64,000 nucleotides of DNA, taken from the NCBI GenBank assembly GCA_916610825.1, contig OU744446.1, forward strand, positions 23,946,445-24,010,444, read 5' to 3'. The position numbers and the translations under genes were made by a program. The stretch's first letter is position 1, and every line of letters starts with the position of its first letter. Positions 1-64,000 of this stretch are shown piece by piece. Below the pieces are notes generated by a model. The model worked only from the letters and a program-made list of their open reading frames with translations, did no database searches and had not been told where the DNA came from. The DNA is from Haliclystus octoradiatus. Taxonomy: Eukaryota; Cnidaria; Staurozoa; Stauromedusae; Haliclystidae.

Positions 1-340
1 ACTATAATCAATCCTGAGATTGTATTATATACGTCTTGAGTTTTATTGAACTAAATCACGCCAATAAAATCATTTAGATTGAAATCCTTAATGACATTAC
101 GCTATATAGTTATGAGGTACACTTGATCGATTAACATAAACGCATTTATTTTAACCTAATAATAATCTCTAGAAGAGTGGAATAACGTAATGCAGATATA
201 ACTTCCTTCAAAAAATGTCAAATACGATATCCTATTCGCAAGTAATAATTAACAACCTAACCTCTATAAATTTTAAAAAGAGGCAATTAGAGACAGCGAA
301 TCAATTTCACGAAATCTTTTGGATATAGTTCTTCCATCAA
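1..340. other. AT-rich stretch, nothing recognised
   Basis: I see no open frame, RNA gene or clear repeat here. It runs directly into the tandem array that begins near 341. Confidence 0.5.
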
Positions 341-814
341 GTTGACCCGCCCTACTTGATAACATAACTCTATGACTATTGACGATAATGCGATGGAATT
401 TTCGATAATGATCATCGCGTGATCACTCTTTTACGCCTATTTTCAAATTTCAACCTTGCAGGTGGTAGGGAAAAAGTTGGGGGATGACTTTATGTCAATT
501 TGCCCATCATTTGATAATTGGCGATATCTTGATGATCATTGATGATAATACGATTGACCCTATTGACCATGAATGATCATCGCGTGATCATTCTTTTAAG
601 CCTATTTTCAACCTTGTGGGTGATAGGGGAAAAGCTGGGGGGTTAACTATTTGTCAGGTTGGACCCCCATTTGATAATTGGCGATATCTCAATAATTATT
701 GATGATAATACGATGAAACCTTTTGATCATGAATGATCATCGCGTGATCATTCTTTTAAGCCTATTTTCAACCTTGTGGGTGATAGGGAAAAAGTTGGGG
801 GGCTAACTATTTGT
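341..814. repeat. ~160-bp tandem repeat array, about three units
   Basis: The core ATCATCGCGT occurs at 411, 576 and 736, a spacing of 165 and 160 bp. Each unit also repeats a TTGATAATTGGCGATATC-like block, an AAGCCTATTTTCAACCTTG block and a G-rich end (GGGAAAAAGTTGGGG). The last unit stops at ...CTAACTATTTGT, where a LINE begins. Related sequence resumes after the LINE at 2062, so the array was probably continuous before the insertion. Confidence 0.8.
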
Positions 815-2048
815 TGTTGTTGTTTATTTGTCAAAAATACTGACCGGATTATATAGGAAAGTAAAACTTCCACTTACATATATCCTTTAAATACATAAAG
901 AAAGGATAAAATTAAAATGTGTTAATTGTGTTAACTATACTAGTAGTTCATATAGATTGTTAATTAACTTTGCATAAGGCATTTAGATCAACAGTGTTCA
1001 ATTTTGATTTGAAGGAAATTAATGATTTGGAGGTTACCACGCTCTCTGGTAAACTGTTCCACCATGGAATTACTCGATTGATAAATTGGTATTTGCTGAT
1101 ATTTAGCCTACCGGATACATTTGTCAGTTGTAACTTTAAGGAGTTACCTCGCATTGAATATTTAGTTTTATTGAATTTACAAAATTCTTCTAAATGTAAA
1201 TCTACTAGATTATTAATAATTTTAAACATCATTATCAGATCGCTTTTGATTCTCCTTAATTCCAAAGAATCAATATTAAGATACTTCAAACGAGTTTGAT
1301 ATGTTTGCCCGTAAATGTGTTTGATGTGGCATACATGCCTGATAAATGTTCTTTGAACCTTTTCAATGCTAATAATATCTTTAATTAAATATGGTGACCA
1401 TACAGGAGACACTGATTCTAAAAGTGGTCTCACGTACACACTGTATGCTTTCATTAAAACATCAGCATCTCTACTGGAGAAACATTTTCTTATTAGGAAT
1501 GACCTAGACTTGGCCTTTGCAGTAATCATAGCGCAATGAGCTGAAGGCTTGAGGTCGGTAGTGAATACAACTCCCAGGTCTTTTATTCTATTTACTGTTC
1601 TCAGTTCTTTTTCTTCCAAGTTGTAAATCTGTTGCTGAACGTTGACATTTCCAAAGGAAAATACGCAACATTTGTGAAAAGCTAGACGTAACTGCCATGT
1701 TTGCGCCCATGTAACAACTTTATCTAATGATCTCTGCAGATTTAGATTTGACTCTGATCTTGTAGAAAAGATTTTTGCGTCGTCTGCGAACAATTTGATA
1801 TGACATTCGTCCTCAAGGCAACTTACAATGTCATTAATAAATATAATAAACAATAGAGGGCCAAGTACGGAGCCCTGAGGTACACCACTGTCAACATTTA
1901 AAGAATTAGAATAGACATTTTCAATACAAACGGATTGAGTGCGACCAGATAAAAATGATGATATCCATTTGATGAACTCGAATTGTATACCATATGCGTT
2001 GAGCTTGATAACTAGCTTATTGTGCGACACGGTATCAAAAGCTTTACC
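812..2048 (-). mobile_element. 5'-truncated non-LTR retrotransposon (LINE)
   Basis: On the minus strand a reverse-transcriptase reading frame is followed by ~140 bp of 3' UTR, an AATAAA signal and a short (CAA)n tail at about 812-832. This is the normal 3' end of a LINE. The 5' end breaks inside the RT domain near 2048, typical of incomplete target-primed reverse transcription. Both sides are array or fold-back sequence, so the insertion landed within the satellite-like repeat. Confidence 0.8.
960..2048 (-). CDS. LINE reverse transcriptase, C-terminal part
   Basis: This is the C-terminal ~360 codons of a LINE ORF2. It begins with the palm motif around GKAFDTVSH and continues through the hallmark PQGSVLGPLLF block (motif B) and the catalytic FADD (motif C), then the thumb-like region with W-x-x-x-L-P-E-S near the end. 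There is no stop until TAA at 960, so the frame is intact as far as it goes. The endonuclease, ORF1 and N-terminal RT are missing. Family assignment (CR1/Jockey-like) rests on the motif style and CAA tail and is inference. The copy is immobile but looks young because the frame is open. Confidence 0.85.
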   Translation of the reverse strand, partial: GKAFDTVSHNKLVIKLNAYGIQFEFIKWISSFLSGRTQSVCIENVYSNSLNVDSGVPQGSVLGPLLFIIFINDIVSCLEDECHIKLFADDAKIFSTRSESNLNLQRSLDKVVTWAQTWQLRLAFHKCCVFSFGNVNVQQQIYNLEEKELRTVNRIKDLGVVFTTDLKPSAHCAMITAKAKSRSFLIRKCFSSRDADVLMKAYSVYVRPLLESVSPVWSPYLIKDIISIEKVQRTFIRHVCHIKHIYGQTYQTRLKYLNIDSLELRRIKSDLIMMFKIINNLVDLHLEEFCKFNKTKYSMRGNSLKLQLTNVSGRLNISKYQFINRVIPWWNSLPESVVTSKSLISFKSKLNTVDLNALCKVN

Positions 2049-2064
2049 CCCACGGTATCTTATT

Positions 2065-2218
2065 TGTCAAGTTGGCCCCCCATTCGATTATTAGCGATAT
2101 CTCGATGATCATTGATGATCATTAAAAATAAATTGCTGATCATCAATGATCATCCACTGATCATCATTCTGAGTATGGTTTAGATCTAATTTTCACGGTT
2201 GGGGGGGCCAACTTGACA
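2065..2218. repeat. Fold-back element with ~17-bp inverted termini
   Basis: TGTCAAGTTGGCCCCC at 2065 is mirrored by GGGGGCCAACTTGACA ending at 2218. The interior also folds: GATCATTGATGATCA around 2105 faces TGATCATCAATGATCATC around 2140. The left half is similar to the 160-bp array units upstream, so the array may be built from copies of this element. Confidence 0.7.
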
Positions 2219-2231
2219 GAGGTTACCATTC

Positions 2232-2990
2232 GACACATCATCATCGAATGTTGTCAGCGGTGTTCCTCAGGGTTCTGTCTCAGTGCCATTATTGTTTATG
2301 TTATTTATTAATGACATTATACGTCGTATCTAAGGCGATTGTAAAGTTAGCTTGTTTGCAGACGATTTCAAATTTTATTGCTCCCGAGGCAATACAATTT
2401 CAACAGATTTGATACAGGCGTTAGTAAATTTTTACGAATGGTCTCAAACGGCAGCAAAGGATAGCTTTTGAAAAATGCTCAGTTTTAACTACTAATAAGC
2501 AGAATGTAGACGATGTTGGATACACTTTGGGTTGTCATACCCTGCCAATTGTCGGTAGAATCCGAGATCTTGCATAATTATAACGTGGGATTTAAAACCC
2601 TCATATCATTGGTCGATGATATCAACATAAGCATATTCAAGATCCTATAAAAAGCTTTACTTCAAGGAACGCAGTTCTACTGATAAATGCATTTAAAAGT
2701 AAAATTTATGTTAGACCAGTGTTAGAAACATCAGCATGTTCTTGGAACCTTTGGATGTTAGAAACTGTGCAAGATAAAGATGGTATCCTTCGCAAACGGA
2801 TACAATTAATTGTAACTGAAATAATTCTTCGCCATATATATGTAACATCGAATCGAAAGGTTTGGTTAAAATCAGGACAGACGAGAGAAATTTTAGACCA
2901 GATCTCTGGACGCCACGGTCGGACACACGGGGAAACGCAAATCAAAGAGGTAGACCAATCAATGAATGTTCAAGATGATAACGGATCATA
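2232..2990 (+). pseudogene. Decayed LINE reverse transcriptase relic
   Basis: Broken plus-strand frames show SGVPQGS...PLLFMLFINDI (about 2248-2310), FADDFKFY (about 2355-2378), and further on YVRPVLE (about 2708-2728), in the order expected for a LINE RT. Stops and frameshifts separate them, and the sequence between is worn. It is older than the minus-strand LINE next to it. Confidence 0.6.
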
Positions 2991-2995
2991 TACTT

Positions 2996-3001
2996 TTTAT
3001 T
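2996..3001 (-). other. DNAJC13: Candidate polyadenylation signal of DNAJC13
   Basis: AATAAA on the minus strand, about 370 bp downstream of the DNAJC13 stop. It would give a short 3' UTR ending near the older LINE relic. Other A-rich hexamers nearby make this uncertain. Confidence 0.3.
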
Positions 3002-3368
3002 TATAATATGAAGCATATGAAAGATTAGATTATCATAATTAGAAACAATCAACTTTTACAATGAATATAATGCTCACAATCTTTGCTTATCAAAAGTCAC
3101 GACGATTAAATAATTACTAATTTAACAAAACAGATTACCTTATATTATTAGCTTCCCAACTATAAATTTATAGAAATTATTTAAATTTAAAAAATCAGTC
3201 GATACATTATTAAAACAGTATCATTTTCAAACGTCTAAATTATACTTTTTTATCGACAACCTCATTATTATAATCTGATCTATATAATCTGGCTGGAATC
3301 GCAATTATACAACTATAATCCGATTCAAGTTTGATTGTAGCCAGAGAGGTTACTGTCAGATATCCTTA

Positions 3369-6300
3369 TTAACTACTATAATCGTATTGTTGATGTTGTT
3401 GATGTGCGTCGATTGGAGGTGGTGCAGCAGACATGGCAGCAGAATTGGATGGACCTTGCGTGAGGTACCCAGCCACACCTACAGGTCCCGTAAGGTATCC
3501 TGCAGAAGCTGTATCAGAAATGAATAAATCATGCTTTTGATCACGGAAGGCAGACCATACACTTGAAGAATCCAATATGCCATTGACCTAAAAAAGTAAA
3601 TGAAAAAAAAAGCTAACCTTGACCATTCTCAAATCCTCTATTACACTGAGAACAAATGAAAACAAACATTTCATTTTTGAAACAATGACCCTGCCTCTTT
3701 GAATGCCTCAAAAATGATGATACCTGTAACACACAATGAGCTGATGCGTAGAATAAGCTAATATTGACGGTGCAATTTTGAATTTTTTACTTTTCATGAC
3801 CATTTTTGATCACAGCTTTGCACCTTTTTCAAAATACTCTATTTTGAATGGTCGATCGGCGCTATCTTCTGCATGACAGATCCGTGAGCAGAATACCCGA
3901 GCTGCCCTTGGACGATATTCGTTTCACGTTCTCTTACTACCTAATAGTACTAGTAACAAATAGATAATCTTCAAAAATGCAGAATTTCAAAAAAAGAGAT
4001 TAAGGTTTAGCCTTCATCTCCGACAACCTCGGTATCTCAAATATTTCTTTCTTTGCATTTCATAGAACGTGACATGGAACATAATAACTTTGTTACTTGG
4101 ATATATACATATATATTTCCACAAACCGTTTCTGTATAATTCAAGTCACGACTCATGGCTTTGATTGCTTTTACTATCTGAGCTTTTGTCCCTGAGGGAT
4201 TTTTGACGTCTGTCATCCGACTATCGAGAATTGCCAATAAGAATTGGATTAGTTCAACGCGAATTGCCTGTTGGAAGACAATGAGATAAATTATTCACAA
4301 ATCAGTACTGTTTTCAGCTACCACATCAGCATGCTGTACACACATCATAGTTTGGTAAAGTTTAATTCAAGATTTATTATTCATTATTTAAGACTACAAG
4401 ACCCCTACAAGAGCTCATCAGCAACTTTAAAACGGATTTCTAAAACATTGGATTTAACACAACTAACTAATTTATGATGTTAACCGTATGCTATAATAAC
4501 GTCACGTGTCCTCAAAAGCAAAAGCAAACATAGTAGTAAAATGAAGATTAAAAAGCCAGTAATGAATAGTTGGGCTGATTTAACAATGTGACTGTTGCAT
4601 TTTGGTGGGGGCAATACAAGACATCCATTATACGAACAATGCAGTAAGATGACGTAAAACCTCTCTCATTAGCCATGAACCTGGGATATCATATGTATGG
4701 CAGGATGACTAAGAGTTTACCAATGAAAAATCTGGGATGTTGACATGATTTCCCAACAAGGGAACATTTCAAGAAAACATTTCAAAAACACAGTGCCAAA
4801 CATTTTCCCAATCAGAATTTTCTTCCCGGTGAGAGGGCTGTGTATCCCTGACAGAAGAGCGGTATCCCTGGATAAAAGTATTCTTACTTGAGCAACTAAA
4901 TCACTGTTATTCTTTTCAAACATCCGATTGAGTGTTTCAGCAGCAATATTCATAATATCAGGTCTGGTTTTCATAGCAACCATCAGCAATCGTATGCTAT
5001 CAGTTTGTCCCATTGTACGTACACAGAGCTTAAAAAACAAAAACAAAAATATAACATGACTAACCATAGACATTACCATTCACCATCACACAGTCATCGG
5101 TTGACAGCATTTTATATTTGGTACTCTTTTCACTAATGAGTTGTGATGGATTACTAGTTTTGAGAAAAATCAAGTAAATTAGCTGTCGGATGAAAGTCCC
5201 ATTTGGACCAGGCTCGGAAGTCACAATATCAGACTTCCATCCTTGTGAGACCAATTAGAACCTTGGTTTGGACATTCGATAGCATTCAGCATTATCGGCA
5301 GGCAACAGGAGCCCTCCAAAACATATATATTTCGAAACTCTAATGAATCTTGGTCAAATGTGCCAGAAACAAAGGTTACTCAGTTTAATAGACAAAACGA
5401 AAAAATTCAAATCCAAAGAAGGGGGTCGCAATCGGACAAGAGTATTGAATGAATGATCTCTTGTAGTAATATAGATACATTGAAGAGTGAATCTCATTCA
5501 ATAAGTAAACGTGTGACGTGGATTTTACATTTCACGAACCTCGTTATCAGATAACACGTGGATAACTTGTAAAGCTGATTTTGGAATGGCTGAATTCTGT
5601 GACGCCATTACTTGGAAGATTTGCGGTAAGTGGCCAAGTGCAGGAACCTGTAAAATGGATTACAACATTCAGAGATGATGCTGATTATAAAAATAACATG
5701 TGTTATATCGTGTGTACTGTTTGGATTTAGAATACATCACCTGGTCTGCAAGAGGAGGCTGTGCAGAAAAAAGGCAGACAATTGCTTGAGTGACAGTTTC
5801 CAAGATTTCGTTCTAAAGGAGAAATGAATAATAATTATAAATTAAAAAAATTAATTATAGTGAGTGTAAACTCAGATACACATAATGTGAAAGTGCTCAA
5901 CGTTGGGTAAAACAGAGCATTATATAATAAGAGAAATGAAGAATTTTATTTCGATGGATGCAAATTTTCAATTGGAAATTGGATTAGTCAATTTTCATGG
6001 TTATAAAGTTGGCAATCAAATGAAAGTCTTAAATTAGACAGTTCTGCGATTATTGGAGCGGTCCTTGTGTGCCTTGACATTTGATGCACATAGTCCAGTT
6101 TGCTTGTTCATTATTTAATGGAATCAAGAAGAAGCACTAATTTCTATATATCACACTATCTAAAGAAGCAACACAAATCCTAACATATAAAAGAGAGAGT
6201 CGCTTCAAACGTATGTACGCTAATAACTCTACCAATTCTCTATCAAAATGATCGAAAGCAGTATCATTCGAATCACTGTGTTATGATCTGAGTTTTTATT

Positions 6301-7554
6301 TGGCTTGCCATTTCCTTTTCGTTTTGTACTCTTCGTATCGAAACAAAATGTATCTTTTCATTTTGCGGCTTGACATCACATCATTGCTGTTATTGTTTGC
6401 GTGGGATCACATAAACCAGCAACGCGTGTAACTCATTGCTAGTTAAATATAATTTAATCACCCCAGGCAGGCTGCTAGTCGGACACTACAATTTGATACA
6501 AAATATCAATATACAAAATGATATTAGAAATAGTAATTGAGACGGTGCTGTCACCTTACTGAAGACACAAGTACAACTTTTCTGTTTCTAGAAGACTCCT
6601 GTTTTTGCTAAGCATTTTGTTATTGTAAATACTCTTTACCGATCTCAGCCACGACTGCCAATCCATTTCAAGAGATTTCATGGCACAAAACATCAGATCA
6701 ACATCAAGAACATGTTAAACTTGAAATTACTAAAAATACGATAACATAATGTTTTAAAAATAATACATACATTCAAATTTGGTTTCGTTGTTAGATTCAC
6801 AAATTTATCCATAACAGACACCATAAAATCTTTTGGTTTGCGTAAAACCTATATCACAAATACAATTATATACCAATAGAAAAATACAAAACAATTGTCC
6901 TATATACATCTATGAAGCAGAATACAAAGAAAGTCTTACCCAGTTTGGCTGAACGATGTAAAGCCTTAGAAACACACCACCAACAGTTAATTCACCCTCA
7001 ACATCATCATATTTAATGGCATAATCATCAGTTGGCTAAACAAATAAGAATAAATAGAAACATTTAAATAGGTGCAACTTACCAGGCAGTCTATTACTGA
7101 GTAACAGTAAATCAGTTGTTAAAATCCCTTGCTACCCATTCATATATATAAAGTTGTTTCATTCTAGGTCAAATGATTTGAGGGTTAACATCATAGTCAA
7201 CCGTCGTCAGTTCATTATAAGATAGGCAGCGGCTTGAGGGTGGAAATTAGAGATACTTAGTGCAAACGTTTGGACATATTGAGAATAATCGAAGAAATAA
7301 TTAGCTAGTTAAATATTCCCAGCTATACATTATTATAAGGAATTGGCTCCGCCACGGAAAAAATGGGAGGAGTAATCGGAAGTAGCCAGAATACTTTCCA
7401 AATATATGAAGGGTCCGAAGTTAATTTTGGTGTGAACGGCTATTATTGTATATTGTAAACCCGGCCATACTTCTATACTATATATTTGCATGTTACAAGG
7501 TATAGTCTCACCTTCCATGTGACATATGGATCATTCTTTTGTGCTTCATAATGA
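3369..7554 (-). CDS. DNAJC13: DNAJC13 exons 49-56: C-terminal region and stop
   Basis: Exon 50 (6940-7035) encodes [23 protein letters not shown]. Later exons give [43 protein letters not shown]...[41 protein letters not shown], and the last exon (3369-3587) [30 protein letters not shown] and a short Gln/His/Tyr-rich tail before TAA at 3369-3371. The end matches the family C-terminus closely. Confidence 0.95.
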
Positions 7555-10500
7555 CTGCAAAAGAAGTTGATGAAAGTTAGAAGCATGTAAATGAAAGAAA
7601 TCATCTGTGAATATTTGAGCAGAAATGAAAAAACCCTTGAACCCTGTAGAATATCAACCAACTTGAAAATACATGCATTGATGACTCCACAAGAGTAGAC
7701 ATTGGAACATACCTAGCTTGAAGTTTCTTAACAATCCCAGACACTTTTTCTCTTGCATCGTCATTCCAAATCAATTCAGGATTTTCATGATTAGCTGAAA
7801 TCATTAACACAACGCATGATTGATTATGGAAATCAGTTAATCATGTGTTTGTTTTTAGAATACTGTCAATACTAAACGTAGTGCTGCAAACCAAGTTCAA
7901 AATCTTCAAAGTAATTGATGATTGAAAGACGACAGATAAGCCACATTTGTAATTAGGTGGACAATAATGGAGTTCCTGTTTGTCTGTAGCCTGACTTTAA
8001 AATTCATTAAAACAATTTATATTAGTCAAGTGCCAGTCCTTGTTGACAATGTTTGGATAAATGCATATCCGAACGAATCTAACGGAAGTTTAGACTTGCT
8101 CTTAATTAAGAGAGTTACTATGTATCAGAATGTCAGTCAGTCGTTCAGAGATATTTCCTGGATTTTAAAAATTAGGAATTATGTGAAATTTCAACATTAT
8201 ATTGACAAAGATGAAATGTACAAGTAAGTTACCTTCAAACATATGAACACTTGCTTCTGGGCTGTCTCTCATTGCATCCATAAAAATCGATGGTAAGAAT
8301 TTAGATAGTAAGATTTTCACTTTAGGACCAATTAATTTATCAGCCATCATCTTTGAAAACAATTCTGCTGACCTCGCTCTGACATTTGGATTGGGTGAAT
8401 TGCAGAACAAATCCAAAAGGTAAACTAAGGCGCCTGGTAAATAACAAAGAACAAATTTTAAAATAAAGACCAATATGTAGTTATTCAGACGGTATTGCCC
8501 TATCAGAGCAGGACGTATATTATCTTGTTTACAGAGCAGTTGGTCTGTTTGCTGAGAGCACTGAACATAAATTATTTTTACTGATCGCAGACGCAACACT
8601 TCAACTTTAATAGATTTCGTGACAGGCAGGCCTGAATTGTCATTCACTTCAACTTGGATAATTGTAAAAATGAACGTATTATGTTCCAAGGACCTATCTA
8701 GCAAAAACATCATCGTCATCACCATTGACTCAGAATACTTGGTACAATTTGAAAAAAGTTTTTTACTATATAGTACTTGAGACAGTATCGCCCTATCGAA
8801 GACCACTTTTCTATTTTTAGAGGAATTGCTTTTTTTGCTAAGAGCAGTGATTGTAAATATTCTTTACTGATCCCAGCCGCAACACTGCAGAGCAATTTCA
8901 ACAGATTTCATGGCAGATAGGTCACGATTGTCAGATAACTCTCCCCCGTTTTTTTACTGGACCAGTTGATAAACTAAACTATGAGATGCTCACACAGTCG
9001 CAAACAAAAATATATATACAGGTTAAATAAATATACTGTATGTATAATTGTAACAATTATTTGGGGTGATAACTGACCTTTGCTCATTGCTTCTTTGACT
9101 ATTTTTGTATTCGATAAGAGTGCATGCAGCGTGTCCAAGATTAGAAGACGACCTATCAACACACAATCAAATTACAATCTGCTCACTAGAATCCCAAACT
9201 GACTTAAGCTATGTTGCCGTTAATTGTGCTAACAGCTGACATTTAAAAGTCAAAAGTACCACACTTAAACATCCCCTGGCATCACCTTGTAACTTGCTCT
9301 ATGTCAATGCTGACTTATTCCTTGAGCATAAATTCATTCGCCAGAGTGGTATCACAATATTATTTACAGTATGTGTGTATGATGGGTATGCATACACAGA
9401 CATCCTACCTGACTCCAAATTAACACCAAGTTACACCAAGAATAACAATCTGTGACCTTACAACAGCACTATGGTCACACCACACAAATTAAATCATCAT
9501 CATCATCATCATCATCATCTTTATCTGTTAAATTCAACGTGGGAACACCTTCTCCATGGGAGTCCCAAGAAATTTTTTAATAATAAATTTGCCGACTCCA
9601 CCTGAATCCAATCTGGATATGTAACCGTAAATTTGAAACATATGAAGGTGCGGTATCCGGAGTTGAATCAGCCACACAAAGGTTTGCCATGTATATTTAC
9701 ATTGTACATTGACCTAAAGTCATCATCTGAATACTTGACAAGTGTAGCGAGTAACAATTTTCGGAGATCACATCGGGCAGTATTCATGATTTGTGTGGAC
9801 ATGAAATTAAAAGAACTCTCTTATTTCTACTCTTAGAAGGTGAACATCACAGATTTCCTTTGCTATTTCTCCCCTCTTTTACAGACTGGAGACATTTCAA
9901 GGAAGAATCACCGACTGATCAAGTCATCAGGGGGTGTCACGTCCCCCATACCCCCATACTAGGGCCCTGCCTTTCCCAACATATCCCAATGAATTAAACA
10001 TCAATTACAATATTAATCCCTTCAGACAAGTGGCTGCTATGAAAGGGAATGATAGTCACAATAATGGCAATGTTTGCAACTTACTGTCAGGGTTAGTATG
10101 AAGAGCAAGAAGTAAATACGTAAGGACGTCTGCATCAGCTATATTAGCCACACATTTGCTGTTACCAGTTACACTGGCTATGACCTATAACAACGCAAAA
10201 CAAAATGTAATCAATTTGAAAGGGTTTTACGTAATCAACATACCAAGAAGACATTGCAATTCATTATTATGGGAATAGCAGATCTATTCCATTTATTCAT
10301 TGGTTCGTCGTTATTTATAGCCTGCATGCAGCATGCCTACCTAAATCTTTTTTGATGACTAGAAGGGTTTGCGTAATATTGACATAAACCTTGCGCTGGA
10401 CTGAATTAGGGGAGTGGCTGAAACGTGAGAAATCTATTGTTTGTCTATTGTTGATCAGCCAATCGCTAGTGAGAACTAGAACCAGATTGTGATTGGCTGA

Positions 10501-13500
10501 TAAATATAAGTTCTTGACGCAGTTCCTTTTCAAACATCCTACTAATCATCAAAAGAATATTTGAATCTGCGCGCAGGCTACATTATTTAGAGCTCTCACA
10601 TGTTCGATTTGAATCATCAATGAGCAAAACCAACCGATATAATTTCAAAACTACTCCTGGAGCTTGGCCATATTTCTGACATTAGCCACAACTTATTAGT
10701 TCCTGTAGAGTGTTCATGCAACATTTCCATCACTTTTTTGATTATACTTGAACAACATCCATTTAATTCCATAGATTTCTCAATTATGGGCCCTAATTAC
10801 ATGCCAGTGAAATGTACTACAGGATGTAATGAGTTAGCAAATTTTGGAAATTGGAAAAGGCCAAGGGAGGGCTATCATCACACAATAACAAACTTTTCGA
10901 CCAACCTCTAAGGCAAGTTGTTGTAGTTTTAATGCCCCAGTAAGCCTCAAAAGCGAGAAGAGCAATTTAAAATGGCCAATACATCTCACTTCAACACCTA
11001 AATGCAAAAACACATGGCATAAGAAAGAATAGCACAGTACTACAGTAAAGGACTGCTAGCATAATAACAAAGAGTCAAATACAACATATTTTACACTGTT
11101 ACCTGAAGATCTACAATTTGTTTGATAACTATGGTTACTTCTGAATTTAATCAACTGAGCATTATTGTTTACTGATATCAATATATACAAAATAATCATA
11201 TGAACTACTTTACTAACATTTTCTGTTTTTCTTTGAAAGAGTCCAGCGGGGAGCTCTTTATGGACGAGGAGGTGCCAATTTGTAAAAAGGTAAAGTACCC
11301 AAAAAGTTGAAAAAATTCTGTTGATGCTACTCAAAAAGTTCTAGCAGGTTGATTGATTTCAAAAATATATGCAAAAATGATGCAAGTTTTATCAAAAATT
11401 CTTGAAAAAGTCAAAAATAGGATACCCAAAAGATACCAAAAAGCTCCAAACTTTGAAATCTCATACCCAAAAAGTTTTTTCTTAGCTGGAATATGGACCC
11501 CAAAAAAGTGGCACATCCCTGTATAGCCGTCATAGCGGAGGTGGAGTTACCCCCCGGGGAAAGAGTAATCTACAATTACGCTAAAGTATGGCAGTCACTT
11601 ATCTAGAAGCTTGTTTCATATATAATATCTATACATCTAGGGGCTTAGTTGATACGCAAATACGCAACAGGAGAGGTGTAATTGTAGTCGTAAAATATCA
11701 GTACATATGCAAAAGCACAATTGTTAATAGTGTACCTGGATTATTTTTGATAACATTCCTTAACGCAGCCAAAGCCATAGCGATACGATCTAGTCTCTCT
11801 CGATGGCCACCAGATTTACTTGTGTCAACATCTGATGCAGTTAAAGCCATCAGAGAATGGAGGTACTATGGAATAGAAATAAATAAATATCAGATATGAG
11901 AAATAATATTTCAAAACTAGTCTGAAATCTAGGATATCTTGACAAATATCGATGAATTTCAGCAGGAATAATTAGGTAATTCTCAACTTATTTGGATCAT
12001 AATTTCGGCACCTATTTTGATCAAGCTAATTCCATTCATTTGAATCAAATTAGAGAATATTCCAATTGAAATCTTCATACAGACAATAAAGAACGAGGAC
12101 ACACACACAGTACATCACAGAAAATAATTTGAAATATTTTTGAATTGATTTTTACTCCGATGTAATTTATAATTACCTGGGCTTGAGAACCAAGGTAATC
12201 GATTAATGCTTCACCAAACTTATGGGGTTCCTGGAAATAAAATGAACAATCAATTAGTTATAGAAATGGGTCAAAGGAAGGACTTTCGCATTTGGTTAAC
12301 ACTAATCCTATTTTAATATCATAATATGATCATCATTGTACCAAAATTAATGTGGAGCATGCCTACTCTTATTGCACTGTATTTCAGGGGCAGATAAAAT
12401 ATTTTTCCATCCGGGATTTCAATTTTCTCTTCCAAACTTTTTCAGGTGATTTCATCATGTAAACGTTTTCACATCTTATAAATATCTAAAAACATGATAA
12501 AAACTGCATATTTGTCCACAAAAGGAAAGGAAACAATTTCCTTCTGATTGGAAAAACTTGAATACAGCTATTTTTACCCCTTTCTACTGTATTTGTGCTA
12601 GTCTTCCGGGATTCTCAGTCCCAGAATTCCTCATTTTATCAAACCCTGACTATATTCATTCATTATACTGTGATTGATAGAATACAGTCAATGACTCACT
12701 CAATGCGTATTTATTGATTCGATTTGATTATTTATAGTTCTGTCATGGATTAACATTGAGCATTTTATCACTGTGATAAATAATCTGGTAAATCTTATAC
12801 AGTAATTAATAATTATCAAACTACAGTACATCAAAACTATTTCTACACCTTGTAATATTGTACGGGGTTAGATGAGTTGAGACACATAGCAAATCCAAGT
12901 TAAGCAATAATGTATTTAAGTATTTCTATGATAAGTATCTTTGTCTCAAGTTGAACAGAAACCCATATAATTGATACATTTGAAGCCTATTATCATATTG
13001 ACCTACAAACCTGTTGATAATTTACATGATTTCAATTAAACAAATCAATCAAAAGTTTACATTCAATCACCTCAAGAACAAATGTTGGTTGTTCATTGTA
13101 AATCCGAACAAATATTTCACCAACAATTAATTCTTTGCCATGTATTGAGTAAACAAATTCAGCACCATAATATGGATCGTTTTCACCCTTAATAAACACA
13201 AATTATAATAAATAATATCTATAGATTTAATGACAACAATTACAGAAATGATGGGATTGAGTTTATGGAATAAGGCACAGATTATAAGGTTTGCAATCAT
13301 TAAATGACTGTGTTAACCCTTTATTTCAAATTGCACAATATTTTATTAACTTAAAATTTTCTCAAGAGTTTTGATATGATTTTTCCTAGTAGTTTATTTA
13401 TAATAAAGGAACAGCTTTTCTCCACATCGATGTAACCACAATTTAACTGAAATCCAGGCTAGGCTTGTCTAACCAGACCAAACGCAATTTGATATTTGAG

Positions 13501-16500
13501 TGTTATTATGTTTTGCATGTAAGCTGGTTTTGTATTCATCAAAGTATTTCTGGAGTTCTGATGACAAATCAAAAGAAAAATATTTCCCATAGTTAAAAAC
13601 ATTACACCCTTGCAAACTATACCCAGTAATTGTTGACCCAGGGGAAGTGTACCAGCCCCATTTAATCATTTATTCCAAGTTGAACAATATCAATGTCGCT
13701 TAAATTTTACCGAGTTGATTTTCTTCTTTTTCTCTGTGTCGAGAAAATCTTCTAGTTCAGCACGGGTTCCATTGTCCCAAATCAAGTAAGGATTTTCTGA
13801 GTTGCTATTCAGCAGTTTAAGAAGCTGTAAAAAGAGAAGAAAAAGAAAAGATTGTACTTTTTCAGTAGTTTTCATTTTTGAAAACTTGTAAAGCATACAA
13901 AAACTTTTTAAAAGCTACATTTTTAAAATCAAACATTAAATATATAAATTTGTAAAGAGTCAGCATTATTTCAGATTTAGCTTCAAAATGATTGGCAAAT
14001 TTAAATACCTCATGCGGCTCATCTTTGCTGAGTTTTCTTGCCACGTAAGGAGTCAACAAAGCAGATAGAGATTTCTTGATGGCAGGGTTATCTGGAGTTG
14101 CCTCTTTGTTATCTAAAATACATGAAAATTATCTTTGATATTATAAAAATGTTGAATGTTTTCTGAAATCTAATCAGGTAAGAATTAATTTTAAAAGAGT
14201 TATGCACATTCACTTCTGGTACATAATGTAATTTTCAAGTTAGCTAGCATTAACTTGGGCGCAGCATTCAAATTAAATTAAAAAGCCAAATTGAACCCCT
14301 GCAAAAATACGATGTATTAATGTTTGCCTTTGAGAAGTTGTATGCTAACTAATAACAGTAATGGGCTTTGAAGAAAATGGAGGTAATTATGGTATAAATC
14401 CAGCAATGGGTGTAGTAATATTGGCTGCATAGTGTTCAACTAACAATTAAGGAGCTGTGAGACATCCAGAAGGCAAATTCTCTTGCCGTGGCAGGTCGTG
14501 ATAATATAATCTACTTACCAAGATAGCCTCCCATACGTGCTACACCAATTATACTGAGATATGCCAAGTTATTAGAAGCTTCCTAAAAACAATTGTTTTA
14601 GAATGTGGTTGAAATAAATCAAAAACATATTTGTCTTTACTTGATTAGGTTTCACTGGAGCTCATGCATATTAGCTTTTGAAGAACACAACTAAAGCATC
14701 AGCAACTGAGTTAAAAGTAGCTGGATATATCTGCCTCCATACCTCATATCAGTAGCTCAATTGATACTACAGCTACAGTATTACACTTGATCAATTGAAA
14801 CCCGATAGGCTTAGTGTTAGCACTGAGACAAAATTTCACAATAGCTTGGTTATAAGTACAGTACTGACTACTTGGTACAGCACTACTGTACTTCAAAGGA
14901 AATTATTAGAAACAAACCTGTTGATTGGTATCTTGGTTACTTTCCACACCACTTTCAACAAGAGTGTAATCATAATTAAATATAAACGATAGTAGATGCC
15001 AAAGAGCGCCACACTATAGTAAAAAGAGATGCTATGTACTTGAGATGTATCATTGAGGATAGAAAGTTAATAGATAAGTCCTTTATTAAACAGGCCAACA
15101 AATATTTACAATTAACATTGTCAAATCTGGTAAAACAGAAAGCACTTGGTATTTCTTAAACTAAATATAATTTATCTAGTGAATGTGAATGTTGAGGATG
15201 TCTGACTTAATCCTGTGTGTTGCAAATATCCTGATAAAATGTAGCTTTTTCTCTATTTCCTGCGTAATGAAAAATGTGTTCATTCAATACGAGGAAGCAT
15301 CTTGAATACAATAGACTATCGTTACAGTATAACACATACGCAGTTGATATAGTGGAGGACAGGGTGTTAGATATGTCATTTTTAGAAATCGCAAAGTTAT
15401 AGCCGACTTCGATTTCTTATTTGAGAATCAGCTATTTTGGAATATCAAGTTCCTACAAATTAAGAACTAAACGAAAATGATTTTCCATTCAAAACATTGA
15501 TGATGGTAACCTCTTTACAGCAACCATCTGTCCATAATAATAACTCAATTAATATGGCCCTTTCCGTAGAATGAACACTGTATATAAAGACCATCAGTCT
15601 ATCACGGTCAATGTCTGTGTATCATACAGTTGGCTGTTATAATTTACAAATCTGCACCACTCTGTAATATACAATTGCCTCATTCATACCTGTAGAAGAT
15701 GGGTCTGTAGCCAAAAATCAATACTAAGATTGCTAACACATTGAGTTGCAATACAACAAAGCCGAGTCAGATGCTGTAGAAAGAAAGAAAATAATTAACT
15801 TATTTGCAATTTACAGGTGATTGAGTTGTACGCTACTTCATAAATATTGGGTTCATAAGCATGATTGATGAAGTACTAAGGATCAACATAATGCAACTAC
15901 ATTGTTGATACATGTAAAGTGTTGTAAGTATCTGGATCGATGCTACACAAGCAGGCATTGTGGAAAGCAAACAATGAATTCACTTATGCATTGAGATATT
16001 TGGGATTCCCTATACATACGTAGATCTATGATGAACAGATGCTGAACTTATTCATAATGAAGATAGAAAATACTGCTCTACTATCTTGAACGTTGGTGAA
16101 CTGCCTGATTCTGTTATAGGCTCATCTCTTGCATTCTTGCATTCAAACACAGTTCTTAATTAGTCAATCAAACATACCTTGTAACTTAAAACGTGACAAA
16201 TGTCAGCAATGATAGCTGGAAGTTCTGTGATTTTTTCACGACACGCTTCAAATTGTGCAGCTGAAGAATAACACTGTGTTACATGAGCACAAACAAGAGC
16301 CGGCATACTGTCCGATTTTGTTTCATTAGTGAGTACACCGACACAACGTCCAAATGCATCTTGTAGAACCTAAATGAAAATAAAAATGTCAGTATAGAAC
16401 AATTAGAAACATTAGAGTGTATAAGGGATGACAGAGCTGAATAAGGGATGGAAGAGATATTCTATTTAAAGTTATATCAGTTCAATCAATGGATACACTA

Positions 16501-19500
16501 AATAGATACATTACAGAAGACAGGGAGTAAAAGGATTGTTTGGAGACTTGCTTAAAAGAATGGGGCGAACAGCACCGGTATGCATAGTTGGTGAAATCAA
16601 AAGTCATCAAAATCTAAAGAGAGAAGACAAGCCTTGAAAGCTGACAAAACTGATATCTGATATCATAAATCAATTTTGAACCAGCAGAGGAATTGATATA
16701 TAAAGGATGATGAATGGTCGTGTTTGGATTGAAGTGCACATGACACAAAAAACTTAAACACCGATTTGAGTAGCCAAAGTGAAATGATGAAGAATGGTAA
16801 AGAAGATTTTTAATTTGGATGCGTATAAGTGGAGATATTGATTGTTGAATACATCTTATTTTCAATCATTTACTGTTTTCAAAACTCAGAATGTCAGTCG
16901 GAATGAGAAGAAGGCTTACTATGAAAATCTGTATCTCCTTTCGCGCAAAAACAAAAGTTTCTAATTATTCGGGTAGCTGAAGCTAAATAATGAAGAATGG
17001 TGAAAAGGATTTTCAATTTGGACGATATATGAGTTGTCATAAAGGTGTTGGCATAGCTGACTTGGACGCTTTGAATTGTCATTTTTCCTATAGCAAGCCC
17101 TCTTGTCATTCCGACTATCATTCCTAGTTTAGAAAAAGTGACTGATTGAGAATAGGATAGATTCAAAATCAAATATCATTGCTTATACGTGTCCAAATTG
17201 AAAAATCCTTTTCATCATTCCTCCTCCTTTAAGGGCCATTTACACTGCAGCAAAATGGCACGGTACTCGTCAATTAACACTCGAGGTGTTAACAAGAATG
17301 CGGCCCGTGCTGTTTTTTTTAGGGTTTACACAGCTTATTAAAAACTGTTTTCAAGATCGCCCGTGCCTATTTTTACGCAAGCGGAGATTGAAAACTTACA
17401 AACTGAATTATAGGTTTCTCATTATTTAATGGTTTTACAGGTGAAATTCGATAAATTGAGATTCAATTATGTTAAATAACTTGTAAGGATTCCGTTGAAC
17501 TGAAAATCACTATGTTTTTCATCAATTATAATATTTAAATTTCTGTTACATTCCTATCTCCATTGAGCAAAATTCAAATACATTTGGGTTAGTCTTTCAC
17601 CTCCTGAACATGCTACCACGCCAGATCAGTATTTCTGTGACAAAAGACACATCTAAATTTACGCTCCGCACTCGTAGTTACAATTTGCATAATTAAACCT
17701 TATACTACAGAAACTTCATTAATTTTCAAAAGAAATACGTAACAAAATATGCTCAATGTGCTTATCTAGCTTTGGTAATCTTTAGTCTGTTACTGATTTT
17801 ATTAGAAAACCTCAGAATTCCACTGTAAAGAGACGCAACTTCTACGATGACGTCATAATTACTGCAAAACGGCACGGTGCCCACTTTTTGAGCGGGCCGA
17901 GACTACCTCGAGAAATGATCTCGGCCCGATCAAAATAGTAGGCACGGTGCCGCTTTTCAATGTCTGAAAAAGCCGTTTAGACAGTGTTTTTGCTTGGCCC
18001 GTGCTCAAAAACACTTGACACCTTCACACCTTTGATGTGTTAATTGACAAGTACCGTGCCTATTTTGCTGCAGTGTAAATGGCCCTATAGCTTATGCTAC
18101 CTGAATCTGTGTTAACTTTTTGTCTCTGTCATGCGTTAGTAGCAATGGCCACATACCTCAATGCCATTCTCTCTACGTAGCTCTTCAGCATTAAGAGCTG
18201 AGCAATTAATAGTGTGAAATGCAAGTTCGGTTGCTGATGGTAACAATGGAGTTTCTTTACTAAATAATTTATCTTCCTTGGTCTCCATTCCTATTGTTTT
18301 GATCAGCATTGGATATCCAGCATATTTGTATGGCTGTAACACTATAGCGGAAGAAAAATAGCAGTCAAATGCTATATATACAGGAAAATTCATAAATCAT
18401 AAATTACCTATGTTTACATTTGTGATCTAAACACTTTCATTTGGCTGTTATAGATCTACATTATACAGCACTATTGTGTTCATTCAGCAGTAAGCATTTT
18501 TCCTGATACAGAACAACCCTTTCATAATACATCAATATTTTTAGATTGCCTTGATTGATTTTATCTGTCCAAGATTTAATCTGGGGAGTCCTAAACTATG
18601 TTCATTGATTTGTAATGGGGAGGAAACACAATTAAATTTGTTTGCTATCTTTCAGATTCAGTCCTTGTATGGAACACTATTGATTGGCACAAATAAATGA
18701 GAGTGTTTCAAATAATATTTCATTCCATTTGCCATTAGACGAGTAGTTGAAAGTAAGATCTAGACACCTAGCGAGTTGACACTTACATTCTTTGTAGCGA
18801 CGAAACAGAATAGATTGCGCTTTCAGAACAAGTACAATATTTTCTGGATCAGGTCCATCTACTCTTCGAGTTGCTTTAAGGCAAATGAATTCATAAGCTT
18901 TAGATACAGCTTCAAAGATATCCTAGTTGGTCCAAAAAAAAATCAGATCAATTTTGGTGCAAAAAAAAAATCATATCAATTCTAACATAATTGACTGTAT
19001 ACATGGGTGTCAGTTGTGGGTCCTAGAGCATGAAGGTATCTGTACAACCACATTCTAAGCCTAATGCCCGTTTTTATTGATATGTTGATAATTAGTATGC
19101 ATCAAAGACACATAACACAGACAGCTTTGAAAGAAAATTCATGGATGTGAACATCAACTTTCAATTTAAACCACACAGAAATTTAAAATTTCGAGATGTT
19201 CCTAGAATGCCTGGCTCATAGTAAATGATCCCTACTGCATTAAATGAGTGAAAAATCAATTTTAAATTTCAAATATACAAAATCTGTTCAATTACTTACC
19301 CGGCCATCAGGATTTTTATCTGGATGGTACTTTTGAGCCATTTTGAAATATGCCTTGCGAACGGCTGATTCTGTATGTCTGCAAAATAAATAAGAATGAC
19401 ATGTAAATGACATAAACAAAACCCCTACGAGAAATATGTTGAGTTGATGAAGTGTTCATGAGCTCATAAACAGTTTGTGAACTTTACAAAGCATCTTGAA

Positions 19501-22500
19501 TTGTTAATGAATACCATATAATCAGTTCACAAACGTTCATGAATAATTATTAGCATGATTCCCATGAACAATTCATGAACAGTTCATAAAAATTAGGTCA
19601 TTCAACGTTCTGAATTGTATTCATAGGGTATCATCGGTCAAAACCAAGCGCATATTCATTATTCATTGCAACATTATAGTATTTATCATAAGAGTGCACA
19701 ATGAGATATAAGTAAACATTGAACTAATATACTTTGAGACCAGAATATTGACCAATGTATCAGGTCATAGTATCTGAAAGGGCTTTCAAACAAAGTACAG
19801 ATACGAGATATCGTTCAATCAGTTAAAAGCTCCAAACTTACGGTCCTTCTCCTTTGAGACCAAGCGTGCTATGAGCTTCTTCTAATGATAATGTTGGTGG
19901 TTTTTTCTCAACTTCAGCTTTCCAAGCTTCAAGGATATCTTTTAGGAGTTTAACCTTATGGAAGTGAAAGCGCACAAAAGTAGAACATGAGAGATACATG
20001 CTAGGGTTAACTGCATTTCCAGATAGATACACAAGACATAGAGGAAAGAGCAGGATGATTTACCGGTTCTTTGATAGGCCAATCTGGGAACTTCAATGTA
20101 TCACAAAGATGACGAAGGTAGTAGATGTTGCAAAATAATTCATTTTCAAGTTGAGGATAACTGACAACCATAATAGGACAGTACTAGAAAGCAAAGAAAA
20201 TAGAGTAGACATTATTAGATTATTCAGCAACTCAAATCAACTAGAAACAACAAAAATGACTCAAGATTCATGTCAGCAGGCCTATATGCCAAGTCATTAT
20301 GCCAGTGGGAAGTGCATTGGCTCTAGTAATGGTTAAATACATGAAAAGCTCTGTTTTATCAACTGATCACAAACCTGATACAATGCTCTGACGTTACTAC
20401 GCAGTCGGGGAGAATAATCGGCAATGTGATGCGCAATTTTTTCAATCATTAAACGCCTATAAAAAGTAAATGGATAGATAACGTAACAATAAATCACAGT
20501 AACACAAACAAACATTTCAAATGTGCATCAAATAATATGTAATTATTTTATATTTATTTGGTAATTGACACACAATAGAAAATCCTCATAAGAAGTTAGC
20601 ACATGAGGCATGCAGTGAAAATGAATAAGCAACACACAAAGCTAATAAAGGCCATATGATATCTCAGATCCATAAAGCAACGGTGACTTGCTGTTTGCTG
20701 AAGACTTCAGCCAAGGTACTTTTTGTGATTGTGCATGATTATCACAAGACTTCAAGAACAAATTGTTAATTGAACTGTTAAAAAGTGAAGCAAATGTTAA
20801 ATATATCTCCCTACCGCATTTCTGTGCTCCAAATAGCTTCTGGTGTATCAAATTCACCCAGAAAAATCTCTGCAAACTTATCAGCACCTGAAACAATGCC
20901 CAGTAGATTTGAATAAATTATGCTTAAGAATAATTAACTAGATGCATTCTTATTACTGTGATTTCAAAAAAATATTGGAAAAGCCCTACGTTTTCTGAGG
21001 AAATTCATGATCTTATAGAGAAGAAGAATGTTCTGTTAATTTGATGTAATTAGATATGTAAATAGTGAAACATTAGACTTTATTCTCAATTAAGATTGTT
21101 AGTTTCTGTTATTATATTGAAATCATGTAACATAGAAACGTCTTGAATTTATGATGAATCTAGAAAGATTAATTAAGATTAGAAGAGATCATATAATTAA
21201 TGATAATTAATTCAATAATCATTTACCATAATTTTCCAAATAGCATATCATAGCTTCAGGTAGGATATGACCAAGAATACTTCTTTGCTGTACCTCAGAT
21301 GGTTGATTCTACACAAATACAGATACAAGTTTAGAAACAAAGAGGGAGTAAGAAAATGTTATCTGCCATAAAGTAATATTGTGTAGCTTTATACCTCTTC
21401 TGTCCTGAATGCTTGCTTTACATGTGTTTCAAACAAGAAGCTGAAAAATAAATCATAGTAATTGTAACCCAAGCAAGTTTTGTAGCCTGCAGCCTTTTCA
21501 TGCCTACCTGCATGTGAATGTGGGTGTGATTTTCCATTTTTCTCCGGCGGTTTTTTGTACAACATATTTTATGAAAGGATTTGATTCAATTATTTATTTT
21601 ATTACTTCAAAATTTTATGTTTTTCTCCAGCTAGATTGATTTATTGGACGTTAGCTGGACAATCAATCTGTAGTGTAATTGATCAATTTTGTCTCTATTG
21701 GACAAGAAAAGTGAGACATCTGTCGTTATTTTAATTCAAGTACGGTGATGAAGTTTATCAATGTTTTAAATGAAATGACATGTATTCTATCACTTTCGAG
21801 GAAATACCTACATGCGCTTTTACTAATATATCGCTGACCTACATATGAAGTAGTATATTTATTCTATAAATTCAATAAATTCTATAATTTCAAAAATTCT
21901 ATCTAGTCAAGGTTAAAGACATATTATATCTATTTGTCAGGTTCCATGAATAATGAAGAATTAGTAGTTTAAACTTTGAATTGATACTACAAAATATTTT
22001 TAGAATGTTCTGTGGCAATATAACACAAGCACAAGTGAAGTGATACTAGGATAAGTTTCTCAAGATCTTCCTAAGACAGTATTGGTTAAATCTGGAGAAC
22101 AACTGCGCTAATGTAAAAGTTCTTACTTTCCAATTGGAATGACATTTGATCCAGTGTACATCAAAATAAAGAAGAATGCACCAGTCATATAGAGGCGAGG
22201 AAGGACAGGGTTATCCTGGAAAAGTAAACATCAACATGATAAATCTCCATCATCAGTACTAAATTCAAAGTGAGTAATTTCTCATACTATGCTTTAGTTC
22301 AAACTTACAATGATGATGTTTGTTAGCAACAAAGCCACTTTCTCAACAATGACGGGATCAAATGTTAAAAGAAGCTAAAAAAGTAAGCAGAATAACAACT
22401 ATGCTATCATCATAAATGTTATTGTATTCTATATTGTAAAGTGTTTAGAGTAACATTAGATAGATATATATGGTGATAAGTATTAATATCGATGCACAGT

Positions 22501-25500
22501 ACTTGCCATAATTGATGGTTACTCAATGATTGGTAACATATGGTTAGCCTATCTCTTGACAGGACGTGGTAGCATCCTGAATATTAATACTGATTGAATC
22601 AAAATACCTGAACAATATGAGGTAAGCATGATGCATCTGATAGCATTCTTTTGGCTCTTGGTAATGGACGAACAATTGCACCATCAGAATCCCTATTATA
22701 AATGATATGATTAAATTTTAGTGAGTAAATCATGTACTAGTGGGGTAAAAAACTGTTGTAAATTTGTAATGTGTCTATTTTCAGATCTTGAAAACAAACA
22801 TAATACTTTTGAAAAGAAAGGAAGTTCATAACTTTTCAAGTTGAGAGTCCAGTAAGACAATTAGAAAATTGATTATGTTACAATGCTAAACTAATCATAA
22901 TATTGTAGTGTAGTCACATAACATTGTATAGGGAGATTGTAAAAATGGATTTGATTGTCTCTTACTCTTGTGAGGATATACAAAGTACAGAAGTATTCTA
23001 TCGACATAGAGTACTTCAATCAATTAATTTACCTGTTTGGGTAATAATCACAGATTGCAATCATCATATTTAAACACGTGATAGCTAATTCTGTTTCGTT
23101 CATAATTTGTTGCCCAGTTGCCATGAGACACCATTTAAGTTGTGAGATATTTTGAACTGTTTTCCAGCCATCAAGACCTTGCGCCCAACAACGTGTTGTT
23201 GATTTTAAAACCCCACTTGCCCATAAGTCTTTCATCTACATAATATAATATATATAAATCAATCAGTGAGTATCATATGAAAATACAAGAGGTAAAAGTG
23301 CATATATAGTAATATACAGTTCTCTGACTATAACGATCGACAAACAACCATTATTGTTATAATAGATATTTATTGCGTCTATGTATGCATTAATAGGAGT
23401 AGTGGTATGTTTTTGATCTTTTAATAAACCGTCTGATGATTGCAAAATAAAAATGTGGAACTCTGAATAACGAAAAAGGTTTTGCGTCATCATTGTTTCA
23501 ATTCTATATTATGATCTGTTTTAACAAACATTGAGCACTCTCACATATACGTGTTTACCTCATAATATATTATAATGCTCCCTATATAATATTATCTGCC
23601 TGAGTAAATTTCATAGCAGTGATTTACTGACATCGTTCTCATACTACCCTGGACTAAATCTGTTGTCATAGTAGCATTGAAGGCAGACCTGACATCACCT
23701 TACTCGCATCACCAACCAGCTCAGGCACACTGCTAAGTCAATGGAATTCCTAATTATACTCATCTTAATATCATGGAGGAGAGGGAGAATGGGAAAAGAA
23801 CACATGCACAATGATTACTCAGGAATCATGGGAAACAGTGATCGGTCAGCAGCCATCCCGACAGACAATGATCGAACAGCAATCGCAACAATCATAATAC
23901 TCAGCGATAGATCAAACAAAGTCACATGAAATATAGCTGATAGTTGTTAACAATAGAAATCCAAACAAAAAGTAAAAAGAACCAAACAGTTGATATTTCA
24001 GGGATGAACTAATTAACAACCAGCACAGGTTAACATTTGCACAGCTTGCAGGAAGCTGGTAACCAGAGGATTGAGGAACTGCCCCAAGTCTGCTAATATC
24101 ACTGATGTCCTGGTGACTAGGTGAGAATTCGGACTGTCTTAAGGTAGCAGGTAAAGCAAAGAAAGTAATGAAAAGTTTCCGTGCTACATGTAAGATTGCA
24201 AAATCTAAGCATTTTCAAAAACAACTTGATGAAATTAGAAAGCCAGCAGATGTGTGGAAGATATACAATAGAGCAACTCATAACAACACTGAACAGATAC
24301 CCACTCTAGAGTGTCATGGATATCCACTTGCTGTCAGTGATGCACAGAAAGCCGACACACTTTCAGAAACCTTTGCATAGAGCTTTAACAACCCAGATTG
24401 TGAACCTATTGATAGTGTCACACCACCTCAGCTTGATTCAAACCTTCTTATTACTCATACGTCAGTATATAACTTTTGCTCAAGCTAAACAAAAATTTGC
24501 AGTTGGACTGGATGGACTTCATGTTACTTTTCTTAAAAGCTGTGCAGAACTTCTAGGCCCTCCACTTGCTGCTTTATTGGACCGTTGTATGATAGAATCA
24601 ACATTTCCCACTGTATGGAAGCAAGCAAGAATTGCCTCTATACCTAAACAACACAGCACCAACTTAGCCAATTTTACGACTCTCTCTTGCTTTGTGTGAA
24701 TCCATCAAAATCCCATTACATTTTATTTACCAAAAGTAAAATACCTATTGCCTTGTCTTCTACATTACGGTATCTATATCTTGAGCTATTATTATCCATG
24801 CAAAAATTCTAAAGTATCTTGGTATTTTACTTGATGAACATCTTTCTTTTAATTCACACACAGCAAGGAATGCATTTAATGTAAAACGCACAATCGGAGC
24901 ATTGTATTGTCAGATAGGTAGATTTGTCGGAAAAGATCTCTTTGGTTAATATTATAATTCAAAGATTTTAACCAGCTCTTACATATGCTCTTCCTCCTGT
25001 CACTGGACCAACAACCTACACTGGTTGGAGAAAACTTGAGTGTTTATAAATTCAGTGCCCGGTTAGTTACCAACAATTTTGTTATGGATTACGATGATTT
25101 ATCAAATCAACTAAAATGGAAGTCACTGCAGCATAAGTGTTTCGAACAACGCTGTCGCCTTACGCACAAAAAAATAAATGGCCTTGCCTATCTCCCTCCT
25201 GCTGTTATCAAAGTTACTGATGTCAACCCTCGCTTTAAAACAATGTAACATATGACATTCCATTTTTGCTGCCTCAACATCAATCAACGTACCATTTTAT
25301 AATATGTTACAAACATGGAACTATCTGCCTGAAAATTTTTTTTATGATGTTGATTTCACTATCGTTAAATCAAGTTGTGGCAATCCTAACATCTTTTCCT
25401 TGACGACTGCCAACTTGAACTGTCGCGGCATCAGTCTAAGAGTTTACCACACTTTCACTTAATGTTATCTTTAGCTTTTTATCTTTAGTTTTTAATCTTA

Positions 25501-28500
25501 GTTTTCAACTTTCTCAAGCTTATTCCTTTTAATTTAATTTTAGATGGTGGTTACAATTTTAATTTAATTACAATTTTAGGCTGAATTAGACTCAGACACT
25601 GTTGTTTGCCATTGCATGAAACCCCCTCCTTTCTAGTGGGGCTAGCTTTCATTTCGTAGGTGGGAGTTAGTTCACATCCGTTAAATTACGGACGTAAGTA
25701 ACAAAGTTTAGATAACAGCGTGGGAAGCTATTTTATACCAAATAAGGTAAGCAGCACAGATGGAAGAGCCTGGGTAAGAAGGATGAAGCAATGTGCTACT
25801 TTAGGCACACCTTGTTTTGGGTTAGTCACTCCTTTAGAGGAAAGCGTTGTTAGCGGTAGCAAAAGTTTTATTGAGCCTTTTGTGTGCGTTTTTTGGCAGA
25901 GCAATTTTTACTGTTATTATTATTCTTAAATTTTTTATTATATATATTATTCACATAACTCGATTTCCCCCACCCTCCCTTTCCCTTGCAATGTTTTAGG
26001 TTTTCAGGTTGGTAAGTTCTTTTGTCCACATATGGGTAAGTGTTGGTAAGTTGATTAATGATAGTTAATTCCACTGGTTATCAGTGTGACAGGTGCTTGG
26101 TTGGACAGGGATCCATATATGGAGTGTGACAGGTTCGCCAGTAGCAATAGCAGCATAAAAGCATATAGAAAGCATAAAAGCATATAGAAAGCATATAGAG
26201 CATAAAAGCATATAGAGCATAAAAGCTTATAGAGCATAAAAGCATTACAAAAGCATGAAAGCATACAGAGCAATAGAGCATAAAAGCATGTTGAAAGCAT
26301 AAAATATATAGAGCATAAAGTATATAATAGATATCCCACCAACCAAGCACCTAGGCCAGAGCTCAGTGGATGAGTTTAATTTTTGGTTGCATCAATTGAA
26401 TGCCTACTTGTTAGGTACCCTGCATACCTTGTTGTATATTTATATATTTTTATTTATAGTACAACAGAATGAAATAAATAAAATAAAATAATCGCACATG
26501 TGCTTCCTGTGTGATGTAGCGTGATTGTTTAAAGTCCGATAATATCAAATAAATAAACACACAATTTTACCTCTGAATAACCTACTGGACCAAGTCTTTC
26601 TTTCTCAACATTCCCATAATACCATTCTTTCTCATTACCAAAGTCAGTATCTGGTGAACCCTCAATCATAGCCGTCTACAAAAATGGAAAGTTTTAAACA
26701 TGGTTGTTTTAATGACATAAAGTTTCTCTACGACGTCCACATTACAATGCATAACCACATTATAAATTAAAATTTAAAAAAAAGTTTTTATTTTTTGCAA
26801 TTCAACCAGGACATTTTTTATGTGAAATGCACCTCTAAACAAAGCATTATCAAGCCACTTTGAAATTTGATTCATCAAAGGAAAGTTGTAACATTGAATT
26901 TAACTTTGATCAGGGATATAACCTATGCTGGTAGTTGCTAGTTTGAGTTGATAGATGTTTAATTGATTAATTTATCTTACCTGTAAAGGGATCGTTGCCC
27001 TGCTAGTGTGAAGATGCGATAGGACAACCAAATCAACTAAGATTCGCATTCCGTTGGCATCAAGAAATTGTTTAGCATTAATCTAAGGAAGAATATATCA
27101 TTGATATTTTGAACACTTTAAATGACATTGCATGATGGTCATTGAGTCATATGTGTGTTGTTTTACCTTGTTTTTCAAAAGTTCACGAATGAACAGCAAC
27201 AGACGATCGCGTTCCAATTTATCAGTAGACTAAAATATACAACAAAAATTTAAATTATTTATTTGGAAAACCAGAAAAGTAAAAAACCATTTTCTTTTAT
27301 AATAATACACATCATACATGGGTATCCACTATACCGTAATGGTATTGAAATATTTGTCTAAAGCTCACCCTTTCTAACATGCCAATGATGTAGCGTGTGT
27401 CATTAAATGATCCAATTTCTTCGTAGCATCTGCCATAGACCTTAGCCATTGCCTGATAAGTAACATGTAACAATTTACTAATTTATAACATTTCATTCAC
27501 ATGGATACTAAATTATTAAACAAATAGTTCATACTTTCTGTGAACTATGCTCTGATAGCACCATGAGAGGCATGTAAGGAGGAGAAAACGAGAAGGCATC
27601 AGAAAATTACGAGCAGCCTCGGCGAGTAATTTTCTCCTTCAAATTTTTTCCTGAAGTGACTCGAATGGTGCTATCAGAGCATAGTTCACGGAAAGTATGA
27701 ACTATTTGGTTTAGAACATAGCCAGCCCCGATTTGTGACTGTTGGGGACGTTTTTTCAGAGCATTTTCTGATCTTTACAATCCATGATCAAGTATGTAAT
27801 TCTCCTATTTTTATGACGTCACACGAAGAAAGCTGAGTCGAGAGTTGTACATTTGCCCTTTTTAAATCAACTAAAAGCTGCAAGGAAAAATTGATATTGA
27901 GAAATTTATATTTCTCTCGGATTTCTCTTCTTGGAATTAAAAGAGTGGATGATTAACATCGTTTTCTTTCATAGTCATTGATTCTTATCTTTAAACTATA
28001 TTTTCTATGTTCTTATGTGTGTTATTTATTATGGAAAACTGACTGGAAAAACTTGAAAAGGAAAGAAAATGTTTCTTACCTATAAATTGAAGAATTTCGT
28101 AAAAAGACATGAACACAAAGAAAGAAATGAAACAAAGAAAGATTTATTGACTAAATGTTTGCTAATTGCCTATTTAATAGAGCAGATTATTGAATTATGA
28201 TAACTTTTTAGCTAACTGATTATCTAATGTTGCTAACTCTCATATGGAGAAATAGTTTAATTATTTGAAATTTTAGCGGTTGAATTTGTTTAGCCTATGT
28301 TTTGGTTTTGGTAGTTTATCGAAAGCCTTTCTATCCCAGGAATTTAGTGCTTATACTTATATCTAGGAACTTGCAAAAATTGGCCATAAAAGGATGAGGG
28401 GATGTATTGATGAAATGAAGTTATGCTATGTTATGTTATGTTATTACAATTATCAATATTGTAAAAGTTAAAAGTTAGGCAAATTGTTTTTGAATTGTTA

Positions 28501-31500
28501 ATTTGTGCAAAATATTTCTATACACTTTAAACCTGTTTGTTTACTGGCTCAGATATTTCTCCTGCAAGTCATTAGATTTATTTTGAACAACTGAGAAACT
28601 GCATGAAACAGTAACTCAATGAAATTGTATATGACTCTACAAATATTCACTGTATTTGCTTTTTACTTTTTAGTACTTGCCAGTTTATAATGCAATATTT
28701 AAATAATTATCGGTTGTTTGGTATTTTCATAAATTTCTTGAAATCGACGGGGTCAAGCTCGGCTATGGTGAAATGGCGTTATTGGCGTTAACCAATCAAA
28801 TTGCAAGAATAAATCGTAGCAGATCCTTGATATGTTCTAATATGAGTTGGAATCTTTACAATAGCCAAATGTAAAATATATAGATTAAAAGCAGACATAA
28901 ATTGTAGAGATGTGTAAGTGTAAAGGAGAAAAACAACAGAAGTTGGAAATCATCACAGCTCAGCAATAATATATTCAAATTTGAGCAGTACTGACTACCG
29001 GCATTTTATATAATAACATTATTTTCATTTCAGCTTGTATTGGAGTCTACCCTAATTTGCTTGGAAAATATGATCTACAAAACATATTTTACCATACTTT
29101 CTGCATTTGCTTACAACATTACAGCAGAGCAAACAAATATTTTACCTGTAAACACATTGCTTTCATATCGGGTTTCGTTGTCAATAAGAAGCGATGATAC
29201 AGATCATTGAAAAATTCCGGTCTAAAAAAGAAAACAAAGAATGTTGAAAACAAATACTGATTGATTGACAACTGCAACATAACCTAATTATCGTAACCAC
29301 TACAGGTAAGCCAACTAATCTGGAAGAGCTGAACATCTATCTTCATCAGAGCTATCTTCTGTATCAAGTATTCTATTTGAAATTCTCATTCTTAATTTGA
29401 GCTGCATCAAACTTTGACAGTAATATTGATATACATATTATTATGTCCAGTATTATACAAATGCTAAGGATATTGTCTTGTATTCTGCACAATCCCATAG
29501 TATTGGCAGACTACTTACGCATTTACTATTTTGTAGTCATCACTATGAGATTGATCATCTTCCAATAGTATTCGTAAATAGTAGTCTCCTGATAAAGACA
29601 AAATAGCAGCTTCAGTTTTACCAATTCTATGTTATAGCTATGACAGCTAGCAGAATCAGTTTGCACATTCAACGTTGGGTGCAAATCTCTGATAGATATC
29701 ATGATAAGTATCGGACAAGTCCATTTCAGGCACATTTTTGGAAAAAAAACTACTGATTTTTATAATTGGTCAAGCACATTGAAAATACTGCCTATTCACT
29801 TGTCATGAGCCATAACACAGAATTCAGGGGGGTAAAAAGATAAGCTGTCAGAATATCATGCAATATATTTAACAATTCTTCAAAGCTGGAATAGCATTGA
29901 TTATGTGATAAAAACAACGGAAAACACTATTAAAACAATGTACATTTCACAAATAGACTAACGCTGCTTTTATATTAACTCATAATGCCTTCAACTTTCT
30001 AAATTTTATACACCAGTATTATCAGTGTTATTAATGCCTAATTATTTTTTCATTTCTTTATTAGATTCACCATTATTAGATATTTTAACAAGTTAGTTAA
30101 TTACTGTATTAAATAATTGTACTGTATATGTAGGATACAAGTTTAAAATAATTAAATAAATACACACAAGCATACACTTGGCATATAGAAATGCTGTCTT
30201 AATTAATTTTAGTCTTAGCAGCAACATAGCATCTTTCGTGATGTTAGGTTAGTGCAAACTTATCTATGATGCATTTCATAATAGCCTGCGATGAGCCTTC
30301 CAACAAACTCTGCGTATCAAGAAATTAAGAATTGCATACCGTCTGGCCGTAATCAGAAATGCTGACTTTCTTTCTATTTTTGTTCCTGTGGCTATGGCAT
30401 TTATACTACCTTGGTCTCACTACAGTGTAGCAGTTACTATATATTATATATATATATTTCACAGAGCAGATTTTCTTATTGCTGTGTAACGTGAACAGGG
30501 TCACAACTCTGGTAAAAGACTATAAAAATAAAAATAAATTTCGTTGAAAGGAAATCAACCTTATTACTTCTTTGAAATCAAAACGTTTGTGACTAACATT
30601 GAAATAGTACCATTAAAGACCAATCTATTGTATATTAAATTTATTTAAATTTCTCTAAGATATTGGAATTAGTTTGAAATCAATAAAAGTTTACTATTTG
30701 CTTTGCATTTTTTTGTCCCCGATTTACATGCATATTAATTTTACCCATAACAATAAAGACAAGTTTCAACATTTAAAAAATTATCTTTAGAATAACAAAT
30801 TGCAAGATTCAAACTTATTTTAATAAATAAATTGAGCAAAATAACACTACATGTTGCTTCTTTTTGCGATAGTTCACTTGATATTTCACCTCAGTCACAT
30901 GATAGAGGCATCTATTTCAAGTCATATGATTTCTTAGCCGGATTTGTCTATTTGATCCAAAGCCTTAAGTATAATTACCAATTTTTATTTCTTCTGAAAG
31001 ACATTGATATTGTAACTCAAATTCGGAATGATTCCATGAAATAAGTCGGTTTCCACTGAGATCCTGATAATATCGAGAACAAATTAAAAATTATTATGCT
31101 TTTCTAAATAAATGTGTAAGCAACCTCTAGTTAGATCCAACTAATAGTTGAACAAAGTCCAAGTTCACACCTTGTCAGTGGTAAAAGCTCTCATTTCAGC
31201 TTCAAGGGCATCCCTCAATTCTTCTCGCGTCTGAAAGAAATGAAAATAATATTATCGAAAAATAATTGAGTATAAACTTCCACCTCCATTTGAAATACAT
31301 ATTTGGCAATACAAAGTGCAAGTTGGTATTTTTAAGTAGCTATTGTGTGGAAAGACAAATTATGACAACAATCTAGCAATTTCTATCTTGTAGGTAGACT
31401 TACCTTGTAATTCCAGATAAGCATGGGAGTGGCATGATCAATCATGAATCTAAAATCATAAGTCAACAATACTCAAAGCTAATCTGTATTTATAACTGGA

Positions 31501-34500
31501 TATCAATGAATATGAAGCATGGTAAATGACGCATAAATGACAACTGTAATCCGGTTTCTGTAAATTGAAAATTTGAGTAAAAAGTTTAAATTACAAATAT
31601 GGCTATATGATATATACATTTATACATAATTCGAATAATAATAAAAGTCAGAGAATCATACAGTCATGTTTGCTAGTAGCAAACATGACTGCCTGATTCT
31701 CTGACTTTTATTATTTGAAGCTCTGCTATATTTTGCATTGAGCCCTATGTTCAATCAGTAAGACAACGTTTTACAAATAATTCGAATAATATAATGGTTA
31801 AATAAAATATGTTGTCTTGTCTCATGGTTCTTTGGGCCTTGGTGGAATATGTTTGTTTGACCTGTAATCGACAGTACCTAGTCTGTCACCACCTCCATGC
31901 AAGCATCAGTCACACTGCAAAGCCAGTGGAAATTTCCTTAATTTTCATTAACCGCCACTTTGGATGGTGTGGGTGGGCATGGGTACTTTCAATCAATATA
32001 AGATAGCAGATGCTGCAACTTATGATGCAACTGGTGTGTATGTACTACCCTACACTACTCACTTGTAATAGAACAAATCCCAGTTTGCTTCGCTTTTAAT
32101 TCGTTGTCTCCTTTTTCTCAACACAACAGGACGATCTTTAGAAGGCTATGTAAACAATAAAAAGAAATTAGAATAAGCATGAACTACTGGTAATTGAATG
32201 GTATGTGCATTTGTTAATGCATTAAAGACTTACATCTGGTTTTCCTTGAAGCCCAACTTTTTCACTAACTTTTGATCTCCAATGAGTTAAAAATCTTTCA
32301 AGCTGTACAAGTTGATGAGGGCGTGTTCTTGAAGCCTCCTATTGGCAAAATAATGATGATAGCTGATTTGATATGTTACTTCAAGAATTATCAGTGTAGC
32401 AAATGGCAGACAATCATCACCTTTGCACTCAAGGAAAAAAAAATATTGTTCACTAGTAGCTCAGTGGCAGAGTGTCTACATACTGTGCGGCAGTACGAAG
32501 TTCGATTCCAGGTCTGTGCACACATGTTAATCATTAGTACGATAATTTGTATGTAAATTTGTTAATGTCCCCCTAATAAACAGGCACTTGTGCTCAAGTT
32601 GTGACTTCAGTCACGAATGACTGTAAATGTGTTATTATATATACCGTTAGCACAGAAATTCATTACATATTTTACATGCTTCACAAACAACTTAATTAAT
32701 TGGTTTTGCTTTGGAATTGTTTAAGTCAATCATCAGTCTATGGTCATTGGTCAAGTTCATTGCATGACACTATCCTAGGGGAAGGAGAGCATACACAAAA
32801 CAGCAGAGCATACCTCTGCCATTTTTAAATTGTCCCTGACATACATTCGATTAAGTTCTTCTTCTGGGACCTATAAGAAATGTACATCAGTATTGACATT
32901 TAAAATCACTACAATCCAGATAATATATATATATATAAAATAAATAAAAATAAAATAAAAATATTGGATTTGAAGTCAGTTAAAACCTTTTCTGTAGAAT
33001 CCAAGAAATTCAATATTCCAAGTGGCTAAAATAGTATAGTAATACAAAAAATCAATTTTGAGTAGATTAGCACCTCAAGCCCCATATCATATGCGAAAAG
33101 CCTTGAATCACTTACCAAAATACGTTTAAGAAGAGCAAGAGCAGTTGGATGTCCGGTTACCCACAATCCAACAAGATGTCTACTTAATTGCCTGAAACAA
33201 TAATTATGCCAAAGATGAGATGTGTTTGTGTTATAGCATTTAGAGCGTGTCTAGCTTACTGCTAGAAGATCATTGATTTGGAAGAAGAGGAGGCTACTAT
33301 GATGTTCTGAAGTTGTCTTCCTCTGGGGGTTATATGCATTTCGAGCAAAGAATATGAGAAGAAATGTTGAATGATCGAAAAAACGTTTTTCAGAATGGAT
33401 CAAAACAATGAAAACATGTGATTAGAGCTGAATTGAGACTTGAAAAATGGGTGCTACGGTAAAACCTGCTATAACAGTCACCTGTCTATAGTGGTCATTT
33501 CAATAATATACGAAATCATTACTCTATTGAATTTACCCTTCATATGGAGGTCACCTGTTGGTAGTGGTACATTGATAGGTGGCTGCTATGTACAGGTTTG
33601 ATATATAATCAAAATTAATTTATATGGGTTTGTCATGATTTGATGTAAAATTTAGCCTGGAACATATTTGCATGCATAATTTCTTTAGTATAATGCAAAC
33701 ATTCTTTACAATTTGATGCAAACATTACCTGTTTGTCAACATTCGATTATCACTTGTTGGCTGGGTAAACATTGCAGTATGCAAATGCCGAGGTAATGCA
33801 CCTTCAGCTAATGCAAGATCTTGCATCTTTGCAGCTACTTCTGCGTCACCCTCCTGTAAATAAACCAGGCATCATTAAACAAACAGACCCTGTTGCAATC
33901 AAAATAGATCTACTATTTAAATGTTGGCTATTAACTTTATTATAACAGTGTTATAGCATTGTTTTCTATATTACCTCGATGACAGCCTTCATCACCATAC
34001 CAGCACCCTTGACAACAGCAATGGATGGATGCTGCAAAAGTGAAAAATGAAAACTCTGCTCACATCAACCTTTTGAAATTAAAATAAAAATCTCACAGCT
34101 CTGCTGCAATACAAATACATTTCTTTATAATATTTCCAATATGCAAGCAATACAGTCAAGTTCAGTTAAAAGTTAAAAGTTAAACCTTTGATGGATTTTC
34201 CTTGTCTTAGAATGATGATGATATAAATCAAACATTATCATTAGGACATCATACATTTGTTGGTTACGCTGATGTTTAGTTTGCTTATATTAAGAAAATA
34301 AAAATTGTAATATGATCAAAATGAAAATGATTGGCGGTAACCCTTTATGCACATTGCCGAAAGTGGAAGGGAATAAAATGAAACATTTCAGAAACAATAG
34401 GGGAGCATCTTCAAGAAAGGACCTCATAGAGGAAAGTTGAATCATTCAATATATACAAATAATTAAATTTAAACAAATTTACCTTTTGGGAAAGGGGTTC

Positions 34501-36763
34501 AGTGTGTGATCTGGATTTCATATCCATGATTATTATTATACACTGCTTGTGAAGTTTATTCAAAGAGTTGATATTTGGACTATGACCCCAAATGCATAAT
34601 GTGCACTCAAAATGTAGCTTCAATAATGCCATGAAGATTTGAAGTTTATGTTTTTGAGATAAGAAGCGTCTACATCGCAAGGTTAGGTAAGAAATTTTTC
34701 TATTTTTGAATTAAGCTGACAGAAAACGAGGAAATCAGTTTTTCCAACTAACTCTCTCATGTTTGAATTTGAGCAATGAAATCAACTAACACTATTACAA
34801 CAAATATATGAAACTCACCTGGAATAACCTGAAAAGACATCGGCCAAGAGCTGTTTTGGATAAAAGAAGAGGGCAGCAATGATATATATAATCATCACAA
34901 CATTATCAGCATTTGCAAAACAATGATCTTAGTCATATTAAAGCATCAAATCAAATCTATATTGGAAATATTTGCATGATACTAAAGTGTTCATTTGAGA
35001 CTTACCAGCAACTAATTCTAAAAGGGTGTCAAATTGTGTTCCGTCTGTCGTCTCACTAGAAATGGGAATTAAATACAATTTAGGTAAGGTTAGACTCTTT
35101 GAATCTGATTCTGTTTGATAGTCTTAAATGAAGAATTCCACAACTTTGTAGCTATTTATGTCAGCCTTTCGCTGAACCATTGCCAAATGGTTGGTGTGCA
35201 ATTTCAAATACAAACCAAGCACTGCTTTATTCTCTTTTGTTCTTCCATAAATATAATCATCATTATTGAGACACAGATTCATCTCTAGTCTCGGCTAAAT
35301 GACGTTTTAACTTCAAAAGCATTTTACAGTTGGTCTTGGTGATTGTTAAATGGCTTTTTTTTATTTTTTTGGAAAAAATTTAAACAATTTTGACAACATC
35401 TCGGGGAAAATAAAAATGTACCAATGTTGACAATCAAACATTTGACGACATACCAAATTTTGGTTTTGGTGAAATGTTTTCAGTTGACTAGTTGCCAATG
35501 CATACAATAATATATTTGCATTGACTATTTCAAACAAATACAATGTGGACACATCTTTGTCCAATCAGTGGAGTTCTCCAATAGCAACAGTGCAATTAGG
35601 AAGCACCATAAATGCAAAAGTATTACTTCAACTGACCTATAAGGTGGACATAAGGCAAATGTTAAAAAATCTAAAAGGCCACTGATAACCAACGCACCAG
35701 TTCCTCGCATCTAGAAAAAAGAATTAAAATTTAATTAATAAAGAATTGAGAAATTGCAACCGAAATCCATGGTTTGCAACATAAAAGATGTCCAATGTCT
35801 CAATGCTACGATCTTCGTAAATAGAATATACAAGCAACATTCAAACTCTATTTTAAAATTGCCATTTTCGTTCCTTTGAAAACGAGGTTTTGCTTTTGAA
35901 CAAAAAGTTTTTCGAATTCATGATTACTTTCGTTCGCTCTGTTCAAATTTCGCGAGCCTGGGTTTGACAGAACGGAAATGGCGTCCATAAAATAAACGTG
36001 ACTGGAATCTGTCCAATCTGAGCTAAGAGGGGAACATGAAAGAATGTCCCAACTCTTGTAAATAGATGGCTCTGATTGCAATGCATTCAATATCAATAAG
36101 TTGAGAAAATATCATGTCAAAAAGATAAGCAGCTAGATGCTAGATCAATTAAGCACAAAAACAAAAGTGCTTTCAAAATTTGACAAATAATTCACTTGGT
36201 GGTAAAATGTCCAATAATAATTTCAATTAATAATTTTAAGACAATTTCAAATGAGACCTCATCTTTTTGATAATAAAATTATTACGTTTACTTACAACAT
36301 GTTTACTGAATCTATCCAGCAGATTTTCTTGAAAACTTTTTGTTGATAGAAGTGAGAGTTTGTTTAATTGTTCTTGTTTCAAATCAGCATTACTATGCAT
36401 AGGCTAAAAATATTAATATAAGAATAATTTATAATAAAAATAGTCAATTAAAGGCAACTCATATTCATTACTTTTTGAAATATCCCCTGTGAAAAGTTCA
36501 CGAGTTCATGAAAGTGAAATTGATAAATTTTTCAAAAACTTCATGAAAATTTGAGCAATTTCTTTTTCATAAACTTGTTTCATAGGGGATAAACCTTTGC
36601 AGTTGTGGAAAGAAAAAACCATCCCTTTACATACTGTGAACTTATTATATGCACATAATTTACCTGCATCAGAGCAGCAAGCATATCTACTGCCGCATGG
36701 TTCACACCATCATCGTCACGTTTTAATGCCTTGACAACCTTCATGCCTACTTTATCTCGAAAT
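3369..36763 (-). CDS. DNAJC13: DNAJC13/RME-8 endosomal J-domain co-chaperone, C-terminal ~80%
   Basis: Fifty-six minus-strand exons, 5' to 3': 36664-36763, 36296-36403, 35637-35710, 35006-35055, 34819-34850, 33975-34031, 33729-33853, 33116-33191, 32987-33025, 32814-32870, 32234-32338, 32063-32145, 31404-31449, 31171-31230, 30979-31063, 29519-29588, 29146-29221, 27369-27452, 27167-27229, 26981-27082, 26571-26675, 23033-23235, 22608-22692, 22309-22374, 22127-22215, 21395-21440, 21227-21308, 20815-20887, 20375-20456, 20064-20183, 19842-19954, 19300-19378, 18787-18922, 18157-18341, 16178-16369, 15690-15773, 14918-15013, 14519-14582, 14009-14112, 13711-13824, 13071-13187, 12177-12230, 11736-11865, 10906-10997, 10085-10184, 9078-9152, 8233-8433, 7713-7794, 7512-7554, 6940-7035, 6771-6848, 5741-5812, 5540-5647, 4888-5028, 4127-4267, 3369-3587. 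All introns are GT..AG and all phases agree (1785 codons plus stop). In the known family, RME-8 recruits Hsc70 on early endosomes and works with SNX1 and the WASH complex in recycling. The N-terminal PI3P-binding part is outside the window or unseen. Confidence 0.95.
7713..10997 (-). CDS. DNAJC13: DNAJC13 exons 44-48, including fourth IWN motif
   Basis: Exons encode [14 protein letters not shown], then a [12 protein letters not shown] block, [23 protein letters not shown], the long exon 8233-8433 ([55 protein letters not shown]) and [17 protein letters not shown], an intact IWN motif. Split codons at 9152/10085, 8433/9078 and 7794/8233 resolve to S, G and A. Confidence 0.94.
9492..9600 (-). 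repeat. (ATC)n microsatellite joined to a LINE-like 3' end
   Basis: Nine or so ATC units at about 9494-9521 on the plus strand read on the minus strand as ...TTTAACAGATAAAGATGATGATG, preceded by GGGACTCCCATGGAGAAGG. A unique 3' UTR ending in a short tandem tail is typical of RTE- or CR1-like LINEs. No RT coding is recognisable further in (to ~9840), so this is a tail remnant at best. Confidence 0.35.
10318..10580. mobile_element. 263-bp MITE-like element with TAGCCTGC termini and 9-bp TSD
   Basis: The left end TAGCCTGCATGCAG is mirrored by CTGCGCGCAGGCTA at the right end. The similarity resumes inside: CTTTTTTGATGACTAG on the left faces CTTTTGATGATTAG read from the right. Flanks are CGTTATTTA (10309-10317) and CATTATTTA (10581-10589), a 9-bp target duplication with one difference. 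It lies in DNAJC13 intron 10185-10905. Its terminal nine bases and duplication length match the RecQ-bearing element at 52974-57829. Confidence 0.75.
11736..14582 (-). CDS. DNAJC13: DNAJC13 exons 38-43, including third IWN-type motif
   Basis: Exons encode [52 protein letters not shown] (the IWN motif, here IWD), [37 protein letters not shown] and [14 protein letters not shown]. The repeated IWN modules with their [14 protein letters not shown] continuations are the signature of RME-8 outside the J domain. No disruption is seen. Confidence 0.93.
14918..18341 (-). CDS. DNAJC13: DNAJC13 exons 34-37
   Basis: Exon 34 (18157-18341) encodes [20 protein letters not shown] and [19 protein letters not shown]; exon 35 (16178-16369) [18 protein letters not shown]; exon 36 (15690-15773) [12 protein letters not shown]; exon 37 (14918-15013) [21 protein letters not shown]. 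These are helical repeats following the J domain and are strongly conserved. Intron 16370-18156 holds an ~855-bp MITE-like element. Confidence 0.93.
17232..18086. mobile_element. ~855-bp MITE-like element with ~49-bp TIRs and internal palindrome
   Basis: AGGGCCATTTACACTGCAGC at 17232 is mirrored exactly at 18067-18086, and the match continues through GGCACGGTAC[TC][CT]GTCAATTAACAC. No coding frame is present, so it is non-autonomous. A second inverted pair inside (17866-17957) carries CGGCACGGTGCC and CGGGCCGAGA arms. Flanking bases (TTTA left, ATAG right) give no clean target duplication. It sits in DNAJC13 intron 16370-18156 and is more GC-rich than its surroundings at both ends. Confidence 0.8.
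18787..19954 (-). CDS. DNAJC13: DNAJC13 exons 31-33: DnaJ (J) domain
   Basis: Exon 31 (19842-19954) encodes [19 protein letters not shown] then helix I of the J domain. Exon 32 (19300-19378) encodes [20 protein letters not shown], with the invariant HPD tripeptide needed to stimulate the Hsc70 ATPase. Exon 33 (18787-18922) encodes [11 protein letters not shown], helix III, then [20 protein letters not shown]. The J domain thus spans three exons and sits mid-protein, as is diagnostic for RME-8 and unusual among DnaJ proteins. Confidence 0.97.
19430..19640. repeat. GTTCATGAA-rich imperfect repeat cluster
   Basis: GTTCATGA, GTTCACAAA and their complements recur many times (CAGTTTGTGAACT faces AGTTCACAAAC; then CATGAACAATTCATGAACAGTTCAT). 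The right side ends TTCATAGGGTATC, resembling the termini of the fold-back element at 36481-36591. It may be a decayed relative. Confidence 0.35.
20064..22692 (-). CDS. DNAJC13: DNAJC13 exons 23-30, including second IWN-type motif
   Basis: Exons encode [92 protein letters not shown] (the IWN-like motif, here IWS), [21 protein letters not shown] and [24 protein letters not shown]. Eight short exons (46-120 bp) join with alternating phases that all resolve correctly. The region leads straight into the J domain. Confidence 0.93.
23033..26675 (-). CDS. DNAJC13: DNAJC13 exons 21-22: GYF-like domain
   Basis: Exon 21 (26571-26675) encodes EKEWYYGN...[10 protein letters not shown] and exon 22 (23033-23235) encodes [24 protein letters not shown], together giving the W-Y/F-Y, G-P-x-x-x-[YF] and W-A-x-G-x-x-G-W pattern of a GYF_2-type domain. 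Exon 22 is the second longest (203 bp). The intron between them (23236-26570) is the largest inside the visible coding part, swollen by a LINE relic and an AGCATA satellite. Whether this domain binds proline-rich partners in RME-8 is not settled. Confidence 0.93.
24150..25440 (+). pseudogene. Decayed LINE (CR1-like) relic in DNAJC13 intron
   Basis: Frame one starts [19 protein letters not shown] and continues [12 protein letters not shown]...IPTLECHG, the linker typically upstream of an RT domain, with the next frame giving [19 protein letters not shown] and [15 protein letters not shown] (RT finger region). Later pieces include [14 protein letters not shown] and [11 protein letters not shown]. 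The catalytic palm block is missing and there are many stops and shifts. It helps make this the largest intron in the visible coding part (3335 bp). Confidence 0.7.
26081..26370. repeat. AGCATA(AAA) satellite framed by DIRS-terminus-like motifs
   Basis: Between 26140 and 26330 the words AGCATAAA, AGCATATAG and GAGCATAAAAGC repeat about a dozen times. The block is bracketed by GGTGCTTGGTTGGACAGGG (26092) and CCCACCAACCAAGCACCTAGG (26336). The latter is also found near the 3' ends of the two DIRS elements (about 43150 and 63810), so this may be a remnant of a DIRS end with a satellite grown inside it. Confidence 0.6.
26981..27452 (-). CDS. DNAJC13: DNAJC13 exons 18-20
   Basis: Three phase-0 exons encode [11 protein letters not shown]...[21 protein letters not shown] and [23 protein letters not shown]. 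They are among the best conserved blocks of the family and place the GYF-like domain immediately downstream. Confidence 0.92.
27521..27708. mobile_element. 188-bp fold-back (MITE-like) element
   Basis: CAAATAGTTCATACTTTCTG at 27521 and the following 24 bases (to CACCAT, 27564) are mirrored at 27665-27708 with one mismatch in 44 bp. The centre is ~100 bp, with no frame. It sits in the 1693-bp intron 27453-29145. The rest of that intron, 27709-29145, has nothing I recognise. Confidence 0.85.
29146..31230 (-). CDS. DNAJC13: DNAJC13 exons 14-17
   Basis: [16 protein letters not shown] follows the IWN motif directly. It is then [26 protein letters not shown], with a split glycine codon at the 30979/29588 junction. 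Exon 17 (29146-29221) encodes [23 protein letters not shown]. All match the vertebrate order without gaps. Intron 29589-30978 (1390 bp) holds only AT-rich sequence with a short (TA)n near 30440. Confidence 0.92.
31404..36763 (-). CDS. DNAJC13: DNAJC13 exons 1-13: helical repeat region to first IWN motif
   Basis: The first visible exon (36664-36763) starts in phase after one base and encodes [15 protein letters not shown] and [12 protein letters not shown], matching the region near residue 470 of the vertebrate protein. The following exons encode [37 protein letters not shown], a 32-bp micro-exon at 34819-34850 ([10 protein letters not shown]), [24 protein letters not shown] and [20 protein letters not shown]. 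Exon 13 gives PMLIWNYK, the first IWN-type motif. The stretch joining exons 10 and 11 (LKMAE to EASRTRPHQ) is about 20 residues shorter than in vertebrates. This region is alpha-helical, armadillo-like, in the family. Confidence 0.92.
31626..31791. repeat. Snap-back hairpin with 15-bp flanking direct repeats
   Basis: AATAATAAAAGTCAGAGAAT at about 31636 and the bases up to GTTTGCTA are complementary to the following GTAGCAAACATGACTG...CTGACTTTTATTATT, a stem of nearly 40 bp with a tiny loop (31636-31720). The direct repeat ATAATTCGAATAATA occurs at 31626-31640 and 31777-31791, outside the hairpin and a further ~55 bp. It looks like an insertion with a long target duplication. Confidence 0.7.
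32443..32650 (+). mobile_element. tRNA-related SINE
   Basis: TAGCTCAGTGG at 32457 is a canonical box A and AGTTCGATTCC near 32499 a box B, at the spacing of an internal pol III promoter. A hairpin TACT-GTGCGGC-AGTA lies where the anticodon arm should be, with U33 present, but the acceptor and T stems no longer pair, so it is not a functional tRNA. A 3' body follows with AATAAACAGGCACTTGTGCTC, which resembles the LINE 3' ends at 48575 and 61222, and a (TA)n end. It lies in DNAJC13 intron 32339-32813. Confidence 0.7.
34395..34685 (-). pseudogene. LINE reverse-transcriptase C-terminal relic
   Basis: The minus strand reads [20 protein letters not shown], then [20 protein letters not shown] and [18 protein letters not shown]. 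This is the RT thumb/C-terminal block of CR1-like LINEs (Y-x-x-x-x-S-x-L-H-Y, W-G, L-x-x-L-Q-K). Only ~90 codons remain. It sits in the intron between the exons at 34031 and 34819, same strand as the host gene. Confidence 0.7.
36481..36591. mobile_element. ~111-bp fold-back MITE-like element
   Basis: TATCCCCTGTGAAA at the left and TTTCATAGGGGATA at the right form inverted termini, and CGAGTTCATGAAA faces TTTCATAAACTTG just inside. It has no coding content. It occupies much of intron 36404-36663. Confidence 0.7.
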
Positions 36764-37690
36764 CTGGAAAAATCATTACAGAGAACAAATTATGATAGAA
36801 CATAGATAGATTTAGAGAAATATTGATTGTGATATTAATCTCAAATTTGATTGTGATTTTATTGAGTATCTCCTAATCTACTTCATTGGGACAGGACATC
36901 CTGAAGAAGTCAATATTGCAATTTCTAAATAAACTATATAAAAACAATTACATTGCGTAATCCAAACAAGCCCATGGTTTTTAAATTTTGATATGCTGTA
37001 GTAAAAATAACCAGTAAACCGCAAAGATGTAGAAAAACATAAATATGATGACTATCTTGAGAGAGAAACACTAGAAAAAAAACAATAGATAGAAAAATGC
37101 CAATCACCAATAAATGCAATAGCACAAAGAAAGCAGCAGGTCTTGAACCCATTGCAAAAAGATGCAGAAAGATTCATTCTAAAATGATGAAAAGATTCCT
37201 TGTCATTTGAATGGTTGTTCAGCATGCAGGTAAAACTCAGAGAAAACCAAGGTCAACGAGACACCAGTGAAGTGTGGAAAGACTACTGAGCATAAAGCAC
37301 AATTGTGTGATAAAACTGGCAAACAAATATCAGGGATGGTTTTTCAAAAACACCAATTAGGAAATAGATGAACTTCTGTTAAATTCAAATGCAAAGAAAG
37401 CAAAATATAAAACAGCTTGTGCAACTAAAATATTCAAAAGAAAAATTTCTTTTCTTGTTTTCTATTTTAGAAATGGGTTCATTTGGCAATTTGTGCATTG
37501 ACCCTTATGTAAAATCTATTTTGTGGAAATTGTGAAGAAAAGAGATTAAATTTTCAAAGATCTATTCAAATTGGGAAGATCAAGAAGATATTTGTGGTGG
37601 TATGGTTAACTTTGAGTTTTGGCGTAGGTACTTGTTTGCCTACAAATTTAATTGAGAAACAACTGCTGTACTTTACTTCTAAAAGAAAAG
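36764..37690. other. Intron or 5' flank, nothing recognised
   Basis: No DNAJC13 exon, RNA gene or repeat family is visible. A 72-codon hydrophobic minus-strand frame at 36934-37152 has no family features. Confidence 0.45.
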
Positions 37691-37699
37691 AAAATACTG

Positions 37700-38065
37700 G
37701 TGTTTATTGGAATCTTGTTATCGACATAATTTATCAGTGCTATCAATGTTATCTACAGCTGAAAGACAGAAACTGGTAAATGAAATTCTAATGGTAATGC
37801 CGGAAATTCTTGCTTGTTCACTTCCTCCATCGCCTGAAAGTCACATTCCATTTGCCCTTGGTTCCGGCTATCATCCTGTACAGTATCAACAAAATTGATT
37901 GAGCAAATCCTTCCCGGAAGGTTTGTAGAGCTGGGAGATCTCATTAACAGTGGTCATTAGTAGAGGAAGAAGCTCAATTCCACGTTGATGGTAGAGCTAT
38001 GTTTACTCCACATCAATTTGTTGCAATTAAACATTCAGAATTTATGCTTTGATTTTGACGTGGTA
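37700..38065 (+). pseudogene. Diverged gag-like relic of a DIRS-order element
   Basis: The plus strand reads MLSTAERQKLVNEIL (about 37747), then after one frameshift LIEQILPGRFVELGDLINSG (37896-37955) and EEAQFHVDGRAMFTPHQF. These align in order with the gag of the complete copies: LSPADRQAIVQDM, KIVVNIISGKFIDLGDLL and GEPQLFANGQLLLTP. It is too diverged to be a copy of either element nearby, so it represents an older lineage. No pol part follows before 38775, and 38066-38774 holds nothing recognisable. Confidence 0.6.
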
Positions 38066-38774
38066 CAGCTCTCATCAATAGTGTGATCTCTTATTATAAA
38101 ATTTACTGATAGTACGCATGTATCACCATTTTATTGAAGGCCAGCAGTTTATGGAAGGTCTCCATTGAAGAATAAACCTTGTATCCTTTTCCTTGTTAAA
38201 TGATCATCAGGCTGCATTGAGCAAATCAATAACAATGATACATGGGACTACCTTGATGTCAACTGACACTATGGAAATGGTTCAAGCTGAATATTTGCCA
38301 ATTAGACAACGGCCAACTGAAATATAAATAAGGAACCTTCAAAGCTCCAAAATACTCCAAAACTAAAGAATCTCTAATTACAGATGAGGAATTGTGATAA
38401 AACCTTCAGGCTGAAAAGGCAACATATGAGAAATATCTTGATTTGAACCATTTTTCTCTCCATTTTCTATTGAGAATGAAATTCATTGAATACATAGTTG
38501 AGTTCTTGTTTTCCGAGATTGCCACTACAGATAAAAAATGAAGCTATGCTATACAACACTATACAATTGATAACATCGATAATTATCACTGAAGAAGCTA
38601 CCGAAGGGCAGCGAAAATATTATGATATAAATTTAAATATATATTATCTAATCACACTGTTGTTATAGTTGTTGCGTGTTATTTAGAATGATTACCAAAT
38701 TACCCAACTACAGTTTATCGTACAAAACACGAGATCATATAAAGGTTTTAATAAATCAATTAAGTCAGCATTCA

Positions 38775-38889
38775 TTTAATTGGGGTTAAATGAAATCCTG
38801 ATGTAATTTTACCGAGGTTAAACAATCATTATTAAGATGCGTATAGTGGTGAGTTATTTGTGATTAGTAAGTATGACAGCAGATCACAT
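38775..38889 (+). repeat. Element A, 5' direct repeat (115 bp)
   Basis: TTTAATTGGGGTTAAATGAA through GACAGCAGATCACAT. It matches 43200-43314 over 115 bp with only two differences (at AAACAA versus ACATAA). The near identity implies that they were copied from one template at the last transposition. Confidence 0.9.
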
Positions 38890-38936
38890 TATTTCTGGTT
38901 CTCAAACAATCCGTTTCTTTTGGTGGCGCGTCGATT

Positions 38937-39644
38937 GTGCAAGACGTGGCTAAAGCTGTACTGGGGATGTCGTCAACCATCACCAACTCAACAAATCAAG
39001 ATTTAGCGACATCCACCACAGAAGGTATGTCAGTAACATCATTTATTTCAACCTTTTCAATGCCTACCGACTCGAATGCTACTCTTCCTGGGCTGCCCTC
39101 GTCGCTGCTGGGCACTACTCCTGTTACGTTGAACACTTATACGGCACCATTGCTGGCTACGTCGAGTGGCCCTCAATCATTTTTACTTGGCCCTGGTTTC
39201 CCCCCGGTTCCAGCGAAGATAGTGGCTAACATTGTGAATGGGAAATTTGTTGAGTTAGGAGAGCTCTTGACTAAGGACATCGAAATCGAAAGTGAAACAC
39301 AACTTTTCGCCAACGGCCAACTGCTATTGACCCCAGCTGAGAGACGTCATACTCGCACAGTCGACGACATTATATCTTGGCTGGAAGCGTTCACTATCTA
39401 TTGCACCGTTATGACGCATCATCATTCATACCGTTGGCGTGATTTATGTTTATATAAAATGTTTATCATACGCACGATTCGCCAATTCGGTGGTCGTGCT
39501 TGGTTGTCTTACGACCGCGCATTTCGTCAACAAGCAGCCGTGTCAAATTTATGTGACTGGTCTGTACTTGATAGCCCGCTATTTAGTTTTCATACGGCGG
39601 CAACGGGAACATATTCACATTCTCCAGTTCAAAGAGGAGGGTGA
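38937..39644 (+). pseudogene. Element A gag-like ORF1 product
   Basis: About 235 codons of the structural protein. It has a Ser/Thr/Pro-rich N-terminal part, then LLGPGFPPVPAKIVANIVNG, LGELLTKDIEIE, QLFANGQLLLTP, ILSWLEAFTIY-like DIISWLEAFTIY, SYRWRDLCLYKMFIIRTIRQ and WLSYDRAFRQQAAV. The same blocks occur in the second copy at 50763-51490. The normal start (ATG at 50654 in the second copy) is missing, replaced by unrelated sequence at 38890-38930, so it is a truncated pseudogene. The C-terminal part continues into the zinc-knuckle segment in another frame. Confidence 0.8.
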
Positions 39645-39683
39645 TTAGCTTTACCCCGAATCAGTTACATAAATGGCAGCAAC

Positions 39684-39800
39684 GTGTGTAGATCTTGGAA
39701 CGCTGGACATTGCATCGTGCCCACTAATTGTCGTTTCCACCATCAATGCTCTTTCTGCAGCAAGAACCATCGTTACATTGACTGTTCTAAACCAAATAAG
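39684..39800 (+). pseudogene. Element A Cys/His zinc-knuckle segment
   Basis: The frame reads CRSWNAGHCIVPTNCRFHHQ then CSFCSKNHRYIDC, giving C-x7-C-x5-C-x2-H(H) followed by C-x2-C...C. It is probably the nucleic-acid-binding C-terminus of gag. The same residues are kept in the second copy at 51590-51709. Right after comes AAATAAG|GT, a possible splice donor shared by both copies. Confidence 0.7.
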
Positions 39801-40709
39801 GTGAACCCGTATCAACGATCAGTTCAGTCCCCCGCTGGGATGTGGTTGCCAAACGGCGTTATCCTTAGGAACATTGTTCTTAGTTACGATTCAATTTATC
39901 ACGCTTTGTGTTTATACCTTATTTGATGATAAATTTAGCGTTTTGTTACCTTCGTGGATTTTTCGCCACATATAATAATTTCTTTTTATTTCTGTATAAC
40001 AACAGTGGTCGGTTTATATACAAAAATTAGCTTTTATGTTAACAAAATTTAAAAAATTTTACCATAGGTAATTTCTTACTGTTAAGTTATTTGGTTACGT
40101 TATCTCTGTTGAGAACGTTGATAATCAAGTATTTGCTGTTTTATAACGATGTTGTTTTATCTGTGTAACAGACCATTTTCTGTGTTTGAGAATGTTAGGA
40201 ATAAATAAGAATTGGTGGTCAATTTTCTCGATCGCCAGGCTAGTGTAAATAATAGAAAATAAAAAAGAAATCACCTTTTTTGTCTGTTTTAATGCGATCA
40301 ATGGAACAACGTAATTTGCATTTCAAACACAGATGACTTTCAACGTTGAAGGCGTGCGAATCCGATCGGATTACGATTCGGATTGGGATTTATCCAGACA
40401 CTTTCAAAATCGGATTGATCTTGAATCCAAAAAAAAAATGTTCCTGTAATTTGTCTCTTAGGTAATAAGTTAAGTAAGTTAGTAGCCTTATTAGGTAATA
40501 AGTATCATTATTTAAACTGTCCAACATACATAGGACACACTGAGGAACTTCATTCAAGGTCATCTCTATCTCCAGACACATTCAATCCGCAATCTGAGCA
40601 TCGTGTCAGTTTTATCCACATTAGTAAACTATCCAACTAATTTGTATTCCACCACTTTAGGATAAGAGGGTGCTTTATCAGCCATACATGTTTATGTTTT
40701 TTATTACAG
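39801..40709 (+). other. Spacer, candidate intron of element A
   Basis: It begins GTGAAC and ends TTTTTTATTACAG directly before the RT block, and the second copy has the equivalent GTTAAT...TTTTATTACAG. It contains no coding. Joining AAG to CAC puts RT out of frame by one in both copies, so if it is an intron the true donor lies elsewhere. Confidence 0.4.
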
Positions 40710-41419
40710 CACTATATGGGCTACCTTCGGCCCAGATGGTTACTCCCTTACGCTTGGATCGTTTTTCAAGTGAGTTAGCCCTTCACCCAAATCTGCAAAT
40801 AGTTTCGTATGTCCTCCATGGTCTGAAGTTTGGTTTTCGTGTTGGTTTCCAAGACGCATCCCTTAAATCTGCTAAGAAGAACCAATCATCTGCCTCAACC
40901 AATCCCAGAGTTATTGATGAGTATTTAACAAATGAAGTAAGACTGGGAGGCAGCTTACCGAAATGTAGCGGTCCATTCTGCTGATAGGTATCTTCTTGGC
41001 ATGGAGTGGAGAGGGAAGTACTTTGTGTTGCTTGCGCGGTTGAATGGATTCTCATCAACAACTATGGCGTGACCAATCTAGTCCACTATCTAGATGATTT
41101 TATCATGGCACGCCCTCCTTATTCGGAAAGATGTTCAACTCAGTTAAATGTGTCCCTCCGCATCTGTGCCAACTTGGGCCTTCCTCTGCACCCTATTAAG
41201 TGCTTGGGCCCATCTCCATGTATGATTGTCTTGGGAATTGAACTTGATTCATTAAACCAAACTGCACGCCTACCACACGATAAATTAAAAGATTTGAAAG
41301 AGCTTGTTGTTTCTAGGTCTCACAAACAGTGGTGCACCTTGAAGGAATTGCAATCTCTAGTAGGTCTAATTCATCATGCAGCAAAAGTCGTGTGGCCTGG
41401 ACGCACCTTTATACGGTGA
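40700..41419 (+). pseudogene. Element A reverse transcriptase, with deletions
   Basis: It starts GLPSAQMVTPLRLDRFSSEL and GLKFGFRVGF (N-terminal DIRS RT block). A deletion near 40946 removes the fingers region found in the second copy at about 58174-58422. It resumes with YRNVAVHSADRYLLGMEWRG and then VHYLDDFIMA, which contains the catalytic Y-x-D-D motif. Between these a second, smaller loss has removed the PFGL-type motif and shifted the frame. Downstream it encodes thumb sequence LKELQSLVGLIHHAAKVVWP. Confidence 0.8.
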
Positions 41420-41429
41420 ATGCTCAATG

Positions 41430-41998
41430 GTGAAAGCATAAAATTCGTCTTAACCTAGAATTTCGGAGAGATCTTGAATGGTGGCATCGTTTCCTTTCTC
41501 CTTGGAACGGGTGTCTTTCTGGGTGTATCCTGGGGTCCCTAATGTAAGAGATATTTCTGTGGCCTCTGATGCTTCAGGTTTGATAGGTTATGAGCCTTTT
41601 TCAACAACCAGTGGTTCAATGGGACCTGGTCAGTTTCTCAGGGTCGTCAATCAATTGCTTTTAAAGAATTGTTTCTGATAGTTTTGTCTGCCCACGTCTG
41701 GGGACCCCAATGGTCCCGACAGCATGTTATCTTCAAGTGTGACAACGAAGCTGTTACTTCTATTTTGAATAAACGTACTTCAAAAATATCAGCTATCATG
41801 GAGTTAGTCTGTTTGCTGTTAGTGGCAGCAGCCAACTACAACTTTTCGTTCTCTTCAGAACATATTCCTGGTACTACTAACCAAATTGCTTTATCGCGTT
41901 TTCATTGGCAGGCATTCCATCATTTGGCTCCATCAGCACATCATCACTCAGCACCGCTCCCGCCAGCACTTCTGGAAGCATTGATGTCAATTTCCTAG
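41430..41998 (+). pseudogene. Element A RNase H domain
   Basis: VASDASG supplies the first catalytic Asp. After a frameshift near 41670, AHVWGPQW, FKCDNEAVTSILNKRTSK and FSSEHIPGTTNQIALSR give the later acidic and loop motifs of DIRS RNase H. The order and spacing agree with the second copy at 59035-59490. It is broken by at least one shift. Confidence 0.75.
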
Positions 41999-42929
41999 AT
42001 TCCCAGGTGCAATTATACATATTTAATAGTCTGGCGCCTTCAACCCAACGGACATATTCATCGGCTCAAAAGCCTTACCTTCTGTTTTGCCAAAAGATTC
42101 ACGTGACAATGCCTTTGTCTGCTACCGAGCAACTGTTATGTCGGTTTGTAGCGTATTTGGCTCAAACCATGAAGCCTGCATCGATCAAAGTTTATTTATC
42201 TGCTGTGCGCTCTCTTCACATCGCTGAAGGATTAAACGACCCTTTATTGGACTGTAATTTGCTGCAAAAAGTTACCAAGGTATTAAAAAGACACACTTCT
42301 CTACACCAAAAGAACGGCTGCCAATAACAGACTCACTAATGCTTGTGATATTTAAATCACTCAATCTCCAACGGTTTGATGACTTGATGTTTTGGGCTGC
42401 CTGTACACTAGCTTACTTTGGGTTTTTGCGAGTTTCTGAGTTCACTGTACCTAATGCCTATGCGTTTGATTCAAAAATACATTTACATTTCAACGATTTG
42501 GCTTTTGACAATCATGCCCTGCCAGCCTGTCTCTGTGTCCATATCAAAGCCTCAAAAACAGACCCGTTTCGCCAAGGTTGCCACATCTATATTGGCCGTG
42601 TTACTTTCCCCTTATGTGCCGTGCAGACTATGAAGAGTTACCTTGCCAAACGAGGACAAGACAATGGACCTTTATTCCGCTTCTCATCTGGTATGCCATT
42701 AACAAGATCTCATGTGGCAAATTGGCTAAAAAATATATTTTCTGCTGCCCATCATCAGGGAGCTTATAATACACATAGCTTCAGAATCGGTGCTGCCACT
42801 GTGGCTGCCCAAAGAGTAGTCCCTGATCACGTGATTAAAGCGCTCGGTAGGTGGAAGAGCAATGCTTATACATTATACACTCAGACTTCTCCAGCTTCTT
42901 TGACTCAGGTTTCACAGCTGCTTTCTTAG
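41995..42929 (+). pseudogene. Element A tyrosine recombinase
   Basis: The N-terminal core-binding part reads LAPSTQRTYSSAQKPYLLFC and MKPASIKVYLSAVRSLHIAE. A frameshift near 42310 precedes the catalytic half (42339-42929): LAYFGFLRVSEFT, HIKASKTDPFRQGC, THSFRIGAATVAA (the H-x-x-R box), LGRWKSNAYTLY with the presumed nucleophile Tyr, and a stop at 42927. The catalytic half is uninterrupted. It would integrate the circular cDNA without a target duplication in the known DIRS mechanism. Confidence 0.85.
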
Positions 42930-43199
42930 GTATGTCAGTTTATTGCTTGCTTTTACTGGTATTATTATTATTATTAGTAGTAGTATCATTATTATTATTA
43001 TTGTTATTATTATAAGGTTCGGTGCTTGGTCATGTTTGGTGGGAGGATCAGGCTTCCCTGTCCCTCCTCCAAGCACCTTGGAGGTCTAAGTTTGGTGGTG
43101 TCAGGTCTGCCTTTGGTCTGCTAGCCTTGGCCATCAAGTTATTGCCACCTCCCATCAACCATGCACCTAGGCCAAATATTGTATTCTTAATATGAAGGG
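42930..43199 (+). other. Element A 3' region with trinucleotide repeat
   Basis: A (TTA)n/(GTA)n run spans about 42960-43013. Then GGTGCTTGG...GGTGGGAGG...TCCCTGTCCCTCCTCCAAG-CACCTTGG forms a stem, and CCATGCACCTAGGCC follows. The second copy has the same blocks at 60010-60078 and 63751-63850, split by an insertion. Confidence 0.7.
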
Positions 43200-43314
43200 T
43201 TTAATTGGGGTTAAATGAAATCCTGATGTAATTTTACCGAGGTTACATAATCATTATTAAGATGCGTATAGTGGTGAGTTATTTGTGATTAGTAAGTATG
43301 ACAGCAGATCACAT
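43200..43314 (+). repeat. Element A, 3' direct repeat (115 bp)
   Basis: Same sequence as 38775-38889 with two substitutions. Unlike the 5' copy it runs on into leader-like sequence. Confidence 0.9.
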
Positions 43315-43840
43315 GCTTCCGGGATGGAAGGCGCTTGATCACAGGAGGTGGTATGTTTAGCACAGTGTGATTTATTAGGCATTTGGTGGTAGTTGGGTGT
43401 GTTTCATCATCCGCTGTTTTGCCAGTTTGCTGCTTAGATATCTCAGCCAATTTCCGCAAGTTGTATTAGTTATTTTATGATTGATTGCTGCTTAAGTTAT
43501 TTGCTCAATTCATATTGTTAAAATTAGTTTATAGAAGCTTAAATACTGCTATTGGTATTCATTGCTGCTGTTATTGTGTTTTAGTTGCTGTTGCTGCTTT
43601 GGTTATTGGTTAATTAAATATGGATTGCTGCTTGAGTTAATTGTTGCTTGCTGTTCAAATATTGCTATTGTTATTCATTGTTGCGGTTATTGTGATTTAG
43701 TTGCTGTTGCTGTGATTTAGTTGCTGTTGCTGCTTTGGTTATTTGTTAATTTATTATGGATTGCTGCTTGAGTTAATTGTTGCTTGCTGTTTAAATATTG
43801 CTATTGTTATTCATTGCTGCTGTTATTGTGATTTAGCTGA
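43315..43840 (+). repeat. DIRS leader-like sequence and ~116-136-bp tandem repeats
   Basis: GCCAGTTTGCTGCTTAGATATCTCAGCCAA...CGCAAGTTGTATTAG matches the 5' leader of the second copy (about 50460-50515). Then units beginning AAATA(C/T)TGCTATTG start at 43541, 43657 and 43793, rich in TTGCTGTTGCTG. The third interval is longer because of a 20-bp internal duplication. It may be the 3' split repeat of element A or the 5' end of another copy. Confidence 0.65.
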
Positions 43841-43844
43841 ATTA

Positions 43845-44033
43845 CTAGTCCCACACCACCACCATTAGATCTAGATCTTTCGTTACAAACATAAGATAAT
43901 TAGGAATTAAAACATTTCCCCCTTGCCAAACTTCTTGACGTGCTAGAACTTTTAAACGAGAGATATTTAAAAGATCAGCGACGTGGTCACCATTTTTTAA
44001 CAAAGATCTGACGTTTTGTGAGCCAAAAGACAT
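43845..44033 (-). pseudogene. LINE APE-type endonuclease, N-terminal piece
   Basis: FGSQNVRSLLKNGDHVADLL then LKVLARQEVW matches the start of an APE endonuclease (the N-x-R-S strand and the Q/L-E catalytic Glu in QEVW). It ends at a stop after VVWD and nothing further of ORF2 is found. Confidence 0.55.
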
Positions 44034-44300
44034 TCCCGAGTGGGAAATATCATGGGTTGTGACATAGCCTAGTCGCTCAACTGATTCAAATTGCTCTGAT
44101 ATGTAATTTTGACTGTCTAGACGTCATAGTTGTGGTTGAATGATTTTGAAAGAATGAACATTAATATTATGAGTGTTAAATGATAAATAATAGAAGTAAA
44201 CAACAATAAAAGGAAGAAAGAGATTTGACTTATCCTCAGCATGATGATTGACTAAGGAATTCGACATCTTCGTCATTAGTAATCATAATGTTTGTTTTGT

Positions 44301-45068
44301 CTAATTTTTTACAATAATCTTCATGTCTGTAGTCCAAGTAGCTAAAATAAACGTGTTTCTTTTTAATTTTCTGCATTCGAAGAATAATCTTGCAGACTCT
44401 TTTGGTAGATGTTCTGAAATGTAAACACCTGTCTTTGCAAGCTTCCGTCTTGCGTTGAAAATTCTGCGCCTTTTCCAGAAGCTATTGAAGAAAACAAGAA
44501 CTGTCGCCGGCTTTGTTTCCTTTGTTGGCATTGTTTCCTCTGTAGGCATTGCATCAGAGTCATTTCCGTTATCATCATCATCTGGGTCATTTCCGTTGTC
44601 TGCACGTGGCGTATTTAACTTCAAAAATGGCGTAATAATCTTTGCTGAAAAATCATGCTTGCTCAATTGAACACCTAACGTTGATTTAGCGAGTTTTATT
44701 ATGCTTTCGCTCAAAGAAGTTTCAGTATTATCACTTTCTAATCCATCAAACCGAAGGTAATTAAGATTTTTTGAAATTTCCTTAGACTTTTCTTGGGCAG
44801 AGACTGTTGCTTTCAACTGCTTTATATCGTTTTCTTGTTGGCTTACTTTACAACGTAAGTGCTCCATATCATTATTTAAAGAATCTATCTCCAGTTTCAA
44901 TTCTTTCACTGCATCAGAAACAATACTTTTCATTACGTCCACAAATTCTTTTGATTTAAATATTTCTATCAATTCTTTTTTCATTGGAGCCGCCGCTGCG
45001 ACTGATCTCCTGCTACTTGACATTGCAAATTGACCAATAAATCCTTCTTGATATGCAACTGCATTCAA
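44301..45068 (-). CDS. LINE ORF1-like coiled-coil protein
   Basis: 255 codons, open throughout. Residues ~25-100 are heptad-like, with FVDVMKSIVSDAVKELKLEI and LRCKVSQQENDIKQLKATV predicting a coiled coil for trimerisation. A short acidic Asp/Asn-rich linker (DPDDDDNGNDSD) follows. The C-terminal part has VFFNSFWKRRRIFNARRKL and GVYISEHLPKESARLFFECR, which resembles the RNA-binding end of ORF1 proteins in invertebrate LINEs. After the stop, MITNDEDVEFL appears nearly in frame, so the stop may be recent. Confidence 0.65.
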   Translation of the reverse strand: MNAVAYQEGFIGQFAMSSSRRSVAAAAPMKKELIEIFKSKEFVDVMKSIVSDAVKELKLEIDSLNNDMEHLRCKVSQQENDIKQLKATVSAQEKSKEISKNLNYLRFDGLESDNTETSLSESIIKLAKSTLGVQLSKHDFSAKIITPFLKLNTPRADNGNDPDDDDNGNDSDAMPTEETMPTKETKPATVLVFFNSFWKRRRIFNARRKLAKTGVYISEHLPKESARLFFECRKLKRNTFILATWTTDMKIIVKN

Positions 45069-45139
45069 TATTATTGCAATATTTATATTTATTAAACTTA
45101 TTCATTCTGGCATTTTCTATTGAAGTTTTGACAGTTATT

Positions 45140-47450
45140 GCTTCAAAAGATACTAAGATGTATAAATTTCCATCAGAGTAAAAAAAGAGCGTCCGTCGCT
45201 GTCAAAGTTCAAAGTCTGATCAAAACAGTTTGCATTGGCGGGGAAATGATTTACAGAAGAAAATTCAAAGCTCAATACGCAAAAAAGAAAGTCTATCCCA
45301 CAAAAGAGAGAAAGAAAGTAAGAATATATTACTGACAAAGAAGAGAAACTTGGATAAAACATGTTACAATTGGAAAGAAAATGCACAGGATACGACAGGT
45401 GACTTTTCAGAACAAATGACAGGAAGAGACAAGCAATGGTTAAAAATCAGAGAACTTGAGAACAGACACAGGAATAAAGCAAATGTTAGAATTAAATGAA
45501 AAACGTGAAAAACATGCTTTGAAGATGGGAAGTTCAATGATAATTTAAGAAATGTCATCAAGAAATTGCAGGAGTTAAAGTTAAGCACAAGAAGTATATC
45601 ACCAGCTATTATAGCTATTGTAGAAGACTTATGTAATATGGAAGTTGCCTATGGTACGGTCAATAAATTGATGCATGAGGCTAACAATAGGTTTGCAATA
45701 TTTAGCGCCAGAAAATAGCGAGACATTATTACAATTAAGGTCAATTAGATGTGAGGTGATGAAGAAGTTTAACAAATAATTTGAAGCATTTAGAGAAAAA
45801 CATCTAAAAGAATTAGGATTAAGTGAAGAAGAAAGTGGATATATAAAGGAATTGCAGAATCATAATTGTTTCCTAAATATTATTATAAAAACTTAGGAGG
45901 AGACGCCTGTAAGAATGGGTTAACAGACTTTGATAAATGTACGCTACTAAAAGAATCTTAGGTAAAACTACATGTCACAGCAGCAAGGCTATTACACCAG
46001 CAGGGATAAAAAACATATGGTAAATTGGACTTATTTGAAGAATTTTTGGCAGACGACATAGGCATAGGAAAAGAACGAGAAGAGGAAAAAGTAAAGGAAA
46101 ATTAAGATTTTAATGCAAAATCAAGAAAACACACACAAATATTAGCGAAAGCATCATCTTTCGAGCGAGAAATAGGAAATAGGGCATACATAACTTCCCA
46201 CAACAGTGCATCACAGTGCACAAATTAAGAACTTTTAGACCTGTTAATAAAAAGGAAGTAGTTCTGGCAATATCATCAAACTTCTATTGAATTTGATAAA
46301 CATGAAGGTACCCTTGGCTGGCGCTAGGGCTTCGAGCATTATTAAAGCATGCATTACTGGACCTTTTCAGGCTGTATTTGATAAACATTGTGACAACATT
46401 TTTGATATGGTTCCCTTCTGCAGAATAAAATAATGAAAAACTCTAATTTATTATTCTGAAAAAGCTTCCGAGTTACTAACCAATCCTATCTCAATTTTCT
46501 CCAATACCGTATCCCATGCAACTCTCAAATATAGGAACACCCTCAGTTCAATTAAATTCTGAAAAAGACTCTTTAACTATTTTGGCGATTAAACTAATAT
46601 TGACCAATCAATCAATTCTTTTGAAAGGCAAGCAGAGATGTATTTGGAAGATGGAACTCATGCAGAAGGCAATAAGGAAATTACTTTGGAAGAAGCTAGG
46701 AACTGTCCTCTTACCAACAGGGCATCAGAGTCTAACATTGGCGTCATTGATCAAGAGGTACATATCTGTCCAAATGCAACTCTAGGTTACTTGGATGCAT
46801 CGCTAATTGTTAGAAGAAATAAAAGCAATACAGAATATGAAAATGAAGAAAAAGTCTAAATTTTCAGTGAAGCAAGAAAATGGGCACGCAAATTCTATGT
46901 TAATACATTGTTTGTTAGTCAGGAAGAAGTAAATAAAATTGCAGAAGATACCGAATCTCAATCTAAATCAAATTCATTTTATCTTTATGAAGCAGTGCGT
47001 AGTGAAGCCCCAAGAGTAAATCTGCTGCCCTTACTAACCCTTGTCTACCATAACAATCACTGATCTAGCAATATGTTATCCACATTTGTTCAAATTAGAC
47101 AACAGAAGCTACTATCTATGATTGTATTCATAAGAATAATGCAATCAAAGCTTATGAGGATGTTCATGTCTAAATAACATTTAAACTTTGTTATAAGTAA
47201 ATGCGGACTTGTTGTTAATCAGCTATATCAAGTAGATAATTCAGCGAAAAAGAATTTTTTTTAATTTTCATTACAATCCAAGAATTAGTATCCCATGGAG
47301 TATTAACCAATATCCCAGAAAATTATGATGCAGCATACAGAGTTATGCAGCCATTGTTAGTAAAATCAATAACTTATCATGTATGTTCGATGGACCGGGT
47401 GATATTTTAAAAAACAAGCGGTGATGAATTACTTTGCTCGCCTTGTAAAA
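45140..47450 (+). pseudogene. Decayed transposase-like coding relic, unclassified
   Basis: Coding blocks are scattered over all three plus frames: a basic Glu/Lys N-terminal part (about 45230-45500), SISPAIIAIVEDLCNMEVAYG-like sequence, then KHLKELGLSEEESGYIKELQ, GKLDLFEEFLADDIGIGKE and FEREIGNRAYITSHN. Near 46680-46800 comes TNRASESNIGVIDQEVHICP then NATLGYLD...VRRNKSN. The N-x-x-S-E-x-x-x-G...N-K-[TS] arrangement is shared with large uncharacterised transposase-like proteins repeated in cnidarian and other invertebrate genomes, from memory of the pattern. More than ten stops and shifts make it a pseudogene. Its superfamily is not established. Confidence 0.5.
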
Positions 47451-47899
47451 GTCCAAGGTTTGACAAAGAGGGTAAATTGAAACAAATTTTATCTATTTAC
47501 TTATCAAAGAACGTATGATACGTATGTATTCCTGCCCAAAACTTGCAAAGCTTTTACAGTCACATTCACGCGATAACATTGATGACGTAACAATCTAAGC
47601 TGATTGCCATTGTGTACTCTGTATTGTAAACAACTATATCTTCTGAAGGATATTTTGGTGGTGACGTCGGAGGACTTTCATTGACATTCTCCATAGATGG
47701 GGTAGAGCCATTCAAACGACCAAGCATATGAAAGGCAATGTCACAGTTGCCACTGCCAACTTTGCTAGAAACACGTTATGTATTTGCTAATGAAGAGTTA
47801 AATTACGACAAAACGAACGAACACGACACCACGAAATGTGACATGACACCACGAAACATGAGTTTGGATATTGTCCACAACATAACTCCATAGTCATAT

Positions 47900-48700
47900 G
47901 ACTATTCTGAATAAGCTTGTCAAAATGTATCAGAATTGTTACAAGCATGCCTTGGAATACACACACAGAACCCTTACTAAAACAATTAAATAGAAAGAAT
48001 TCTCTTTTGCGCCATCCAAAAAACGCCAAGTTAAAATTTTTTACATACCATTTGCTTGTACCTCTTACCTTTAAACTTTCCAGAATACACATTTCCTACC
48101 ATTTGGAAGCAAAAATTAACTCTACCAGATGTTCCACTTTCTCAAACAAAATTTCTAAACGTTCTAAATCCAACATACTGCCCACCTTCTATAATAAATG
48201 CACTCTGGAGGATTGCTAAAATTGCTGCAAGAAATCTACTAAAGCACGCTATAGCTATAATACTATAAAAAAACATCATTTATAAAATATTCATATTCCA
48301 ATAAACTCATTTGTAATAGCTCACACATCATTCACATTTCAACTAACTGTTAACTCATTCATTCAAAATATTCTCATTCCCGTTGGATCTTTCATTGTAA
48401 AGAACCCCTGCTGGAAATCTTGCTTTGTTTCACTTTGTAATCTTTATCACTCTATCTTCCATGCTTTGCTGATCAAAAATTCCAGCTGACCTCGATTGCT
48501 CTCGTTTAAATTATATTTAGATCTACTACAATTTACCATACCGGTATGTAAAATAAATCAATACCGTGCCCTAGAAAAATAAGCATTTGTGCTTACAGGG
48601 CTACAGCAACCATTGAAAAATAAATTAATTTGTAAATACTTAATCTGTAATAATATGTTCTAATTGGTGGAAATATATATCTATCTATCTATCTTACTGA
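47900..48700 (+). pseudogene. LINE RT C-terminus, 3' UTR and (ATCT)n tail
   Basis: MPWNTHTEPLLKQLN then, after a shift, LPLNFPEYTFPTIWKQKLTL and NALWRIAKIAARNLL form the last ~100 codons of a CR1-like RT. A 3' UTR follows, with the hairpin AAGCATTTGTGCTT near 48580 and a tail (ATCT)n at 48677-48694. A unique short tandem tail is typical of LINE 3' ends. Confidence 0.65.
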
Positions 48701-48840
48701 ACGAACTTTCAAAGATCGACTTACGAAACACAAGTCATCACTTCGCAACAGAAAATGTGAAAACTGCGCTGAATTATCAAAACATAACTGGTCACTCGGA
48801 AATCATTCTTCGTACAATGGTCAATACTATCGGTTGTAGT
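48690..48840 (+). pseudogene. GIY-YIG endonuclease-like fragment
   Basis: The frame reads LTERTFKDRLTKHKSSLRNR then CENCAELSKHNWSL. This matches the central alpha-helical part of GIY-YIG modules (T-x-x-x-F-K-x-R-x-x-x-H, then LSKH-W) as seen in some mobile elements. The GIY-YIG strand itself is absent, probably cut by the LINE tail immediately upstream. Confidence 0.45.
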
Positions 48841-49554
48841 GCCGTACAGCAACGTAATGAAAACATTTCATCTCCGTTTATAGAACAAACTTTTTATAAC
48901 ATTTTACAAAAGCAAGAATTTATTAAATAAAAGATCTGAGTTAGTTTCGATTCGAAATGCAGGCATTAAAACAAATTTTATTTGAAAAATTCAAGGAAGA
49001 CAAAATATAAATAGAACAACAGCGTATAATAATTTTTTACGGAAACAAATATATCAGCAAACAACAATAGAACAACAGTTTAAGTAGTTCTCAGTAGTTT
49101 TTCAATAGTATTTTAGTACTTTTAAATCTCATAGTGTTATGAGAGGTTCACTACTGACACAAAATACAATGACTTTGTATACTAAAACAAGATTCACAAA
49201 GGAAAGGATTTTCAAAGATCATAATCACTGGGAAGTACAAAATCAAAAACTTTTGATTTCTGGTGAAACCGCATTTTACCAGAAATTTTGGGGATACGGA
49301 ATACTTGTAAATCAGTGTACCTTACAGACATTGATTGCAAATATATCTGTCATGTCAAAAATTAAAAACAAGCGACAATTCATTGTGGGGTTTAGTGAAA
49401 TATAGGAGCTACTGTGGTCTAGGGGGCATAGAAAGATATCCTTCCCTAGGTAATCTTCATGGGAATCCTAGGTTTCCCATCTGGTCGATAGCAACAAATT
49501 ATCATAGTAACAATAGCAAATAACAACAACAACAAAAACTTTCTGACTTTTTGT
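48841..49554. other. No recognised gene
   Basis: Short frames at 49139-49405 and 49335-49523 match nothing known to me. AACAACAACAAC near 49515-49540 could be a LINE 3' tail. Confidence 0.4.
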
Positions 49555-49900
49555 CCAATGACATTGACAAAATAGTAGCAAATAAGGATTCAGAAAACAC
49601 AAAGAAGTCAACCAAGTTTGCAATGGGCACATTCATGGCATTTTTTGAAGAAGTTTGTGACTAAGGACGCTTATGAAATGTCCAAAGAAAAACTTGATGA
49701 AACTTTATTTTTATTTTATCCAAATGCAAGGAAGAAATCTGGAGATAACTATAAGGAGTCAGCAATAATGTCGTTGAGTTTTGGCCTACAGTGACACTTT
49801 TTGCTAAAAAGAAAGTGTGATATAATCAAGGATTTAGAATTTTGCAAATGTAATAAAGTATACAAAGCAACAGTTGTTGAGTTGAAAAAGTACTGGTGCT
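49555..49900 (+). pseudogene. Crypton-like tyrosine recombinase, N-terminal fragment
   Basis: DKIVANKDSENTKKSTKFA then, after one frameshift, YEMSKEKLDETLFLFYPNAR, KSGDNYKESAIMSLSFGLQ, KRKCDIIKDLEFCKCNKVYK and VVELKK. This is the order of the N-terminal core-binding region of Crypton and Crypton-derived proteins (N-T-K-K-x-T, L-D-x-x-L-x-x-F-Y, R-K-x-x-G-x-x-Y-x-x-x-S, L-x-R-x-L, D-x-x-F-x-x-x-x-x-V-x-K). The catalytic half is missing. Confidence comes from the motif order alone. Confidence 0.6.
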
Positions 49901-50257
49901 TAGCCTCCTTGCTTTCTCAAAATATTTTTGCGTGTAATTTTGTTGTTTTCTAAATTGTTGTCGACATTGATTTCCAAGGATTTTTAGTTAATGAAATAAC
50001 AGATCTATTTTCTATTTCAAGAATTCAAGTTTTTTAGAAGTTTCAAGATTTCAGGCCCTAAACTGCATGAAAATTCAATGCAATTAATTTCAAGTCCACC
50101 CCTGCAAAAAACTATATATTTGATTCATTCTATCAACGTATAGGTCATTGTAAATCTTTATAGTTATTGTAAGCACTCTTACTAGGTTGCATATCAATGT
50201 AAAATGATATAACTGTATAATTTTCATTTGCCTGCCTGTATAAAAAGACTTTCAATG
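49901..50257. other. No recognised gene
   Basis: AT-rich sequence between the Crypton-like fragment and the DIRS element. I see nothing else in it. Confidence 0.4.
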
Positions 50258-50653
50258 TTGTTTTTTGGGGGGTTAAATGGAATTTTACCGAGGTTAAACC
50301 ATCATCTTTAAGTTGCGTACAGTGTGAGCTATTTCTTTGTAGGTTAGAGGAAGGGGCCTGGAATTGAGACTTGGGTTCACAGAAGGAGGTAGGTATTACG
50401 CAGTGGGTCATCTAATCTACTCTACAGTTTTCTTGGGCGTTTTTATTCATTCCTTGCTTTGCCAGTTTGCTGCTTAGCTCATTTCAGCCAACTTCCGCAA
50501 GTTATACATTTATTTTGATGTTGCTTTAATTGAGGTCATATTTACTTGTTGTTTGGTTAATTAGCTATTTGGTTATTATTGGTTATTTGGTTATTGGTTA
50601 GTTCTCGCCTGTGCCGTTGTTGTTTGCGTTTTATCTACTTACTAATAGCCACA

Positions 50654-51500
50654 ATGTCCCGCACAACACGGAATAGTCAAACCTCAAATTTACCTGTAAC
50701 AGAGAAAAATCAAGGCCAAATTTGCCATCTCGAACAATCTATCAACTGGAAATCAGTCGCATTTGATGCTATCGCCGGCTGATAGGCAAGCTATTGTGCA
50801 AGACATGGCAAAAGCCCTTTACGACTTAACATCACAAAATGCTATGGAATCACACTCAGCAAGATCAGCACAGACTCAGAACACATCGACAACACCAGCT
50901 GACAAAGGTATGTCTGTCCCATCATTTATTTCTAGTTTCGTATTGCCTTCTGCCTCTTATGACTCATTTCCACCGCTACCACCTTCAGTGTCCGCACCTC
51001 CGTTTGGCACAGTTCCTGTTAATGCATCTACTTCACCAATGTCTTCGCCATCATTGTTTGCTACTTCAACTGGCCCTCAACTGTTCTTAATCAGTCCTGG
51101 TTTTTCACCAGTACCAGCTAAGATTGTTGTTAACATCATCAGTGGCAAATTTATTGATTTGGGGGATCTGCTGGCTAACGACATTGTCAATATAGAAGGT
51201 GAACCTCAGCTTTTTGCTAATGGCCAACTCCTGTTGACTCCTTCTACAAGGCATCAACATCGCCGCATTGACAACATTTTATCTTGGCTGGAAGCCTTCA
51301 CGATTTATTCAATTGTTCTCACAAAGTATCATCCATACCGTTGGCGGGATCTCTCGCTGTAAAAATGTTCATAATTCGCACCTATCGTCAAATTAGTGGC
51401 TATGCGTGGTTATCGTACGACCGCGCCTATCGACAACAAGAAGCAGTATCCAACTCAACCGATTGGTCTATACTTGACAGCCCGTTGTAAAGTTACCACA
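50654..51500 (+). pseudogene. Second DIRS copy, gag-like ORF1
   Basis: The likely start is ATG at 50654 (MSRTTRNSQTSNLPVTEK). A frameshift near 50770 leads to LSPADRQAIVQDMAKALYDL and the long frame to 51362. This has a Pro/Ser/Thr-rich section, ISPGFSPVPAKIVVNIISGK, LGDLLANDIV, QLFANGQLLLTP and ILSWLEAFTIY. A second shift near 51361 leads to MFIIRTYRQISGYAWLSYD and RQQEAV. It is homologous to 38937-39644 throughout and two frameshifts make it inactive. Confidence 0.8.
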
Positions 51501-51589
51501 CTGCTACAGCAGGGTCTCGTTTCCAAACACCTCGGCTGTTCACAAGAGAGGGGAATTCAGCTCAGCAACGTATTCCTTCATCAAGCAGC

Positions 51590-51709
51590 CATATTTGCAT
51601 GTCTTGGAACTCTGGGCGTTGTATTATGCCCAATAACTGTATATATCGCCACCAGTGTTCTTTTTGCGGAGAACAACATCGGTTCGTAGAATGTTATAAA
51701 CCAAATAAG
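51590..51709 (+). pseudogene. Second DIRS copy, zinc-knuckle segment
   Basis: ICMSWNSGRCIMPNNCIYRH then CSFCGEQHRFVEC, the same Cys/His pattern as element A. It ends with KPNK followed by GTTAAT. Confidence 0.7.
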
Positions 51710-52973
51710 GTTAATTATTCAAAACGCTCCAGCTGCCTTCAATGGCGGGAACACAAAGAGGCGTTTCCCTAGAAATCTTTGTATTTAGTATGAAATGCAC
51801 TTTAGCTTATAATTGCTATTTGCTAATCTTTGAGTTTATTCCTGTATTAATGTCGTTAGATGTATGCAAGATCCGAAGATCGGTCGATAATTTCACTTTG
51901 TAGAATATTTCTTCACTTAGTTTTAATAAGTTTGTTAATTTTACTCTTGCTGTTGAATAATTATGCCTACTATAGTCTTATTTTTGTGTTGACCGACTTG
52001 AAGTGCTGTATATTTCATTACTATAAACTTGGTGTTACGCTACTATGGCTTGTTTAACCTATGACATTTCCATTCAAAGTTTCATTAATCTACAGCATCT
52101 GCTGCATGTTTTGCCGTATTATTCATAACCCTCGTAGTTCATTTCTGTTTGATAAAGAACTCAAAACAAGGTCACATTGTAACTTGCTGAAAATAGAAGT
52201 TTTGATAAAAAATAAATAAATAAAAATCTGTTCATTTCAATCTGACAGATAAATGTTTGCCCGATTAGTGTCAGCATGCATACGAACATAAAATTGTCAC
52301 AGCTGTTCTCGAATTCTTTGTTGTCACAAAATTTACCGCTTTCCTAAGAGTGGAGACACATACAATAGAAAATATTGATTGTATGGCACACGCGTCAGAA
52401 TTTACATTAAACAGTCGGTTTCAGCATGTTTAAAATCTCCAAGTTTCGCAAATCGAATGACACGCAATTCACTGAAAAATATTTAGGTCCACGGGAAAGA
52501 TTTAATATTTAATGTGACTGTTTTGGTTTCACTGTTTTCACTGAACTGAACTATTATACACTATAGTGGATACACGTAAGATAAATTTAATCCTTTTGAC
52601 AATCCAACTTGCCGCTGTGAATTGTATTTACGCCTTCAGCCATGATTTTGTGCTCTATTTTCCGTTTTATGAATCGGGAAACTATTCATAGCAATTTGCT
52701 GATACCAATTATCACATCATTTAAGCATTTCCTGTCTTTTCCGCATGAGCAAGCAGGAGACAAGAAGGCAGACTAGAGCAATTGTTTGGCTTGCCTCTCG
52801 AAAAAACTTGAATTGAAAATATTGTGTTTCCATGACAACAGTTAACATGCAAAAATGCATTGCCATGGTAATTTCATGTTTTGCAATCTTAAACAGAACC
52901 TTTTTGGCGGGAGCAGCAGAACCAACAATCATTATATTTGCATGTGTTTTTTCCCTATGGTCAGGGGGGCTTC
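51710..52973. other. Spacer of the second DIRS copy left of the RecQ element
   Basis: No coding seen; AT-rich with a short (AAAT)n near 52205. It and 57839-57933 together correspond to the gag-RT spacer of element A, although little primary similarity remains. The last nine bases, GGGGGCTTC (52965-52973), are the target duplication. Confidence 0.5.
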
Positions 52974-53028
52974 TAGCCTGCGTACCAGCCCCAAGGTTTT
53001 TTCTGAAACCATAGGGTCTGTGAACTAA
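52974..53028 (+). repeat. RecQ element left terminal inverted repeat
   Basis: TAGCCTGCGTACCAGCCCCA through GGGTCTGTGAACTAA. It matches the complement of 57775-57829 with a single substitution (CCCC versus CCCT). It ends only ~80 bp before the helicase start codon, so the helicase promoter must overlap or abut it. Confidence 0.92.
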
Positions 53029-53106
53029 TGTGTGATTTGCAGCCCAGCAAGTTCTCAAGAAATTGAAATATAATTTATGCGTTTCTTATTAATCATTCAT
53101 TTCATC

Positions 53107-55483
53107 ATGGCGGCTGCTCAACTGACTACGGCGTGTTTTGATGAAGATTTGTTTTCAAAGAGTTGTGATTATGTCTGTTCTCTATTTTTTATCGAAGAAA
53201 TGCGTTTGGAACAAAGGCAGGCGATCAAAGCCTTTCTTAAAGGAAAGGATATATTCTTTAGTGCCAACACAGGTTATGGGAAGTCATTTGTTTTTCAATC
53301 CCTGCCGTATATCGTAGACGCTATGAAAGGACACAATTTTGGCAGAAGCACTATGATTGTTGTTGTTCCGTTAAAAGCGCTCGCAGAAGATCAAAATAGA
53401 AAAATGAACATGTTAGGAATATCATCAGTCTCATTGCACGACAAAAATGAAGATACAAGTGAAACAATAAATAAAATTTTGACAGGTTCAATTTCTCTTA
53501 TTTATACTTCTCCCGAAGCAATACTGGATAATAGTTATTGGAGGCAACTAATGACTTTGGAATCTTTTCGAAACGATTGTATTGGAGTTGCAATTGACGA
53601 AGCACATTGCATCATTCAATGGTAAGCAGATGAGTGCCTTTTTTGACCTATTCAAAAAGATATTTATTTGACAACTTTTGTTTGATTATTTATTTTGTAA
53701 CATTTGATGTAACTAGGCCTACATCCCGTAACATTTTGTTGTTATGTATCCAATCTCAATTCAATTAGCCATAGTATATTTGCTTATAGTAGAAACATAT
53801 TGTTCATAATTTTGATATTTTGTAATGCCAGTCATAAGACTATTATTGACATCATACAATTCTTGATTTTGGTTTTCTTGAGTAATATTTAAAGGGGTGG
53901 GTAGGTAAGATTTTGCTTATTATCCTGCGTAAATATAGCAATATAGCCTGCGTATCAATCCCAAGGTTTTTTATAAAACCAATACAAAAATCTTGAGGCT
54001 TGTACACAAGCTAGGATAAATAACGATGATGATTATTGACATAGTTCTAAATTCTAGTATTTATTCAACTTTTCAGGGGTATGGATGAAAAGAAATTCAA
54101 ACCATTTAGGATCTGGTACTCCTAGCTATCAGAATTGAAATCTTTGTTAGATGGAAACCTTCAATTTGCTGTCTTTTCTGCAACTGCCAGAAAGTCTACA
54201 AAAATGAGAATTATCGACAACCTTTCTCTTAACTATGAACATTTATTTGTGATTGAGAAAAGCCCCAATAGAAATAACATCAAATATGCAGTGCAATATC
54301 TTGACAACGATGACGATATGGACATCATATTTTCCCCTCACATCAAAGATTTGAAACAGCATGGCATAAGTGGTGAGAGGACATTAATATTTTGCCAAAC
54401 ACGTAGCCAGTGTGTACTCCTTTATCGGACATTTGTAGGAGCACTTGATGATAAACTGTTTTTCGTGTGACTCAAAGTCATTGCAATCAAGAATTGTGGA
54501 AATGTTTCATGCAGATACCCCAGAAGCAGTAAAGAAGCATATTTTAAATCAAATGACCAATCCTGGTGGGTGTTTACGTCTGTTGATTTGTACTGTGGCG
54601 TTTGGTATGGGAATAGACTGTAAGAACGTGCACAGAGTGGTGCATTTTGGTCCACCAAAAAACATTGAACAGTATATACAAGAGAGTGGGAGAGTTGGAA
54701 GAGATAATGCCCCAAGTTGCAGTACAATTTTATATAATTCTTTGCTGTCCATGAAATGTGACCTAGAAATGCGGCTTTACATTAACAGCGTACAATGTCG
54801 TCGGGAGCAGATAAATGTTCAATTTGGAAACTTGTCCATTTCAAAAACTAATTTTGGTTGTAAATGCTGTGAAGTCTGTCTGAATACTTGTAATTGCGCT
54901 GACCCTACTTGTGGTGAATGGCTTCAGTTTGACATTCACAATTCCTCTGAAGAAGAATATGGTACTATTATACGGTCAGTAACGCCATTACAAAAAGAAG
55001 ATCTGCTTCAGAAACTACAAGAGTATCAAGGTCAGGTGTTGGAGAAATGCAATAATTTCAAACCAGTAGCCTATCCAAATCCTCTGCTGGAGTTATCAAG
55101 TTAGGCAGGTTATGAATAGCTGTCAAAAACTTTTCACCATTGCAGACATTTATAAATATGTGGAAATTAGGAAACGTATACATGCCAATAATATTATGCT
55201 TATTATAGAAGAGTTATTCTAAGACACTATTATTGATGTTGATAACCTAGTTATGACTGATAGTAACACTTACGATGAATGTGATAATTATGTTGCAGAC
55301 GATTGGTTAAACATTCGCGATGATTCTGAATATGAAGGCATCTTACTCGACAGTCAATTGGCACAGCAATTGGATGAAGATATTTCTGTTTTGGATGAAT
55401 CATTTTATAATTGCCTTAACATAAGCAAAGATTTAGAAATAGAAGAAGCCCCATCTGCTAAAAGATCAAGATATGAAAATTGA
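53107..55483 (+). pseudogene. RecQ-type SF2 DNA helicase, decayed, two exons
   Basis: Exon 1 (53107-53621; MAAAQLTTACFDEDLF is the better start than the ATG at 53077) has FRLEQ-like MRLEQRQAI, Walker A NTGYGKSF, VVVPLKALAEDQ, YTSPEAIL, and DEAHCIIQW, the RecQ form of the DExH box. The intron 53622-54076 is GT..AG. Exon 2 has AVFSATARKST (motif III), RTLIFCQTRS (IV), CTVAFGMGID (V) and HFGPPKNIEQYIQESGRVGR (VI), then a Cys cluster CKCCEVC...CNCADPTC and an acidic tail. It is broken by TAG at 54123, a shift in the T-run near 54460, a shift near 55100, and TAA at 55220. Such proteins unwind DNA 3' to 5'. Here the gene is most likely dead. Confidence 0.88.
53944..54013. repeat. ~70-bp fold-back with TAGCCTGCG end, inside the RecQ intron
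   Basis: TAGCCTGCGTATCAATCCCAAGG (53944) faces, in reverse, TAGCTTGTGTACAAGCCTCAAG (ending 54013), and GGTTTTTTATAAAACC is itself palindromic. The left arm resembles the RecQ-element terminus TAGCCTGCGTACCAGCCCCAAGG. It looks like two terminal repeats of the same family placed head to head. Confidence 0.6.
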
Positions 55484-55736
55484 AAGACATGAATATAATA
55501 TAAAATGTAATATAATAAAATATCTGAATGATTTGAAAAATAATTTTATAGCTTTATGGACTTTAATGTTATTAGAAATCTGTCCATATTTACATAATTC
55601 TATAAATACTTGTTTTAATGGCTATAGATAACAGTCAACTGCCATTAACAATTTACAGTGTTATGCTTTTGTCTATAGCCTATGGAATTGTTGAAAACAT
55701 GTACTATGATAATTAATTACAGGTTAATAATTCTAT

Positions 55737-56429
55737 TTATCGAGCTGATTTTTTAAGTGTGATTTTTTTTTTGTGATCAGTGATCCATTTGAACATACCA
55801 CTTATATTTAGACCATCTAATAGAGAATCATTCATCTTTTTGAAGTAATTGTATTTTCGTTTATTCACATATTCAAATGCGTTGTTAGCCATCACTTCAC
55901 TGATAACTTTGGATCTTTTGCCACTGGGCCAGTCAACTGTTAAATTCACTGATGTTGTTTTATTATTTGCAACAGTTTCTAGTAAATCCTCAGTATTTTG
56001 TTCGTGTGAGTTACCTTCACTTGCATTTCCTTGATGTTCTGAAAGGATTTGAGCTTGCTGTTGTATTGGCCTAACTGGAGTTGATGTCAGTGGTCCTTCG
56101 AATTGTAGAAACGGTAGCCCTTCTGGAGCACAAATTCGAAGAGAGCTGCCCTGAATGTCTGTATCAAAAGAGAGTCCTCTTCTTGGCACACAAGCATAAC
56201 TTTTGCATAATTCTTCTTCTAATGCGTTAAGTTTCTTCTTAGCATTTTCTAATTTAGTAATGTTCCTTAAACATCCTTGACAAACATAATCAGCACGAGT
56301 TAAATCCAATCGAAACGGTAAATAAGCAATAATATTTTGAAGTTTCTCCCTTTTCGAGCTGATGAGATTTCTATCACCATTAGATCTTGGTTCAAGAAGA
56401 CAAATTGCACAAGCAGCACTCCCACTCAT
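55737..56429 (-). CDS. Small zinc-binding protein of the RecQ element
   Basis: 230 codons, uninterrupted, ATG at 56427-56429, single exon. The N-terminus has CAICL (residues ~8-12) and YVCQGCLRNI about 40 residues later, a C-x2-C...C-x2-C zinc-binding arrangement, then a helical Lys/Glu stretch LENAKKKLNALEEEL. The middle is low complexity (Gln-rich, then a Glu/Asn/Thr-rich part). The C-terminal ~60 residues read VNLTVDWPSGKRSKVISEVM...AFEYVNKRKY, a [VI]-x-V-x-[WY]-P-S-x-x-R block. I recall the same block in uncharacterised cnidarian and fish proteins with this zinc motif. It is convergent with the helicase and is the only intact long frame in the element. A DNA-binding role is inference. Confidence 0.75.
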   Translation of the reverse strand: MSGSAACAICLLEPRSNGDRNLISSKREKLQNIIAYLPFRLDLTRADYVCQGCLRNITKLENAKKKLNALEEELCKSYACVPRRGLSFDTDIQGSSLRICAPEGLPFLQFEGPLTSTPVRPIQQQAQILSEHQGNASEGNSHEQNTEDLLETVANNKTTSVNLTVDWPSGKRSKVISEVMANNAFEYVNKRKYNYFKKMNDSLLDGLNISGMFKWITDHKKKITLKKSAR

Positions 56430-57222
56430 GCAGTAAACATTTCACGATTTAATGAAAATAAATAGAAAGAGGAAAAACTATTAACTACATATCAATATCT
56501 CAATATCTCAATCCATAGTGGAAAAGTGGCATGTTGCGCCGAAGATCTTCGGCGCAGCGCCACGATGCTGCGCAAGCATTTCGGCGCAAATTTTGCTGAT
56601 TTGTTGGCGCAGTCTGTTTTGGCGTGGCGCAAAATAATGTTTTTGAAAGGAAAATTGTTGGCGCAGCTCAAATCATTGACTTGATGAAAAGGAAGAATAT
56701 GTCTATGATTTTATCACAAAATCAAATCCTCCTCACCTTGAAATGTCAATATAGTGCGTTGGACTCTTGGAGCAGACTGCAGCTGTCGTGTAAGCCCAGT
56801 GTCCATTGTGTACGCCTTATTGACTGACACCTTAGACCTCTCCTCTTTCGAGGCTCCGTATGCGCAAGCACGGAATGAAATATTTTGTAAACAAAGCAGT
56901 GATGTTAGACGTCTGCGCACAGGGTTGATGCAGCGTAATCGATCTATTAACCCTTTGGGAGCTGAATAATTACAATGAATATCATGTATTTTTCATGGTG
57001 ATGTGGTAAAATGCCTGACTGCATTTTTGTTGTGCATGGGGGAATACATTCCCCGAGCAACAATGCAGTCAAGGTCAAAAGTCAATAGGAAAACGTTCCA
57101 AAGGAGAATACTGCAGAAACATTTATTACAATCAACATTTGATAAATTTAGATTATCTAAATTGTGATTCAATTTCAAATTTAATAACCATACATAAAAA
57201 GAAATGAAGAAAACATGTTGAT
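56430..57222. other. Non-coding right arm of the RecQ element
   Basis: Upstream of the zinc-protein gene, so its promoter should lie at 56430-56530. A GGCGC-rich cluster (56530-56670) is described separately. No other coding is supported. Confidence 0.5.
56530..56670. promoter_or_regulatory. GCGCC/GGCGC motif cluster with 20-bp palindrome
   Basis: GCGCCGAAGATCTTCGGCGC (56536-56555) is a perfect 20-bp palindrome. GGCGC or GCGCC recurs at least six more times to 56670 in otherwise AT-rich DNA, and TCTTCGGCGCA appears again at about 57626. It sits ~110 bp upstream of the zinc-protein start. Protein-binding sites are a reasonable guess only. Confidence 0.45.
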
Positions 57223-57290
57223 TGGTGTGGGGATCGAACCGCGATCCTCTGCAAAACGGTTACACGTGATAACCACTGGGCCACACATTC
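57223..57290 (-). tRNA. tRNA-like sequence, probably pseudogene or SINE head
   Basis: The minus strand reads TGGCCCAGTGGTTATCACG (box A-like) and GGTTCGATCCC (box B-like), with spacing right for a tRNA. Terminal GTGTGG and CCACAC can pair. The T stem (CGCGG against CCCAC) and the anticodon stem do not pair properly, so I do not assign an anticodon. It lies in the non-coding right arm of the RecQ element. Confidence 0.4.
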
Positions 57291-57774
57291 TTCAATAAAG
57301 TTGACTTTCATTAAATTTATTGAATAACCTCATGAACAGCTAAAACTCAAAATATGGTCAGTCGAAATCAAGCATAAAATTCAGTACATAAAATTTTAGT
57401 ACAAACATAACAAGCCAGAAAGGTTCACGCTGCACTGTTCAACGCTGATTCAACGTCTTGAAGAAGGCAAATGCATGGGCAAATGTACAAAATGAGCAAG
57501 AACAACAATCGAATGAAAACGAGACCAAATAAATATGACGTCATTGAAAAATTTTGGATATTTGATTTTTGGCGCAAAAGATGGAAAAATGGCTTCAAAC
57601 AATGCAAATTCTGCTGGCGTAATCTTCGGCGCACAAAAAACAGGTATTCCAGTATGGATCTCAATATCAACCACGCAACTTTTCTGCCCTTTTAGATGGC
57701 CTCCTTTTGTCAACCTCATGCCCACGCGAATAATTAACCATAGGTGTGATCTTAATTGGACAGAAAGCGGCGTT
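57291..57774. other. Non-coding, right arm of the RecQ element
   Basis: Contains TTTTTGGCGCAAAAG (57567) and TCTTCGGCGCACAAAA (57622), echoing the motif cluster to the left. A 91-codon minus frame at 57450-57725 overlaps them and has no recognisable domain. Confidence 0.4.
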
Positions 57775-57829
57775 TTAGTTCACAGACCCTATGGTTTCAG
57801 AAAAAACCTTAGGGCTGGTACGCAGGCTA
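57775..57829 (-). repeat. RecQ element right terminal inverted repeat
   Basis: Reverse complement of the left terminus over 55-56 bp with one mismatch. It is followed at once by the target duplication GGGGGCTTC. Confidence 0.92.
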
Positions 57830-57933
57830 GGGGGCTTCAGGCCTAACAATTTACTTTATTTATTAATTAATTTATTTATTTAATTAATATTTTTCTGCTT
57901 CTATTATTGCATTTTTATCATGTTTTATTACAG

Positions 57934-59036
57934 CACCTTATGGTTTACCTTCTGCCCAAATGGTTACCCCTTTGCATGCGGATTGGTTTGCTGCGGAGTT
58001 GCTAAATCATCCTGACCCTCAACTAGTGTCATATGTCTTGAACGGATTGAAATTTGGTGTTTGTGTGGGCTTCCATGGCACACCCCTCAAATCTGCCAAA
58101 AAGAATAAGCCAACAGCATCAGATAATCAGTGTGTCATTGACGAATATTTAGTCAACGAAACAAGATTAGGACGGGTTACAGGCCCATTTGACATTTCAC
58201 CATTACCACACCTTCATATCAGTAGTTTTGGGGGTAATCCCCAATCGAGGGCAGCACGGTAAAAGGCGTCTATTTGTGGATCTTTCGTCCCCGCATGGCT
58301 ATAGTGTGAATGATGGCATCAATTCTTCGGATTTTACTTTGCAGTATGTGCGAGTAGACAATATTATCCAAATGGTTTGCCATCCAGGTCGAGGTGCCCT
58401 CATAGCAAAATTTGATGTTAAGGCAGCCTATCGAAATGTAGCAGTCCATTCTGCTGATAGGTATCTTCTTGGCATGGAGTGGAGAGGGAAGTACTTTGTG
58501 TTGCTTGCGCGGTTGGATGGATTCTCATCAACAACTACGGCGTGACCAATCTAGTCCACTATCTAGATGATTTCATCATGGCAGGCCCACCTAATTCTGA
58601 TATATGCTTGACCCAATTCAATTTGTCTCTTCAAGTCTGTTCCCAGTTAGGTCTTCCACTGCATCCTACTAAATGTTTGAGCCCATCTTCCATTATGATT
58701 GTACATGGAATCATGCTCAATTCGTTAGATCAAATAGCTCGTCTACCTGATGACAAGTTGAGGGATTTAAAAGGCCTAATTGCTTCTTGGAATACCAAAC
58801 GACATTGCACGCTGAAGGACCTACAGTCACTGGTTGGTCACCTGCATCACGCAGCTAAGGTGGTATGGCCTGGTCATACATTCATTCGTCGGATGCTTAA
58901 TTTATTTAGTGGTTTCAGACATCCTGATCACATCATTCGCCTCAACGTAGAGTTTCGAAGGGATCTTGACTGGTGGGATAATTTTCTCAGCCTTTGGAAC
59001 GGGTCTCTTTCTGGCTATATCCTGGAGTCCCAATTC
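57934..59036 (+). pseudogene. Second DIRS copy, reverse transcriptase
   Basis: It follows TTTTATTACAG: GLPSAQMVTPLHADWFAAEL, LNGLKFGVCVGFHG, a shift near 58255, RRLFVDLSSPHGYSVNDGI, LIAKFDVKAAYRNVAVHSAD (motif A Asp), LLGMEWRGKYF, then a frame change to NNYGVTNLVHYLDDFIMAGP with the catalytic YLDD. LQSLVGHLHHAAKVVWPGHT is the thumb. The PFGL-type motif between the fingers and YLDD is missing by the same small deletion as in element A. Two or more shifts inactivate it. Confidence 0.85.
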
Positions 59037-59490
59037 TGAGTGACATCTCTGTGGCTTCTGATGCATCAGGTTCCTTAGGCTATAGGGCATTTTTTAATCA
59101 ACAGTGGTTCAATGGGATATGGTCACCTTCCCAGATTCACCAATCTATTGCATTCAAAGAACTATTTCCAATTGTCTTATCTGCCCACGTTTGGGGTCGA
59201 CAATGGTAACGTCAATATGTAATATTCAAATGTGATAATGAAGTAGTTTTCATTTTGAACAAGCGTTCTTCCAAGATTCCAGCTATAATGCAGCTCATAC
59301 GTTCCATGTTGATGGCAGCTGCTTGCCACAATTTTTCTTTTTCCTCTGAACATGTACCAGGAGATACTAACTGCATTGCTGACGCTTTATCTCGTTTTAA
59401 TTGGCAGGCATTCTATCAACTGGCTCCATCTGCTCACCATTACACAGCACCACTACCGGAAGCATTGGCAACATTGATGTCAATCTTCTA
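59037..59490 (+). pseudogene. Second DIRS copy, RNase H domain
   Basis: ISVASDASGSLGYRAFFNQQ then IAFKELFPIVLSAHVWGRQW (first Asp and the Glu), a stop at 59207, then NKRSSKIPAIMQL and FSSEHVPGDTNCIADALSRF. It is better preserved than in element A, with one in-frame stop near the centre. Confidence 0.8.
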
Positions 59491-59940
59491 GATGAGCAGC
59501 TTCAGTTCTATTTGAAAAACAGCTTAGCACCAACCACTCAGCGCACATATTCATCAAGCTCAGAAAACCTTTCTTTCATTTTGCCAAAGAACTCATATGG
59601 CAGTACCTTTACCTGCAACAGAGCAGCTGTTATGTCGATTCATCGCATTTCTGGCATAAACCTGCAAGCCAAAATCAATAAAAGTTTATCTGTCTGCTGT
59701 CCGCTCTTTGCACATCTCTCATGGATTTAAAGATCCTTTACTTGGTTGTCCCTTGATGCAGGAAGTGGTGCGGGGTATCAACCAAATTTGCAGCTCACCT
59801 CCAAAAGAAAGACTGCCAATCACAGGCGACCTCATGCTGGTAACATTCAACTCACTGGATATCAATCGCTTCGATGATTTAATGTTATGGGCTGCCTGAA
59901 CACTTGCATATTTTGGCTCAGGTTTCAAGCTTGCTATCTT
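59490..59940 (+). pseudogene. Second DIRS copy, tyrosine recombinase, catalytic half deleted
   Basis: NSLAPTTQRTYSSSSENLSF and later RFDDLMLWAA are the N-terminal core-binding part, in several frames. At about 59913 the sequence jumps from ATATTTTGG to CTCAGGTTTCAAGC, which corresponds to a deletion of roughly 485 bp relative to element A (about 42420-42904). This loses H-x-x-R and the Tyr nucleophile. The copy cannot integrate by itself. Confidence 0.75.
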
Positions 59941-60078
59941 AGATATGTCATTTATTTCATTTTATATTTTATCTAAGATTTTATTTAAGACATATGTCTG
60001 TTTGCTTGGTCTGTTTTGGTGGGAGGTCAGGCTTCCCTGTCCCTCCTCCAAGGACCTTAGAGGTATTGTTTTGGTGGT

Positions 60079-60428
60079 TAGTGGGGCAGCTAACGGAAAT
60101 CTTACCGCAAATTGTGATACGAGTATAAATTTAGTATCAAACGAAAGATAATCGTTTATACTTCAATTAGAGCCCGTGACCCCACCCAGATTCAGCCTGA
60201 ATGCCGAGAAAATGGCATCCAAAGTTTGGTTCCACCTACGTCCGTCTTGCTAAAAAATTGCGAATGTGGTGAAATATTTTTGAGTAGAATATACATAATT
60301 GTTATTTTTATTATTGTAATACTATTATTAAGACTCCCACATTCGTTCTACAACAAAATTTTGTTTTTATCTATGGTATTGTGCAATTCTACAATTTGCG
60401 CATGCGCAGATTCAATTTCTGAATTACA
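60079..60428 (+). repeat. Left long inverted repeat of the 60-63 kb element
   Basis: Pairs with 63385-63750. Blocks shared in order include TACCGCAAATTGTGATACGA, AAAGTTTGGTTCCACCTACG, AAAAATTGCGAATGTGGTGA and GCGCATGCGCA near the inner end. A number of substitutions and small indels separate the arms, so the element is not very recent. Confidence 0.88.
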
Positions 60429-63384
60429 GAAATTTATCCTTAATAAGGCCTATTACATGAAGTATTGATGCTAAATTAGCTGAGAAGGCTATAAAAATAG
60501 TTTTATATATATATAAGCAAGGCACTTTTACTATGTTTTAGCATTTTTTTGAAGATGACTATAAAACATTATCAGAATCATAATTATATATTGCTATATA
60601 TATACTTGGTTTAATTACGCTATGTAAACTATATCAGTTCAGGAAAATTTTATAATGATGTCCTTACTCTTATTATATATAATACTTATCAATTAGAATA
60701 TTTTTTTCAAATGGCTGCTAATGTAAGATTGGTTTGAATACGACTTTCCGATCACGTACTAAGTCAGTGACTGCTCGTATAAGCCAGCCTTGGGCTTGCG
60801 GCCTGCGCCTGGGGCAACTCAGCCTTCGGCTTCCTCAACTTTGCGTATTTTAATCGCAATTGATGAGCAGTTCATCTCATTTTAAGCTGCAAAAATTACT
60901 AAACCTTGATTAGCTGAAGGTCTATATAGATACACAAGAAGTGAATTAGAAGTTCGGAAAAGTGCGCCGCAGACAAGGAGTTTAATTAAAAATTGTATAC
61001 TTCAACCTTGTTATTATCCGAAGACAATTGTTTTCATCCATGGCTTTTATCGGATTGCCTAGAACACGGTATACTATATTAAGTAGTTAGTGTTTTATAA
61101 TTTATTTTATTCTTTTAGCCATATTTAGTATCACTATTATTATCATTGTCATTGTTGACTATTCTTATTCAAATGTTGTTTTACATTTTACAAATTAATT
61201 CGTTAATCATTTTATAAATTTACAGGTATCCCAAATAAACAAGCATTGATTGCTTCAGGGATTAGAATTATTATGTATCACTAATTAATTTTCAACTACG
61301 TCGATTTGTATATTATTATTGTTAAGTGTTTTACATGATTAATTAAACATCTATCTATCTCTGGCGTATATCTGCAAATACTTTTAACCCATACCCATGC
61401 TTAAAGAAATTATTAATTTCGAGCGTCAGCTAAAGTTGATACTCAATAATTGTTTACATTTTTCGCCAAACCAAGCTGATATGAGCCTAGTGCTGAAGAG
61501 ATATTTTATAATGTCCTGTTTAAAGTCGATAACATTTATTTCTTGTATAAATGCTTCGGTTGCCTCTGGACTTGAACGCCTGCCAAGCGTCCTGTTTGTA
61601 TGGAAGTCTTCTCCTTCGTCCAGTCCGGTTACATCCTGGTGAACGTTGTCTATCTTTTCCAACCTCTGACCACGCTTTCATTTTCAAATCTCCAACTTTG
61701 GAAGCGAAGATATAGCATGGGAATAGAATATGAAATGAATAGCTATGCAATTACCTGGAATGTTATATATAAGTTTACTGTCAATGGTGATTGAACTCCT
61801 GATATCTCTGTTTGGTGCGCTAACCCAGAAGAAAGGACGTGTTGCACAACCAAGTCTATATTCATATGAAGAACTTCTATATCATCGTAATGGACTTTCA
61901 ATTGGGATTTTACTTCATGAGCGGGATATCCCACCTTGGCGAGACAATATATTCATATAAACAGACTTTGGTGGACCAGCCACGTTGTCATTTCATCTAC
62001 GCAAGTCGCAAGCGCACAAACAGATAGCTTTGGATACCAATCACCATTTGCAGTACACATGACATTCCAGTAGTAATACTATATCGAGATTAAATTCAGC
62101 TGCAGTTCCTTATCTGTTATTTAATTTTCGAAAAGCTGAAGATACGAAAACGAAACTGGTAAAAAGATGAGCTCCAAATCGTCTCCCTATATGTCATGCT
62201 GTGCCGTTGTAGTTGCTTGAACGTGGGAAAAAATTCCCATCTAAAATCTAAACAGGCGGTCAAAACAGGCGGTAAAATAGCCCTTCTGGACAGGGTCACC
62301 GAGAGGAGGTTAAGCGATAGCCTGGGGCTATGAAAATTATTTTGCTCATGAGATTTTGTTGCTAAATTGTGATTGCAGCTATGAGATTATATTTGTAAAA
62401 ACAGTTTTCTATTGGGAAGGGCACGGTTTCTCGTCGGTCCTGCTTCTCGGTGCCATACCCGACTTAATGTCGCGTACCTCCACAGATGTAAAGCCATGGA
62501 GTCATTACTTACTCAACAATTACGAGATTATCTGCTTTCAAATCATTTGAACGCACAGAATGGTTTTTATGTTGTCGCTAAATTTGTACGCAATTGTTGA
62601 ATTGATTAGATAGATTTCACACTCCCATACTAAGTTTTGAATCAAATTTCGGGTAATTTTGAGACGAAAAATTGCAAAATGTACACAAAAATTACAATAC
62701 CGAAGCTCCCAAATATGCAAATGCCACACCTTTGTTTCGGGCAAAATTGACTAAACACCCCAGTCAAAGTCCTGTAGTTACGGCTGTGGTCAGAGCACAT
62801 AAAGTTTATATAGGCGTCCGCTACTAATTTAAAGGATTGGATCCTCGTCACTGGCATGGAACTCCTGCCTAGTGAAAGAGATGAAGAAAGGAAAATCAGA
62901 CCAAAGATTCTTCATTATAAATTATTAAAAGTAACAATAATAGCCAAGAAGCAGAGTATGAACAAGATAAAAAGCATTGCCAGAAAAACGAATTATTCAA
63001 TAACTGTTTCTGCTTCCAAGTATTCTTTACATATTGTAAATCTAAATTAGTATTGCTGCACTTTCAATACTTAACTTTAAAATAGCTCCTAATAAAAACC
63101 ATAATTACGTTTCTGGCGTATGATCATTCCATCATTCTAATTGTAGTAGCATATTTCTATTCTTATACTTGTTTAATTTGATATGGTATACTGAGAGTAA
63201 ACGTGGGAGGCAAAAGCCCTATATTTTCACCTTTAATATAATTTGTTTACACATATTGGGATAGACATACATAATAAGTGCTAATTGAATAGAAAATGTC
63301 TTGATTGTGTAGAAAAACATCAATTTTTCAGTCCCTAAGCCAATTTAATACCAATTCTACATATATAATCATTAATAACGCAAA
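60429..63384. other. Interior of the 60-63 kb element, no recognised gene
   Basis: AT-rich with a GC-rich patch at 60783-60850 (repeats of GCCT and GGCTT words). The region 61380-62600 has several short overlapping frames on both strands without motifs. Apart from the LINE 3' end at 61080-61365 I cannot support a gene. Confidence 0.5.
61080..61365 (+). repeat. LINE 3' end with (ATCT)n tail
   Basis: AAATAAACAAGCATTGATTGCTTCAGGG near 61220 resembles the hairpin region of the LINE tail at 48575, and the block ends (ATCT)n at 61351-61361. No RT coding precedes it, so only the 3' UTR was inserted, within the TIR element. Confidence 0.5.
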
Positions 63385-63750
63385 AATTCCGAAATTCTGA
63401 AATTTGTATTGCGCATGCGCATATTTATCATATTGCGCAATGATATAGTTTTACACAAAATATTGCTGTAGAAGGAAAGTGGGAGTTTTAATAATATCAT
63501 TATGATAATAAAATTAGTAATTATGTGTATTCTATTCAAAAATATTTCACCACATTCGCAATTTTTCAGTGAAACGGACGTAGGTGGAACCAAACTTTAG
63601 ATGCCATTTTCTTGGCACTCAGGCTGAATCTGGATGGGGTCACAGGCTCTATTTGAAGTATAAACGATTACCTTTGGTTTGATACTAAAATTATACTCGT
63701 ATCACAATTTGCGGTATATTGCTGATTTTGAACCTTTATCTGCCCCACTA
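63385..63750 (-). repeat. Right long inverted repeat of the 60-63 kb element
   Basis: Reverse-complement partner of 60079-60428, with a ~20-bp insertion near the tip (between TAGTGGGGCAG and TACCGCAAATTG). Confidence 0.88.
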
Positions 63751-63865
63751 GGTGTCAGGTCTGCCTTTGTTCTGCCAGCCTTTCTAATTATTGCCGCCTG
63801 CCACCTCCCACCAACCAAGCACCTAGGCCAAAATATTGTTGTAATTTTAAGATGAATGGTTTAAT

Positions 63866-64000
63866 CATACAAAACTGGTATCAGCGGAATTCACCTACCA
63901 CTTGATGAGATGATATATCTTTTTCAATTTAACCAAGTATTGTAGCAAAGTTATCATAGCTCCTTTTCATCATTTCTATAAAACCATTCGAAATTTCAAG
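63866..64000. other. Right edge of the window
   Basis: Sequence outside the DIRS copy. A short minus-strand frame with a possible TTTTATAG acceptor is present, but it matches nothing I know in DNAJC13. Confidence 0.4.

Follow-up and report, generated by a model that had tools for sequence, protein, structure and literature searches.

An element with helicase and zinc-protein reading frames is probably an internally deleted copy of an AcademH-like DNA transposon

The element at 52974-57829 of the window (the whole analysed stretch of 64,000 nucleotides, G000:C1:23946445-24010444) is bounded by terminal inverted repeats (TIRs) and carries a helicase reading frame and a convergent 'zinc protein' reading frame, and the question raised by this locus is what would move such an element. 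Two answers had been offered in the original prediction, namely a little-described superfamily with the helicase and zinc protein as its mobility apparatus, or a derivative that had lost its transposase. A comparison with related copies favours the latter, and the best explanation, with a probability of roughly 0.9, is that the element is a cut-and-paste DNA transposon of AcademH type, present as a non-autonomous copy with an internal deletion. The apparent 'helicase element without transposase' would then be a deletion artefact of the copy chosen. The features of the locus are collected in Table 1.

Table 1. Features of the element and its immediate flanks, in window coordinates
Feature	Position	Strand	Basis and remarks
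TSD, left copy	52965..52973	.	GGGGGCTTC, 9 bp; single copy in 6/6 empty sites
Left TIR	52974..53028	+	Inverted-repeat comparison; starts TAGCCTGCGT
Helicase exon 1, DEAD domain (Walker A TGYGKS, DEAH)	53107..53625	+	ORF list, Pfam
TIR-like stretch in helicase intron	53944..54016	+	Right boundary by eye
Helicase exon 2, Helicase_C, broken	54077..55483	+	Pfam, sister-copy comparison; splice sites by eye
'Zinc protein' ORF, 230 codons	55737..56429 incl. stop	-	ORF list, relatives
Internal-deletion junction interval	55877..55898	.	Collinearity with sister copy E4 stops at 55898
Nested unrelated repeat, outside element proper	56513..57657	.	Copies elsewhere in genome
Right TIR	57775..57829	-	Inverted-repeat comparison
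TSD, right copy	57830..57838	.	GGGGGCTTC, 9 bp, exact

The inverted arms at 52973-53028 and 57775-57830 are 56 nt long and 98% complementary, as predicted with a single mismatch, although their outermost base pair belongs to the flank and pairs by chance, leaving a TIR proper of 55 bp. The perfect 9-bp flanking duplication was confirmed, and its origin at insertion is visible at empty sites. A query made of 120 bp from each flank and one copy of the target site duplication (TSD), joined, was searched against the genome (262 Mb, 33 contigs) and returned 22 rows, six of which spanned the junction at 87-90% identity, the other sixteen being the element's own flanks (two) and partial matches (fourteen). 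The DNA of all six junction-spanning loci was read and each was uninterrupted. The host repeat around the element has a gag-like ORF on one side and a reverse-transcriptase-like ORF on the other, the latter recognised by eye and having no Pfam match. The nested repeat, which was absent from the earlier description, has at least 24 other near-full-length copies at 94-99% identity (40 candidates scored), and the element without it is about 3.7 kb. A tRNA scan of the region called no tRNA gene for a tRNA-like stretch near 57230-57290.

Three relatives with both ends were found in the genome. E1 is 6948 bp with a perfect TIR of 53 bp and a TSD of TATAACCGG, E2 is about 7.2 kb with a TIR of about 120 bp at 80% and a TSD of GGTGTTGTA, and E3 is about 6.9 kb with a TIR of about 80 bp at 96% and a TSD of TATTAATAC. 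The TIRs of the relatives begin TAG(C/T)CTGCGT, and the TSD was exactly 9 bp in all four elements with both ends (the window copy, E1, E2 and E3), its letters varying between elements. The helicase gene of E1, E2 and E3 is convergent with a multi-exon gene encoding a DUF6589 (PF20231) protein. In E1 the helicase exons are open over 174 and 472 codons. For the second gene of E3, the C-terminal exon matched DUF6589 with an E-value of 2.6e-23, and the N-terminal frame as read is interrupted at E3 8267-8269 by what is either an intron or a stop. Genome-wide, 18 of 24 DUF6589 matches had a convergent helicase match at 5 kb or less, one had a helicase match at 7.6 kb and five had none near, in a count that left out seven of the 52 rows from the genome search with the window helicase protein (second matches overlapping or beside a listed one).

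The E3 family gives a view of recent activity. E3 sits in a non-LTR-like repeat, and 36 of 40 rows matching its joined flanks spanned the junction. In 28 of these the match took in 227 or more of the 240 bases with an identity of at least 90%, and two empty-site copies that were read are letter-identical to the joined flanks. Ten of eleven loci compared with E3 (L018-L028) were 99.5-100% identical over 3.3-3.6 kb, and this near-identity indicates that the E3 family moved recently.

The closest copy to the window element is a sister copy, E4 (C4:10164700-10173300, reversed), which was collinear with element positions 1-1522 at 95.7% and 1518-2925 at 96.8%, the collinearity being broken by a stretch of about 330 bp that E4 alone has. 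The original call of a RecQ-type helicase with SF2 motifs stands as to domains and motifs. DEAD (E 2.4e-19) and Helicase_C (E 3.2e-15) are both above the Pfam cut-offs and the motifs TGYGKS, DEAH and QESGRVGRD were read by eye, with RecQ_Zn_bind below its cut-off at E 0.045. The gene is not intact, as three lesions relative to E4 are private to the window copy, namely a stop at 54123-54125, a frameshift near 54459 and a stop at 55220-55222, and the window helicase is a pseudogene. A frame change near 55094 is common to both copies. The stretch in the helicase intron, which occurs in E4 too, opens with a TIR-like 38-mer at 87% identity to the terminus and looks bounded by inverted repeats. Exon 1 is 52% identical to that of E1. 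Of 4127 helicase homologues, 120 were listed. The first 55 of these ranged from E 1e-133 to 2e-23, and ordinary RecQ-type proteins, with their RQC/HRDC domains, came in only from E 3.7e-15; by these scores the element helicase is a group of its own. Named homologues among the 120 included ones from Rhopilema, a gorgonian and a sponge, from which, with the Rhopilema homologues of the DUF6589 protein, a cnidarian host might be guessed at.

The 'zinc protein' had been read as an intact, convergent zinc-binding gene. It is convergent and open over 230 codons from an ATG, but it is not a whole gene. Aligned with the second gene of E1, its residues 7-181 fall on the 5' coding part and residues 185-230 on the 3' end, parts that lie about 3.3 kb apart in E1 with DUF6589 exons between them. 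Judged from these alignments (about 29% identity with E1-E3), the ORF is a fusion remnant in which the DUF6589 protein's N-terminal zinc domain (CxxC...CxxC) stands in frame with its C-terminal tail of about the last 50 residues. As zf-AD, the zinc domain of the window ORF scored 13.6 bits, and a further zf-AD score was 17.3 bits, both below the Pfam cut-off of 28. Past window position 55898, E4 runs on into the DUF6589 and upstream exons, and in the window copy the next sequence is the zinc exon, the 5' part of the gene. The 8601 bp of E4 that were read showed no right TIR and no N-terminal zinc exon, and E4 is incomplete; the deletion is thus seen from the 3' side in E4 and from the 5' side in the more distant E1-E3, on which the adjacency of the zinc exon rests. 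The putative transposase core is absent from the window copy through an internal deletion, which accounts for the earlier observation that the element holds no known transposase and bears out the idea of a derivative, given the deletion boundary in E4 and the DUF6589 genes in E1-E3.

The DUF6589 protein is likely the catalytic protein. Eighty-two homologues were found, all with PF20231, and an organism was named for only two of these, which are 45-50% identical and belong to the jellyfish Rhopilema esculentum. In an alignment of 36 of the 82 homologues, candidate acidic residues were conserved in every row with a letter at the position, namely D54 (5/5), D210 (6/6) and E524 (35/35); D210 and E524 flank a C-x4-C/H-x3-H pair. 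We infer that D54, D210 and E524 form a putative DDE triad. A PDB profile search with the DUF6589 alignment gave weak zinc-finger matches only, the best at E 0.0018.

These patterns suggest how the elements may work. A complete relative holds two convergent genes. One encodes a RecQ-like SF2 helicase, and the other, with several exons, a protein that has a zinc domain at the N terminus, acidic residues that may be catalytic, and DUF6589 as its C-terminal part. The latter protein would be a DDE transposase responsible for cutting and joining the ends, presumably assisted by the helicase, and the anatomy is that expected of cut-and-paste movement with a staggered 9-bp cut. The deletion in the window copy brought the second gene's 5' and 3' coding ends together in one reading frame, giving the 'zinc protein', and this copy may be mobile, if at all, only with proteins from other copies.

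Deletion has gone further elsewhere in the genome. At least 51 matches were obtained for the left 127 bp of the element, with 40 of 694 candidates scored, and at least 46 for the right 127 bp, with 40 of 580 scored. End pairing used 27 of the 51 left rows (long matches, own copy excluded) and 28 of the 46 right rows, and 25 of the 27 long left-end matches paired with a right end at 399-459 bp, indicating miniature elements of about 450 bp. In all six examined, element positions 1-346/348 were joined to 4751/4754-4856, a shared junction that marks the miniatures as apparently one deletion product of the same family, multiplied. With both ends read, the miniature TSDs were exact 9-bp repeats in five of six, L007 having one mismatch (8/9); in a seventh copy, L002, the right end was not found by the pattern used. 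The copies can be arranged as a deletion series from two-gene elements of 6.9-7.2 kb through the window remnant of about 3.7 kb (nested repeat excluded) to the miniatures.

The alternative that mobility depends only on the helicase and zinc protein, in a separate superfamily with no DDE transposase, draws on the fact that these are the only ORFs of the window copy and that the zinc ORF is intact. It is barely credible given that E1-E3, read end to end, all carry a DUF6589 gene whose two ends make up the zinc ORF, that the contiguous zinc ORF was found once in 26 rows from the genome search with its protein and that the window helicase is broken. A new superfamily without a DDE transposase was dropped on the missing exons seen in E1-E4, and the zinc ORF as fused DUF6589 ends, in a layout that fits AcademH, speaks against the little-described superfamily of the original prediction. 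The intact state of the fused ORF can also be read as selection for a truncated DNA-binding repressor, by analogy with the KP repressor product of P elements, as the in-frame fusion has stayed open over 230 codons beside a decayed helicase. The helicase has about 640 codons and three private lesions, a rate that would predict about one lesion in 230 codons, so that by hand arithmetic the ORF would have stayed intact by luck with odds near one in three, and the 26 rows contained no further copy of the fusion joint for a conservation check; selection for a repressor is very improbable. A broader proposal, in which the fusion would be a working self-made repressor or trans-acting competitor that outlives the transposase core and helicase and DUF6589 would be the Academ transposase family, is improbable. 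If true, it would mean that AcademH-like elements regulate themselves through deletion products, as P elements do.

An assignment other than AcademH was considered for the family of the deleted copy. Kolobok elements have a TTAA target duplication, against which stand the varied 9-bp TSDs GGGGGCTTC, TATAACCGG, GGTGTTGTA and TATTAATAC, and KolobokH was rejected on them. It resembles the window element in that it is a DNA transposon and encodes a RecQ helicase, which in Kolobok-1_CCri lies on the complementary strand, but KolobokH is placed in fungi only in the passages of PMC9587614 that concern it. A helicase-bearing Kolobok, whether KolobokH or similar, is therefore very improbable. It is unlikely, too, that DUF6589 with a helicase marks a lineage distinct from AcademH which is alike in TSD length and helicase by chance. 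Such a reading would fit a comparison made with AcademH by description, and the term DUF6589 was not found in the literature searched, but TSD length, helicase and occurrence in animals all agree with the AcademH summary in the passages available.

An internally deleted element of the AcademH kind therefore remains the preferred reading, and it can be set beside the known systems. The Pfam entry DUF6589 (PF20231), to which the relatives' second gene is matched by its C-terminal exon, has its function listed as unknown, and here the domain lies inside a TIR element beside a helicase. This ties DUF6589, in an animal genome, to TIR-bounded elements that make 9-bp duplications, and if its role as the Academ transposase is confirmed, many unnamed DUF6589 proteins would gain a function. 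Helitrons have neither TIRs nor TSDs and are ruled out, both being present here. AcademX would belong to the same superfamily if the AcademH label is right, but the passages of PMC10045372 on these lineages give it TSDs of 3 or 4 bp and a nuclease, and it is ruled out by the 9-bp TSDs and by the three genome matches to XPG_I, none of which was near any of the 24 DUF6589 matches. The statement in the original prediction that Academ duplications are shorter therefore holds for AcademX and not for AcademH, for which the same passages give 9 or 10 bp and a helicase. AcademH is a lineage of the Academ superfamily in animals and fungi (Kojima 2020, Mob DNA 11:15, as relayed in passages of PMC10045372 and PMC10799480, the latter citing it as helicase-bearing). 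A catalogued superfamily of equal layout, which the original prediction had named as evidence against novelty, thus agrees in TSD length and helicase by the text of these descriptions. The window copy differs in its lack of a transposase core, its broken helicase and the repeat nested within it. The likeness to AcademH, as known here from description, lies in the 9-bp TSD (in 4/4 both-ended elements and exact in 5/6 miniatures), in a helicase recognised by DEAD and Helicase_C, and in TIRs at the ends of the window copy, E1, E2 and E3.

The window element contains a separate nested repeat of approximately 1145 bp, with at least 24 further near-full-length copies (94-99%) among the 40 candidates scored. 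GGCGCA-rich sequence marks both of its ends, which resemble an imperfect inverted repeat; part of its interior is tRNA-like. In the helicase intron, the window element and its sister copy E4 have in common a short TIR-like stretch, either an insert or a subterminal repeat.

Features in and around the window element (window positions)
Feature	Position	Remark
Nested repeat	56513-57657	
tRNA-like stretch	~57230-57290	
TIR-like stretch	53944-54016	
Repeated-retroelement ORFs	50700-51362 + 58461-59039	retroelement interrupted by window transposon
Phage_integrase-like ORF	42258-42929	25.1 bits, below 27.1 cut-off
gag-like ORF	38877-39644	

Among the relatives, a helicase and DUF6589 family member (G000:C2:2453598-2460471) has ten loci 99.5-100% similar to it (L018, L019, L021-L028) and, as these copies are near-identical, the family has moved recently. 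The relative E1 (C1:28045300-28054203) is placed within another repeat-like coding region and adjoins a minus-strand ORF. At locus L008 (1501-1949) one miniature copy sits inside the terminus of a second, and its TSD, CCTGCGTAC, is itself TIR sequence.

The gag-like ORF resembles that of the interrupted retroelement and adjoins the Phage_integrase-like ORF, which suggests a tyrosine-recombinase (DIRS-like) retroelement.
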